DNA from: a virus | IMG/VR virus record: IMGVR_UViG_3300047550_000211 | Location: 1-46,130 of that record | Length of the DNA: 46,130 nt | Direction: 5' to 3' (one strand) | Shown here: positions 1-46,130 of the stretch, one piece after another | Position numbering within the stretch: the stretch's first letter is position 1 | Layout: the number at the start of each line of letters is the position of its first letter | Notes under the pieces: model-generated | Database searches by the model: none | Told to the model about the DNA's origin: nothing | Seen by the model: the letters and a program-made list of their open reading frames with translations, nothing else | Position numbers and translations under genes: made by a program

Positions 1-33
1 GACGATAACAAATTCACACTCACGGAGAGTTGA
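1..33 (+). CDS. 3' end of early small gene split by the window ends
   Basis: The first 30 bases encode DDNKFTLTES followed by TGA at 31-33. Read alone this is only a fragment, but it joins in the same frame to the open reading frame that starts at 45945 and runs off position 46130, giving one 72-residue protein. The stop lies three bases before the TTG start of the RNA polymerase, which is the tight spacing seen elsewhere here. Function unknown; see the entry at 45945. Confidence 0.7.
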   Translation, partial: DDNKFTLTES

Positions 34-36
34 TTA

Positions 37-2376
37 TTGGCTACACCTGCACAGATCGACGAACAAGTAGCTTTAGAACGAGAGCAAATCAGGCAAGGAC
101 TCCAGCGCCTCAGAGATAACACTCGTAAGTTGCAAGAGCAAAGCTATGCTAGTGCTACTGTTTATGGTGTAACCTCTATTGATGCACTACTGCCTGCGCT
201 GGTTAAGTACATCGAAGAAAGCAGTGAGTACCGCCTAAAGCGTGGTTCTGGCCACCAGTTTGATGTCATCAAGAAGTATGTATCACAACTGGAACCACTG
301 GCTGCTGCAACCATTGCTCTCAAGCTGACCTTCGATAAGGTGTTTTCCACCAAGCAAGGTAGTGACCAGCTGCAAGCTGTATGCGATAGCATCGGTCACG
401 CTGTGGAATCAGAGTGTCAAATGCGGCACTATGAGAAGACTGCGCCTGGGTTGCTTGCTGTACTCAAAAAGAACTACTTCCATAAGTCCATTGGTACACA
501 GCAAAAGCTAACTGTCATCCAAACTCTGATGAACAGGTGTGAGGTACCAGAATGGGAGACTTGGGGTAGAGCTAATCGCATCAAACTAGGTGCGTGGTTA
601 CTCGATTGCATCATGCAAACTAGTGGCTGGTTCGTTAAAGATCTACGTCGCTTAGGTAAAGTCACTGTAACATTTGTTGCACCTACACCTGAGTTCCTTG
701 AGATCAGGGATAAGGTCATGAGAGATGCTGAACTATTTGCACCACTTGCATGGCCTATGCTTATAGAACCAAACGACTGGACTAACGAACGTGCTGGCGG
801 TTACCTACTCAATGAGGTAATGCGAGGCTATGACTTGGTTCGTAGGGGAGACTCCACCCGTCTACAGGGGGAGATACCCCTAGCCTTCCTGAATAAAATT
901 CAGAAGGTTGCTTATCAGATCAACCCCTTCACTTATGGGGTTGCTGAGAAGTTGGGAGAGATGGAACGCTCTGTCGGTAAGTTCCTCCCTGTTGTTCATC
1001 ATCCTCTGCCTGCTAAACCTGCTGACATTGATACCAACTACGATAGCCGTAAGGATTATCGGAGAAGAGCAGCGGAGGTGTTGAACTTACAAGCACAAGA
1101 ACCCAAGAAGTCATGTAGAACTCGCATGACTATGGAAGCAGCTAATAGGTTCAAGGATAGAGATAGATTCTTCTGTCCGTGGTCCTTTGACTACAGAGGT
1201 AGAGCTTATCCTATCCCTGCTTTTCTAACACCACAAGATACTGACTTCGGTAAATCATTACTGAGGTTTGCTGATGGGTCTTACATGACACCAGAAGCTG
1301 AGTCGTGGTTAGCGTTTCAAGTAGCTACTTGTTATGGGTTAGATAAAGCTACCATGTCTGAGCGATTAGCTTGGGTGGAGAATAACCTCACACTCATCAG
1401 CCGTATCGCTACTGATCCGATTGGGTCTTTACCAGAATGGGAAGCAGCAGAAGAACCATGGCAATTCTTAGCAAGTTGTGATGAGTATTATCATTGCGTG
1501 ATCGCAGCTGATAGACAATTCACATCACTGCCTGTTGCTGTTGATGCAACCTGTAGTGGTCTCCAGATCTTGGCTGGACTTGCACGAGATAAGTCAACTG
1601 CTAAGCTGGTAAATGTGTTACCAGGTGATAAACCTCAGGATGCCTATAAGGTAGTGGCTGAGGTTGCAATGCCATCAGTACCTGAGCGCTTGCGTCCCTA
1701 CTTAGATAGGAAGAAGACTAAGCGCTGTGTTATGACTATCCCTTACAATGCAAAGCCCTACTCTAACAGAGGATACATCAAAGAGGCTTTCTTGGAGGAT
1801 GGGATAGAGCTAGACAAAGAAGAGCTTACTCAAGTTGTTAAAGCAATTCGTTCAGCTATGGATGTGGTCGTACCAGGTCCTATGGCTGTTATGAAATGGA
1901 TTGAGACTGAGGTAGCAGCTGCTGTTAAGCGTGGTGCGCAACACCTAGAATGGGTTACTCCATCTGGGTTTGTTGTCTACCAAAAGCTTAACAAGAAGAA
2001 GTTCCAGTCTATGGAGCTGCAGCTATTGGGTCGTTGTAAGATGAAGGTGGCTGATGGAGAGACTGATGAGGTCGATCTGAATCACCACAAGAATGCAACT
2101 GCTCCTAACCTTATCCACTCACTTGATGCTTCACTGCTACACTTGAGTGCTCTACGTTTTGATGCCCCTATTGCTCTTATTCACGATTCTGTGCTTTGTC
2201 GTGCAACGGATATGTCTACCTTATCCACCATTGTACGAGAAACCTACATGCACTTGTTCGCAGAGCATGACTACCTACGAGACTTTGCCAAACACATTGG
2301 TGCAGAGTCTGACCCACCGATCATTGGTGATCTAGAACCAGAGACCGTGATCGAATCCACCTACTTCTTTTGTTAA
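37..2376 (+). CDS. T7-like single-subunit DNA-directed RNA polymerase
   Basis: This 779-residue protein would transcribe the middle and late phage genes after host polymerase has read the early region. Family hallmarks are visible: the FDYRGRAYP motif, the catalytic aspartate D503 in VAVDATCSG (T7 D537), K562 and Y570 in TKRCVMTIPY (T7 K631 and Y639), and H716-D717 in LIHDSV (T7 H811-D812). Length is shorter than T7 (883). The C-terminus ends YFFC rather than the T7 FAFA foot. The start is TTG at 37, chosen because GGAGAG lies 24-29, the upstream gene stops at 33, and no ATG is near. Its stop overlaps the ATG of the next gene (TTAATG). Confidence 0.97.
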   Translation: MATPAQIDEQVALEREQIRQGLQRLRDNTRKLQEQSYASATVYGVTSIDALLPALVKYIEESSEYRLKRGSGHQFDVIKKYVSQLEPLAAATIALKLTFDKVFSTKQGSDQLQAVCDSIGHAVESECQMRHYEKTAPGLLAVLKKNYFHKSIGTQQKLTVIQTLMNRCEVPEWETWGRANRIKLGAWLLDCIMQTSGWFVKDLRRLGKVTVTFVAPTPEFLEIRDKVMRDAELFAPLAWPMLIEPNDWTNERAGGYLLNEVMRGYDLVRRGDSTRLQGEIPLAFLNKIQKVAYQINPFTYGVAEKLGEMERSVGKFLPVVHHPLPAKPADIDTNYDSRKDYRRRAAEVLNLQAQEPKKSCRTRMTMEAANRFKDRDRFFCPWSFDYRGRAYPIPAFLTPQDTDFGKSLLRFADGSYMTPEAESWLAFQVATCYGLDKATMSERLAWVENNLTLISRIATDPIGSLPEWEAAEEPWQFLASCDEYYHCVIAADRQFTSLPVAVDATCSGLQILAGLARDKSTAKLVNVLPGDKPQDAYKVVAEVAMPSVPERLRPYLDRKKTKRCVMTIPYNAKPYSNRGYIKEAFLEDGIELDKEELTQVVKAIRSAMDVVVPGPMAVMKWIETEVAAAVKRGAQHLEWVTPSGFVVYQKLNKKKFQSMELQLLGRCKMKVADGETDEVDLNHHKNATAPNLIHSLDASLLHLSALRFDAPIALIHDSVLCRATDMSTLSTIVRETYMHLFAEHDYLRDFAKHIGAESDPPIIGDLEPETVIESTYFFC

Positions 2377-2957
2377 TGTCACAACCCATCCACGTTACTC
2401 AACAGCCTGTTGTCCTTGAAGGTTATCAAGCTGTACTGAAACCATCTAAGTTTGGCTACTCACTGTCTGCACTCCTGGACTCCCAGCTTATCGAAGCATT
2501 GGAGGAGGATCGCAAAGAAACACTCAAGTGGGCAGAGTCCAAACTGAAGAACCCCAAGCGTAGTGTCCTCAAGCCTGAACCATGGGAAGAGGTAACTGAA
2601 GGTTCCTACAAGACTAAGTTCTCCTGGAATGAAGAGAACCGCCCTCCTGTCGTAGATAGTGAGGGCACACCTATCACTAACCGTGATCTGCCTGTCTACA
2701 GTGGTAGCAAGGTGAAGCTTGCTTTCCGACAGAAGCCCTACATCCTTAAGGATGGTGTCACCTATGGCACTAGCCTGAAGCTTGTTGGTGTCCAGATCGT
2801 TGAACTTGGTGGTGCTGCTGGCATTGATCGCGGTGAACTTGGTGATACTGAGGTAGCTGCACTGTTTGGTCAGACCACTGGCTTCAAGGCTAGCTCTGCT
2901 CCTCCTACTACCACTGCTGATGTGGTTGAGGATGTAGTAGAGGATGATGACTTCTGA
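2376..2957 (+). CDS. Single-stranded DNA-binding protein, T7 gp2.5-like
   Basis: A 193-residue protein in the position of T7 gp2.5, directly after the RNA polymerase and before endonuclease I. It ends in a strongly acidic tail (DVVEDVVEDDDF) finishing in phenylalanine; in gp2.5 such a tail contacts the replicative polymerase and helicase. The body has the alternating hydrophobic pattern expected of an OB fold, but no single residue proves the family. The start is the ATG at 2376 overlapping the previous stop; an in-frame TTG at 2370 is less likely. It would coat single strands during replication and recombination. Confidence 0.85.
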   Translation: MSQPIHVTQQPVVLEGYQAVLKPSKFGYSLSALLDSQLIEALEEDRKETLKWAESKLKNPKRSVLKPEPWEEVTEGSYKTKFSWNEENRPPVVDSEGTPITNRDLPVYSGSKVKLAFRQKPYILKDGVTYGTSLKLVGVQIVELGGAAGIDRGELGDTEVAALFGQTTGFKASSAPPTTTADVVEDVVEDDDF

Positions 2958-3310
2958 TGGCATTCCGCTCAGGACTTGAAGAGAAGGTCGCTGATCTTCT
3001 CACTAACCTGGGTGTGAAATACGAATACGAATCAACCAAGGTACCTTACGTACTGCAATGCAACTACACGCCAGACTTCCTCCTTCCTAACGGTATCTAC
3101 CTAGAAACCAAGGGACAATTAACGGAGGAGGATAGGCGTAAGATGAAAGCAGTTAAGGCAGCACACCCTGACCTTGACATTCGGTTCGTCTTTCAGTCAC
3201 CCCATAATAAGATCTACAAAGGGTCTAAGACAACGTATGCTAAGTGGTGCGAGAAGCATGGCTTTCAATACTGTTCATTTCACTCGATACCTATTTCATG
3301 GCTGACGTAA
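2957..3310 (+). CDS. Endonuclease I, T7 gp3-like Holliday junction resolvase
   Basis: A 117-residue protein of the phage endonuclease I family, which cuts branched DNA and helps break host DNA for nucleotide supply. Residues near the start (RSGLEEKVADLL) and the PD-(D/E)xK-type core YTPDFLLPNG followed by YLETKGQL supply the acidic residues and lysine of the active site. T7 gp3 has 149 residues, so this one is compact. The start overlaps the SSB stop (TGATG). The 3' end overlaps the next small gene by 13 bases. Confidence 0.93.
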   Translation: MAFRSGLEEKVADLLTNLGVKYEYESTKVPYVLQCNYTPDFLLPNGIYLETKGQLTEEDRRKMKAVKAAHPDLDIRFVFQSPHNKIYKGSKTTYAKWCEKHGFQYCSFHSIPISWLT

Positions 3311-3444
3311 ACAAAATCAGGCAAGTTGTTGCTGCTCTGATTGATGCCTTTGATAGCACTAGCTCACCGAATGATATCATCGAAGCATTCGAGGATGAAT
3401 TAGATGCTTACGAAGAACTGATCCAAAGTTACCACCAAAACTAA
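3298..3444 (+). CDS. Small acidic hypothetical protein
   Basis: A 48-residue acidic protein (MADVNKIRQVV...) predicted to be helical, with a run of Asp/Glu in the second half. Not recognised. The ATG at 3298 is preferred over an upstream GTG because it sits at the 3' edge of the endonuclease gene. Its stop overlaps the ATG of the following gene (TAATG), so it fills an otherwise empty gap in a coupled operon. Coding status rests mainly on this packing. Confidence 0.6.
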   Translation: MADVNKIRQVVAALIDAFDSTSSPNDIIEAFEDELDAYEELIQSYHQN

Positions 3445-3653
3445 TGCGCCCTACACAATACGGTACTGCTGAGTTCTACGAAGACATGTTTAGCGACTTG
3501 CTTGCTGATGTAGATTCGGATAGGCCGGGCACCACTGAGAACATTGTGCAAGGATTCTACCGAGCACTAGACTCCTGGTTTGAGTATCATGACAAGCAAG
3601 CACGAGAATATGCAGACATCCGAAAGCGAGTTCGTCAGGCACTTACCGTGTGA
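3444..3653 (+). CDS. Small hypothetical protein before the primase-helicase
   Basis: A 69-residue protein (MRPTQYGTAEFYEDMF...) with an acidic N-terminal half and a basic C-terminus (DIRKRVRQALTV). Not recognised and no motif seen. It begins inside the stop codon of the previous gene and its 3' end overlaps the likely start of the primase-helicase in another frame. It may simply be a coupled accessory gene of the replication operon. Confidence 0.6.
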   Translation: MRPTQYGTAEFYEDMFSDLLADVDSDRPGTTENIVQGFYRALDSWFEYHDKQAREYADIRKRVRQALTV

Positions 3654-5187
3654 CAGCTGTGGATCATCTGATGCAGCTAGCCTGTATTCAGATGGTCACA
3701 TCTTTTGTTTCTCATGTAACGCCTACACCAAAGGTGATGGCGATGTTCACACTCATAAAATGTCCAGCAATGTTCAAATCCGAGGTTCAGCCGAGCGGCT
3801 GCAAAAACGGAACATCTCAGAGAAAGTATGCCAACAGTACAGGATCTATCGAGATGGAGACGTATTACGTTTCTATTATTTCGATGATGCTGGAGTCATT
3901 AAAGGTTGCAAAGTAAAGACTAAGAGTAAACTATTTACTTATGAAGGAGATGTCCCAGGCACACTCTTTGGACAACATTTGTTTCCCGCCACTGGAAAAC
4001 GAGTTGTCATCACCGAGGGGGAACTCGATGCAGCTAGCTGTCAAGAGGCTATGCCGGGGTGGCCGATGGTTTCTCTACCTAGCGGTGCCGCAGCGGCAAG
4101 GAAGTCGATTCAACGGGCTCTCCAATGGCTCCAGGGTTATGAGGAGATTGTCCTGTTCTTCGACAATGACGAGGCAGGCCGTAAGGCAGCGGAGGAAGCA
4201 GCAAGCGTACTGCCACCTGGCAAGACGAAGATCGCACGATTGGAGGCATACAAGGATGCTTCAGATGCGTTACAGGCAGGAGAGTCTGAAACGATCCGAA
4301 GGGCTATCTGGGATGCTAAGCCGTATCGCCCAGATGGTATCGTCGATGGCAAAACACTTCTCGAGCTAGTCACTACACCTAACCCACCTTGTGATTATGA
4401 ATACCCGTTCAATGGACTACAGCATAAGCTCCACGGGATCAGGTATGGAGAGCTTGTCACAATTACTGCAGGATCTGGTATTGGAAAATCCTCATTCTGT
4501 CGTGAACTCGCAACTCATCTGCTTCGCAATGGAGAACGGGTCGGCTATCTGGCACTTGAAGAGTCAAATAGACGAACTGCCCTTGGACTAATGTCCGCTG
4601 CCGTTGGTAAATCACTACACCTTGGAGAACATGACCGAGCTACTCTCACCGAAGCGTATCAAGCTACTCTTGCTAACTGGAATCTCTTTCTTTTCGATGG
4701 CTTTGGTTCTTTTGATCCTGATCTCATCTACAACCGAATTGAGTACCTGGCAGCAGGTCTTGATGCGAGGGTCATCTTTCTAGATCACCTAAGCATTCTT
4801 CTTAGTGGTCTTGATGGTGATGAGAGACGGATGATTGATACAACGATGACCAAGTTGCGTTCACTGGTTGAGCGTACTGGTGTTGCAATGTTCCTTGTCT
4901 CTCACCTCAGACGTACTACACAAGATAAGAATCATGAAGAGGGAGCACGTGTTACACTTGGACAGCTTAGAGGAAGTGCGGCAATTGCACAGTTATCTGA
5001 CTCAGTTATTGCACTTGAACGGGATCAGCAAAGTCCAGGCAAACAGTCTGATACAACTGTTAGAGTCCTCAAGAATCGCTACTCAGGCGAAGTTGGCGTC
5101 GCTTGTAAACTGACCTACGATCTTACCACCTGTAAATTCAATGAAACAGAAGCCGATGACGAGTTCGACCCAACGACAGACTTTTGA
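3610..5187 (+). CDS. DNA primase-helicase, T7 gp4-like
   Basis: A bifunctional replisome protein of about 525 residues (T7 gp4 has 566). The N-terminal zinc ribbon has C14, C17, C33 and C36 (CDSCGSSDA, then CFSC). The TOPRIM primase core shows ITEGELDAASC and FFDNDEAGRKAA. The C-terminal RecA-like helicase has Walker A GSGIGKSS (about 289-295) and a hydrophobic strand ending VIFLDH as Walker B. The ATG at 3610 is chosen because it places the zinc ribbon at the expected distance; in-frame ATG at 3589 and TTG at 3580 are alternatives. It would unwind DNA and lay down primers for the split polymerase downstream. Confidence 0.95.
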   Translation: MQTSESEFVRHLPCDSCGSSDAASLYSDGHIFCFSCNAYTKGDGDVHTHKMSSNVQIRGSAERLQKRNISEKVCQQYRIYRDGDVLRFYYFDDAGVIKGCKVKTKSKLFTYEGDVPGTLFGQHLFPATGKRVVITEGELDAASCQEAMPGWPMVSLPSGAAAARKSIQRALQWLQGYEEIVLFFDNDEAGRKAAEEAASVLPPGKTKIARLEAYKDASDALQAGESETIRRAIWDAKPYRPDGIVDGKTLLELVTTPNPPCDYEYPFNGLQHKLHGIRYGELVTITAGSGIGKSSFCRELATHLLRNGERVGYLALEESNRRTALGLMSAAVGKSLHLGEHDRATLTEAYQATLANWNLFLFDGFGSFDPDLIYNRIEYLAAGLDARVIFLDHLSILLSGLDGDERRMIDTTMTKLRSLVERTGVAMFLVSHLRRTTQDKNHEEGARVTLGQLRGSAAIAQLSDSVIALERDQQSPGKQSDTTVRVLKNRYSGEVGVACKLTYDLTTCKFNETEADDEFDPTTDF

Positions 5188-5293
5188 ATCACCTCATCAG
5201 CAAGCCATGCTGACCCCTCCCAAACCTCCCACACCTGAAGCAGTACAACGAGCACAGTTCGTTGATAAGACCTATCGCTGGACAGGTAAATGA
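5156..5293 (+). CDS. Small hypothetical protein overlapping the helicase 3' end
   Basis: A 45-residue reading frame beginning MTSSTQRQTFESPHQQAM, rich in Pro, Gln and Thr and ending DKTYRWTGK. It bridges the gap between helicase and the next gene: it overlaps the helicase end by 32 bases and its TGA overlaps the next ATG (AATGAG). An in-frame ATG at 5141 would add five residues. Function unknown. Gap-filling and coupling support it more than sequence does. Confidence 0.55.
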   Translation: MTSSTQRQTFESPHQQAMLTPPKPPTPEAVQRAQFVDKTYRWTGK

Positions 5294-5643
5294 GTAATTC
5301 CATCACCCCACCGCCGAAGCTGGTGCAGCAGTGGATGTTCGAGTTCTACGGCGCACACATTGTGCCGGGCAAGGAATGGGCGGGCCTGGCCAACCGCGCC
5401 GCCCAATGGGGTGCTGATCAGGAGCTGGAGGCGTGCCTAAGGCTGGTTGAGATTGACGCAGGTGAGGATGCTTATGACTTTGCTCGCTACATTCGCGCCG
5501 CCCGCCGCCCCAAGCCGCCGAGCTTGAAGGAGCAGGCGCTTGAGCAGTTGGATGGAATTGCAGCCGTATTCCGAATGTCTCACGGCGGCAACCTTGTATG
5601 TGACACCATCCGCCGCGCATTGGAGGCACTGCCCGATGACTGA
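5290..5643 (+). CDS. GC-rich conserved cyanobacterial/cyanophage hypothetical
   Basis: A 117-residue protein (MSNSITPPPKLVQQWMF...) whose codons end mostly in G or C, unlike every neighbour. It contains QWGADQELEAC and RAARRPKPPSLKEQAL. From memory, similar sequences recur in marine Synechococcus genomes and in cyanophages; no function is established. It sits between primase-helicase and DNA polymerase together with the next gene as a compositional island. Recent acquisition is an inference from codon use. Confidence 0.8.
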   Translation: MSNSITPPPKLVQQWMFEFYGAHIVPGKEWAGLANRAAQWGADQELEACLRLVEIDAGEDAYDFARYIRAARRPKPPSLKEQALEQLDGIAAVFRMSHGGNLVCDTIRRALEALPDD

Positions 5644-5857
5644 CCTATCACCCGCCGCGCAGGCGGTGCTGGATGCCGTTGAAGACGACTGCATACACCC
5701 CACAGACTTGCACCATATTGCCGCCGCCGCCCTTCGCGCTGCTGCGGATCAGGTGGTGCCGGAGTTCTGGCACGAGGACAACGACATTTACGGTGAAACA
5801 ATGCAAGATGTTCGAGGTCAACTCCTCGCCATCGCCGCCGAGCTGGAGGGAGAATGA
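5636..5857 (+). CDS. GC-rich conserved cyanophage hypothetical, second of a pair
   Basis: A 73-residue alanine-rich protein (MTDLSPAAQAVLDAVED...) with AIAAELEGE near its end. It shares the GC-rich codon use of the preceding gene and overlaps it by 8 bases, so the two look like one cassette. The ATG at 5636 is chosen; the frame is open further upstream only by chance inside the previous gene. The motif SPAAQAVLDA is familiar from cyanophage and Synechococcus small proteins of unknown role. Its 3' end overlaps the exonuclease start (AATGAA). Confidence 0.75.
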   Translation: MTDLSPAAQAVLDAVEDDCIHPTDLHHIAAAALRAAADQVVPEFWHEDNDIYGETMQDVRGQLLAIAAELEGE

Positions 5858-6366
5858 ACCTAATCTTCGACATCGAAACTAACGGACTATACGATGATGC
5901 TACCTGCATCCACTGTCTGGGTGTCTACGATCTCGACACTAAACAGACATTTGTCTACAACGATCAGGGGGATAAAGAGCCTATTACAAGGGGCGTTCAA
6001 CTTCTGGAAGAAGCGGACCACCTCATTGGTCACAATATTGCTGGCTTCGATATTCCTGTCATACGTAAGCTCTTTCCCTGGTTCTCTCCTACTGACGATG
6101 TTGTGGACACTTTGGTACTTAGTCGTATTTATCACGCTGACATACTGAAGATTGACCAGACTCGTAAGTGGAACCATATGCCCCTGCAGCTCTATGGTCG
6201 CCACAGTCTGGAGGCTTACGGCTATCGCCTTGGTGAATACAAGGGATGCTTTGGTAAGACTGCTGACTGGAAAGAGTGGTCACAAGAGATGCAGGACTAC
6301 ATGGAGCAGGATGTCAGCGTAACTAAGAAACTATGGGATCATTTCCGCAAATACCTGACTTCGTAA
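5854..6366 (+). CDS. DNA polymerase, 3'-5' proofreading exonuclease part
   Basis: A 170-residue protein matching the N-terminal exonuclease domain of T7 gp5 (DnaQ-like fold). All three exo motifs are present: Exo I in FDIETNGL, Exo II in HNIAGFDIPVI and Exo III in DYMEQDV, so proofreading activity is expected. In T7 this domain is joined to the polymerase domain; here the frame stops at 6364-6366, and the polymerase continues in the -1 frame from an ATG at 6333. GGAG just upstream of ATG 5854 serves as ribosome site. Either a true two-subunit polymerase or a frameshift product. Confidence 0.92.
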   Translation: MNLIFDIETNGLYDDATCIHCLGVYDLDTKQTFVYNDQGDKEPITRGVQLLEEADHLIGHNIAGFDIPVIRKLFPWFSPTDDVVDTLVLSRIYHADILKIDQTRKWNHMPLQLYGRHSLEAYGYRLGEYKGCFGKTADWKEWSQEMQDYMEQDVSVTKKLWDHFRKYLTS

Positions 6367-7613
6367 AGCTTGAGCATGATGTCGCCAGAATCCTCACCGA
6401 TCAGGAATTACATGGATGGTACTTTGATGAGTCTGCTGCACGGGAACTTGCATCGGCTCTCTACCGAGAGTTGGACGAGCTTAAAAGAGTACTATGCAAC
6501 AGGTATCCTTACGTTAAAGACCGAGAGTTTACTCCTAAACGACCTAATCGAACCACTGGATACGTGGCGGGAGCGCCGCTCACAAAGCTCAAAGAGTTCA
6601 GCCCAACCAGTAGAGACCACATCGCCTGGGTAATGACCAACCTCCACGGTTGGAAACCAGACAAACAGACAAAGGCTGGTAAGACTGCCATCGATGAAAC
6701 AGTCCTCAAGGACATCGGCACAGAGGAAGCTCTGCAATTCTTTCGATGCCTTGAACTGACTAAACAGCTCGGCATGTTGTCTGAGGGCAACAACGCATGG
6801 CTCAAGCTAGTCAAAGACAACCGAATACACCACCACTGTTCAGTGGCTACGAACACACACAGGTGTGCACATCGTAACCCCAACCTTGCACAGGTACCTA
6901 GTGATCTTGAATTTAGAAAACTATTCACTGCTAGCCCTGGCTATGTCATGGTTGGTGCTGATCTCGCAGGGATTGAGCTTAGAATGCTCGCACACTACCT
7001 TGCTAGATATGATGGAGGCCGCTACGGAGACGTACTTCTCAACGGTGATATACACCAAGAGAACGCCGATAAGATAGGCATCTCAAGGCGTCTAGTAAAG
7101 ACTGTTACCTATGCGTTTCTGTATGGGGCAGGTGATCAAAAGATAGGACTTAGTTATGACCAAAGCCTTTCCCCGGACAAGGCAAAAGCAAAAGGGGCTG
7201 AGATACGAAGTGCTTATGTTGCTGCCATTGACGGCCTGGATAGTCTTCTTACCGCTGTTCGTAACGCGGGTGAGCGAGGCTTTATCAAATCAATAGATGG
7301 CCGGAAGATCGCAGTAGATAGCCCACACAAGGCTCTCAACTATTTGCTCCAGTCAGGTGCAGGTGTTGTAGCTAAGCGGTGGATGGTTATCGCCAATCAG
7401 AACTTCCCTACCATTGACAACGACTATCTCAATCACACTCATCAACTAGCATTTATCCACGACGAATTGCAGTGGGAATGCTTACCGACCTATGCAGACG
7501 ACCTCAAGGATCACCTTGAATTGTGTGCTGCATTGGCTGGTGAATACTACAACCTCCGAATCCCTATTGCCGCCGAAGGGAAGATCGGATCCACCTGGGC
7601 GGATGTACACTAA
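6333..7613 (+). CDS. DNA polymerase, family A polymerase part, T7 gp5-like
   Basis: A 426-residue family A polymerase lacking its own exonuclease domain. Motif A is VGADLAGIELR (D200), motif B has R242, K246, Y250 and Y254 (YAFLYGAGDQKIG follows), and motif C is FIHDE (D367). The Y250 position equals T7 Y526. The thumb loop that binds thioredoxin in T7 (about 76 residues) is cut to roughly half here, between NRYPY and YVAGAP. The start ATG 6333 overlaps the exonuclease frame by 34 bases with only a weak purine-rich ribosome site; the frame is closed by TAA at 6324, so no upstream start is possible. Together with the preceding gene it equals one 590-residue polymerase. Confidence 0.95.
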   Translation: MGSFPQIPDFVKLEHDVARILTDQELHGWYFDESAARELASALYRELDELKRVLCNRYPYVKDREFTPKRPNRTTGYVAGAPLTKLKEFSPTSRDHIAWVMTNLHGWKPDKQTKAGKTAIDETVLKDIGTEEALQFFRCLELTKQLGMLSEGNNAWLKLVKDNRIHHHCSVATNTHRCAHRNPNLAQVPSDLEFRKLFTASPGYVMVGADLAGIELRMLAHYLARYDGGRYGDVLLNGDIHQENADKIGISRRLVKTVTYAFLYGAGDQKIGLSYDQSLSPDKAKAKGAEIRSAYVAAIDGLDSLLTAVRNAGERGFIKSIDGRKIAVDSPHKALNYLLQSGAGVVAKRWMVIANQNFPTIDNDYLNHTHQLAFIHDELQWECLPTYADDLKDHLELCAALAGEYYNLRIPIAAEGKIGSTWADVH

Positions 7614-7615
7614 TT

Positions 7616-7753
7616 ATGGCTGTTAAATCAAAGACTGCACTTGGCCGCGTTGAGTTCAAGTCTCGGGCTAAGTTTAAGCGTACTCGTCAAGGTAACGGTA
7701 CTCGATCACTTCCTTCTCATGGGCGTAAGCTTCGGAGGGGTCAAGGTAAGTGA
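7616..7753 (+). CDS. Small very basic hypothetical protein
   Basis: A 45-residue protein (MAVKSKTALGRVEFKSRAKF...) made up largely of Lys and Arg, ending SHGRKLRRGQGK. Such small basic proteins are commonly found beside the polymerase in cyanopodoviruses (from memory); they may bind DNA or RNA, which is inferred from charge alone. It starts three bases after the polymerase stop and its TGA overlaps the GTG start of the exonuclease (GTGA). Confidence 0.75.
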   Translation: MAVKSKTALGRVEFKSRAKFKRTRQGNGTRSLPSHGRKLRRGQGK

Positions 7754-8517
7754 GCCTACTGATAGACGCTGACTTTATCGTTTACAAGTGTTGTGCAGGA
7801 GCTGAGACAGAAATCGACTTTGGAGAGGACCTCATCGTTGTCACCTCCAACTTCAAAGAAGCATATGAGTATGTCGAGCGAGAGTTATACAACATCGCTA
7901 CTAACCTTGGATGCTTCGATGACTCTATTCTGTTCTTTTCTGATTATGTTAACTTTCGTAAATCTATTGATCCAGCGTATAAAGGACATAGAAATCGAAA
8001 GAAACCGTGCGGCTACAAAAGGGTTATCAACAAACTCAAGGAAGACTACCAAGTTGTTGTGATGCCTACACTAGAGGCTGACGATGCTCTTGGTATCTAC
8101 GCCACTAAAGAGCCAGGACACATCATTTGCAGCCCCGACAAGGATATGCGACAGATACCTGGGCAACTCTATGACCTAACCGATGGAGTGGTTACTGTAG
8201 AGCCTGAGGAGGGCCGCAGATGGCACCTTATCCAAACACTTGCTGGTGACCAAACAGATGGCTACGCTGGTGTACCTGGTATTGGTATCAAGCGTGCTGT
8301 TGCTCTATTCGAGAAGGAAGGCTACACCTGGAATACTGTAGTCAAGGCATTCGCTGAGAAGGATCTTGGAGAAGATGTGGCTCTTATGAATGCTCGCCTA
8401 GCTAAGATTCTACAATGTGATGACTATGATTTCACCAATCAAGAACCAAGACTTTGGTCTCCCAGCTCCAGTGTTGGAGTTGACGATGGAGCAGCAGTTC
8501 AAACTCAAGCAAATTGA
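7750..8517 (+). CDS. 5'-3' exonuclease, T7 gp6-like
   Basis: A 255-residue FLAP/5'-3' exonuclease that removes primers and degrades DNA ends during replication and host genome breakdown. Metal-binding acidic clusters are visible: LLIDADFIVYK at the N-terminus, TLEADDALG, CSPDKDMRQIP and the helix-hairpin-helix region LAGDQTDGYAGVPGIGIKRA. T7 gp6 has about 300 residues. The start is GTG at 7750 overlapping the previous stop. The gene overlaps the next small gene at its 3' end. Confidence 0.93.
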   Translation: MSLLIDADFIVYKCCAGAETEIDFGEDLIVVTSNFKEAYEYVERELYNIATNLGCFDDSILFFSDYVNFRKSIDPAYKGHRNRKKPCGYKRVINKLKEDYQVVVMPTLEADDALGIYATKEPGHIICSPDKDMRQIPGQLYDLTDGVVTVEPEEGRRWHLIQTLAGDQTDGYAGVPGIGIKRAVALFEKEGYTWNTVVKAFAEKDLGEDVALMNARLAKILQCDDYDFTNQEPRLWSPSSSVGVDDGAAVQTQAN

Positions 8518-8713
8518 GAATGCACTGCGTCACCCAGAAACAAAGCTAGAAGATGTAATCACTATCTTCATGGCTCTTCAACGCCAAAACTTCACTCTCT
8601 GTAATACAGTATCCAACCTAGTCAAGAAATGGCCGACTCCAATTCCACAGGCCCCAACTACTACAAGCGAGGGTCAATTCAAGTTTGGGATTTCATCCGA
8701 GATCAAGGACTGA
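8486..8713 (+). CDS. Conserved small hypothetical protein
   Basis: A 75-residue mainly helical protein (MEQQFKLKQIENALRHPETK...) with ALQRQNFTLCNTVSNLVKKWP in the middle. It begins at an ATG inside the exonuclease 3' end and overlaps the DUF3310 gene by 85 bases in another frame. Similar proteins are familiar at this place in cyanopodoviruses, but no role is known to me. The heavy overlap on both sides suggests strong packing pressure. Confidence 0.65.
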   Translation: MEQQFKLKQIENALRHPETKLEDVITIFMALQRQNFTLCNTVSNLVKKWPTPIPQAPTTTSEGQFKFGISSEIKD

Positions 8714-8928
8714 ACTTCCATCTTGGCAATGCAATCAAATACATCTGCCGTGCTGGCTACAAAGACAGCAAAGTAGAAGATCTTAAAAAAGCAATCCACT
8801 ATCTTCAAAATGAGCTTGAAAGCGAAGTCGTTTCTCAGTATCCAAGCAAAGGAATTCCGGAGAAGTTTCCGGGTCAAGAACAGTACGAGTCCAGCTTCAC
8901 GGACTATGCAGCGGACTTTGATCGTTGA
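8629..8928 (+). CDS. DUF3310 protein, possibly nucleotide kinase-like
   Basis: A 99-residue protein with the DUF3310 signature in its middle: LNFHLGNAIKYICRAGYK followed by DLKKAIHYLQNEL. DUF3310 is also part of T7 gp1.7, which has nucleotide kinase activity, so a role in nucleotide metabolism is plausible but unproven. It is a neighbour of the MazG-like and RNR genes, which supports that theme. It overlaps genes on both sides, including 119 bases with the next one if the longest start of that gene is used. Confidence 0.85.
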   Translation: MADSNSTGPNYYKRGSIQVWDFIRDQGLNFHLGNAIKYICRAGYKDSKVEDLKKAIHYLQNELESEVVSQYPSKGIPEKFPGQEQYESSFTDYAADFDR

Positions 8929-9199
8929 GGAATTCAAAGAGTTCCTTGAAGCCGAGAATCAACTCCTTACAGGATTCGTAGTTAATGCTACCGATACCCT
9001 CAAAGAGTTAGCTGATCTCGTCTATGTCTGCTATCAATACGCAGAAAACCTTGGTTGGGATCTTGATGAAGCTCTCAACCGTGTCCACCGAAGCAATATG
9101 AGTAAGCTTGGGGAGGACGGAGAACCTGTTTACCGAGAGGATGGTAAAGTCCTCAAGGGACCTAATTACGAACCACCAAACCTTAGTGACCTTGTTTAG
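8810..9199 (+). CDS. MazG-like nucleotide pyrophosphohydrolase
   Basis: An all-alpha NTP pyrophosphatase of the MazG/HisE-like group. The metal-binding pattern EExxE is seen in IVEEFKEFLEAE and the ExxD in LKELADLVYVCYQ. It would hydrolyse non-canonical or regulatory nucleotides. Two starts are possible: ATG 8810 (129 residues) and ATG 8906 (97 residues). The upstream part FRRSFRVKNS resembles the usual N-terminal helix of the family, so 8810 is preferred although it means a 119-base overlap with the DUF3310 gene. It ends one base before the RNR start. Confidence 0.85.
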   Translation: MSLKAKSFLSIQAKEFRRSFRVKNSTSPASRTMQRTLIVEEFKEFLEAENQLLTGFVVNATDTLKELADLVYVCYQYAENLGWDLDEALNRVHRSNMSKLGEDGEPVYREDGKVLKGPNYEPPNLSDLV

Positions 9200-9200
9200 T

Positions 9201-10583
9201 ATGCCTGCCACCGACCTTATTGCCCGTACTGGGCGTGTTCAATCTTGGATCGATGATCCTACCTCACGACTTCCTGTGTCGTGTACAGTATTTGTTGTAG
9301 AGGACACTATGGAGGGTCCTAATGGAATCGAAGCCTCTTGGCGATTTGTTTCACACGCTCTACGCTATGGAGCGGGAGTTGCAGTCCATCTATCTAAACT
9401 CCGGCCACGAGGAGAAGAGAATGATAAAGGCTTGGTTGCATCAGGCCCCGTATCTTTTGCCAAGATCTACTCAACACTAAATGAGATCCTTCGTCGTGGA
9501 GGTATCTACAAGAATGGTGCTGTTGTCCTCCACCTGGACCTTAGTCACCCTGACGTGCTTGAGTTTATTACTGCTTCTCGGTCTGAGCTTCCTTGGGTTA
9601 AGCGTTGCGTTAATATTAACCGACGCTGGTGGGAACTTGCTACCACTGAAGTCAAAGAAGCACTACTTGATGGAATCCGAAAGGGAGACATCTGGCTAAA
9701 CAAAACAAAGGTAGACAAGAATGGAAATCGAATCAGGGGTAACGTATGCTTGGAGGTTTACCTGCCCTCACGCGGAACCTGTCTATTGCAACATGTTAAC
9801 CTCGGCGGATGCGAACTCAATGACATTCAAGGTGCATTTGTCAACGGAATGTCCGAGCTGTGCTCACTTCACGGCAAAACAAATGTTGGAGAAAGCGGAG
9901 AGTACCTCCCTTCAGAGACTGATCGCCAAGTCGGTCTCGGACTCCTTGGGTTGGCAAACATGCTTAAGCTGCATGGAGTAACTTACAAGCAATTTGGTGA
10001 GGCTCTCAAGGATATCAATGATGGACAGATGGCACAGACCCCTGCCCATATCCTTGCAGCTGAGATCAATGCTGGTGTAACTGCAGCAGCACATACCGCC
10101 CGTATCAACAAGATGGATCGAGCGTTTGCCATTGCACCTACAGCGTCCTGTAGCTACCGCTATAAGGACTTGGATGGGTACACTACCTGTCCTGAGATTG
10201 CTCCTCCTATTGCCCGCCAAGTTGACCGTGATAGCGGTACCTTCGGCGTCCAGAGCTTCGACTATGGTGATGTAGAGATCGCCTCTGAAGTTGGCTGGGA
10301 GAACTACAAGCGAGTCGCGGATGAAGTTGTCCGTATGCTCGATAAGACGGGTCTATTGCACGGTTATTCTTTTAACTCTTGGTCAGACGCAATTACCTAT
10401 AATGAGCAGTTTATAGAGGATTGGCTAAACTCTCCTCAAACTTCTTTGTACTATTCTTTGCAAATCATGGGCGACGTCCAAGACAAGTCCAGTGCATATG
10501 CTGCTTTAGACGAATCTGAAGTTGATGATTACCTAGATTCGATACTCAATGATCCAGCCCCTGACTGCAACTGTGGTGAGTAA
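9201..10583 (+). CDS. nrdA: Ribonucleotide reductase class I alpha subunit, compact phage form
   Basis: A 460-residue catalytic subunit that makes deoxyribonucleotides. The redox pair is C28 (RLPVSC) and C194 (GTCLL); the active-site N181, C183 and E185 lie in GNVCLE; the phosphate-binding PTAS is at 313-316. Y417-Y418 in SLYYS match the tyrosine pair that carries the radical from the beta subunit in class I enzymes, which argues against class II. C456 and C458 form a short CxC tail. There is no ATP-cone and the length is about 60 percent of E. coli NrdA. The start ATG 9201 is right after the MazG stop. The beta subunit follows after an endonuclease gene. Confidence 0.9.
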   Translation: MPATDLIARTGRVQSWIDDPTSRLPVSCTVFVVEDTMEGPNGIEASWRFVSHALRYGAGVAVHLSKLRPRGEENDKGLVASGPVSFAKIYSTLNEILRRGGIYKNGAVVLHLDLSHPDVLEFITASRSELPWVKRCVNINRRWWELATTEVKEALLDGIRKGDIWLNKTKVDKNGNRIRGNVCLEVYLPSRGTCLLQHVNLGGCELNDIQGAFVNGMSELCSLHGKTNVGESGEYLPSETDRQVGLGLLGLANMLKLHGVTYKQFGEALKDINDGQMAQTPAHILAAEINAGVTAAAHTARINKMDRAFAIAPTASCSYRYKDLDGYTTCPEIAPPIARQVDRDSGTFGVQSFDYGDVEIASEVGWENYKRVADEVVRMLDKTGLLHGYSFNSWSDAITYNEQFIEDWLNSPQTSLYYSLQIMGDVQDKSSAYAALDESEVDDYLDSILNDPAPDCNCGE

Positions 10584-10986
10584 GGTCTGCATAAATTGCT
10601 CTTTACTAAAACCACTTCAAGATTTCGAAAAAGATAAACGAAGAAAAGATGGCAGAGGTAGCCGATGTAAATCTTGCTATGCTGCTAACAAAAGAGCACA
10701 AAGAAGCTCTCAACCTGAGTATTACAAAAGACAGCAACTAAAACATAAATACGGCTTAGACCATGACACCTACGATGCCATGTTGGCATCAACAAGTCAC
10801 TGTCCTCTATGCGAGAAAGTTAAACCTCTTGTAGTAGACCACAGTCACGACACAGGTATTGTGCGGGGACTTATTTGCAGAGAATGTAATTTAGGTCTAG
10901 GCAACTTCTTTGACAACGTTAACACGCTATCAAACGCAATCAAATACCTGACAAATGAACCCTTATCAAAAACTACAACAACGTAA
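10549..10986 (+). CDS. Endonuclease VII-like (HNH-type) homing endonuclease between nrdA and nrdB
   Basis: A 145-residue free-standing nuclease with two zinc-type cysteine pairs. The N-terminal part has CINCSLL and CKSCYAA, and the core reads YGLDHDTYDAML, HCPLCEK, VDHSHDTGIVRGLICRECN and LGLGNF, typical of the recombination endonuclease VII family used as homing enzymes in phages. It overlaps the nrdA 3' end and the nrdB 5' end (32 bases). The ATG at 10549 is given; GTG at 10573 or 10576 gives less overlap and starts just ahead of the first cysteine pair. It may spread its own gene by cutting endonuclease-free alleles of the nrdA-nrdB junction (inference). Confidence 0.88.
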   Translation: MIQPLTATVVSKVCINCSLLKPLQDFEKDKRRKDGRGSRCKSCYAANKRAQRSSQPEYYKRQQLKHKYGLDHDTYDAMLASTSHCPLCEKVKPLVVDHSHDTGIVRGLICRECNLGLGNFFDNVNTLSNAIKYLTNEPLSKTTTT

Positions 10987-11665
10987 GCGTACCTGGACTC
11001 CTGTTCAAACCACTGCTGGAACCGTTCGTGATGGCTCACAAGAAACTATCTACCGTGCGCTTGCAATGCGGCACATGGAACTCCCCGTTGGTAGCTTCAT
11101 TCAAGATGCCCTTAGCGAAATTCCAGCTCTATCGGCAGACCTGCTCCGATCTAATGTCAAAGACGAAGAAAACCACGACCTGGCTCTCGGTTACATCGCC
11201 AATGCTTTGGGTGTTGACGAAACTGCTGAAGCCGAAGCAAAGCGACTTAGGGATGCTTGGCAAGCGCATCCTGATCACACAGTCCTTAAAGCATTGGTTG
11301 CCGAGCGTGCAATTTTCTTCGTACTACTCCCCTTCTTCCGCTTTAATGGTGACGCTGGTCTCCGCACAGTCTCCGCTGACATCAGCCGAGATGAGCAAGT
11401 CCATGTAGCAGCTAATAGTCTTGTGTGTAAGGAGCTTGGGTTGGAGATCAGCCCCTCCTTGGACAAGCTGCGTAAGGCGACAATCAATTGGGTTATGACA
11501 CCTTTGAAAGCGTCTACCAATAAATATTTGGACAAAAAATTTTGGCTGGATGCAAGTGATCGCTTGATGTATGAAGGCAAAGCTCCAGAGCTTTCCGATA
11601 CAAAGCGAGCACGTATGCCTGCCTTCTTTGAACATGCAAACCCCAATCTCCCTCAGTATGCTTGA
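10955..11665 (+). CDS. nrdB: Ribonucleotide reductase beta subunit lacking the radical tyrosine
   Basis: A 236-residue ferritin-like radical-generating subunit, much shorter than E. coli NrdB (375). Metal ligands are visible: E71 and H74 in DEENHD, E117 in VAERAIFF, E147 and H150 in RDEQVH, with E42 as a possible first ligand. The residue four after H74, where E. coli has Y122, is L78, so no tyrosyl radical can form at the usual site; Y80 is two further on. This implies a tyrosine-independent cofactor such as those of subclasses Ic-Ie. It starts inside the preceding endonuclease gene and overlaps the next gene (ATGCTTGA). Confidence 0.87.
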   Translation: MNPYQKLQQRKRTWTPVQTTAGTVRDGSQETIYRALAMRHMELPVGSFIQDALSEIPALSADLLRSNVKDEENHDLALGYIANALGVDETAEAEAKRLRDAWQAHPDHTVLKALVAERAIFFVLLPFFRFNGDAGLRTVSADISRDEQVHVAANSLVCKELGLEISPSLDKLRKATINWVMTPLKASTNKYLDKKFWLDASDRLMYEGKAPELSDTKRARMPAFFEHANPNLPQYA

Positions 11666-11834
11666 GACCCATGGTCTCCAGCTCACTTCTCTTGTAGCAC
11701 AACTAGAGGAGAACTTCCCACCACTTAATCCCCACCCGGATGACTCACACTCATTAATAATGTACCGCTCTGGCCAACGTTCTGTGGTCGAGTGGATCCA
11801 ACACCAACTCAACGAAGAGAACAATGGCTCCTAG
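11658..11834 (+). CDS. Small hypothetical protein
   Basis: A 58-residue protein (MLETHGLQLTSLVAQLEENF...) with VVEWIQHQLNEEN near the end. Not recognised. The ATG at 11658 overlaps the nrdB stop by 8 bases, and the 3' end overlaps the next gene by 11 bases. It links the RNR genes to the start of the head block. Coding status is supported by the perfect fit between neighbours. Confidence 0.65.
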   Translation: MLETHGLQLTSLVAQLEENFPPLNPHPDDSHSLIMYRSGQRSVVEWIQHQLNEENNGS

Positions 11835-12690
11835 AAACAATCAACGTAGTACGCCAGCACAACGGCCAGCACAACGGACTGTACAAACAAATGCTGGCCC
11901 TAATCCAATGGGACCACCTGCTCAATCTAAACCAACATCACTTGGTCAAGTCCTTAGGATTGGAGGAGGCGGTGGAGGTATCGGAAAAAGGGAACTCGTA
12001 AAGATCCTTGACGCAGGCCGAGATAATGTATCAGGTGGTCAAGTAGTTCGACGCCTTGATAAGATTAACGAAAGGTTGGCAGCTAAGGATATGACTGGCA
12101 TTAACCTGAAGTCCGGTGCTGTTAATTTCCTCACTCGCCAAGCAGAAAAGCAAGGTCCTGGAATGGATAACTTCCTGGGTCTTGGTAAATCAACTTTTGG
12201 TACTGGTAAGATCGGTCAGGCACTCCAAGGCATGGTTGGCACACGCGAAACTGGCGGCTATCAAGGTAAAGATGGTTACATTGGTGGAGCTTCACCTGCT
12301 GTAGCTCGCACCATCCTCCCACGTGGTATGGATCTTATGCCTAGCGGTCGACAAACAGTTAGGGGTATTGGTAAACAGTTTACTGGTATGCCTATTTCCG
12401 CTAAAGGTCCATATGATGGAATGATGGATACCACTGGAAACGATCAAGGTCCTCCTCCTCCACCTCCCCCTAGTAATGGTGCTACACAACCTGATAACAT
12501 GATTCCTGAGCCTCCACCCGAAGAGGAGAAGGTGCCCCAAATGGGGATGAGTATTGACGAAGCTATTGCTAACTGGGCAGCTGGATTTAAGACTGCACGT
12601 AGCAGCCGTAAGCGTTCAGGTCCTCGTGCGCAAGGTCTTGCATCACAACGAGTAACAACCCCAACTGGTGGCTTTAGAGGCGGTGTGTAA
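11824..12690 (+). CDS. Hypothetical protein upstream of portal, possible virion component
   Basis: A 288-residue basic, low-complexity protein of unknown function. It has an N-terminal Gln/Pro/Ala-rich stretch, a glycine run (IGGGGGGIG, about 46-54), a central part with LDKINERLAAKD, a run of seven prolines near 215-221 followed by an acidic PPPEEE segment, and a basic RSSRKRSGPRAQ tail. No catalytic motif is seen. Its place just before the portal and the shared stop/start (TAATG) suggest a head-associated or assembly role, which is only an inference. Confidence 0.75.
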   Translation: MAPRNNQRSTPAQRPAQRTVQTNAGPNPMGPPAQSKPTSLGQVLRIGGGGGGIGKRELVKILDAGRDNVSGGQVVRRLDKINERLAAKDMTGINLKSGAVNFLTRQAEKQGPGMDNFLGLGKSTFGTGKIGQALQGMVGTRETGGYQGKDGYIGGASPAVARTILPRGMDLMPSGRQTVRGIGKQFTGMPISAKGPYDGMMDTTGNDQGPPPPPPPSNGATQPDNMIPEPPPEEEKVPQMGMSIDEAIANWAAGFKTARSSRKRSGPRAQGLASQRVTTPTGGFRGGV

Positions 12691-14315
12691 TGACAGCTAA
12701 ATCACGATACGATTATCTAAGTAAATATCGTTCCCAGTTTCTAGACACAGCTGTACAGTGCTCTCAGTTGACCCTACCTACTCTTATCCAACAGGATGAT
12801 GACGTAGGACGGTCAACTAATCTTAGGTTGATTACACCATGGCAAAGTGTTGGTGCAAAGGGTGTGGTGACACTAGCATCTAAATTGATGTTAGCTCTCC
12901 TACCTCCTCAAACCAGCTTCTTTAAGCTACAGATTGATGATTCAAAGATCGGTGTAGATCTCCCAGCAGAGGCACGATCAGACCTTGATATCTCATTCGC
13001 TAAGATGGAAAGGTCTGTCATGGAAATCATAGCAGCATCTAGTGATCGTGTTACCGTACACCAGGCTCTTAAGCATCTGGTTGTAGGTGGTAATGCGTTG
13101 ATCTATATGGGTCCTAAGGGGCTTAAGTTATATCCATTGAACAGGTATGTTGTAGATCGAGATGGCAACGGTGACATCCTAGAGATCGTTACACGAGAAC
13201 GTATTAGTCGTAAACTTCTAGCACCTATCATTAACACAAGTCTTCCTGTTAACTCACCTGGTGAGGATGGAGCTGATAATGAGGAGGACGTAGATGTTTA
13301 CACACATGTAAGGCGAGATAACAATCGCATGATATGGCACCAGGAAGTCTTTGATAAGATCATTCCTGGTTCACAAGGTAAGGCACCACTTGATGCTAAC
13401 CCTTGGTTGGTGCTACGGTTTAACGTAGTAGATGGTGAGCCGTTTGGACGTGGCAGGGTAGAGGAATTCCTTGGTGACCTACGCTCCCTAGAGGCTCTCA
13501 TGCAAGCACTCGTAGAGGGCTCTGCAGTCGCCGCTAAGGTGGTCTTTACCGTATCCCCCTCTAGTACTACCAAACCTCAGACACTCTCTGCTGCGGGCAA
13601 CGGAGCCATCATTCAGGGACGACCTGATGACATCTCTGTTGTACAAGTTGGTAAGACGGCTGACTTCAAGACTGCTATGGAGATGGCTAGCGTACTGGAA
13701 CGTCGGTTGAGTGAGGCATTCCTAATCCTTAACGTAAGGAACAGTGAGCGTACTACTGCGGAGGAAGTACGTATGACTCAGATGGAACTAGAGCAACAGC
13801 TTGGTGGCCTATTCTCGCTGCTGACTGTTGAGTTCTTGGTACCTTACCTGAATCGTAAGCTCTCTGTACTGCAGAAGAACCAAGAGATTCCTCGTATTCC
13901 TAAGGACCTCGTACGTCCTACCATTGTTGCTGGTATCAATGCACTTGGTCGAGGACAGGATCGAGAGTCACTAACTCAGTTCTTTACTGTCATTGCTCAA
14001 ACACTTGGACCTGAAGCACTGAGTACATTCCTTAATGTAGACGAGGCTGTTAAGCGTCTTGCTGCTGCTCAAGGTATTGATGTACTGAACCTTGTCAAGT
14101 CCATGAGCCAGGTACAGCAAGAGCAGCAGGTAGCTCAACAGCAAGCTATGCAGATGGAGGCTTTGAAGCAAGCACCTAACATGGCTAAGGCTCCACTGAT
14201 GGATCCTACAAAGAATCCAGAACTATTGAACGGATCAAATGAACAAACAAACACCAACGAGATCCCAGAGATCCAACAAGAAAGCAACATCCCCGGAGGA
14301 AGTCCCTTCGGTTGA
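12690..14315 (+). CDS. Portal (head-tail connector) protein, T7 gp8-like
   Basis: A 541-residue portal subunit, close to T7 gp8 (536). It would form the dodecameric ring through which DNA enters and leaves the head. Typical features are the start SRYDYLSKYRSQFLDTAVQC, the LTLPTLI segment, the clip/stem region with ERTTAEEVRMTQMELEQQLG, and a Gln/Met-rich C-terminal tail. It lies before scaffold and capsid genes as in all T7-like phages. The 3' end overlaps a small gene by 77 bases. Confidence 0.95.
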   Translation: MTAKSRYDYLSKYRSQFLDTAVQCSQLTLPTLIQQDDDVGRSTNLRLITPWQSVGAKGVVTLASKLMLALLPPQTSFFKLQIDDSKIGVDLPAEARSDLDISFAKMERSVMEIIAASSDRVTVHQALKHLVVGGNALIYMGPKGLKLYPLNRYVVDRDGNGDILEIVTRERISRKLLAPIINTSLPVNSPGEDGADNEEDVDVYTHVRRDNNRMIWHQEVFDKIIPGSQGKAPLDANPWLVLRFNVVDGEPFGRGRVEEFLGDLRSLEALMQALVEGSAVAAKVVFTVSPSSTTKPQTLSAAGNGAIIQGRPDDISVVQVGKTADFKTAMEMASVLERRLSEAFLILNVRNSERTTAEEVRMTQMELEQQLGGLFSLLTVEFLVPYLNRKLSVLQKNQEIPRIPKDLVRPTIVAGINALGRGQDRESLTQFFTVIAQTLGPEALSTFLNVDEAVKRLAAAQGIDVLNLVKSMSQVQQEQQVAQQQAMQMEALKQAPNMAKAPLMDPTKNPELLNGSNEQTNTNEIPEIQQESNIPGGSPFG

Positions 14316-14472
14316 CACAGTTGATGATCAAACCAATCAAGAACCTGCGCCTTATATGAAGCGCACTAAGGTTGGTGAACCCACCATCGGTCGTTCCCCC
14401 GATTTCGTTAAGACTGTAGGTCTTGGAAATCTAACCGTTATCACAGCAAATGGCAAACGAAATTACACTTAA
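14239..14472 (+). CDS. Small hypothetical protein between portal and scaffold
   Basis: A 77-residue polar protein (MNKQTPTRSQRSNKKATSPE...) without a recognised motif. Its 5' end lies inside the portal gene in another frame, and its 3' end overlaps the scaffold start by 23 bases. It accounts for the 134 bases between those genes, which otherwise would be empty. It could be a minor head protein; no evidence beyond position. Confidence 0.55.
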   Translation: MNKQTPTRSQRSNKKATSPEEVPSVDTVDDQTNQEPAPYMKRTKVGEPTIGRSPDFVKTVGLGNLTVITANGKRNYT

Positions 14473-15211
14473 TCCGTATGAACAAGCAGAGGGTGAGTTC
14501 TCTGCTGAAGAGCTTGATTCTCTGGCAGTTGGTGAGAAGCTAGCTGAGCAAGAACAACAACTCCTGGCTGGTAAGTACAAGTCAGCTGAGGAGTTGGAAC
14601 GTGGTTACCTTGAACTACAGAAACGTCTTAGTAGTAAGGAAGCGCCTGAAGTAGAGGCACAAGAGGAAGCACCTCAAGAAGAGGAGCAACCTGAGGAGAA
14701 CGATGAGGTAGATCTCTATGATACTATTATGGAGTCCTACCGTACTGGTGAATGGGATCCTGAACTTGTTAGCAAAGTTGAGGGTATGAACCCTGTTGAT
14801 GTAGCTAACATGTTCCTTGAGAAAGGTGGTGCTACTCAAACACCACAAGCTACCTCAGATGATATCGCACAGATCCAAGAGTCAGTTGGTGGTGACACTG
14901 AATACCAAAACATGATTCAATGGGCTAGTCAAAATCTATCTGAACAAGAGGTGGCTATGTATGATGCTGTTATGGATCGTGGTGACCCTCTTGCTATGTT
15001 CTTTGCTGCTCAAGCATTGAACGCACGTTACCAAGATGCTGTTGGTTATGATGGGGAGTTGCTTGCTGGCACCGCTCCTAAGAACACCACTGATGTCTTC
15101 CGCTCTCAAGCAGAGCTGGTAGCTGCAATGAGTGATCCTCGCTACGATAAAGATCCAGCTTATCGTGCCGATGTAGCAGACAAACTGGAACGATCCAACA
15201 TTCAATTCTAA
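14450..15211 (+). CDS. Capsid assembly scaffolding protein, T7 gp9-like
   Basis: A 253-residue very acidic protein that would guide procapsid assembly and then leave. The first third is Glu/Gln-rich helical sequence (EAQEEAPQEEEQPEEND near 75-91), followed by VDLYDTIMESYRTGEWDPEL, and it ends KLERSNIQF. Composition, length (T7 gp9 has 307) and position between portal and capsid fit the family. In this phage an auxiliary block of photosynthesis and small genes is inserted between scaffold and major capsid gene. Confidence 0.88.
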   Translation: MANEITLNPYEQAEGEFSAEELDSLAVGEKLAEQEQQLLAGKYKSAEELERGYLELQKRLSSKEAPEVEAQEEAPQEEEQPEENDEVDLYDTIMESYRTGEWDPELVSKVEGMNPVDVANMFLEKGGATQTPQATSDDIAQIQESVGGDTEYQNMIQWASQNLSEQEVAMYDAVMDRGDPLAMFFAAQALNARYQDAVGYDGELLAGTAPKNTTDVFRSQAELVAAMSDPRYDKDPAYRADVADKLERSNIQF

Positions 15212-15218
15212 TCCACCC

Positions 15219-15392
15219 ATGAACGACACTAACATCTTCGCTAAAGAACCCACCATGTACACCGACGAATCCTACACTGTGCCCCATAACGAACGTGCTG
15301 AACTCCTCAATGGTCGCCTTGCTATGCTTGGTTTCGTGGCTGCTATTGGTGCTTATATCGTAACTGGTCAAATCATCCCTGGAGTATTCTAA
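15219..15392 (+). CDS. hli: High-light-inducible protein (Hli), chlorophyll a/b-binding type
   Basis: A 57-residue single-helix thylakoid protein. The core ERAELLNGRLAMLGFVAAIG carries the ExxNGRxAMxGF chlorophyll-binding motif, followed by one membrane helix ending at ITGQ-like TGQIIPGVF. Phage Hli proteins are thought to protect photosystem II and bind chlorophyll while infection proceeds. It lies just after the scaffold gene and ahead of psbA, a common arrangement in cyanopodoviruses. Its stop overlaps the next tiny frame (TAATG). It is a host-derived auxiliary metabolic gene. Confidence 0.95.
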   Translation: MNDTNIFAKEPTMYTDESYTVPHNERAELLNGRLAMLGFVAAIGAYIVTGQIIPGVF

Positions 15393-15442
15393 TGTCTTGC
15401 GGCAAGAAGGGCCATAAAGGAAATGGCACAAAGAAAAAGTAA
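15392..15442 (+). CDS. Tiny basic peptide, possible
   Basis: A 16-residue frame, MSCGKKGHKGNGTKKK, starting in the hli stop codon and overlapping the next gene by 20 bases. I recall similar lysine/glycine peptides at this place in related phages but cannot verify it. It is too short to prove as coding; the evidence is only the coupled start and the unusual composition shared with the two basic proteins that follow. Confidence 0.35.
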   Translation: MSCGKKGHKGNGTKKK

Positions 15443-15671
15443 TGTCAGTCTGAAGATTGGCGTACACAAATCACGTACTGGCGGCCTAACGGCTGCTGGC
15501 CGTGCTAAATACAACAAGGCTACTGGCTCTAACCTGAAGGCTCCACAGCCTGAAGGTGGACCACGTAAGCGTTCCTTCTGTGCCCGTATGGGTGGTGTGA
15601 AGGGACCTATGAAAGACGAGAAGGGACGCCCTACTCGCAAAGCACTGGCCCTACGTAAGTGGAAATGTTAA
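15423..15671 (+). CDS. Small basic phage protein (DUF6321-like)
   Basis: An 82-residue basic protein with a very characteristic sequence: VHKSRTGGLTAAGRAKYN, GSNLKAPQPEGG, FCARMGGVKGPMKDEKGRPT and a final RKWKC. This family is widespread in marine phages and its function is unknown to me. Three cysteines and many lysines suggest a compact nucleic-acid or capsid-associated protein, which is inference. The gene is directly followed by another basic gene (TAAATG). Confidence 0.85.
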   Translation: MAQRKSNVSLKIGVHKSRTGGLTAAGRAKYNKATGSNLKAPQPEGGPRKRSFCARMGGVKGPMKDEKGRPTRKALALRKWKC

Positions 15672-15821
15672 ATGGCTAAGCCTGGTTTGTACGCTAACAT
15701 TCATGCTAAGCGTATGCGTATTAAAGCTGGTTCTGATGAGAAGATGAGGAAGCCTGGTTCACCTGGTGCTCCTACTGCTGCTCAATTTAAGAAGGCAGCT
15801 AAAACAGCTAAGAAGAAGTAA
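15672..15821 (+). CDS. Small basic phage protein
   Basis: A 49-residue lysine-rich protein, MAKPGLYANIHAKRMRIKAG at the start, then EKMRKPGSPGAPTAAQFKKA and a lysine tail. Similar proteins occur in many tailed phages of marine bacteria (from memory), often next to the preceding family; the role is unknown. It starts right after the previous stop. It ends 14 bases before a double stem-loop, which may mark the end of this transcript segment. Confidence 0.8.
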   Translation: MAKPGLYANIHAKRMRIKAGSDEKMRKPGSPGAPTAAQFKKAAKTAKKK

Positions 15822-15835
15822 GCCCGATCGGTAAC

Positions 15836-15883
15836 ATTCCACGTATTTTGCGCGTATTTACGTGGAATCTTCCCTAACGGGAA
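15836..15883 (+). promoter_or_regulatory. Two tandem stem-loops after the basic-protein genes
   Basis: A perfect 10-bp inverted repeat (ATTCCACGTA at 15836-15845, TACGTGGAAT at 15859-15868, 13-base loop) is followed after one base by a second hairpin (TTCCC at 15870-15874, GGGAA at 15879-15883). There is no U-run, so this is not a standard intrinsic terminator. It could be an RNA processing site, a protein-binding site or a phage polymerase terminator. It lies in a 101-base gap between the basic genes and the RlpA-like gene. Confidence 0.6.
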
Positions 15884-15922
15884 TGTGTAGATGGAGATAA
15901 GAAAGCCCTTCGCTTACTTATT

Positions 15923-16219
15923 ATGATCCCTCTTCTAACTACTCTGTCAGTGATCACCAGTTGGTATGGTCCAGGTTTCAATGGACACTACACAGCTAGT
16001 GGTGCTAGATATAATCAAAACGGCCTTACTGCAGCGCACAAGACACTCCCCTTTGGCACACGACTTCGTGTATGTCTTAAGAGGTGTGCCGTGGTGACGG
16101 TCAATGATCGTGGACCCTACGTATATGGTAGAGGTTTAGATCTCAGTAAAGGTGCGGCTGATACTATTGGTCTCACTGCCTCTGGAGTTGGGCGAGTTAA
16201 AGTAACACGTCTTAATTAA
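15923..16219 (+). CDS. RlpA-like double-psi beta-barrel protein
   Basis: A 98-residue protein consisting of the RlpA core: TSWYGPGFNGHYTASGARYN, LTAAHKTLPFGTRLRV, VVTVNDRGPYVYGRGLDLS and a final GRVKVTRL. In bacteria RlpA is a septal lipoprotein that cuts or binds naked peptidoglycan glycans. Here there is no lipobox and only a short hydrophobic start (MIPLLTTLSVI), so export is doubtful. It may act in the virion or in lysis. It sits beside a LAGLIDADG endonuclease and psbA, in a block of acquired genes, and the first ATG (15923) is used. Confidence 0.88.
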   Translation: MIPLLTTLSVITSWYGPGFNGHYTASGARYNQNGLTAAHKTLPFGTRLRVCLKRCAVVTVNDRGPYVYGRGLDLSKGAADTIGLTASGVGRVKVTRLN

Positions 16220-16224
16220 CTTCA

Positions 16225-16593
16225 ATGGACACTACAATCGCGGATTCCGCATGGATGGCTGGGCTCTTTGAGGGCGAAGGGTCCATCTCCATTAGTCAGA
16301 AAAAAGGTTACTGCTACCTTCAATTGGTTAGTACAGATCACGACGTTCTTCTTAAGTTCGCTAGACTGGCTAACTGCGTAAACAACAAAATTACTTACTG
16401 CCCGCGTCGATCTCATCAAAATAAAGACGCTTGGAAATGGCAGGTTGGTAACAGAAAAGATGTTACTCGTTTGCTAAATTTAATGCTTCCATATTTAGGC
16501 GATCGTCGTGCCCATAAGGCGTTAGATGTTTTCGATTTCTACGATGACCGCAACTCTAGCTCTCCCTCAGAAGAGTTCAAACCTCTGGGATAA
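16225..16593 (+). CDS. LAGLIDADG-type homing endonuclease upstream of psbA
   Basis: A 122-residue protein with one LAGLIDADG motif ([13 protein letters not shown] near the N-terminus), a basic middle ([16 protein letters not shown]) and [20 protein letters not shown]. Proteins with one motif act as homodimers that cut a specific DNA site. Its 3' end overlaps the psbA start by 50 bases in another frame, and no intron is visible in psbA. The target may be a psbA allele of competing phages (inference). It begins six bases after the RlpA-like gene. Confidence 0.87.
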
Positions 16594-17605
16594 ATATCTT
16601 GGCTGGGTAACCAGTACTGAAAACCGTATTTATATTGGTCACTTTGGTGTGATCATGATCCCTTGCTTGTTGGCTGCAGCTATCTGCTTTATTATTGCAT
16701 TTGTCGCAGCCCCTCCCACGGATATTGATGGTATCCGTGAACCAGTATCAGGCAGCCTTCTTTATGGAAACAACATCATATCGGGAGCCGTCGTTCCGAG
16801 CAGCAATGCCATCGGATTACACTTCTACCCAATTTGGGAAGCTAATTCACTTGATGAATGGCTCTACAACGGGGGTCCGTTCCAACTTACGGTCTTCCAC
16901 TTCCTCATTGGCATCTATGCTTACATGGGACGCGAGTGGGAACTTAGCTATCGACTAGGGATGAGGCCCTGGATCTTTGTCGCGTACTCCGCTCCGGTGG
17001 CGGCTGCTACCGCTGTGTTTCTTATCTATCCCTTTGGCCAAGGAAGCTTCTCTGATGCTATGCCTTTGGGTATCTCGGGAACCTTCAACTACATGCTTGT
17101 CTTCCAGGCTGAACATAACATCCTTATGCACCCCTTCCATATGCTTGGAGTGGCAGGTGTATTCGGTGGGTCTTTGTTTAGCGCGATGCACGGCAGTCTG
17201 GTTACGTCTAGTCTTGTTCGTGAAACGACTGAAGAAGTATCTCAGAACTATGGATACAAGTTTGGTCAGGAAGAAGAGACGTATAACATCGTTGCCGCTC
17301 ATGGTTATTTTGGACGTTTGATCTTCCAATATGCTTCGTTCAACAACTCTCGTTCGCTACACTTCTTCCTTGCTGCTTGGCCTGTTGTCGGTATCTGGTT
17401 TACTGCCCTGGGCGTATCAACAATGGCGTTCAACCTCAACGGATTCAACTTCAACCAATCAATTGTTACTCCTCAAGGACAAGTGATTAACACTTGGGCT
17501 GACATTCTCAATCGTGCTGGCCTCGGTTTCGAGGTGATGCACGAGCGTAATGCTCACAACTTCCCACTTGACCTTGCTACACATACCGCACCTACTATTG
17601 GTTAA
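16544..17605 (+). CDS. psbA: Photosystem II reaction-centre protein D1
   Basis: A 353-residue D1, full length. Residues needed for function are present (one higher than standard numbering): Y162, D171, E190, H191, H199, H216, H273, H333, E334, H338, D343 and A345, the last being the processing site followed by an 8-residue tail. E131 (standard E130) is the form linked with high-light D1. S265 at the quinone site is kept. During infection it replaces photodamaged host D1 in the thylakoid membrane. The start ATG 16544 lies inside the upstream endonuclease gene. It is uninterrupted by introns. Confidence 0.98.
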
Positions 17606-17607
17606 TC

Positions 17608-17793
17608 ATGGCACAAGCTACTGGTTTCGATCCTAAGGTCTCCAGTGTTAGTTCAGTTCTTTACTGCACACCTACTGATGATGACCGTGCCTTTATTATT
17701 GCTTACCCAGCTGGACAAACTCTAACTGAGTTGTCCCCTAAGGGTTCTATTTGCCAGCCTGGCACACTGGCTGTTTCACCTACTACCTGGTAA
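17608..17793 (+). CDS. Small hypothetical protein after psbA
   Basis: A 61-residue protein (MAQATGFDPKVSSVSSVLYC...) of mixed polar and hydrophobic residues, ending SPTTW. Not recognised. It starts two bases after the psbA stop. With the next three genes it forms a small module of apparently structural proteins before the capsid gene. No transmembrane helix is clear. Confidence 0.65.
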   Translation: MAQATGFDPKVSSVSSVLYCTPTDDDRAFIIAYPAGQTLTELSPKGSICQPGTLAVSPTTW

Positions 17794-17801
17794 ATTATTT
17801 C

Positions 17802-18023
17802 ATGCCTGATCAGAACATTAAGACTGGACGGTTCTCCGCCCGTCAAGTTGAATCCGGCCTTAGTGTTCCTGAACATGACTATATCGGGATTACCAACGAT
17901 GCTAACGGTAATCCCACCACTGTCGTGTATAGGAACGGAGGTTCTAGCGGACAAATCGTAGCCACCATTAACATGAACTATGACGGCAGTGGCTATCTCA
18001 CTAGCGTTACTCGTATCTCCTAA
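17802..18023 (+). CDS. Small hypothetical protein, possibly structural
   Basis: A 73-residue protein ([20 protein letters not shown]...) rich in Gly, Asn, Thr and Ser, with [19 protein letters not shown], a beta-type composition common in virion decoration or fibre-associated proteins. ATG 17802 is chosen because the upstream part of the open frame lies in the previous gene. Its TAA overlaps the ATG of the collagen-like gene (TAATG). Function is inferred only from composition and position. Confidence 0.65.
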
Positions 18024-18580
18024 TGTTTAGATTAAATCCTATCACCGGGGTTCTATCATTTGTCCCTGAATATGCTCCACCTGGTCCCCCTGGAGATACA
18101 GGTGAACCTGGTTATGATGGAGAACAGGGACCACCTGGTGAACAAGGAGAACAAGGACCTAAAGGTCCAAAGGGTGATAAAGGTGACAGAGGAGCACCTG
18201 GCAAGGATGGACAAGATGGATTAGGATTACTTAGCGGTATCACCCCTCCCTCTCCTTCTTTAGGAAGTGTTGGTCAATTCTATATTGATCACGTTCATTG
18301 GACTATCTACGGTCCTAAAGGTCCCGATGGATGGCCAATGGGCGTGTCGATGATTGGTCCACAAGGAGAACCTGGATGTGATGGTTACGATGGAGCTGAT
18401 GGTGAGCCTGGTCCTCAAGGTGAGCCTGGTCCTCGTGGCTTAACTGGTCCTCCAGGTCCTCCAGGTCCAATGGGTAAACCAGGTCCACAAGGTCCACCCG
18501 GTAAAGTAACAACGGTTAATGAGTTCGGTATCCCACGTACAGGTTGGGGTACATCTGGTATCACAGTACAAAACAATTAA
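18023..18580 (+). CDS. Collagen-like triple-helix protein
   Basis: A 185-residue protein with two blocks of Gly-X-Y repeats: about residues 20-67 ([19 protein letters not shown]) and about 112-162 ([20 protein letters not shown]), separated by a short globular part with [14 protein letters not shown]. The N-terminus [13 protein letters not shown] resembles the anchor start of the next protein. It would form a trimeric rod, so a virion fibre or whisker attached near the capsid is likely by analogy with other phage collagen-like proteins. It starts in the previous stop codon. Confidence 0.88.
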
Positions 18581-18585
18581 ATACT

Positions 18586-19362
18586 ATGGCTTATAAGTTT
18601 AATCCATTTACAAGTAATTTTGATGCAGTAGGTGCAGCCGGTGGTGGCGGTTCTGGTACAGTTACTCAAGTGCAGACCGGTACTGGTCTAACTGGTGGTC
18701 CCATTACAACAAGCGGAACCATAGATTTAGCTAACACTGCTGTTTCTACTGGAAGCTACACTAATGCTAACATTACTGTTGATGCTCAAGGTAGGCTAAC
18801 CTCAGCGGCTAACGGTATTACTGGACCTGGTATTGCTAGAGTTGCTAACAACTATTACTTTGGATGGGGCGTGGCTCCAGGGACTGCTGGTACGCGTCTT
18901 GTTACAGCAAGTAGGGTCTACTATATATTGTTTAGCAATCCTGTATCCACCACATGGACTCGCATTGGTGTTCGTGTTGGTACAAGTGTTGCTAGTAGCC
19001 TTACACGTCTAGGTGTTTATGCGGTAGGAGACACAGGTCTTCCTACTACTCTCCTCCAAGACTTTGGTACCGTAAGTACCGCTTCAACTGGTGATAGAGA
19101 GCTGACAATTTCATACACAATGAACCCTGGAAGTTACTATCTTGCTTTAGTTTGTGACAGCGCAGTAACTTTTGCTGGACACTTAACTGATGCTGCTGCT
19201 GCTTCTTATGCCTTTGGAGCTTCATCTACAACGGTCTCGGCTGGTATAGCTTTGTGGTACGAAACAGGTAGTGGAAGTACTCTACCCAGTACTGCAAATA
19301 CTACTTTAACAGCAGAAGATACATCTTTACGTAGACCAATGATTTGGCTGCGTAAGGTATAA
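18586..19362 (+). CDS. Fibre- or appendage-like structural protein
   Basis: A 258-residue protein beginning MAYKFNPFTSNFDAVG, then a Gly-rich linker and TGTGLTGGPITTSGTIDLAN, a beta repeat familiar from phage tail fibres and appendages. The remainder is Thr/Ser/Ala-rich and beta-type, ending RRPMIWLRKV. The start ATG 18586 is five bases after the collagen-like gene. The two genes may build one appendage. A rho-independent terminator follows directly. The exact virion position is unknown. Confidence 0.75.
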   Translation: MAYKFNPFTSNFDAVGAAGGGGSGTVTQVQTGTGLTGGPITTSGTIDLANTAVSTGSYTNANITVDAQGRLTSAANGITGPGIARVANNYYFGWGVAPGTAGTRLVTASRVYYILFSNPVSTTWTRIGVRVGTSVASSLTRLGVYAVGDTGLPTTLLQDFGTVSTASTGDRELTISYTMNPGSYYLALVCDSAVTFAGHLTDAAAASYAFGASSTTVSAGIALWYETGSGSTLPSTANTTLTAEDTSLRRPMIWLRKV

Positions 19363-19370
19363 TTCGGACT

Positions 19371-19402
19371 GGAGGCACCTCAGAGTAGGACCTCCTTTTC
19401 TT
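19371..19402 (+). terminator. Probable rho-independent terminator
   Basis: GGAGG at 19371-19375 pairs with CCTCC at 19391-19395, with extra pairing of CCT and AGG inside, followed by TTTTCTTT. It closes the psbA-to-appendage segment and separates it from the capsid gene 125 bases further on. Confidence 0.75.
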
Positions 19403-19476
19403 TGGCTTAGGCCGGTTACGACCGATACCCTTTGCCATGACAGTCGGAGAGACGACACCAAAAATGACAACAAAAT

Positions 19477-19490
19477 TCTAAGCGCTTAGA
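19477..19490. promoter_or_regulatory. 14-bp perfect palindrome in the capsid leader
   Basis: TCTAAGCGCTTAGA is its own reverse complement and lies 37 bases before the capsid GTG start. The AGAGAG at 19488-19493 can also pair with CTCTCT at 19511-19516, forming an alternative leader hairpin. It might be an operator, an RNA-stability hairpin or a promoter element; the sequence alone does not decide. Confidence 0.5.
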
Positions 19491-19527
19491 GAGAACTACA
19501 TCGTAAACAACTCTCTCTTAAACTATT

Positions 19528-20547
19528 GTGGCTAACACTCTTGTAACTCCTGTAGGTCGGATTAATAATACTAGTTCGACCCCCCTTGCTCTTGGTACTG
19601 CTTATGATACCAAGTATGCAACTTATCTGAAACTGTTCTCTGGCGAGATGTTCAAAGCCTATGAAGGCGCGACTATCGCTAAGGGCACTGTGCAGAGCCG
19701 TACCCTGAAGAATGGTAAGGCTATGCAGTTCATCTTCACCGGCCGTATGGAGGCCGCTTATCACGAGCCCGGCACCCCGATCCTGGGTTCTGGTGATCCT
19801 CCGGTGGCTGAGAAGACCATCGTCTGTGACGACCTTCTCATCTCCAGTGCATTCGTATATGATCTGGATGAGACTCTTGCTCACTACTCCCTGCGTTCTG
19901 AGATCGCTAAGAAGATTGGTTATGCTCTCGCTGAGGCATATGATAAGAAGATCTTCCGTCAGATCGCTAAGGCTGCTCGTGAAGCTCACCCCATCACTGC
20001 CGCTCCTGGTCCTGAGCCCGGCGGTTCTGTGATCCAACTCGGTGCTAATAAAGAGTATGATGCTCAGGCACTGGTTGATGCCTTCTTCGAGGCTGCTTCT
20101 ATTCTCGATGAGAAGAACCTGCCTAAGCAAGGTCGTACTGCTGTTCTCAGCCCTCGCCAGTACTATGCTCTGGTGTCTCAGGTTGATAGCAACATCCTTA
20201 ACCGTGACTACGGCAACAGCCAAGGTAACCTGAACAGTGGTGAAGGTCTCTATGAGATCGCTGGTATCTCTATCAAGCGTTCCAACAACCTGCCCTTCCT
20301 GGCCGGTAACGTGTCTTCCGTCAACGGTGAGAACAACGACTACTCCGGTAACTTCAGCACCCACTGTGGTCTGATCTACTACAAGGATGCTGCTGGTGTT
20401 GTGGAAGCTATTGCTCCCTCCGTGCAGACCACCTCTGGTGATGTGTCGGTTATGTACCAGGGTGACCTGATCGTGGGTCGTCTGGCTATGGGCTGCGGTA
20501 CCCTGAACCCCGCTGCTGCTATCGAGCTGCAGTCGGCTCGCTCCTGA
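19528..20547 (+). CDS. Major capsid protein, T7 gp10A-like
   Basis: A 339-residue HK97-fold capsid protein (T7 gp10A has 345). It starts MANTLVTPVGRINNTSSTPL from a GTG. Typical parts are GEMFKAYEGATIAKGTVQSR, FTGRMEAAYHEPGTPILG and the C-terminal VMYQGDLIVGRLAMGCGTLN. Codons are more C/G-ended than in flanking genes, as expected for a highly expressed gene. There is no gp10B-like extension: the in-frame stops TGA TAA are in tandem. It has its own leader with a palindrome upstream and a terminator after two small genes. Confidence 0.96.
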   Translation: MANTLVTPVGRINNTSSTPLALGTAYDTKYATYLKLFSGEMFKAYEGATIAKGTVQSRTLKNGKAMQFIFTGRMEAAYHEPGTPILGSGDPPVAEKTIVCDDLLISSAFVYDLDETLAHYSLRSEIAKKIGYALAEAYDKKIFRQIAKAAREAHPITAAPGPEPGGSVIQLGANKEYDAQALVDAFFEAASILDEKNLPKQGRTAVLSPRQYYALVSQVDSNILNRDYGNSQGNLNSGEGLYEIAGISIKRSNNLPFLAGNVSSVNGENNDYSGNFSTHCGLIYYKDAAGVVEAIAPSVQTTSGDVSVMYQGDLIVGRLAMGCGTLNPAAAIELQSARS

Positions 20548-20562
20548 TAAAGGAGAAGTCTA

Positions 20563-20892
20563 ATGGGATTCGCACTTGTTGACGGTGTAGGTGTCACTAC
20601 TAGTGAAACTGCCTACATGCGTCCTCCTATTGAGCCTGGTCGTGAAGGTGGCACGGTTGTTACCGTAACCCGCCTTGGTGGTGGTACTGGCCAAGTGGCT
20701 GGTACTAAAGCTACCACTGATGACAACATCAACGGTACTGGCTGTACTCTTACCACTACTGTTACTGATGGCGTGGTAACTGGTCAGACTGTAGCTGCTG
20801 GTGGGGATGGCTATCGCGTTGGTGATGTGCTGTCGGTTGCTGGTACTACTGCTGCCACCTTCCGTGTTGACACTGTTTCTTATACCAACTGA
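20563..20892 (+). CDS. Small capsid-associated protein candidate
   Basis: A 109-residue Gly/Thr/Val-rich, probably beta-structured protein (MGFALVDGVGVTTSETAYMR...) with VTRLGGGTGQVAGTKAT. A strong AGGAGAA ribosome site lies 10 bases upstream of ATG 20563, suggesting high expression like the capsid gene. Position right after the capsid gene and composition suggest a decoration or knob-type protein, which is inference. Not recognised at family level. Confidence 0.75.
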   Translation: MGFALVDGVGVTTSETAYMRPPIEPGREGGTVVTVTRLGGGTGQVAGTKATTDDNINGTGCTLTTTVTDGVVTGQTVAAGGDGYRVGDVLSVAGTTAATFRVDTVSYTN

Positions 20893-20903
20893 GGTACTAT
20901 CTA

Positions 20904-21176
20904 ATGGCTAATCTTTCTACTGCTGCCGGTGGTAACGGTGTTGCTGGTAACGTTAACTTCGCTACTCGCACCGTAACTGGCGCATATGGTTCTACCTATG
21001 CTGACAATGGTAACCTGGCTGTCTCTGACAACCACGCTGTTCGTCGCTCTGTGGCACGTACTCACGGCACTGCAACCGCCTCTGGCGTGTTCTCGGAGAC
21101 TCAATGCCTCCGCTTTGCTTACTCTGGTGTTGAGTCGGATTCTCCCGCTCTTGATGCTAGCCGTACTGCTGCTTAA
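20904..21176 (+). CDS. Small capsid-associated protein candidate, second
   Basis: A 90-residue Ala/Gly/Thr-rich protein (MANLSTAAGGNGVAGNVNFA...) without recognised motif. GAGGT precedes the ATG at 20904 by 7 bases. It is the last gene before a strong terminator, so capsid protein and both small proteins probably share one high-level transcript. A virion role such as decoration or stabilisation is likely but not shown. Confidence 0.72.
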   Translation: MANLSTAAGGNGVAGNVNFATRTVTGAYGSTYADNGNLAVSDNHAVRRSVARTHGTATASGVFSETQCLRFAYSGVESDSPALDASRTAA

Positions 21177-21188
21177 TTAGTATAAATG

Positions 21189-21234
21189 GGGATCCTTCGA
21201 TGGCGACTAGCCGTCACCGGGGTCCCTTTTTTTT
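21189..21234 (+). terminator. Strong rho-independent terminator after the capsid operon
   Basis: GGGATCC (21189-21195) pairs with GGGTCCC (21220-21226, one G-T pair), an inner GGC/GCC stem adds pairing, and eight T follow at 21227-21234. It ends the major capsid transcript and lowers read-through into the tail genes. Confidence 0.9.
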
Positions 21235-21257
21235 AATTCTTTTATAACATCATTGTT

Positions 21258-21917
21258 ATGCCAACAACCAATAACGCTCAGGCTGAGCTACAAGCTGTTA
21301 ATGAAATTCTGGCGTCTATTGGTCAGGCGCCTGTTACCACCATTGAGGCACAGACCATCACATACGAGGATGGCTCTACTGTCGAAGCTGTAATCAACCC
21401 GGAAGTTGCAATTGCATATGAGACTTTGCAACAAGTCTCTCGGGAGGTACAGGCAGAAGGTTGGACGTTTAACCGAGAGGTTGAATATCCCCTCACCCCA
21501 ACTGCTAGCGGTTATCTAGAGATGACTGGTAGTATGTTACAAATTGACCTAAGTGATACTATTGATAATAACAACTATGACACTGTTATTAGGAATGGTA
21601 GATTATATGACAAGATTAACCACACTGATATATGGGATACCACTAAGACCTATGAGGTAGATGTGGTGTGGTATTACGACTTTGCTGATATTCCTCAGGT
21701 CTTTAGGGATTATATTACATCACGAGCAGCTACACGTTGTGCTATTCGTCTTGTTGGTGATGTTAACCTTACCCAGGCTCTTGCTTCATTTGAGACGTGG
21801 CGTAGGGCTAACTGTCTTGAGTATGAATGCAACGAAGGTGACTACACTATGTTTGGCTTCAAACAAGGTGATGGCTTCTACAACAGTTACAAACCATTCA
21901 AGGCACTTGCACGATGA
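21258..21917 (+). CDS. Tail tubular protein A, T7 gp11-like
   Basis: A 219-residue adaptor protein that joins the portal ring to the tail nozzle. Family features include the start LQAVNEILASIGQAPV, the EVQAEGWTFNREVEYPL segment and the YITSRAATRCAIRLVGD helix near the C-terminus. T7 gp11 has 196 residues. It is the first gene after the capsid terminator, so it needs a promoter in the AT-rich 21235-21257 gap or read-through. Its end overlaps tail tubular protein B (ATGA). Confidence 0.94.
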   Translation: MPTTNNAQAELQAVNEILASIGQAPVTTIEAQTITYEDGSTVEAVINPEVAIAYETLQQVSREVQAEGWTFNREVEYPLTPTASGYLEMTGSMLQIDLSDTIDNNNYDTVIRNGRLYDKINHTDIWDTTKTYEVDVVWYYDFADIPQVFRDYITSRAATRCAIRLVGDVNLTQALASFETWRRANCLEYECNEGDYTMFGFKQGDGFYNSYKPFKALAR

Positions 21918-24382
21918 CAGCAATCTCTCAACGTATACCTAACTTCATTGGTGGTGTTTCCCAACAAGCTGATGAGAAGATGCTGTTGGGTCAAGTTAAA
22001 GATGCTGTGAACTGCTACCCTGACATTACCCTTGGTATGTTGAAGCGTCCTGGTGGTAAGTTTATTGGTAGACTTGCTAATCTAACAGCTAACACTGCTG
22101 ATCAAACAGCCTGGTTCAGTATGTTTAGAGATAACCAAGAGAAGTACATTGCTAATATTACCTCTGCTGGTGTTATTAAAGTATGGAACCTGTTGACTGG
22201 TTTAGCTGGTACCGTAACCTACCCTGCTGGTAAACAGGTATCTATTGAAAATTATCTCACAGCTACTGACTATCGCAGCATCAAAACCCTTACTATTAAC
22301 GACTTCACCTATATTGTTAACAGTGAGAAAGTAGTCACCGCTAAAGCTGCTCCATCGTGGAATGCTAAGCGACAAGCCACTATTGTTATTGCTGGTGTCG
22401 AGAACGATGCTACCTATACAGTTAAGATTGGTGCTTCTACTTTTACCTACACTTCTCCAGCACCTCCTGTAGCGCCTGCAACAGCACCTACTGCTACTAT
22501 TGCTATTGTTGCAGCTGGCCTATCTGCTGCCATCACCAGTGGCTTTGCTACTAAGACAGTTATTGATAACACCATCTACCTTACCTTTAGCTCAGATACT
22601 GATGTGTCTGGTAATGCCGGTATTGATGGTAAAAGTATTCGTGTATTTCAGGACTCAGTAGATACATTTGCACGGTTACCTGAGCAAGCTAAGCATGATC
22701 AAGTTGTTAAAATCAATAACACTTCAGCTAACCAAGATGACTTCTACCTGAAGTTCATTGCTGATGATGGTAATAGTGGTAAAGGTTACTGGGAAGAGAC
22801 AGTCGCACCTAACGTTAGCACTGGCCTAAATGAGGCTACAATGCCCATTGCATTGATCCGCACTAGTGTTAGTCCATTGACGTTTAGAGCCACCTTCCTG
22901 GACGGCTCAGAGACCATTAACAGTCTTCCTCTACTGTGGGAGCCACGGTTGGTTGGTGATAATGAATCCAACAGTCATCCATCCTTTGTAGATAACACTA
23001 TCCAGGATATCTTTCTATTCAACAATAGGCTTGGATTCCTGACTGAAGATAATGTCTCCATGTCTCAAGCTGGAGATTACTATAACTTCTACCACAAGTC
23101 TGCTACTACGATCACTGCTGCTGATCCTATTGATCTTAGTTGTGCAAGTATTAAACCTGCTATTGTTCGTTCTGTTGTACCTACCACTCAAGGTCTACTC
23201 TTGTTTAGTGATAGTCAACAGTTTATGATGGAAGCTGAGAATGGTGCTTGGACACCTTCTAACTGCTCTATCAGTACTATTGCTAACTACGAATGTGATC
23301 GGTATATCAAACCGATAGACATAGGTTCTACTACCATGTATGTTAGTCGTAACCAAAGTTGGTCTAGAGTGTTTGAGATCTTCACTAGAGGTCAACGCGA
23401 AACACCTAGTGTGACTGAAACTACTAAGATTGTACCTGAGTGGATGCCTAATGGTATTACAGATACCGCTGGTAGCGCTCAGAATGGCCTCTGGGTGGCC
23501 TCTGGCCGTACGTCTAAGTACTTGTATATTCATAGGTTCTATGAGCAGGGTGAAGAGCGTCCTATGGCTGCCTGGGTGAAGTGGTTACTTCCCTCTAATG
23601 TCATCCATACAGCTATCCAAAATGATATCCTCTATGTACTCACTAGTGGTACAGAGGGTTATACACTGACTCAACATAAACTTGTCCTTGCACCTAGTAC
23701 AGGTGGACTGATTAACATCCTTGGTAATGCAGTTGACCCATCTCTTGACTCATGGTGTGAAGTAACTGATGCAACGATGGTATCACCAGTACCACCTACT
23801 GCACCATCATACAACCAAGTCAACGATACAACGAAGGTATATCTACCAACCTACTTCAACACTACTAAGACAATCAGGTATGTGGTTGGTTTGAAGAAGG
23901 TACCACCTGTTGGTACTGAATCTGGCTATACCAATGTAGCTACTCTACTAACTGATGGTGGTGGTACATACTTCAATATCCCTGGTGATGCTAGCGGTAG
24001 TTACATCTATGTTGGTTATGAGTACAACATGGAGATCATCCTTCCTAGGTACTACTACAACATGGGTCAAGCTGGTGTTGACTTTACTGCTGTTACTACC
24101 ACTTCTCGTATGGCATTCTATACAGGTCTTGGTGGTGACATCTATTTCAACCTAAAGGACCGCACTAGATCTGAGTGGTATAATGTTAACGGTTCCAAGA
24201 TTGCTGATCTCTATACTGCTAATACATCTCCATTCAGTGATGTCTTTATTTACAAAGTCCCAATCTATCAAAGGCCAGACAACTATACAATGAAAGTAAC
24301 ATCAAATACTCCGTTCCCTGTTAGTCTTGTGTCTATGCAGTGGGAGGGACAATATGCACCTGGCTTCTATCGGAGGACCTGA
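21914..24382 (+). CDS. Tail tubular protein B (nozzle), T7 gp12-like
   Basis: An 822-residue nozzle protein (T7 gp12 has 794). The N-terminus is typical: IPNFIGGVSQQADEKMLLGQ, followed by NCYPDITLGMLKRPGG. The body is a beta-propeller-rich tube, and the end QWEGQYAPGFYRRT is also typical. Six copies would form the tail tube that meets the cell surface. It is translationally coupled to the preceding gene and followed after two bases by an internal virion gene. Confidence 0.95.
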   Translation: MTAISQRIPNFIGGVSQQADEKMLLGQVKDAVNCYPDITLGMLKRPGGKFIGRLANLTANTADQTAWFSMFRDNQEKYIANITSAGVIKVWNLLTGLAGTVTYPAGKQVSIENYLTATDYRSIKTLTINDFTYIVNSEKVVTAKAAPSWNAKRQATIVIAGVENDATYTVKIGASTFTYTSPAPPVAPATAPTATIAIVAAGLSAAITSGFATKTVIDNTIYLTFSSDTDVSGNAGIDGKSIRVFQDSVDTFARLPEQAKHDQVVKINNTSANQDDFYLKFIADDGNSGKGYWEETVAPNVSTGLNEATMPIALIRTSVSPLTFRATFLDGSETINSLPLLWEPRLVGDNESNSHPSFVDNTIQDIFLFNNRLGFLTEDNVSMSQAGDYYNFYHKSATTITAADPIDLSCASIKPAIVRSVVPTTQGLLLFSDSQQFMMEAENGAWTPSNCSISTIANYECDRYIKPIDIGSTTMYVSRNQSWSRVFEIFTRGQRETPSVTETTKIVPEWMPNGITDTAGSAQNGLWVASGRTSKYLYIHRFYEQGEERPMAAWVKWLLPSNVIHTAIQNDILYVLTSGTEGYTLTQHKLVLAPSTGGLINILGNAVDPSLDSWCEVTDATMVSPVPPTAPSYNQVNDTTKVYLPTYFNTTKTIRYVVGLKKVPPVGTESGYTNVATLLTDGGGTYFNIPGDASGSYIYVGYEYNMEIILPRYYYNMGQAGVDFTAVTTTSRMAFYTGLGGDIYFNLKDRTRSEWYNVNGSKIADLYTANTSPFSDVFIYKVPIYQRPDNYTMKVTSNTPFPVSLVSMQWEGQYAPGFYRRT

Positions 24383-24384
24383 GT

Positions 24385-25335
24385 ATGGATCCAATTAGTG
24401 CAATCCTCGGGATTGGCAGTGCCGTCATGGGCGGCCTAGCTGGGCAAGCTGAGGCTGATGCTCAAAATGCTGCGATTGAAGCCCAGTATAAATACAGCAC
24501 TCAAGCTTGGCGCTATGGTAAGCGTAGTACCATGGCTGACTGGCGTCATAGTACTAAACAGTGGCGGCTTAACAAAAAGAATGAAGAGACTCTAGCTGCT
24601 TTTAAAGATGCTACCAACCTGCAGGATTGGCAGTATAACCTAAAGATCCAAGACTTTGAGTACGCCTCTCAGATGAAGCAGTACGCTAAGTCTGAGCAGA
24701 TCTACGGTCAGCAGCTTACCTTCAACCAAATGGCATCTGCTGTTGCTAAAGAAGCTGAGTACCGTAAGCTGGAAGACGCTATGAAAGAGATGGCATTCCA
24801 GAACCAGGATATTGTTATTAAAGCACTCCAATCAGAAGGTATCTCAGCTGTTAAAGGTCAACAAGGTAGAAGTGCAGAGAAGATGGAGCAAGCTGAGTTC
24901 GCTGCTCTTGGTCGTAACCAAGCAATCCTTGCTGAGTCTCTGTTAAGTGCTAAGGCTGATACAGAATCTGCTCTACGTAAGATTGCTAACGATAAGTTCG
25001 GTGCAGATCTTGCGGCAGAAGCTAACCGTATGCTACGTCCTGATCGTCTTCCTCAACCGCCTAAGCCTCTCACTACGCCACGTGCCAAGTATCTCAAGCC
25101 ACGTAAACCTAAGGCATTTGACTTCGGTCCTAAACCAATTAAAGGTGCTATGGCATCATCTACTGGTTCATGGATGGGAGCAGCTAGTCAAGGTTTAAGT
25201 AGTATTGCTGGAGCTATTGGTAGTGGAAGTAAGTACAACTTTAATATCGGTAGTCCATCCAACACAAGTAATCTTGGATCTCTTGGATCCAGCAACTTTG
25301 CTAGAAATATGTCACTAGATTTTGGCATTAAGTAA
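24385..25335 (+). CDS. Internal virion protein, T7 gp14-like
   Basis: A 316-residue core/ejection protein by position. The N-terminus MDPISAILGIGSAVMGGLAG is hydrophobic and glycine-rich, suitable for insertion into the outer membrane, and is followed by a long Ala/Gln/Lys-rich helical part (about 20-210) and a Gly/Ser-rich tail. T7 gp14 has 196 residues. ATG 24385 is preferred to the upstream start inside the nozzle gene because this gives the hydrophobic start. It would be ejected to help DNA cross the envelope. Confidence 0.82.
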   Translation: MDPISAILGIGSAVMGGLAGQAEADAQNAAIEAQYKYSTQAWRYGKRSTMADWRHSTKQWRLNKKNEETLAAFKDATNLQDWQYNLKIQDFEYASQMKQYAKSEQIYGQQLTFNQMASAVAKEAEYRKLEDAMKEMAFQNQDIVIKALQSEGISAVKGQQGRSAEKMEQAEFAALGRNQAILAESLLSAKADTESALRKIANDKFGADLAAEANRMLRPDRLPQPPKPLTTPRAKYLKPRKPKAFDFGPKPIKGAMASSTGSWMGAASQGLSSIAGAIGSGSKYNFNIGSPSNTSNLGSLGSSNFARNMSLDFGIK

Positions 25336-25350
25336 ATCCGCTAAGTATAC

Positions 25351-28344
25351 ATGGATCAAGTAAGTTACAGAGGGTACGCCCGGAGTATAGGTTTCGATCC
25401 TATTAAAGCACCTACGGAAGGTCTTGCTCGTATGCAAGAACGCGACAACCGTATCATACGTGGTATGGAGGAAAACCGTAGGGAAATTAAACAGGTACGA
25501 GACGAATATGGTGCTGGTCTAGAGCGTAAGCTCAGCATTGAAGCACGAGATCGTGATCAAAACTATCAGTGGGAGAAGAAGCTTGCTGAGCAACGTCAAG
25601 AAGCTATCAGTAAGAATGCTCAAACACTAATCCAAAGTGAGCTACAGCGTGGTAAGAATGCTGAAGCTGTCTTTGAAAGTCTTTCTAAATTCAGTACAAC
25701 ACTTACCGAAGGCCTTACTGAATACCGTAAGGCTAAAGAAGAGTCTGATATGATGGCTGGCTACATGGAAGTAGCTACAGGCGGTCTATCACCTCAACGT
25801 CAGCAAGCAGTAGCTGGCGCTGAATCACTACTTAAGCAAAGTGGTGAAGCCCAAGATCAAATTGCTGAAGGATTCCAGTCAAGAGGATTGGATCCTGTTG
25901 TTGTTACCAGTCTCCTAACTGGCAATAAGGCACGTGACTACGGTCGCCTTAAGGCACACATGGAGATCATTAGTGCTGAGTTTCCAGCCTATGCTCAATC
26001 CAAATTGGATGAGATGGGAGCTGTTACTGCAGCTGATCGTACTGCAGCTATGCAGAGCATCCTTGGTGACTTCCTAAAAGAGAATGGTGTATTTGGTCTG
26101 AGTGCCGACTTTATGGCACCTGCCCTTATGAAGATGAGGGGTACCTATAACTCATACATTGAAGCTGCTAGGAAGTCAGATGTAGTTAACAAGTCCTCCA
26201 TGATGCGTGATGATTCCCTTAGTGGTATGTCACGTACTAAGACTGGAGAAAGCCTTGCTGAGGCATTTAGGACGACTGCACGTAGCTACAGGGAAGATGG
26301 TGTTACCCCTGTTGGCAATGCTGAAGCATTAGATATTATCTTCAAGGAACTAGCTGATACTACTCGTTACTCAGATGCTGATGTTGAGCGTATGCTCAAA
26401 GAAGCTCAGACAGATCAAGGTAGTTGGTATGACCGATTCCCTCGTCGTCTTGATGATCTGAGGAATGCTCGTATGAAGGATCAGGAAGCTGAATTCCAGC
26501 TTGTTGATGCTCAAGAGCGGCGTGAACTTAAGCGTCAAGAGGATCAGCTACTTGATTGGGTGAAGAACAACAATCCCAATGAAGAGACCCTCCAGGCTAT
26601 TATCAAGGAATCCAAAACGAAAGGTATCTCTACTGATCGTCTTCAAGCTTACCTTGCCTTCACTACTGAGCAACAGAACGCTGACTTCTGGACTAACCAG
26701 TTCCGTGAACAGTATGAACAAGGTACTCTCACTGCGGATGATGTTGATCAACCTGGTGTACCTATTGAGGTACGAGAGACATGGCGTAACCGTGCTCAAC
26801 AGTTAGATCAGCAACGATCTGACTCTGGTATCAAACAAGAGACCATTAAGGCAGAACTGACTGATGCACTGAAGCAGAACCTGATTGGTGACAGCACTAG
26901 TCGTAGTGCACACTATAGTTTGCGTGGTGCTTCTGACTATGCTCTCAAGTTGTACAACCAGAAGTTTAAACAGTACGCTAAAACGATGGAACCTGCTGTT
27001 GCTGCTAATAAAGCACGACTGGATGTTCTTACTGCTATTGAAACCAAGAAGGGTGCCTTTGCTGTTATTGGGTCATCTGAAGCTGCTACAGGTAAGACGC
27101 AAGCATTCTATGCTGCCTTCACACCTGGTAAGCATCCTGGTGCTCCAGCTACTATCAACGTTATTACAACGTCTGAGGTTATTAAGAAGGTACGTGCTAA
27201 TAGCAATGTAGTTAACACTGAGGTACTAGCTAGTCCTGCTCTTCTCAAGGATATTGATAACCGCATTGCTAGCGGTAAGCCTATCTCTATCCCACAGATC
27301 TACACTGATTTGTCTCGGGCATTGCCTGGGATGACACCTACTCAAATCCTTAATGCTCAACTTAGGGCTGCAGGTCTTACTCAACAAGTACGTCCTGGCT
27401 TTAGGGATCAACTAAACCAGATCAATGATCCGGTACTGCGTCGTATCTTAGATCAACCTCTTACTCAAGATCGTCTTAACACTGCCATCATTGGTAGTGG
27501 TAATGCACCTGCTACTGTACGTACAGGCAACAGTGGTTTTGCTGATGTACAGGCACTTGGTTCTGCATCTGGCTTTAAGTTCCCTCAGGTGATGGCTGCT
27601 ATGTGGGCACTAGAGAGTGGATGGGGTAAGTATACTAGTGGTAAGAATAACGTCTTTAACATTAAGGCACGCCCTGGTCAAGGTACTATGAAGAATGGTT
27701 CCTATTGGAGGGACTATGCTTCTCCCCTTGAATCTGCTAAGGACTTCATTAATCTCATGACTGACCCTAGATATGCACCTGGTCTCTCTAGGGCTAAGAC
27801 ACCACGACAAGCTATCGAGGCAATTGCAGCTGGTGGTTATGCTGGTGGTGAGGCTGCTTATCCTAGTAAGATCATTCGTGTTATGCAGCAGATGGGTGTC
27901 AATGTAGACCAACCCTATACGCCTGCTGCTACTCCTGCACGTAACCAAGCATTCATGCGTCCTACACTTGCTTACATCACAGATAACATTGGACCTACCT
28001 CTACTGGTCCTCACTTAGACGTTAAGCAACAGGACAACCCTAACACTCCTCAGAATGAATTCGCTAGGGAGTTCTCAGCTAAGGCTCTCGATCAATTCGT
28101 CATAGTAGAGGATCCTCAGTTTGGTCGTGTTCCTTTGAGTCGTATTCCTGTAACTGATACCTTTGCTGGTCACGTAGCACGTGGTTCACACGGTATTGAC
28201 TACGGCACAGCTAAAGGTTCTAAAGTGTTCCTGCAAAACGGAGCACGTATTGTATCTAAATCTCGCACACAACATGGAGATAAGTTGGTTATTCAATTGC
28301 CGGATGGTCGGCGTTTCAGTTTTTTACATGGTAGAACTCTATGA
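25351..28344 (+). CDS. Internal virion protein with glucosaminidase and M23-like domains, T7 gp15 position
   Basis: A 997-residue ejection protein. The first 700 residues are helical with many charged repeats. At about 725-870 lies a GH73-type glucosaminidase domain with E755 in WALESGWGKYTSGKNN. At the C-terminus HVARGSHGIDYGTAKGSKVF and FSFLHGRTL resemble an M23 endopeptidase fold (H947, D950, last HG), partly degenerate. In T7 the wall hydrolase sits in gp16, so the activity has moved. It would open a local hole in peptidoglycan during DNA entry. Its stop overlaps the next gene (ATGA). Confidence 0.87.
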   Translation: MDQVSYRGYARSIGFDPIKAPTEGLARMQERDNRIIRGMEENRREIKQVRDEYGAGLERKLSIEARDRDQNYQWEKKLAEQRQEAISKNAQTLIQSELQRGKNAEAVFESLSKFSTTLTEGLTEYRKAKEESDMMAGYMEVATGGLSPQRQQAVAGAESLLKQSGEAQDQIAEGFQSRGLDPVVVTSLLTGNKARDYGRLKAHMEIISAEFPAYAQSKLDEMGAVTAADRTAAMQSILGDFLKENGVFGLSADFMAPALMKMRGTYNSYIEAARKSDVVNKSSMMRDDSLSGMSRTKTGESLAEAFRTTARSYREDGVTPVGNAEALDIIFKELADTTRYSDADVERMLKEAQTDQGSWYDRFPRRLDDLRNARMKDQEAEFQLVDAQERRELKRQEDQLLDWVKNNNPNEETLQAIIKESKTKGISTDRLQAYLAFTTEQQNADFWTNQFREQYEQGTLTADDVDQPGVPIEVRETWRNRAQQLDQQRSDSGIKQETIKAELTDALKQNLIGDSTSRSAHYSLRGASDYALKLYNQKFKQYAKTMEPAVAANKARLDVLTAIETKKGAFAVIGSSEAATGKTQAFYAAFTPGKHPGAPATINVITTSEVIKKVRANSNVVNTEVLASPALLKDIDNRIASGKPISIPQIYTDLSRALPGMTPTQILNAQLRAAGLTQQVRPGFRDQLNQINDPVLRRILDQPLTQDRLNTAIIGSGNAPATVRTGNSGFADVQALGSASGFKFPQVMAAMWALESGWGKYTSGKNNVFNIKARPGQGTMKNGSYWRDYASPLESAKDFINLMTDPRYAPGLSRAKTPRQAIEAIAAGGYAGGEAAYPSKIIRVMQQMGVNVDQPYTPAATPARNQAFMRPTLAYITDNIGPTSTGPHLDVKQQDNPNTPQNEFAREFSAKALDQFVIVEDPQFGRVPLSRIPVTDTFAGHVARGSHGIDYGTAKGSKVFLQNGARIVSKSRTQHGDKLVIQLPDGRRFSFLHGRTL

Positions 28345-31300
28345 CTAGTACCCCTTATGTGGATGAAGAAGAACTGAAGCGTCTAGAAGCTGAAGCCCTT
28401 GCTGAAGAGCAGGCTTTACAACAGGCAGCTCCACAGACAATGTACAAGGAGGCTACACCAGCTGAGAACAAGGCAGCTGGTAATGTCCAACCTGTTAAGT
28501 CTCCCCAACAACAAGCAGTTCAACAGCTTACTGGTGGTGGTCAACAGCAACAACAACAACCACTTAATCGTGGCAGTGGCTTTCTCTATGGTAGTGGTGA
28601 CCCTAACGCTACCTTAGGTCAAGACATTGGCACCTATGCTCAACGTACCCTTGAGGGTCTTGGCTCCGTTGGTATGGGCATCATTGACTTTGGTATGGAT
28701 GCCATTGGTCGTATTCCTGGTGCTGAGTGGATTGATGATGCATGGGATGCTAAAACAAAGTATAAGAATCCTGCCTTCCAAAAGGTAAGGGAAGTATCTT
28801 CTATTCTTGTACCAGCTATTGGTGTTGGTGCTGCATCACGTGTAGGTACTGCTGGTATGGCTGGTAGTCCTGTTGCACGTGGTCTTTCTGCTCTTGGTAT
28901 TAACGTTGCTGGTGATGTTGCTATCAACGCTATCAGTGACCAATCTGAAGGCGATACTGTATCGACGATTGTGAAAGAGGCTGCACCTTGGCTTCCTGTT
29001 CATGATGCTCTTGTGGTGAAGGACAGTGATCCGCCTGAGGTACGTCGACAGAAAAACATCTACGAATCAGCTGGTATCAGTATCGTTGGTGACATCATTG
29101 GTTACTCTGCTGCTGCAGGTCGTGGAGTAATGGATTGGTTCAAGCCTAATGACACAACGGCTAAGGAGTTCATGGCCTCCGAAATTCTTGTTAATGCTGA
29201 TGCACCTACTGCTACTCGTTTGTCTGAGATTGATACAAAACGTATGGAGTTGCAACAGCAACTAGATCAGATAGCTGCTACTCCTGCTCTTGATCAAGAA
29301 ACACTTAGGCAACAACTTGATATAATTGGTGAACTTGGTGCCCAAATTAAAGCCCTTGATAGCGAGTCTGGTAAGCTCATTCAACAATACACTAACACTG
29401 GTGCATCAGATCTCACTGAGAGCCCTCTAGAATCGTTTGTAGAGCGTCAACAGATCAGTAGGGATACACAGGTAGATGAAGTAGGTAAGGGACGCCTTAT
29501 GGACGATCCTGAAGGGGCTGGTGGTGTTGATCCTACGATTACTCCTACCATGTTCCCTGAGGGTTCTACTGCTGCTCTTAGTATTCCTCCTGGTAATATC
29601 GCCCGTAACATGGCGGATACTACTGCTATCAAACTAGGCAATACTACTGGTACTCCTGCTCCTATCCTTTCTGAGCGTGCTTACCATGACCTCAGCAAAG
29701 GTAATACTGTGTCTCGTGGTATCATTGAAGATCTAGCTGAAGGTACTCGTGCTACTGGTAACTTTGATGCTATCGTTGATGGTTTCAGGTATACCAAGGC
29801 TCAGATGAGTGATCAGGCCTGGAAGATCTATAACGACATCATTGGTACTGATAAGGTATCTGACCTTAAAAAATTATTCCTTGATGCACGTGATGTAAAG
29901 CATTTGCTTGATGGACGGGCTATTAAGTACGTTAATGATATTCAAGCAGAAGCCATTGGTTATGCTATGCGTGACCTGACTGATCGGTATCTTGGTAAGG
30001 TTGTTACTGAGACCTCAGCTCGTGCTATGGATACCGTAGGACGTGAGGTGGCTGATATTGCTGAAGGTTATAAGGCATTCCCTGAGACTGCTGACCTTAG
30101 CCGTGTTACTGAGATGATCGGTGATCGATTAGCCTTCCTTATGGAAGAGTATGCTCTCAATAAGTACATCGCTGGTTGGGCACTTAAGAACCAAGATCGT
30201 TGGCAGAAGTTCCTTAAGGAATCACCTGATAAGGAAGGTGCTCTCAAACAGATCACTGAACAGTTTGACCTTAAGGTACAAGAGAAACATGCTCAGGCAC
30301 AAGGCTATCGGGATATGATCCGTAGGATTGCTACTGAACGTCCTGAGGCTGCACAACCTTTGATTGATGCCTTCGCATTGTCTAAGGGTGATGTGGATAC
30401 CCTTGATAAGCTGATGAAGTGGGCTGCTAAGCAAGTAAGCCCTATGGGTCTTATTTATAGCCCTGATGGAAACCTTAATGCCTTTGCACAAGGTGCATGG
30501 TCGGTACGTTACAACAACATGTTGTCCGGTATCTCTGCACTTAAAGCTATTACTGGTAACACAGTGTCCCTTACTCTTCGTACTAGTAATGCCTTCCTAG
30601 GTACTGGTATTGGTATGTTGATGGGTAAGAACACTCCAGAAGATCTCCGTAAAGCTACCTATGTCTATGGTTCCTGGTGGACTGTTAACAAGCGTGCTAT
30701 GAGTGATGCTTGGGATACATTCAAGCGTACTTGGAATAATGGTAAGTGGGGTAATGATGCTAGTATGGACTTCCGAGAGCTTGCTCGTGAAGACCTTGTA
30801 ACTGATTATAACCCGAACCTTTGGGACGCCCTTGCTGACATGGAAGCTGTGTGGGAGAAGGATGGTAACTGGGGTCAGTTGTTTCAGTATCGTTCCGCTA
30901 GGTTCCTGTATGACCTTGGTAACTGGCGCTGGTTTAAGTATGGTACTAATGCAATGATTAGTGCTGATGCTTATGTACAGACTACTGTAGCCTCTCAGAT
31001 GGCTCGTTCTAGAGCTTGGGATGAGGTATTCAGCATTGGTTACAAAGGCAATGAACTTGCTCAGCAATTAGCTAAGGCAGAGAAGATTGCATATAGTGAA
31101 TCCTTCGATGCTATGGGTAACTTGACTGATGCTGCTGCTAAAAACGCTGCAGGTGAGATTGCACTTAACTTGAGTGATGATGTTTCTGCCACTATTACTC
31201 GTGGTGTTAATAAACTTCCTTTACTCAAGGGATTCTTTGCATTCCCTAAGACAGGTGTCAATGGTGTGAAAACGGCTATGTCCTATACACCTATTGCTAC

Positions 31301-32531
31301 CCTCCCAGGTATGAATAAGTACAGTAAGGTACTTATGGCAGGCGATGATATTGATAAGATCAAAGATGCCCTTATGGATCATAACATTGCCTATAATGCC
31401 GTTCCTAATGGTATGGCTATCTTTAAGGGTCTTGAAGCTGAGTATCGTGGTCGTATAGCTTTTAGTGCACTGCTCACTACCTCTATGATGGGCTATGCTT
31501 TGGGTGGTAACATCCGTGGCAATGGTCCTGTTAATGCAGGTGAACGCAAGAAGCTTCGCGATAACTTTAACTGGCAACCTAAAACCATTAACATTGCTGG
31601 TAAGTGGGTTAGCTATGCTGGTTATGAACCGCTTGATACTATCTTGACTCTTGTTGGTGACCTTGCTTACTACTCTCGTGATATCGGTTCTACTCTTACT
31701 GAGAACTTTAGGGATAAACTGATGTGGACACTATCGGCTACGTTTGTCAATAAGACATGGGTGGCTGGTCTTGAGCCTCTTGTAGCAATGGCTAATGTTG
31801 ATGAAACGGCTATTAATCGTTACCTTGCTAATGAAGCACGTGCCTACATTCCTCAATCAGGTGCTCTCAGTGTTGTCTCTAATGCCATCACTAGTTCACA
31901 GAAGGATATTTATAATGATTTGATTGGTTACGTTAAGAATAAGGTGCCTGGCTTCTCCAGTCAACTACCCGAACAGATTGATATCTACACTGGTAAACCT
32001 CTTAATGACATTGACAATCCTGTACTACGTACTCTTAATGCTGTTAATCCAGTTAAGATCAGTGAAGGTACTGAGCCTTGGCGTCAGTGGTTGATTGATA
32101 GTGGTTGGGATGGTGTGCAGATGATTCGTAAGGACAGCACTGGTAACCACGAATACACACCACAGGAACGTGAAGTGCTTTATCGATACATCGGTGAGCA
32201 GCAACTGTGGAAACAATTCGACAAACTCAGCAAGAACAAGAAGTACAACGATCAACTGGATCGTATTCGTGCTATGCGTGTTCAAGGTCGCCCCTCTGAA
32301 GAGATTCAAGCCGCTCAAAGTGAAGTCTATTCAGTGATGAATGACATCATGTCTCAAGCTCAAAAGGCAGCTGAGCTTCGTATGCAGCAAGAAAATGAAC
32401 CGATGTGGCGTTCTATTCAAGAATCCCTGACCAATAAGAACCTTATGAAGCAGGGTCGTATTGATGACGCTGCCAGGGCTGCTGATCGTCGTAAAGCAGA
32501 GATTGAACGACTAACCCAAATGTACCGATAA
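28341..32531 (+). CDS. Large internal virion protein, T7 gp16-like by position and size
   Basis: A 1396-residue protein, the longest in the window (T7 gp16 has 1318). It starts with an acidic/Gln-rich helix and Q-runs (GGGQQQQQQP near 66-75), then a glycine/alanine-rich hydrophobic stretch (LVPAIGVGAASRVGTAGMAG), long helical regions, and ends in a charged helix. No peptidoglycan hydrolase motif was seen, in contrast to T7 gp16. It should form part of the internal core and the channel through the inner membrane. Confidence 0.85.
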   Translation: MTSTPYVDEEELKRLEAEALAEEQALQQAAPQTMYKEATPAENKAAGNVQPVKSPQQQAVQQLTGGGQQQQQQPLNRGSGFLYGSGDPNATLGQDIGTYAQRTLEGLGSVGMGIIDFGMDAIGRIPGAEWIDDAWDAKTKYKNPAFQKVREVSSILVPAIGVGAASRVGTAGMAGSPVARGLSALGINVAGDVAINAISDQSEGDTVSTIVKEAAPWLPVHDALVVKDSDPPEVRRQKNIYESAGISIVGDIIGYSAAAGRGVMDWFKPNDTTAKEFMASEILVNADAPTATRLSEIDTKRMELQQQLDQIAATPALDQETLRQQLDIIGELGAQIKALDSESGKLIQQYTNTGASDLTESPLESFVERQQISRDTQVDEVGKGRLMDDPEGAGGVDPTITPTMFPEGSTAALSIPPGNIARNMADTTAIKLGNTTGTPAPILSERAYHDLSKGNTVSRGIIEDLAEGTRATGNFDAIVDGFRYTKAQMSDQAWKIYNDIIGTDKVSDLKKLFLDARDVKHLLDGRAIKYVNDIQAEAIGYAMRDLTDRYLGKVVTETSARAMDTVGREVADIAEGYKAFPETADLSRVTEMIGDRLAFLMEEYALNKYIAGWALKNQDRWQKFLKESPDKEGALKQITEQFDLKVQEKHAQAQGYRDMIRRIATERPEAAQPLIDAFALSKGDVDTLDKLMKWAAKQVSPMGLIYSPDGNLNAFAQGAWSVRYNNMLSGISALKAITGNTVSLTLRTSNAFLGTGIGMLMGKNTPEDLRKATYVYGSWWTVNKRAMSDAWDTFKRTWNNGKWGNDASMDFRELAREDLVTDYNPNLWDALADMEAVWEKDGNWGQLFQYRSARFLYDLGNWRWFKYGTNAMISADAYVQTTVASQMARSRAWDEVFSIGYKGNELAQQLAKAEKIAYSESFDAMGNLTDAAAKNAAGEIALNLSDDVSATITRGVNKLPLLKGFFAFPKTGVNGVKTAMSYTPIATLPGMNKYSKVLMAGDDIDKIKDALMDHNIAYNAVPNGMAIFKGLEAEYRGRIAFSALLTTSMMGYALGGNIRGNGPVNAGERKKLRDNFNWQPKTINIAGKWVSYAGYEPLDTILTLVGDLAYYSRDIGSTLTENFRDKLMWTLSATFVNKTWVAGLEPLVAMANVDETAINRYLANEARAYIPQSGALSVVSNAITSSQKDIYNDLIGYVKNKVPGFSSQLPEQIDIYTGKPLNDIDNPVLRTLNAVNPVKISEGTEPWRQWLIDSGWDGVQMIRKDSTGNHEYTPQEREVLYRYIGEQQLWKQFDKLSKNKKYNDQLDRIRAMRVQGRPSEEIQAAQSEVYSVMNDIMSQAQKAAELRMQQENEPMWRSIQESLTNKNLMKQGRIDDAARAADRRKAEIERLTQMYR

Positions 32532-32537
32532 CCTTAA

Positions 32538-34922
32538 ATGGCAACTACACAAAATACATTCAATGGTAATGGGTCCAATTTGGGACCCTTTTCTTTTACC
32601 TTTAAGTGGCTTGAGTCTACTGATATCAAAGTGACTGTTGGTGGTGTACTGAAAACTGCTGGTACTCACTACAACCTACAAGGACTTAACTACACAACTA
32701 AGACTGGTGGTCAGGTCCTGTTTACTGCAGGTAACGCACCACCAGTTGGTACAGGTAATGTTCGTGTCTACCGTGACACTGATGATGACGTACTTTCTGC
32801 TACGTTCTCCTCTGGTTCTGCTATTCGAGCTAAGGATCTAAACGATAACTTTACTCAGAACCTATACGTTACACAAGAAGTCAACAACAACGCTGTTAAC
32901 ATTGATGGCTCCAACCCTATGGTTGGTGACTTGAATCTTGGTGGCTACAAAATTACTAATCTTGCTACTCCAGTCGCTGGTACAGATGCTGCTAATCGTA
33001 GTTTTGTAGAGGGTGTTTTCTCTTCAGAAGTTCCAGTCTTTTACCGTCGTTGGTCTAAGACTGCAGCTGGTGGCGAGACAAGTCTTAGTGGAAATGACGA
33101 CAACGGCATTACTCTATCGTATGTACCTGGATCTGAAAAGGTATTTATTAATGGCGCTCTACAGGTTAGAGGTGTCGATTATTCAGGTACTACTGGAGCA
33201 ACGCTTACTAGTATCCCTGCTTTGACTGCTGGTGATATTGTTGAAGTTCATAGTTCTTCTAGCTATACCGTAGGAACTGTTCCTGATGGCAGTGTTACCA
33301 ACGCTAAGGTAGATGGTGGAGCAGCAATTCAATCCACTAAACTTGCATTCATTCAAAGTGGTTCCGGTGCAGCCACACGGACAGTAGCAGCGAAGCTTGC
33401 TGATGTTGTCAGCGTTAAGGACTTCGGTGCAGTCGGTGATGGTGTGACGGATGATACGGCTGAGTTTAACCTTGCTGCTGCTACAGGTAAAACAGTACAC
33501 GTCCCAGCTGGCAACTATTTGATCACCGCACCAACAGCTGTGGCTAGCTGGGTGCTAGATGATGGAGCCTACATTTCTGGTCTTCCTGACATCGACCCTG
33601 GTCCCGGCGGCGGTGCTCTAAACGATACCAGCAGGCTGACAGGTAGAATTCTGAATTTAACAAACATCCCTGGTTACACAGGTATCCGTGTAGGAGCAAG
33701 TGAGCCTTGGATGGAGAAAGTCCGTGACTACACGGAGTCAATCGCAGAGGTTTCGGTAACCAGCGCCACGGGTCAGATTGCACTGCTAGGAGCCTCTAGA
33801 ACGGGTGACAATACAGCCGCTAACTTTGCTGGCATTGGCATTGCAGGGTACGGAATCAACACAAATGTCACCAACCCTGAACCGTCTTGGGCGGCATATC
33901 TTGAGAGCCGCAGGGAATCAGGAACTGGACCGGCGCTTGGTGCTGAGATTGACATTTATAGTGCAACTTCCCCGTACTCCCTGGATCCATACCAGAGTTT
34001 TACGTCGTCTACTGGTCATGCCGTAAACCTTTGGCTCACATCTGGTGGAGGCGGAACACCAGCAGGATTAGATATTTCTGCAGGCATTGTTTTCCATCCA
34101 AATCCTGCAAAGTTCTATCGAGGAATTGTCTTTCGATCTGGAGCACTTGATCCTACATTTAACGAGGCAGTTTCGTTGCCGAGTGGTGCAAATATCGGCT
34201 GGTATTCAGGTGCGGCTACTCGTACTTCGTTCTTGAATGATAAAGAGTTGAGGCTTGAATACAGTTCTGACTCTCTGAACCCAATCTTCAACTTTGTCAG
34301 AAAGCGCACTTCTGCTGGGGCATCTCAGAACCTTGATACTATTCATATTTCGTACTTCAAGGGGTGGACCGGCTCAGCCGAATACACTGCTGGATTTACA
34401 AAATTTCTGCAGCGAGGCGACTTCTCTGGTGGTAACGCACGCTTTAGCTACGATATTCAAACAAAGAACTCTGATGGTTCAGACTGCCAAGTAACACTTA
34501 ACGGGCAAGGAAATAACACATTTGCTCCTGGCTCCGACAATACTGTGTCACTAGGTACTGGAGGTCAGAGGTGGTCCGTCGTCTACGCAGGTACTGGCAC
34601 GATTAACACGTCAGACGAGCGAGAAAAGCAAGACATTGAAGCCTTAAGTGATGCCGAGTGTCGCGTCGCTGCAGCGCTTAAGGGTCTAATCAAGAGGTTC
34701 CGCTTCAAAGACGCTGTTCAAACAAAAGGTGATGATGCTCGCATCCACGTTGGTGTTATCGCTCAGGATGTGATTGCTGCCTTCCAAGCTGAAGGTCTCG
34801 ATCCTATGCGTTATGGCATTGTCTGTTACGACCAGTGGGACGCTACCGACAATGCACCGGCAGGTGACCGCTATGGCGTCCGATACGAAGAACTGCTTGC
34901 ATTTATCATTGCAGCCCTATGA
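32538..34922 (+). CDS. Tail fibre with T7 anchor, beta-helix start and S74 autoprotease
   Basis: A 794-residue receptor-binding fibre. The first 160 residues match the T7 gp17 anchor (TFKWLESTDIKVTVGG, DLNDNFTQNLYVTQEV). A parallel beta-helix begins at VKDFGAVGDGVTDDTAEF. The C-terminus is a peptidase S74 intramolecular chaperone with S692 and K697 in TSDEREKQD, which in this family cut the chaperone off before the serine after trimer folding. Codon use in the central and C-terminal part looks more even than in the anchor, suggesting exchange of the receptor-binding part (inference). Confidence 0.93.
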   Translation: MATTQNTFNGNGSNLGPFSFTFKWLESTDIKVTVGGVLKTAGTHYNLQGLNYTTKTGGQVLFTAGNAPPVGTGNVRVYRDTDDDVLSATFSSGSAIRAKDLNDNFTQNLYVTQEVNNNAVNIDGSNPMVGDLNLGGYKITNLATPVAGTDAANRSFVEGVFSSEVPVFYRRWSKTAAGGETSLSGNDDNGITLSYVPGSEKVFINGALQVRGVDYSGTTGATLTSIPALTAGDIVEVHSSSSYTVGTVPDGSVTNAKVDGGAAIQSTKLAFIQSGSGAATRTVAAKLADVVSVKDFGAVGDGVTDDTAEFNLAAATGKTVHVPAGNYLITAPTAVASWVLDDGAYISGLPDIDPGPGGGALNDTSRLTGRILNLTNIPGYTGIRVGASEPWMEKVRDYTESIAEVSVTSATGQIALLGASRTGDNTAANFAGIGIAGYGINTNVTNPEPSWAAYLESRRESGTGPALGAEIDIYSATSPYSLDPYQSFTSSTGHAVNLWLTSGGGGTPAGLDISAGIVFHPNPAKFYRGIVFRSGALDPTFNEAVSLPSGANIGWYSGAATRTSFLNDKELRLEYSSDSLNPIFNFVRKRTSAGASQNLDTIHISYFKGWTGSAEYTAGFTKFLQRGDFSGGNARFSYDIQTKNSDGSDCQVTLNGQGNNTFAPGSDNTVSLGTGGQRWSVVYAGTGTINTSDEREKQDIEALSDAECRVAAALKGLIKRFRFKDAVQTKGDDARIHVGVIAQDVIAAFQAEGLDPMRYGIVCYDQWDATDNAPAGDRYGVRYEELLAFIIAAL

Positions 34923-34944
34923 CAAAAACACGTGATAACAAACC

Positions 34945-35151
34945 ATGATCACCATCCTCGGCATCAAAGTGTCCTATGAGACGCTTGCTTTTTTCATCCT
35001 TTTCATTTCTTCTGAATACCTCGGTATGACTAAGAAGCGGCGCTCTAACAGCGTTACTCAAGCCATTACTATGGCTGCTGCTTATTTCAGCAAAACACGT
35101 ACTGAAGATGACACAGTACGTCGTATCCGTCGAACCTTTAGAGGAAAGTAA
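34945..35151 (+). CDS. Small single-span membrane protein, holin candidate
   Basis: A 68-residue protein with one hydrophobic segment (YETLAFFILFISSEYLGM, about 11-28) followed by a strongly basic tail (KKRRSN, and RRIRRTFRGK at the end). It sits between the tail fibre and the lysin, so a lysis role such as holin or pinholin is plausible. The protein at 36522 is another holin candidate. No family was recognised. Confidence 0.7.
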   Translation: MITILGIKVSYETLAFFILFISSEYLGMTKKRRSNSVTQAITMAAAYFSKTRTEDDTVRRIRRTFRGK

Positions 35152-35156
35152 TTATC

Positions 35157-36125
35157 ATGGTATTACTGCAAGTTAAGCAGTACTACCCCCAAACAGATAG
35201 TGCAACAGGTCATGGAGATCGGATGTGCTTTAGCTCTACATGTGCTATGGCCGTCAAGTATCTCCTGCCTAATGCGCTGAAGGGTAGTAATGCAGATGAT
35301 GACTACCTCCGTACAGTCCTTAAGTACGGTGACACAACTTCCTCTACAAGTCAAATAAAAGCCTGTCAGCAATATGGTGTATTTGCTACCTTCTACCAAA
35401 AGGGTACAAGACAGGATCTACTTAATGAACTTAAGGCTGGTTACCCAGTGGCTACAGGTATCCTCCATAAGGGACATGTTTCCAATCCTATTGGTGGTGG
35501 TCACTGGATGCTTCTCATTGGTGATGAAGGAGAGCATGGTGTCTTCCATGATCCATACGGTGAGATGGATAACGTCAACGGTGGTTATGTCACTATTGGT
35601 AGTGGAGGACAAAGTGTCAAGTACTCTTGGAAGAACTGGCTACCTCGTTGGGAAGTAGAAGGTCAAGGTACTGGCTGGTTTATGACCTTCCGACCTACCG
35701 CTACACCACAACCCTTAGCTCCCGTAGAAAACACCTGGAAGGGGGTTAAAGCTGCTGCTGAGCGTGCAGGGGCTAAGTTCCCGCAAGTTGTAGCGGCTCA
35801 GTGGGCATTGGAGAGCGGCTATGGCAAGCATACCTCTGGTAAGAACAACTTCTTTGGCCTTAAAGGCTCTGGTACCGACCACGAAACCAAGGAGTTTCTC
35901 AATGGCCAATGGGTTACTATTAGAGCTGGGTTCATCGATTTCCCTGACTTGCAATCCTGTGTGTCGTACTTGGTGCAACGCTGGTACAAAGACTACAAGA
36001 ACTATAAGGGAGTCAATCGAGCATCTTCTGCGGAAGAGTGCTGCAGACTTCTAGTTCAAGAGCGATACGCCACCGATCCTCAATACGCCGAAAAACTAAT
36101 CCGACTAATGAGGGACAATGCCTAG
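35157..36125 (+). CDS. Two-domain lysin: C39-like peptidase plus GH73 glucosaminidase
   Basis: A 322-residue probable endolysin. The N-terminal domain (1-180) is papain-like C39 type with C24 in RMCFSSTCAM, H116 in GGGHWMLLIG and D132 in HDPYGEMD. A Pro/Thr linker leads to a GH73-type glucosaminidase domain (190-322) with E219 in WALESGYGKHTSGKNN. The two activities would cut peptide and glycan bonds of peptidoglycan. No signal peptide is seen, so release depends on a holin. The glucosaminidase part closely resembles the one in the internal virion protein at 25351. Confidence 0.88.
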   Translation: MVLLQVKQYYPQTDSATGHGDRMCFSSTCAMAVKYLLPNALKGSNADDDYLRTVLKYGDTTSSTSQIKACQQYGVFATFYQKGTRQDLLNELKAGYPVATGILHKGHVSNPIGGGHWMLLIGDEGEHGVFHDPYGEMDNVNGGYVTIGSGGQSVKYSWKNWLPRWEVEGQGTGWFMTFRPTATPQPLAPVENTWKGVKAAAERAGAKFPQVVAAQWALESGYGKHTSGKNNFFGLKGSGTDHETKEFLNGQWVTIRAGFIDFPDLQSCVSYLVQRWYKDYKNYKGVNRASSAEECCRLLVQERYATDPQYAEKLIRLMRDNA

Positions 36126-36522
36126 CACTACTTACAATATCACACCTGGTATGTTCTCACGAGAACTACCTGTAACAACTCAAGCACATTTCAAAAGCTC
36201 TACAGCTGGTACTAACTCTACGTTAATTAGAGGTAGTGCTGGTTCCGTCTTTAATATCATCGTACACAACACTCATGGTGGTGGAGGAGGTGGTAGTGCT
36301 ATAACACTCAGGTTCTACGACAAAACTACAACTCCTGTTGTAGGTACAGATGTGCCTATGATCATCATTCATATAGGATCTGGTACCTCTAAAGAGCTTA
36401 ACTTTACTAGTGGCATTACCTTTAAGAATGGTATAGCTTATTCTATTACGGCTGGTGATACCTTGATGGATGCAACTGCTGTCGATGCTGATGGAGTTCA
36501 ATTATACATCGGGTACATCTAA
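36118..36522 (+). CDS. Hypothetical beta-rich protein
   Basis: A 134-residue Thr/Gly/Ile-rich protein (MPSTTYNITPGMFSRELPVT...) with a five-glycine run (HGGGGGGSAITLRF) and the look of a small beta-sandwich. Not recognised. It overlaps the lysin end by 8 bases (ACAATGCC) and its TAA overlaps the next ATG. It may be a minor virion protein; position inside the lysis block gives no clear hint. Confidence 0.7.
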   Translation: MPSTTYNITPGMFSRELPVTTQAHFKSSTAGTNSTLIRGSAGSVFNIIVHNTHGGGGGGSAITLRFYDKTTTPVVGTDVPMIIIHIGSGTSKELNFTSGITFKNGIAYSITAGDTLMDATAVDADGVQLYIGYI

Positions 36523-36767
36523 TGATTGAAACTGCTATTGCTGGAGCTATTTCTCTAGTCATTGGTATTAGTGGTGGTGTACTTGCTGTTAGTTCTAAAT
36601 CTAATTCACGTATGGATGACATCGATAAACGTATTGACTCCATTGAACTAAGATTTACCGAAAAGTACGTACCACGTCAAGAACTAGCCACTGCCTTACA
36701 AAAGATGGAGGATCACATGATCCGCATCGAGAATAAACTAGATCAGATTGTACTGAGAAATGGCTAA
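36522..36767 (+). CDS. Membrane-anchored coiled-coil protein, holin or spanin candidate
   Basis: An 81-residue protein with an N-terminal hydrophobic helix (ETAIAGAISLVIGISGGVLAV, about 3-23) and then a charged coiled coil (RMDDIDKRIDSIELRF, KMEDHMIRIENKLDQI). This N-in membrane plus coiled-coil layout is common in phage lysis proteins (holin or Rz-like). It lies between the lysin and terminase small subunit, where T7 has its holin gp17.5. Coupled to both neighbours by overlaps. Confidence 0.72.
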   Translation: MIETAIAGAISLVIGISGGVLAVSSKSNSRMDDIDKRIDSIELRFTEKYVPRQELATALQKMEDHMIRIENKLDQIVLRNG

Positions 36768-37011
36768 CAAGAAAGCAACGGAAGACATGTTCAATGAACT
36801 CCATAACATGGTTACTCAAGAGCTACTGAACCGAATCAAGAGTGGTGAAGCCTCCACTGCTGATCTAAAGGCAGCTTGTGATTGGCTATCCAAGAACGAT
36901 ATCAGTGGTGTCGCCTATGATGGCAACCCTCTTGATAAACTTGCCACCATTATGCCTAAGGTAGATCCTGAACTTATCCAAAAGAGGTTATATGGCAAGT
37001 CGTACGTCTAA
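36760..37011 (+). CDS. Terminase small subunit (DNA maturase A), T7 gp18-like
   Basis: An 83-residue helical protein (MANKKATEDMFNELHNMVTQ...) with IKSGEASTADLKAACDWLSK, the pattern of small terminase subunits in marine T7-like phages. T7 gp18 has 89 residues. It recognises the concatemer for packaging and works with the large subunit at 40554. The two subunits are separated here by four extra genes, unlike the closely spaced T7 order. It overlaps its neighbours on both sides. Confidence 0.83.
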   Translation: MANKKATEDMFNELHNMVTQELLNRIKSGEASTADLKAACDWLSKNDISGVAYDGNPLDKLATIMPKVDPELIQKRLYGKSYV

Positions 37012-37246
37012 CTATTACAAGAATAACCCTAAAGCTAAGGCTAAGCGTCTTAAGCAACAAGCTGAATACAACAAAACAAAAGAGGGTCTCAAGATCCGTA
37101 CTAATGCCAATAAGCTAAACCGTAAGCTGGGTACTTATGGTAATGGTGATGGTATGGATGCTTCCCATACAGGTCCCAATAAAGGCAAGTTAGAGTCCCC
37201 TAAAGCTAACCGTACCCGCCCACGTAAGGGCAAGAAGTATGGCTGA
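36992..37246 (+). CDS. Small basic conserved phage protein
   Basis: An 84-residue, Lys/Asn-rich protein (MASRTSNYYKNNPKAKAKRL...) with GDGMDASHTGPNKGKLESP and a basic RTRPRKGKKYG tail. The pattern of an N-terminal SNYYKNNP, a central DGxDASH and a basic end is shared by a widespread phage family of unknown function (from memory). It could be a nucleic-acid-binding packaging accessory, given its neighbours. Overlaps both flanking genes. Confidence 0.78.
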   Translation: MASRTSNYYKNNPKAKAKRLKQQAEYNKTKEGLKIRTNANKLNRKLGTYGNGDGMDASHTGPNKGKLESPKANRTRPRKGKKYG

Positions 37247-37844
37247 TCCATTAAAGATTAAACCGTCTCCGCAGATTGCACGTACCATCAAACTCCTTAC
37301 TGACGGTACTATGTCTAAGTGGAGTAATGGTCGTATTCCTAAATTAACAAGGGAACAAGCCATTGGGTTTACTGCTAATTTAATACAAGAGACTGGCTCT
37401 GCTGACCTTAGCAACCTTGATGTAGTTGAACAAGGTAGCGCTAAGGGACGAGGTATTGGGCAGTTTACTGGTGCAAGGCGACAAGCTTATGATCAATGGG
37501 CTAGTCGTTATCCCAATAGGAATAACCCTGATGCTCAACTGCAATACGTTGCTAAAGAATATCGTGGTGACTTTGACCCTAATGGTAATTCACTTGTAGG
37601 GTATACGAGATCCTTTGAGCAAACTCCTAAGGGAATCTCCCCTCAAGATGCTGCTTTGTACTTTAGTCGTACATACTTTAGACCTGGTGAGCCTCACAAT
37701 GAACGTAGGGTTGACTACGCTAGACAGTTAGACCAGGCTTACCCTATTGCTGCACCCAAACCTAAACCGATGCCTAAGCCACAGACTGCCTTAAAGAAAC
37801 AGTCTCCACTAAAGATTTTCGGCATTACCCTTCCATTCCAGTAA
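37239..37844 (+). CDS. Phage lysozyme-like protein (Phage_lysozyme2 type)
   Basis: A 201-residue protein with a lysozyme-like core: AIGFTANLIQETGSADLSNL, then KGRGIGQFTGARRQAYDQWA and GISPQDAALYFSRTYFRPGE. E in LIQETGS is the likely catalytic residue. The C-terminal 30 residues are Pro/Lys-rich (APKPKPMPKPQTALKKQSP). It is the fourth cell-wall-acting gene in the window and lies between the two terminase genes. It could be a tail lysozyme or a late lysis helper. Family assigned by motif resemblance. Confidence 0.8.
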   Translation: MADPLKIKPSPQIARTIKLLTDGTMSKWSNGRIPKLTREQAIGFTANLIQETGSADLSNLDVVEQGSAKGRGIGQFTGARRQAYDQWASRYPNRNNPDAQLQYVAKEYRGDFDPNGNSLVGYTRSFEQTPKGISPQDAALYFSRTYFRPGEPHNERRVDYARQLDQAYPIAAPKPKPMPKPQTALKKQSPLKIFGITLPFQ

Positions 37845-37896
37845 TGTGACACCGCTATTTCCTAGTCCTGATCACTACCTCCACAACCTAATAACG

Positions 37897-38172
37897 ATGA
37901 CAAGCTCTGAAGCAAAAAGGCTACACCGTCGTGCAATTAAGGAATACTTTAATTGTCAATGCGTCTACTGCGGAGAAACTTATGAACTACATGAACTTAC
38001 ACTTGACCACGTTCGCCCTAAGTGTCTTGGTGGCGAAGACCTTACTTCAAATTTGGTACCCAGCTGTAGGAAATGCAATCAGGCTAAAGGAAGTAGCAAT
38101 TGGCTACAATGGATGAGGGACACATTTGGTCCTACCAATAGGGAAACATTAATTCTATCACACATTCGTTAA
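37897..38172 (+). CDS. HNH endonuclease
   Basis: A 91-residue HNH nuclease. It has the cysteine pair CVYC, the catalytic LTLDHVRPKCLGGED, an asparagine in TSNLVPSC and the second pair CRKC followed by NQAKGSSNW. HNH proteins near terminase genes can assist packaging nucleases or act as homing enzymes. ATG 37897 is chosen because the motif-rich part starts there; a GTG at 37846, two bases after the previous stop, would add 17 residues. It stops two bases before the next gene. Confidence 0.87.
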   Translation: MTSSEAKRLHRRAIKEYFNCQCVYCGETYELHELTLDHVRPKCLGGEDLTSNLVPSCRKCNQAKGSSNWLQWMRDTFGPTNRETLILSHIR

Positions 38173-38174
38173 TT

Positions 38175-38558
38175 ATGGACAAAAAGAAAACACTTAAAGA
38201 GATGCGAGAAGAGATCAAGCAAATGGTCGAGGCATCTCAGCGTCGTCAAAAGGGACAAAAAGTAACGTCTGAAGACATTAAGACTAACCCTATTGGTACA
38301 CGTGCTAAGTCAGTTAAAGCGGAGAACTTCCGTACTGATGTTGATACTGGAATGAAAGCTCAAAAGGCTAAGGACTATAGCAAAAAGAAAACCTCTGGTA
38401 CCTACATGGACGCTAATGACAAGCCTAATCCTCCAAAGGCTAAAAGGGACGATAAGCCTCGTCAACGTCCTGGTGCTGGCCGTGAAGCAATGATGGCTAA
38501 GATGGAAGAGGAGCGTAAGCGTCGTATGCGTGGTGAGTCTTCTGTTGTTGGGAGCTGA
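38175..38558 (+). CDS. Lysine-rich hypothetical protein
   Basis: A 127-residue, highly charged, probably disordered protein (MDKKKTLKEMREEIKQMVEA...), with KAQKAKDYSKKKTSG in the middle and EEERKRRMRGESS near the end. Not recognised. It sits between HNH nuclease and a 639-residue unknown protein ahead of the terminase large subunit. Nucleic-acid binding is possible from charge only. Confidence 0.68.
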   Translation: MDKKKTLKEMREEIKQMVEASQRRQKGQKVTSEDIKTNPIGTRAKSVKAENFRTDVDTGMKAQKAKDYSKKKTSGTYMDANDKPNPPKAKRDDKPRQRPGAGREAMMAKMEEERKRRMRGESSVVGS

Positions 38559-38561
38559 TTG

Positions 38562-40481
38562 ATGGCTCCACAGCGCAGAAATAAACGGTTAAATGTTCCT
38601 GGTAGTAGGACTCCAGCAACTTACGATCTTAAAAATCAGGAACACTTTAACGAATTTAAGCGAGAAGGGTTTATTCCCGATAAGTACGATAACTACGCTG
38701 AACTACAGGACGACTTCCTATCGCGTGTGTACGAAGGAATGTCTGACGTTGATGCTGCTAAAGCTCTCAAGATAAATTATCAAAATGTTATTGGTAAGGG
38801 ATTTTTAGCGGCTGAACTTAGCTCAAAAGGCATTCCAAGAGGTATCAATGTAAGGGCTCTTAGGGAAGATATCAAACCAGATGAACGAGATTACCTTATT
38901 GAAAGGTTTGGTAAGGATTGGTTTGATGCTTACCAACGTTACCGTAAACTGGAATGGGGTGATGCTAAAGTCCTTAAAAAGGACAAAGAACTTATTGAGC
39001 AATTTAGTGGTAGACCTGTTGAAGAGTTCACATCCGCTAAACAAGAAGCTGATATACTACGTGATCGCCTAGTTGCTGCTTTTGGTAAAGGTGGTAGAGG
39101 TGGTCAGGTACATAGGGGGCATGGTGTTTCAGCCATGGAAGGTGCTAGTGTTGGTAAGGCTAACTTAGTTGGTGAGTGGGGTCCACTTAATGTAGGCCAT
39201 AGTTCGGACCCTAGGTACGGTTATGACTACATACCCCCTTCTGAGCAAAAGTACTTAACTGATAAATTTGGTGAAAAGGGATTTGATGTCTATCGCAGAG
39301 CGCAAACAGGTGTTCTAAGATCATTGAATATGTCTGCTAATGACTTGCAGAATTACTATGACGATCTACTAGCACGAGAAGGTTTAAATATTAACCCACG
39401 TAGGTATGCTGGTAACTACCTTGCTGCTGATGAAGCATTACGGGAGTTAAAGCAAGGTACATCTATTGGTAATCCACAAGTAACTGTTCCTGTAGAACCT
39501 ACTAACGTTGATCCTAGGTCTATTGAATGGCGTGATCGTAGGATGTTTGAAATTGAACAGCAGTTAACAGCTGACTACGAACGTAGTGGCATGGCGCCCG
39601 GTGAAGCGGCACTTAAAGCTCGCCAACGTGTAGAAGAAGCTGCTCTAAAGCAGTCTACATTGTTTGATGTTACTCAATCTCGTGGTGGCCCCGTCACAAC
39701 TGTACAACAAGCTGCTCCTAAACCTAGGCAAATCGGTACTGCTGTTGGCGAACAACAATTCGACCCGTTTGGTAGACCAAAGCTAGATAGAAGTGGAGAA
39801 CCTAAATTTGAAACAAGGCCAGTTTATGCCCCACCTAGTGGAGCTGTACTGGTACCAACTCGCCCATCACCAGGTCAGATAGCTGCATCTATTGCAACTA
39901 GGGAACCACTTCCTACCCCTAAACCTGCACCTCCTACACAAATTCGCACTGAAGCTGAACTTGATCGTATTTTTGCAAACACTGTAAGGCCGCCTAAAAT
40001 TGCACCGATTTCTGGTAACTTTGTACCTAAAGGTTCGGTTAATATAACACCTACTGCTAGAGAAAGAGCTTTGGCTGCTGAAAGAGCTAATGCAGGTAAG
40101 ACTAAAGCTATGTCGCGTAGTTCAGGTCCTCCACCGGCAGCTCCTAGGGTAATTCCTAGTAGTGTAAATAAGCCAGCAGCACAACCAGTGTCACAACCTA
40201 AAGTTGGTCAATCTGCTATCCTTAATGGACAAGCTGTTATGTGGAATGGTGGTAGTTGGGTTAAAATTCCAACTCCTAAAGCTATGAAACCAACGGCTAA
40301 ACCAACTAAGCCTGTTCGTGTGATTCCTGCTAGAACTAAACCCAGTAGAACGCAGGAAAGCCTACGTAATCAAGGTAGCGCTAGTATGCAAATACGTCGT
40401 ATGCAAAATGCAACTCAAGATGCTCTACCGATATTCCCTGGAATGGGTCTTCCATCCAATTCCCTGATTCAAGGCATTTAA
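38562..40481 (+). CDS. Large unknown protein upstream of terminase
   Basis: A 639-residue protein without a recognised family. The N-terminal 300 residues look folded (YAELQDDFLSRVYEGMSDVD, LIERFGKDWFDAYQRYRKLE and later LTDKFGEKGFDVYRRAQTGV, two related FGxxxFDxYxR segments), while the last 330 are Pro/Thr/Lys-rich and probably disordered. The middle region has GHGVSAMEGASVGKANLVGEWG. ATG 38562 is used; a TTG one codon earlier is possible. Codons are more AT-rich than in the tail genes. A terminator follows at once. Confidence 0.78.
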   Translation: MAPQRRNKRLNVPGSRTPATYDLKNQEHFNEFKREGFIPDKYDNYAELQDDFLSRVYEGMSDVDAAKALKINYQNVIGKGFLAAELSSKGIPRGINVRALREDIKPDERDYLIERFGKDWFDAYQRYRKLEWGDAKVLKKDKELIEQFSGRPVEEFTSAKQEADILRDRLVAAFGKGGRGGQVHRGHGVSAMEGASVGKANLVGEWGPLNVGHSSDPRYGYDYIPPSEQKYLTDKFGEKGFDVYRRAQTGVLRSLNMSANDLQNYYDDLLAREGLNINPRRYAGNYLAADEALRELKQGTSIGNPQVTVPVEPTNVDPRSIEWRDRRMFEIEQQLTADYERSGMAPGEAALKARQRVEEAALKQSTLFDVTQSRGGPVTTVQQAAPKPRQIGTAVGEQQFDPFGRPKLDRSGEPKFETRPVYAPPSGAVLVPTRPSPGQIAASIATREPLPTPKPAPPTQIRTEAELDRIFANTVRPPKIAPISGNFVPKGSVNITPTARERALAAERANAGKTKAMSRSSGPPPAAPRVIPSSVNKPAAQPVSQPKVGQSAILNGQAVMWNGGSWVKIPTPKAMKPTAKPTKPVRVIPARTKPSRTQESLRNQGSASMQIRRMQNATQDALPIFPGMGLPSNSLIQGI

Positions 40482-40497
40482 CTAAACCCCCACCATT

Positions 40498-40537
40498 GGT
40501 ACCTAGGAGCCTCTACAAGGGGCCTCTAGGTGCCTTT
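40498..40537 (+). terminator. Rho-independent terminator-like hairpin before terminase large subunit
   Basis: GGTACCTAGGAGCC (40498-40511) pairs with GGCCTCTAGGTGCC (40521-40534) with few mismatches, followed by TTT. The tail is short, so efficiency is uncertain. A related sequence without the full second arm occurs at 43781-43804. Confidence 0.7.
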
Positions 40538-40553
40538 ACGTATATTCTACCAT

Positions 40554-42287
40554 ATGGACACTTTAACGGCCCTTAGAAGCGATTTTAAGTTATTCCTCCA
40601 AGCATTATGGGGACAACTAGATTTACCATCACCAACACGTGCTCAGTACGCAATTGCTGATTACCTACAACACGGTCCTAAGCGACTACAGATCCAAGCA
40701 TTCCGAGGAGTTGGTAAAAGCTGGATCACTGGTGCCTTTGTGCTGTGGACACTCTTCAACAACGCTGAGAAGAAGATCATGATCATTTCAGCTTCTAAGG
40801 AGCGTGCTGATAACATGTCTATCTTCCTGCAGAAGCTAATCATCGAGACACCTTGGCTATCACATTTGAGACCAAAGAGTGATGAGGCTAGGTGGAGTCG
40901 TATTAGCTTTGATGTTAACTGTAGTCCTCACCAAGCACCATCCGTTAAGTCGGTAGGTATCACAGGTCAGTTGACTGGTTCACGTGCTGACCTAATGATT
41001 CTTGATGACGTGGAGGTACCAGGTAATAGCATGACTGAAATGATGCGAGAGAAGCTATTGCAGTTATGTACTGAAGCTGAGTCCATTCTTACACCAAAGA
41101 AGGATAGTCGCATCATGTACCTTGGTACGCCACAGACTACTTTTACCATCTACCGTAAACTAGCTGAGCGTAACTATCGTCCATTTGTGTGGCCATCACG
41201 TTACCCACGCAAGGACAAACTCTCTCAATATGAAAGTCTCCTAGCTCCCCAAATCCTAGAAGATATAGACAATGGTGTTGAGGAATGGACACCTACTGAC
41301 CCTGATCGTTTCACTGATGAAGATCTAGTAGAACGTGAAGCTGCTATGGGTCGTAGTAATTTCATGCTACAGTTCCAACTAGACACAGCCCTTAGTGATG
41401 CTGAAAAGTTCCCACTTAAGTTTTCTGACCTAGTTGTAACAAGCGTTAACCCAACACAGGCACCTGATGCTGTTGTGTGGTGCAGTGACCCTCGTAATGT
41501 TCTCAAGGATCTGCCTACGGTTGGCCTACCAGGTGATTACTTCTATTCCCCGATGCAACTCCAAGGAGACTGGAGTAACTACACCGAAACAATCTGCTCG
41601 GTAGACCCATCAGGTAGGGGTAGTGATGAAACAGCAGCTACATACATAAGTCAAAAGAATGGGTTTCTCTACGTTCACGAGGTACGAGCTTATCGCGACG
41701 GCTATAGCGACAATACACTTCTTGACATCTTGCGTGGGTGTAAGCGGTACAATGTTACTAAACTACTCATCGAAACAAACTTCGGAGATGGTATCGTCGC
41801 AGAACTGTTTAAGAAGCACCTCCAACAAACTAAACAAGCAATAGACGTAGAGGAAGTACGTGCTAATGTTCGTAAAGAAGACAGGATCATTGATGCTTTA
41901 GAACCTGTCATGAATCAACACCGACTCATTGTTGATAGGTCTGTGGTGGAGTGGGACTATTCTTCCAATAAGGACGCAGCACCTGAGGAACGTCTTCTCT
42001 ATATGCTATTCTACCAGATGAGTAGAATGTGTCGTGAGAAGGGAGCTGTTAAACATGACGACAGATTAGACTCACTAGCACAAGGTGTTAAGTACTTCAC
42101 AGATGCTATGTCTATTAGCGCCTATGAGGCTGTTAAGATGCGTAAGCAGGAGGAGTGGAATGACATCCTAGAGACCTTTATTGATGACCCAGTAGCTGCT
42201 ACAAATCACCTTGTGATGGGTATGAATTTAGAGCAAAGACGTAAGGCTAGAGGTAAAACAAAGAGTTCAGTCCCCACCTGGGTTTAG
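40554..42287 (+). CDS. Terminase large subunit (DNA maturase B), T7 gp19-like
   Basis: A 577-residue packaging motor (T7 gp19 has 586). Walker A is AFRGVGKSW, Walker B is LMILDDVEV, and the coupling region has RIMYLGTPQT. The RNase H-like nuclease domain shows SVDPSGRGSDETA, LIETNFGDG and the final acidic HDDRLDSLAQG. It cuts concatemers and drives DNA into the head through the portal. ATG 40554 is used because the extra residues upstream overlap the terminator. Three stem-loops follow the gene. Confidence 0.96.
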   Translation: MDTLTALRSDFKLFLQALWGQLDLPSPTRAQYAIADYLQHGPKRLQIQAFRGVGKSWITGAFVLWTLFNNAEKKIMIISASKERADNMSIFLQKLIIETPWLSHLRPKSDEARWSRISFDVNCSPHQAPSVKSVGITGQLTGSRADLMILDDVEVPGNSMTEMMREKLLQLCTEAESILTPKKDSRIMYLGTPQTTFTIYRKLAERNYRPFVWPSRYPRKDKLSQYESLLAPQILEDIDNGVEEWTPTDPDRFTDEDLVEREAAMGRSNFMLQFQLDTALSDAEKFPLKFSDLVVTSVNPTQAPDAVVWCSDPRNVLKDLPTVGLPGDYFYSPMQLQGDWSNYTETICSVDPSGRGSDETAATYISQKNGFLYVHEVRAYRDGYSDNTLLDILRGCKRYNVTKLLIETNFGDGIVAELFKKHLQQTKQAIDVEEVRANVRKEDRIIDALEPVMNQHRLIVDRSVVEWDYSSNKDAAPEERLLYMLFYQMSRMCREKGAVKHDDRLDSLAQGVKYFTDAMSISAYEAVKMRKQEEWNDILETFIDDPVAATNHLVMGMNLEQRRKARGKTKSSVPTWV

Positions 42288-42290
42288 GCA

Positions 42291-42327
42291 GATCCCACCC
42301 GTAAAGCGGAGCGCCGAAGGGTGGATC
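42291..42327 (+). promoter_or_regulatory. Stem-loop with a Syn5-promoter-like core
   Basis: GATCCCACCC (42291-42300) pairs with GGGTGGATC (42319-42327) with one bulge. CACCCGTAA at 42296-42304 equals the last nine bases of the published promoter of cyanophage Syn5 RNA polymerase (ATTGGGCACCCGTAA, from memory), but the upstream half does not match. It may be a promoter or a hairpin of the 3' region. Confidence 0.35.
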
Positions 42328-42342
42328 GGATCTCCGTGAAGG

Positions 42343-42385
42343 GAGGAAGACATGTCTCTAACAAGACACATCTTCCTCTTTATTA
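42343..42385 (+). terminator. Strong rho-independent terminator after terminase
   Basis: GAGGAAGACATGTCT (42343-42357) pairs with AGACACATCTTCCTC (42364-42378) over about 13 pairs, followed by TTTATTA. This is the longest stem in the window and probably ends late transcription. Confidence 0.88.
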
Positions 42386-42406
42386 ATGTCCCTGGGGAAG
42401 GACATT
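42385..42406 (+). promoter_or_regulatory. Third stem-loop of the 3' cluster
   Basis: A perfect 7-bp inverted repeat, AATGTCC (42385-42391) and GGACATT (42400-42406), with loop CTGGGGAA. It begins at the end of the terminator tail. The next 114 bases up to 42520 hold no gene or clear signal. Confidence 0.55.
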
Positions 42407-42520
42407 CTGTAAGTACTACCTCCAAAGACACAAACTTCCACTAACTAATACTGAATCTTGGAGTACTGATTCTCCCCAATCCTTCTGAATCCTGTCACTA
42501 CTTATTCTACTGTATACGTT

Positions 42521-42721
42521 ATGAGTAGAACATATCGTAAGCAACCCTTACGTAATCAATTCCGTCATCCTCGAACCTTTAACGAACGTAAACAAGTATT
42601 AGTATCTAACGATTACTACGATACTCAATATCGGGTAAGTACTCGTAATCGTTATATCCCTACAGCATGGGATGATATCACTGCCACCTCTATCTACCAA
42701 AACGATCACAAGTCCCAATGA
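42521..42721 (+). CDS. Small basic hypothetical protein before thyX
   Basis: A 66-residue protein rich in Arg, Tyr, Asn and Thr (MSRTYRKQPLRNQFRHPRTF...), ending TSIYQNDHKSQ. Not recognised. Its TGA overlaps the ATG of thyX (CAATGAC), so the two genes form a small operon downstream of the terminator cluster. Charge suggests nucleic-acid binding, with no other support. Confidence 0.72.
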   Translation: MSRTYRKQPLRNQFRHPRTFNERKQVLVSNDYYDTQYRVSTRNRYIPTAWDDITATSIYQNDHKSQ

Positions 42722-43353
42722 CTACCCACCAAGTCAAACTAGTCCACATCACCCCTAACGCTGAAGAGCTTATCTCTTATATGGCTCGTGTTAGCAACCC
42801 TTCTAACCAATCAAACACTGAGACCTCTCAACGACTCATTAGGTATCTAATCGAGCATCAACATTGGTCTCCATTTGAAATGGTTAACATGTGTGTAGAG
42901 ATTAACACTACTAGAAGTATAGCTGCACAGATCCTTAGGCATAGGTCCTTTAGCTTCCAGGAGTTTAGTCAACGGTATGCAAAAGTAACAGCAGATCCTA
43001 TCATGCCTGAACTGCGTCTTCAAGATCATACAAATAGACAGTCATCGTTGATAGATACAGAAGGTAAGTTGACTGACTACTTTAGTGCTGCTATTGAAAA
43101 TATCTTTGCTAATAGCCAAGCAGTCTATGAAGAGATGATAGCAGCTGGGGTAGCTAAAGAATGTGCTAGGGAAGTACTACCACTAGCTACACCGACTCGA
43201 CTGTACATGAATGGTACAATTAGGTCCTGGATTCATTACTGTCAACTACGGTGCGGTAATGGGACACAGCTGGAGCATAGGATCATCGCAGAAGGGGTCT
43301 ATAAGCTCCTACAAGAGCATCTTCCTAGTGTGTGTGCAGCTTTAGGCGTTTGA
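42718..43353 (+). CDS. thyX: FAD-dependent thymidylate synthase ThyX
   Basis: A 211-residue flavin-dependent thymidylate synthase that methylates dUMP to dTMP. The ThyX signature RHRSFSFQEFSQRY lies at 74-87, preceded by HWSPFEMVNMCVEI, and the C-terminal LRCGNGTQLEHRIIAEGVY region contains further substrate-binding residues. Together with the RNR subunits and host DNA breakdown it provides thymidine nucleotides. It is placed apart from the other nucleotide genes, after the terminase, near the presumed genome end. A row of GGGCGTT repeats starts at its 3' end. Confidence 0.95.
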   Translation: MTTHQVKLVHITPNAEELISYMARVSNPSNQSNTETSQRLIRYLIEHQHWSPFEMVNMCVEINTTRSIAAQILRHRSFSFQEFSQRYAKVTADPIMPELRLQDHTNRQSSLIDTEGKLTDYFSAAIENIFANSQAVYEEMIAAGVAKECAREVLPLATPTRLYMNGTIRSWIHYCQLRCGNGTQLEHRIIAEGVYKLLQEHLPSVCAALGV

Positions 43354-43389
43354 CTGTTTAGAGGGGCGTTGTAGGGCGTTCTAGGGGTT
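43344..43389 (+). repeat. Short direct repeats around GGGCGTT
   Basis: AGGCGTT (43344-43350), GGGCGTT (43364-43370), GGGCGTT (43374-43380) and AGGGGTT (43383-43389) lie at spacings close to 10 or 20 bases. They straddle the thyX stop. T7 has arrays of short repeats next to its terminal redundancy, so these may mark a genome end. Confidence 0.5.
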
Positions 43390-44030
43390 CCTTAATTTTT
43401 AGCATAAATTTAACAAGCCTTATATCGCCAGATGGCCCCGCAATTCCCCCCAGTACCCCTACCTTACACTTAGGGACGCACACCAGAGTTATCGAGTGCT
43501 GTTTGATTGTTTCTCATCAGGACGGAGCTATTGAGAATACCAGTGGCAAGGAGTTGCGATCAAGGACGCCCAGCGTATGTGTAGTAGTAGCACTGTCATC
43601 ATCTATAGTTACGCCTTATTGAGAATGAATTGCAATAAGCACTGAGTTAGTTGAGTACAGTGATAAGGTATTATTATCAATTAGCGCTGTATGATAAGAT
43701 GTAGGTATAGGTAGATATCAAGTGATCTGTATGGCCAGCCTATAACAGTTAGACAGCAGCGCTATAACGCTCTCAGCCACGCCTAGGAGCCGCTATAAGG
43801 CCCCTTCAACAGTTAATAGGTACACTGAGCCCTGTAGTACTGTAGAGGCACCTTACAGGCGATTGTTAACAAGCGGTGCTGAGTGGTTCAAATTTCACAC
43901 TCATGCTTTTTGTTACTTATTAAACAGCACTGTTTTACTTCTGTACACCCAATATCGGTACGGTTCGGATCGATAAGGAACGCTGATAGGGTCAATTAGG
44001 GCGCTACACGGATCCACTGGGTTCTTGGGA

Positions 44031-44060
44031 TTGACACAACGGCCTAGGGGCTGGTATGTT
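44031..44060 (+). promoter_or_regulatory. Host sigma-70-type early promoter
   Basis: A perfect -35 TTGACA (44031-44036), an 18-base spacer and a -10 TATGTT (44055-44060) preceded by TGG, which makes an extended -10. It points to the early genes and would let host RNA polymerase start infection. Transcription should begin near 44067. Confidence 0.78.
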
Positions 44061-44069
44061 AGATGAGTC

Positions 44070-44238
44070 GGTGGGGGGAGCGGCAGTCGCCACCACCAGC
44101 ACCTTGATAATAGAATAGTTGTGGTTCGTCACAAGACGGAACTAGCGGAGCGAGCGATCCCGCGAGTAGTTATAGGTAGCAACTCTACCTGACTACACGA
44201 ACCCGTATCTTATGTTATGTGCAGAGCCACATGCACAT
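44070..44238 (+). promoter_or_regulatory. Structured early leader RNA
   Basis: Directly after the promoter lie: GGTGG/CCACC (44070-44094); a closing stem GGTTCGT (44123-44129) with ACGAACC (44197-44203) that encloses two hairpins, AACTAGCGG/CCGC-TAGTT (44140-44171) and AGGTAG/CTACCT (44174-44190), forming a three-way junction; and a perfect hairpin ATGTGCA/TGCACAT (44217-44238). The last ends 36 bases before the ribosome site. Possible roles are RNase III processing, mRNA protection, or regulation of the first early genes. Confidence 0.55.
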
Positions 44239-44274
44239 TAAACATTAGATCATGGCACCTGTAAACACTATTAT

Positions 44275-44280
44275 GGAGGT
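44275..44280 (+). promoter_or_regulatory. Ribosome binding site of the first early gene
   Basis: GGAGGT directly abuts the ATG at 44281, which would leave no spacing, but lies an ideal 6-7 bases before the in-frame ATG at 44287. It therefore fixes the start at 44287. Confidence 0.8.
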
Positions 44281-44286
44281 ATGCTT

Positions 44287-44502
44287 ATGCCTACTTACAC
44301 ATTCGATGACCTACGTGCTGCTGTGCAAGACTGCACCAGCTATGACTTAGTTCAACGCATGGGTGATGACTACGAGGAGTATGTATTAATCGATCCTCAT
44401 GGATATATGGATGGTGATCCGTTCTACGAGTTGGAAGATGTAGAAGCTTTCATTCGTGCTAATGATGACATCGATGCTTACCTTTACGGACTGACTAAAT
44501 GA
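44287..44502 (+). CDS. First early protein, acidic, unknown
   Basis: A 71-residue very acidic protein (MPTYTFDDLRAAVQDCTSYD...) with clusters DDYEEYVLIDPHG and NDDIDAYLYG. Not recognised. Strong ribosome site and first position after the early promoter imply high early expression, as for T7 host-takeover or antirestriction proteins. Strong negative charge could fit DNA mimicry, which is speculation. It shares LIDPHGYMDG-like wording with VILDPFDSYSD in the next protein. The ATGA overlap couples it to that gene. Confidence 0.8.
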   Translation: MPTYTFDDLRAAVQDCTSYDLVQRMGDDYEEYVLIDPHGYMDGDPFYELEDVEAFIRANDDIDAYLYGLTK

Positions 44503-44648
44503 CTTATTACATTGCACGTGTTGATGAGTATGGGCATTGGGTTATCCTTGATCCATTCGATTCATACAGTGATGCTGAGATGGTATTTGATAGCTACTGT
44601 GACATGTACCCACATGCTTATGTAGATATCATCAGCTCCACTAACTAG
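44499..44648 (+). CDS. Small early protein, unknown
   Basis: A 49-residue acidic, aromatic-rich protein (MTYYIARVDEYGHWVILDPF...) that starts in the previous stop. The segment VILDPFDSYSDAEMVFDSY resembles VLIDPHGYMDGDPFYELED of the preceding protein, so the two may be distant relatives or a duplicated fold. No function known. A 30-base gap follows before the antirestriction-like gene. Confidence 0.68.
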   Translation: MTYYIARVDEYGHWVILDPFDSYSDAEMVFDSYCDMYPHAYVDIISSTN

Positions 44649-44678
44649 TTCAAATCATTCACAATCACGCGGCCTAAC

Positions 44679-45257
44679 ATGACTACCACCACTGTTTCTA
44701 CCTTTATGCTCAAGGGTTCTTCATTGTTGTCACACAATGCTGAGTATATGGAATTGATCAATCGCGGGGAGTCGACACGCACTGATATGATCAAGGACGC
44801 AGGCTATGTGTACGACAACGGTAAGGCTATGTACACTGACTACTACACTGAGCTGCTCAACGCACGAGGTGTAGTACCTACCACCGATACTGATACTATG
44901 GAACAAGAGTACGATGACCTCAGCAATGAGGACAAGGATCTCTATGATGCTATCACTGACAAGCTTGGTGAGAAGTGGACTCATGAGGAGACTATTGAGT
45001 TCATGGAGGAGCTTAATGACATCGGTATCACTACTGCTAGTGAGTTCGAGGATGCTTATGAGTACACACATGATAGCTACTCATCGTATGCTGAGAAAGA
45101 GTTCGCTGAGTACTGGTGTGTCGAAGTTATGAATGCACAGATACCTGACTGTGTGTATGCTGCTGTAGATTGGCAGAGTGTATGGGATCATGATTTGCGT
45201 TATGACTTCCACTCCATTGAGACTGTCAACGGTACTTTCTTCTTTCGTAACAACTGA
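44679..45257 (+). CDS. ArdA-like antirestriction protein with extra N-terminal half
   Basis: A 192-residue acidic protein. The second half (about 95-192) resembles ArdA antirestriction proteins: TASEFEDAYEYTHDSYSSYA, EFAEYWCVEVMN, and AAVDWQSVWDHDLRYDFHSIETVNGTFFF. ArdA mimics DNA and blocks type I restriction enzymes. The first half (KGSSLLSHNAEYMELINRGE... YDNGKAMYTDYYTELLNARG) is not ArdA and unknown to me. It occupies the early position where T7 carries Ocr. Family assignment is by sequence resemblance, so moderate certainty. It overlaps the next start (TGATGG). Confidence 0.7.
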   Translation: MTTTTVSTFMLKGSSLLSHNAEYMELINRGESTRTDMIKDAGYVYDNGKAMYTDYYTELLNARGVVPTTDTDTMEQEYDDLSNEDKDLYDAITDKLGEKWTHEETIEFMEELNDIGITTASEFEDAYEYTHDSYSSYAEKEFAEYWCVEVMNAQIPDCVYAAVDWQSVWDHDLRYDFHSIETVNGTFFFRNN

Positions 45258-45445
45258 TGGCAACTATCCACAACACCGCTGTTAAGGTTGATGTCTATCC
45301 TGATGAGTTCAAACCCATCATGAAGGCAATCAAGTATGCTCTAATATGTGATGACTCACGCAAGGTTCTTACTGGTGATGAGTGGGCTGCTCTTAATGAG
45401 TGGCTTGATTACTTCTCTGATGTTGCACTTAACGAAGCTGTATGA
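45257..45445 (+). CDS. Small early protein, unknown
   Basis: A 62-residue protein (MATIHNTAVKVDVYPDEFKP...) with LTGDEWAALNEWLDYFSDVA, helical in prediction by eye. Not recognised. ATG 45257 overlaps the previous stop and its TGA overlaps the next ATG (TATGAA), so it is embedded in a coupled chain of early genes. Confidence 0.75.
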   Translation: MATIHNTAVKVDVYPDEFKPIMKAIKYALICDDSRKVLTGDEWAALNEWLDYFSDVALNEAV

Positions 45446-45606
45446 AAGTAAACAAACAACGAGTACTAGAGCAGTGCATAGAGGATGGTATTAAACATGC
45501 TCTTGCCTGTCGTAAGGAGGAGTATGATGACACCAGCTTGATGGAGCACATATCCGAGTACATCTGGATTTCCATTGACTACTACTTTAACTTCGAGGAA
45601 GACTGA
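45442..45606 (+). CDS. Small early protein, unknown
   Basis: A 54-residue protein (MKVNKQRVLEQCIEDGIKHA...) that is basic at the start and acidic and aromatic at the end (EYIWISIDYYFNFEED). Not recognised. It overlaps the stop of the previous gene and the start of the next (CTGATGG). Coding is supported by the unbroken chain of overlaps. Confidence 0.7.
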   Translation: MKVNKQRVLEQCIEDGIKHALACRKEEYDDTSLMEHISEYIWISIDYYFNFEED

Positions 45607-45776
45607 TGGCTAAGGCTCTTACGCAAGATCAAATCAAGATGCGTCTTGAGATGATTGACTTTGTTGCTCAAGGTGTACGCACTCAAGCTGATGCTGGGTA
45701 TTATGATGCTGAACAGGTATCATACATGACTCAACAACTTGAGCGTGTTGCTAAGTTTCTCTGTGTTCGTAACTAA
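45606..45776 (+). CDS. Small early protein, unknown
   Basis: A 56-residue helical protein (MAKALTQDQIKMRLEMIDFV...) with DAGYYDAEQVSYMTQQLERV. Not recognised. It begins in the TGA of the previous gene and ends two bases before the next ATG. Part of the early small-gene chain leading to the RNA polymerase. Confidence 0.7.
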   Translation: MAKALTQDQIKMRLEMIDFVAQGVRTQADAGYYDAEQVSYMTQQLERVAKFLCVRN

Positions 45777-45778
45777 TT

Positions 45779-45943
45779 ATGTACACCACCTATAAAGGTC
45801 TGCGAGAGTATGAGGTCACACTCACAAACGGTGTTTGGTACCTTCTAGCTCGTGATGTTGAGTCAGCTGCATTTGCTGCACTCGACCTCGCTAAACAATC
45901 CATGCAAGAACTACTTAATGTCAAACAAACGGATGAATGGTAA
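45779..45943 (+). CDS. Small early protein, unknown
   Basis: A 54-residue protein (MYTTYKGLREYEVTLTNGVW...) with a probable beta hairpin at the start (YEVTLTNGVWYLLARDV) and a helix after it (SAAFAALDLAKQSMQELL). Not recognised. Two bases separate it from its upstream neighbour and one base from the next ATG. Confidence 0.72.
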   Translation: MYTTYKGLREYEVTLTNGVWYLLARDVESAAFAALDLAKQSMQELLNVKQTDEW

Positions 45944-45944
45944 A

Positions 45945-46130
45945 ATGGCTAAGCGCAAAGACTTCCCCAACAACTGGCAAGAGTACAAAGACGCTGATGA
46001 TGACATGTTTGTTCCTCATACGTTTGAGGAGCTGATGTCGTGGAAGGTTGCAGGATGGGAACTTCCTGGTTCTGTATGCTGCATCATCCGCACCTCCGAC
46101 CTCAACACAAAGAAGGTCAAAGAGTATGTC
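45945..46130 (+). CDS. Early small gene running off the window end, continued at 1-33
   Basis: An open frame of 62 codons (MAKRKDFPNNWQEYKDADDD...) with TFEELMSWKVAGWELPGSVC and CIIRTSDLNTKKVKEYV, uninterrupted to the last base. Its last codon ends exactly at 46130, and reading on from position 1 gives ten more codons and TGA at 31-33, for 72 residues. The continuation keeps the usual tight spacing to the RNA polymerase. Function unknown. It is the strongest internal sign that the contig is circular or permuted. Confidence 0.8.
   Translation, partial: MAKRKDFPNNWQEYKDADDDMFVPHTFEELMSWKVAGWELPGSVCCIIRTSDLNTKKVKEYV

Follow-up and report, generated by a model that had tools for sequence, protein, structure and literature searches.

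A cyanophage early gene predicted to join a cyAbrB-type N-terminal domain to an ArdA-type C-terminal domain

Results

The locus and its relatives

The window analysed here, an IMG/VR record of 46,130 bases taken at its full length, comes from a T7-like cyanophage, as judged by a match of its RNA polymerase to phrog_414 at E = 1e-224 and by the presence of ThyX. On the plus strand at 44679-45257 it carries an open reading frame of 192 aa with an ATG start, whose product is predicted to be a chimera consisting of a cyAbrB N-terminal domain, an acidic linker and an ArdA C-terminal domain. This ORF is a real gene, and proteins related to its product, with 39-86% identity, are encoded at 64 IMG/VR loci. 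Relatives are also present in the Synechococcus phages DSL-LC07 (71% identity), S-CBP1 (54%), S-B28, WH11-B and 7B11-B (43-45%), and in three of these five phages the depositors annotated the protein as an "antirestriction protein". Judged by this gene, the nearest named relatives of the window are Synechococcus autographiviruses.

In the window the gene lies downstream of thyX (42718-43353, plus strand), from which it is separated by a gap of about 0.9 kb without obvious genes (43354-44280) and by two small acidic ORFs on the same strand, the first of 73 aa (44281-44502, phrog_35755, function not assigned) and the second of 49 aa (44499-44648), so that the chimera gene comes third among the ORFs of the early block. 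The gene for the T7-type RNA polymerase (37-2376, plus strand) is located at the opposite end of the linear record and follows the early block in related contigs. In contigs of sufficient length the order is terL, thyX and the chimera gene, followed by the genes for RNA polymerase, SSB, endonuclease and primase, the exception being the outlier L064, where an integrase is found near the chimera gene. The original prediction had placed the gene in an early block that precedes the gene for the RNA polymerase, at the position of Ocr in T7. The gene order of the related contigs bears out this placement, with the amendment that the gene does not take the first place in the block; the matches in Pfam, PHROG and NCBIfam include no Ocr family and so give no sign that the two proteins are related in sequence.

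By analogy with P-SSP7, in which a 728 bp region and a direct repeat precede the first ORF (PMC3350473), the left end of the genome likely falls within the gap at 43354-44280. The gap contains a promoter-like site, TTGACA-18-TATGTT (44031-44060, plus strand), which is unique in the window where 0.09 occurrences are expected for a pattern that was picked after the site had been seen in a first scan. With a looser pattern, a promoter-like site was present about 650-1000 nt upstream in 27 of 57 relatives, which are not independent of one another, versus 5% of shuffled regions. The number of promoter-like sites in the gap was within chance expectation, and a terminator scan of the gap found none.

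The C-terminal half is of the ArdA type

A search of PDB sequences with the phage sequence returned chance matches only. Because the 192-aa protein taken singly also matched nothing in Pfam or NCBIfam, intermediate relatives were needed to name its domains. Searching with the N-terminal half retrieved a sister clade of proteins of about 157 aa, and hhalign matched this clade to the window family along their entire length at E = 4.3e-29. Relatives match the anti-restriction family phrog_36653 at up to 2.8e-5, mostly across their last ~75 residues, and members of the sister clade match PF07275 (ArdA) with a best E value of 7.7e-7, one of them (L145, 30.3 bits) passing the Pfam cut-off below which the window protein stays. 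When compared by hhalign with ten aligned ArdA proteins, from Rhizobium phage Pasto and from genomes of the cyanobacterial phylum, the window family scored 30.8 and the sister family 59.2, the highest of 60 column shuffles being 21.7 and 23.5, respectively. For the window family this alignment spans residues 117-192 only, and the N-terminal domain of ArdA (the IYVACLxxYNxGxLHGxW region) was not found in the family, which has the cyAbrB-type residues 8-66 instead.

Modelled with AlphaFold2, the window protein reaches a mean pLDDT of 85.8, and the best PDB matches of the model are both chains of ArdA 2w82, with probabilities of 0.95 and 0.97 and E values of 0.06-0.07. In a viral structure library two small cyanophage-type proteins come out on top (1.6e-7 and 6.7e-6) and annotated antirestriction proteins follow. 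ArdA was absent among the PDB matches listed for the model of a sister-clade protein (pLDDT 89.7). Residues ~96-192 (44964-45254, plus strand, net charge -18) are thus homologous to the C-terminal part of ArdA, an assignment that is drawn mainly from sequence and receives moderate support from structure, because the E value of the window model was only 0.06-0.07 and the sister model listed no ArdA. The resemblance to ArdA that had been predicted for this half is upheld to that extent. The protein does not contain a whole ArdA but its C-terminal part only, and in this it is comparable to "sArdC".

The N-terminal half is of the cyAbrB type

The first lead to the N-terminal half was a weak tblastn match to a phage protein named "AbrB family transcriptional regulator". 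This protein has the AbrB-like domain PF14250 at residues 46-105, its C-terminal part, and the window family aligns to its N-terminal part, outside PF14250. Against a cyAbrB alignment that was built from Acaryochloris plasmid sequences and then from 80 genome loci, hhalign scored the window family at 36.3 (E 3.9e-5; shuffles at most 21.4) and the sister family at 63.7 (E 3.6e-10; shuffles at most 20.9) for the N-terminal domain. In the reverse search, a profile made from the phage N-terminal domains alone, in which one row (L132) is off by one residue from its source at the N-terminal end, beyond the domain, matched 99 of 194 genomes of the cyanobacterial phylum at E <= 0.1 with a best value of 1.5e-18, and matched single host ORFs at ~1e-20. 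The host ORFs found in this way encode cyAbrB proteins of the usual kind, ~120 aa long. The strongest matches (1e-18) are in genomes of ~1.6-3 Mb, a size as in picocyanobacteria, which may point to such hosts. The phage domain and cyAbrB have the pattern LTGxxLL...CGY...FYxxLLxAKG in common, in the same order.

On this profile and alignment evidence, residues ~8-66 (44700-44876, plus strand, net charge -2) constitute a cyAbrB N-terminal domain; the model places helices at 13-28, 34-40 and 52-62 in it, with a pLDDT of ~91, and a profile of the cyAbrB N-terminal domain found no solved relative in the PDB. The original prediction had called this half unknown and not ArdA. The second description agrees with the confinement of the ArdA alignment to the C-terminal half, and the first gives way to cyAbrB. 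The DNA-binding domain of cyAbrB sits C-terminally (PMC4284466), and this AbrB domain (PF14250) was not found in the phage chimera by the domain searches. The cysteine of the CGY motif is replaced in the window family, by alanine in 25 of 26 members and by serine in the other, and is kept in 59 of 80 sister ORFs. The redox site of cyAbrB2 is C34 (PMC13421787), which in our reading of the alignment would be the CGY cysteine.

The charge is confined to the linker and the C-terminal part

The strong negative charge that had been foreseen was found in the sequence, with a net charge of -29 in 192 aa, or -15.1 per 100 aa, the ten ArdA proteins having -12 to -17 per 100 aa. It is unevenly distributed: the 59 aa of residues 8-66 sum to -2, versus -27 in the following 126 aa, which comprise the acidic linker (residues 67-95, 44877-44963, plus strand, 29 aa with net -9) and the 97 aa of the C-terminal part. 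The same split between a near-neutral N-terminus and an acidic remainder is seen in the window family and the sister clade alike, and six host cyAbrB N-terminal domains carry 0 to +11 per 100 aa. We considered the N-terminal half as an extension of a DNA mimic and rejected this because the domain is near neutral, a property that, by sequence, argues for an adaptor or docking part.

Two small ORFs directly upstream (44281-44648) are strongly acidic as well, at -19 and -16 per 100 aa, and could possibly encode further mimics. An acidic sequence does not by itself prove DNA mimicry, because an unrelated ORF of the window (14450-15211, 253 aa) is nearly as acidic, at -14.6 per 100 aa.

The two domains occur in other combinations

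By profile, 65 of the 80 ORFs matched by the sister family have the cyAbrB domain, and most of the remaining 15 bear a different N-terminus that is found also in S-PM2 and S-SZBM1. The proteins of S-TIM5 and P-TIM68 are without the cyAbrB domain, and some other phages have a small protein with an ArdA tail, or a full ArdA. The alternative N-terminus on the S-PM2-like ArdA tails (L367, L368, L350, L354-L362) reads TxNYKExxxxxTVExIDELLEDNYALDDILEFID. In one contig (L326) the chimera gene is adjoined by T4-like baseplate genes, and apart from the chimera gene the flanks of the sister-clade contigs have no gene in common with the window, so the chimera is not confined to one phage family. A tree of the ArdA tail has too few columns to decide between a single origin of the fusion and multiple origins. 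The chimera pattern had 27 matches in host genomes, of which none was confirmed, and thus no host or prophage origin was seen.

The cyAbrB N-terminal domain seems to be a general, portable host module. By our reading of the sequences, one host genome encodes proteins with the domain, 589 and 1110 aa long, that also contain a membrane segment and helical repeats, and in another genome the domain belongs to a 388-aa protein that is BRCT-like (these multidomain proteins are located in L283 and L284:1469-2635). Full cyAbrB homologs are present in viral contigs, accounting for at least 54 of 71 ORFs (L373-L440), and may be likened to the H-NS and Lsr2 proteins that phages carry. Some phage proteins, 133-142 aa long, combine a cyAbrB-type N-terminus with an unrelated tail (L322:13535, L321:7911, L442:1965), and the first of these contigs encodes an ArdA chimera besides. 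A viral protein of 233 aa (L421:1049) has a cyAbrB-type domain in mid-chain.

Discussion

The domain architecture of the protein is well supported, and its target and effect can be proposed from it. Our leading reading, to which we assign a probability of roughly 0.45, is that of an early counter-defence protein which binds host cyAbrB and confronts it with a DNA mimic, relieving silencing, type I restriction, or both. In cyanobacteria, cyAbrB2 coats AT-rich DNA in the manner of H-NS, and the authors of that study propose a role against foreign DNA (PMC11368403). They also describe an interaction between cyAbrB1 and cyAbrB2, and on the oligomerization of cyAbrB2 they state that biochemical data do not exist. 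Silencers truncated to their dimerization domain, such as H-NST, are dominant negatives or antagonists (PMC7074111), and the C-terminal domain of ArdA by itself protects against type I restriction, with dimerization predicted (PMC12548430).

In the proposed mechanism, the N-terminal domain would dock on host cyAbrB, probably through cyAbrB-cyAbrB contacts, and the ArdA-type domain would act as the DNA mimic. Docking could bring this strongly negative mimic up to the face by which cyAbrB binds DNA and so loosen the hold of cyAbrB on incoming phage DNA, and the ArdA-type domain may additionally inhibit type I restriction enzymes in the manner of sArdC. We infer the docking role from the neutrality of the N-terminal domain, from its occurrence as a portable module in host and phage proteins, and from the exchange of N-termini on the ArdA tails. 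The reading as a whole builds on the two domain assignments, the missing AbrB DNA-binding part, the uneven charge and the conserved early position downstream of a promoter-like site. It is weakened by the alanine that replaces the motif cysteine in the window clade, although most of the sister set keeps the cysteine, and by the modest ArdA match of the window model and its absence from the matches listed for the sister model. Binding of cyAbrB, DNA mimicry, relief of silencing and inhibition of restriction would all be activities of the phage protein on this reading. The suggestion that the N-terminal half adds a second target is supported, and the idea of another defence system as that target needs correction: any such target would most likely be cyAbrB, the nucleoid protein of the host, and not a defence of the nuclease type, because the N-terminal half is a cyAbrB domain.

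Another explanation, possible though somewhat doubtful, is that the protein acts purely against restriction, the ArdA part inhibiting type I enzymes and the cyAbrB-like domain being a mere scaffold for folding or dimerization in place of the ArdA N-terminal domain. This is helped by the activity of sArdC alone against EcoKI and EcoR124II (PMC12548430), by the related tails that stand nearly alone or carry another N-terminus (S-PM2, S-TIM5, NATL2A-133), and by an early position that suits the shielding of entering DNA. However, a domain of a host regulator is an odd choice of scaffold, it is conserved within the family to the same degree as the remainder of the protein, and being neutral it adds no length to the DNA mimic. 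An unlikely third explanation is a regulator of transcription that uses its cyAbrB-type domain to enter the cyAbrB complexes of the host and redirect promoters of host or phage, its ArdA part being aimed at RNA polymerase or another DNA-binding protein and not at defence. Carbon and nitrogen metabolism are under the control of cyAbrB (PMC13421787), full cyAbrB homologs are also phage-borne, and, according to work cited in PMC12548430, chromosomal ArdA proteins alter gene expression in E. coli; yet the chimera has no recognised DNA-binding domain, and its early location beside small ORFs does not discriminate. That the likeness to cyAbrB arose in a small helical domain by chance or convergence is very improbable, for although the domain has no more than ~55 aa and the window sequence alone has no database match, the reverse profile reaches E ~1e-18, the shuffles stay below the real score, and the motif pattern is shared in its order.

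A chimeric anti-silencer, made from a domain captured from the H-NS-like cyAbrB of the host and a DNA mimic, may be present in several cyanophage lineages, which is a tentative proposal. If this anti-silencer reading is true, cyAbrB is a xenogeneic silencer against phages, and it is answered by a protein that combines the dominant negative with the DNA mimic. Silencing of foreign DNA by cyAbrB in cyanobacteria is at present a suggestion (PMC11368403), and the question is testable in cultured pairs, S-CBP1 with CB0101 and WH11-B and 7B11-B with WH7803. The parts are known already and the combination of cyAbrB with ArdA appears to be new: among the open-access papers retrieved on ArdA or AbrB in cyanophages and on silencing by cyAbrB, no title or abstract mentions this architecture. 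From the exchange of heads, ArdA tails look like a module placed on different N-termini, so that "antirestriction" annotations in cyanophages would be read differently. Taken from sequence and model, our leading reading suggests one viral protein set against two host barriers.

Comparison with known systems

Among systems already described, sArdC (PMC12548430) likewise consists of the ArdA C-terminal domain only, is acidic and has about 90-115 aa. It stands alone in bacterial chromosomes, whereas the cyanophage version is fused to a cyAbrB N-terminal domain. ArdA itself (PF07275; Tn916 ArdA, PDB 2w82) has a homologous C-terminal part and a like net charge per residue, but the chimera has another domain in place of the ArdA N-terminal domain. 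Its N-terminal domain is homologous to that of cyAbrB1 and cyAbrB2, from which the chimera differs in that PF14250 is missing, the motif cysteine is lost in the window clade and an acidic tail is gained. H-NST and other truncated silencers (PMC7074111) offer the analogy of a mobile-element protein that keeps the silencer domain without the DNA-binding part; they belong to a different silencer family, H-NST has no DNA-mimic domain, and antagonism of a silencer is putative for the chimera. Ocr of T7 is likewise an acidic early protein whose gene is upstream of the phage RNA polymerase gene, whereas the chimera has two domains and is encoded by the third ORF of its block rather than the first.
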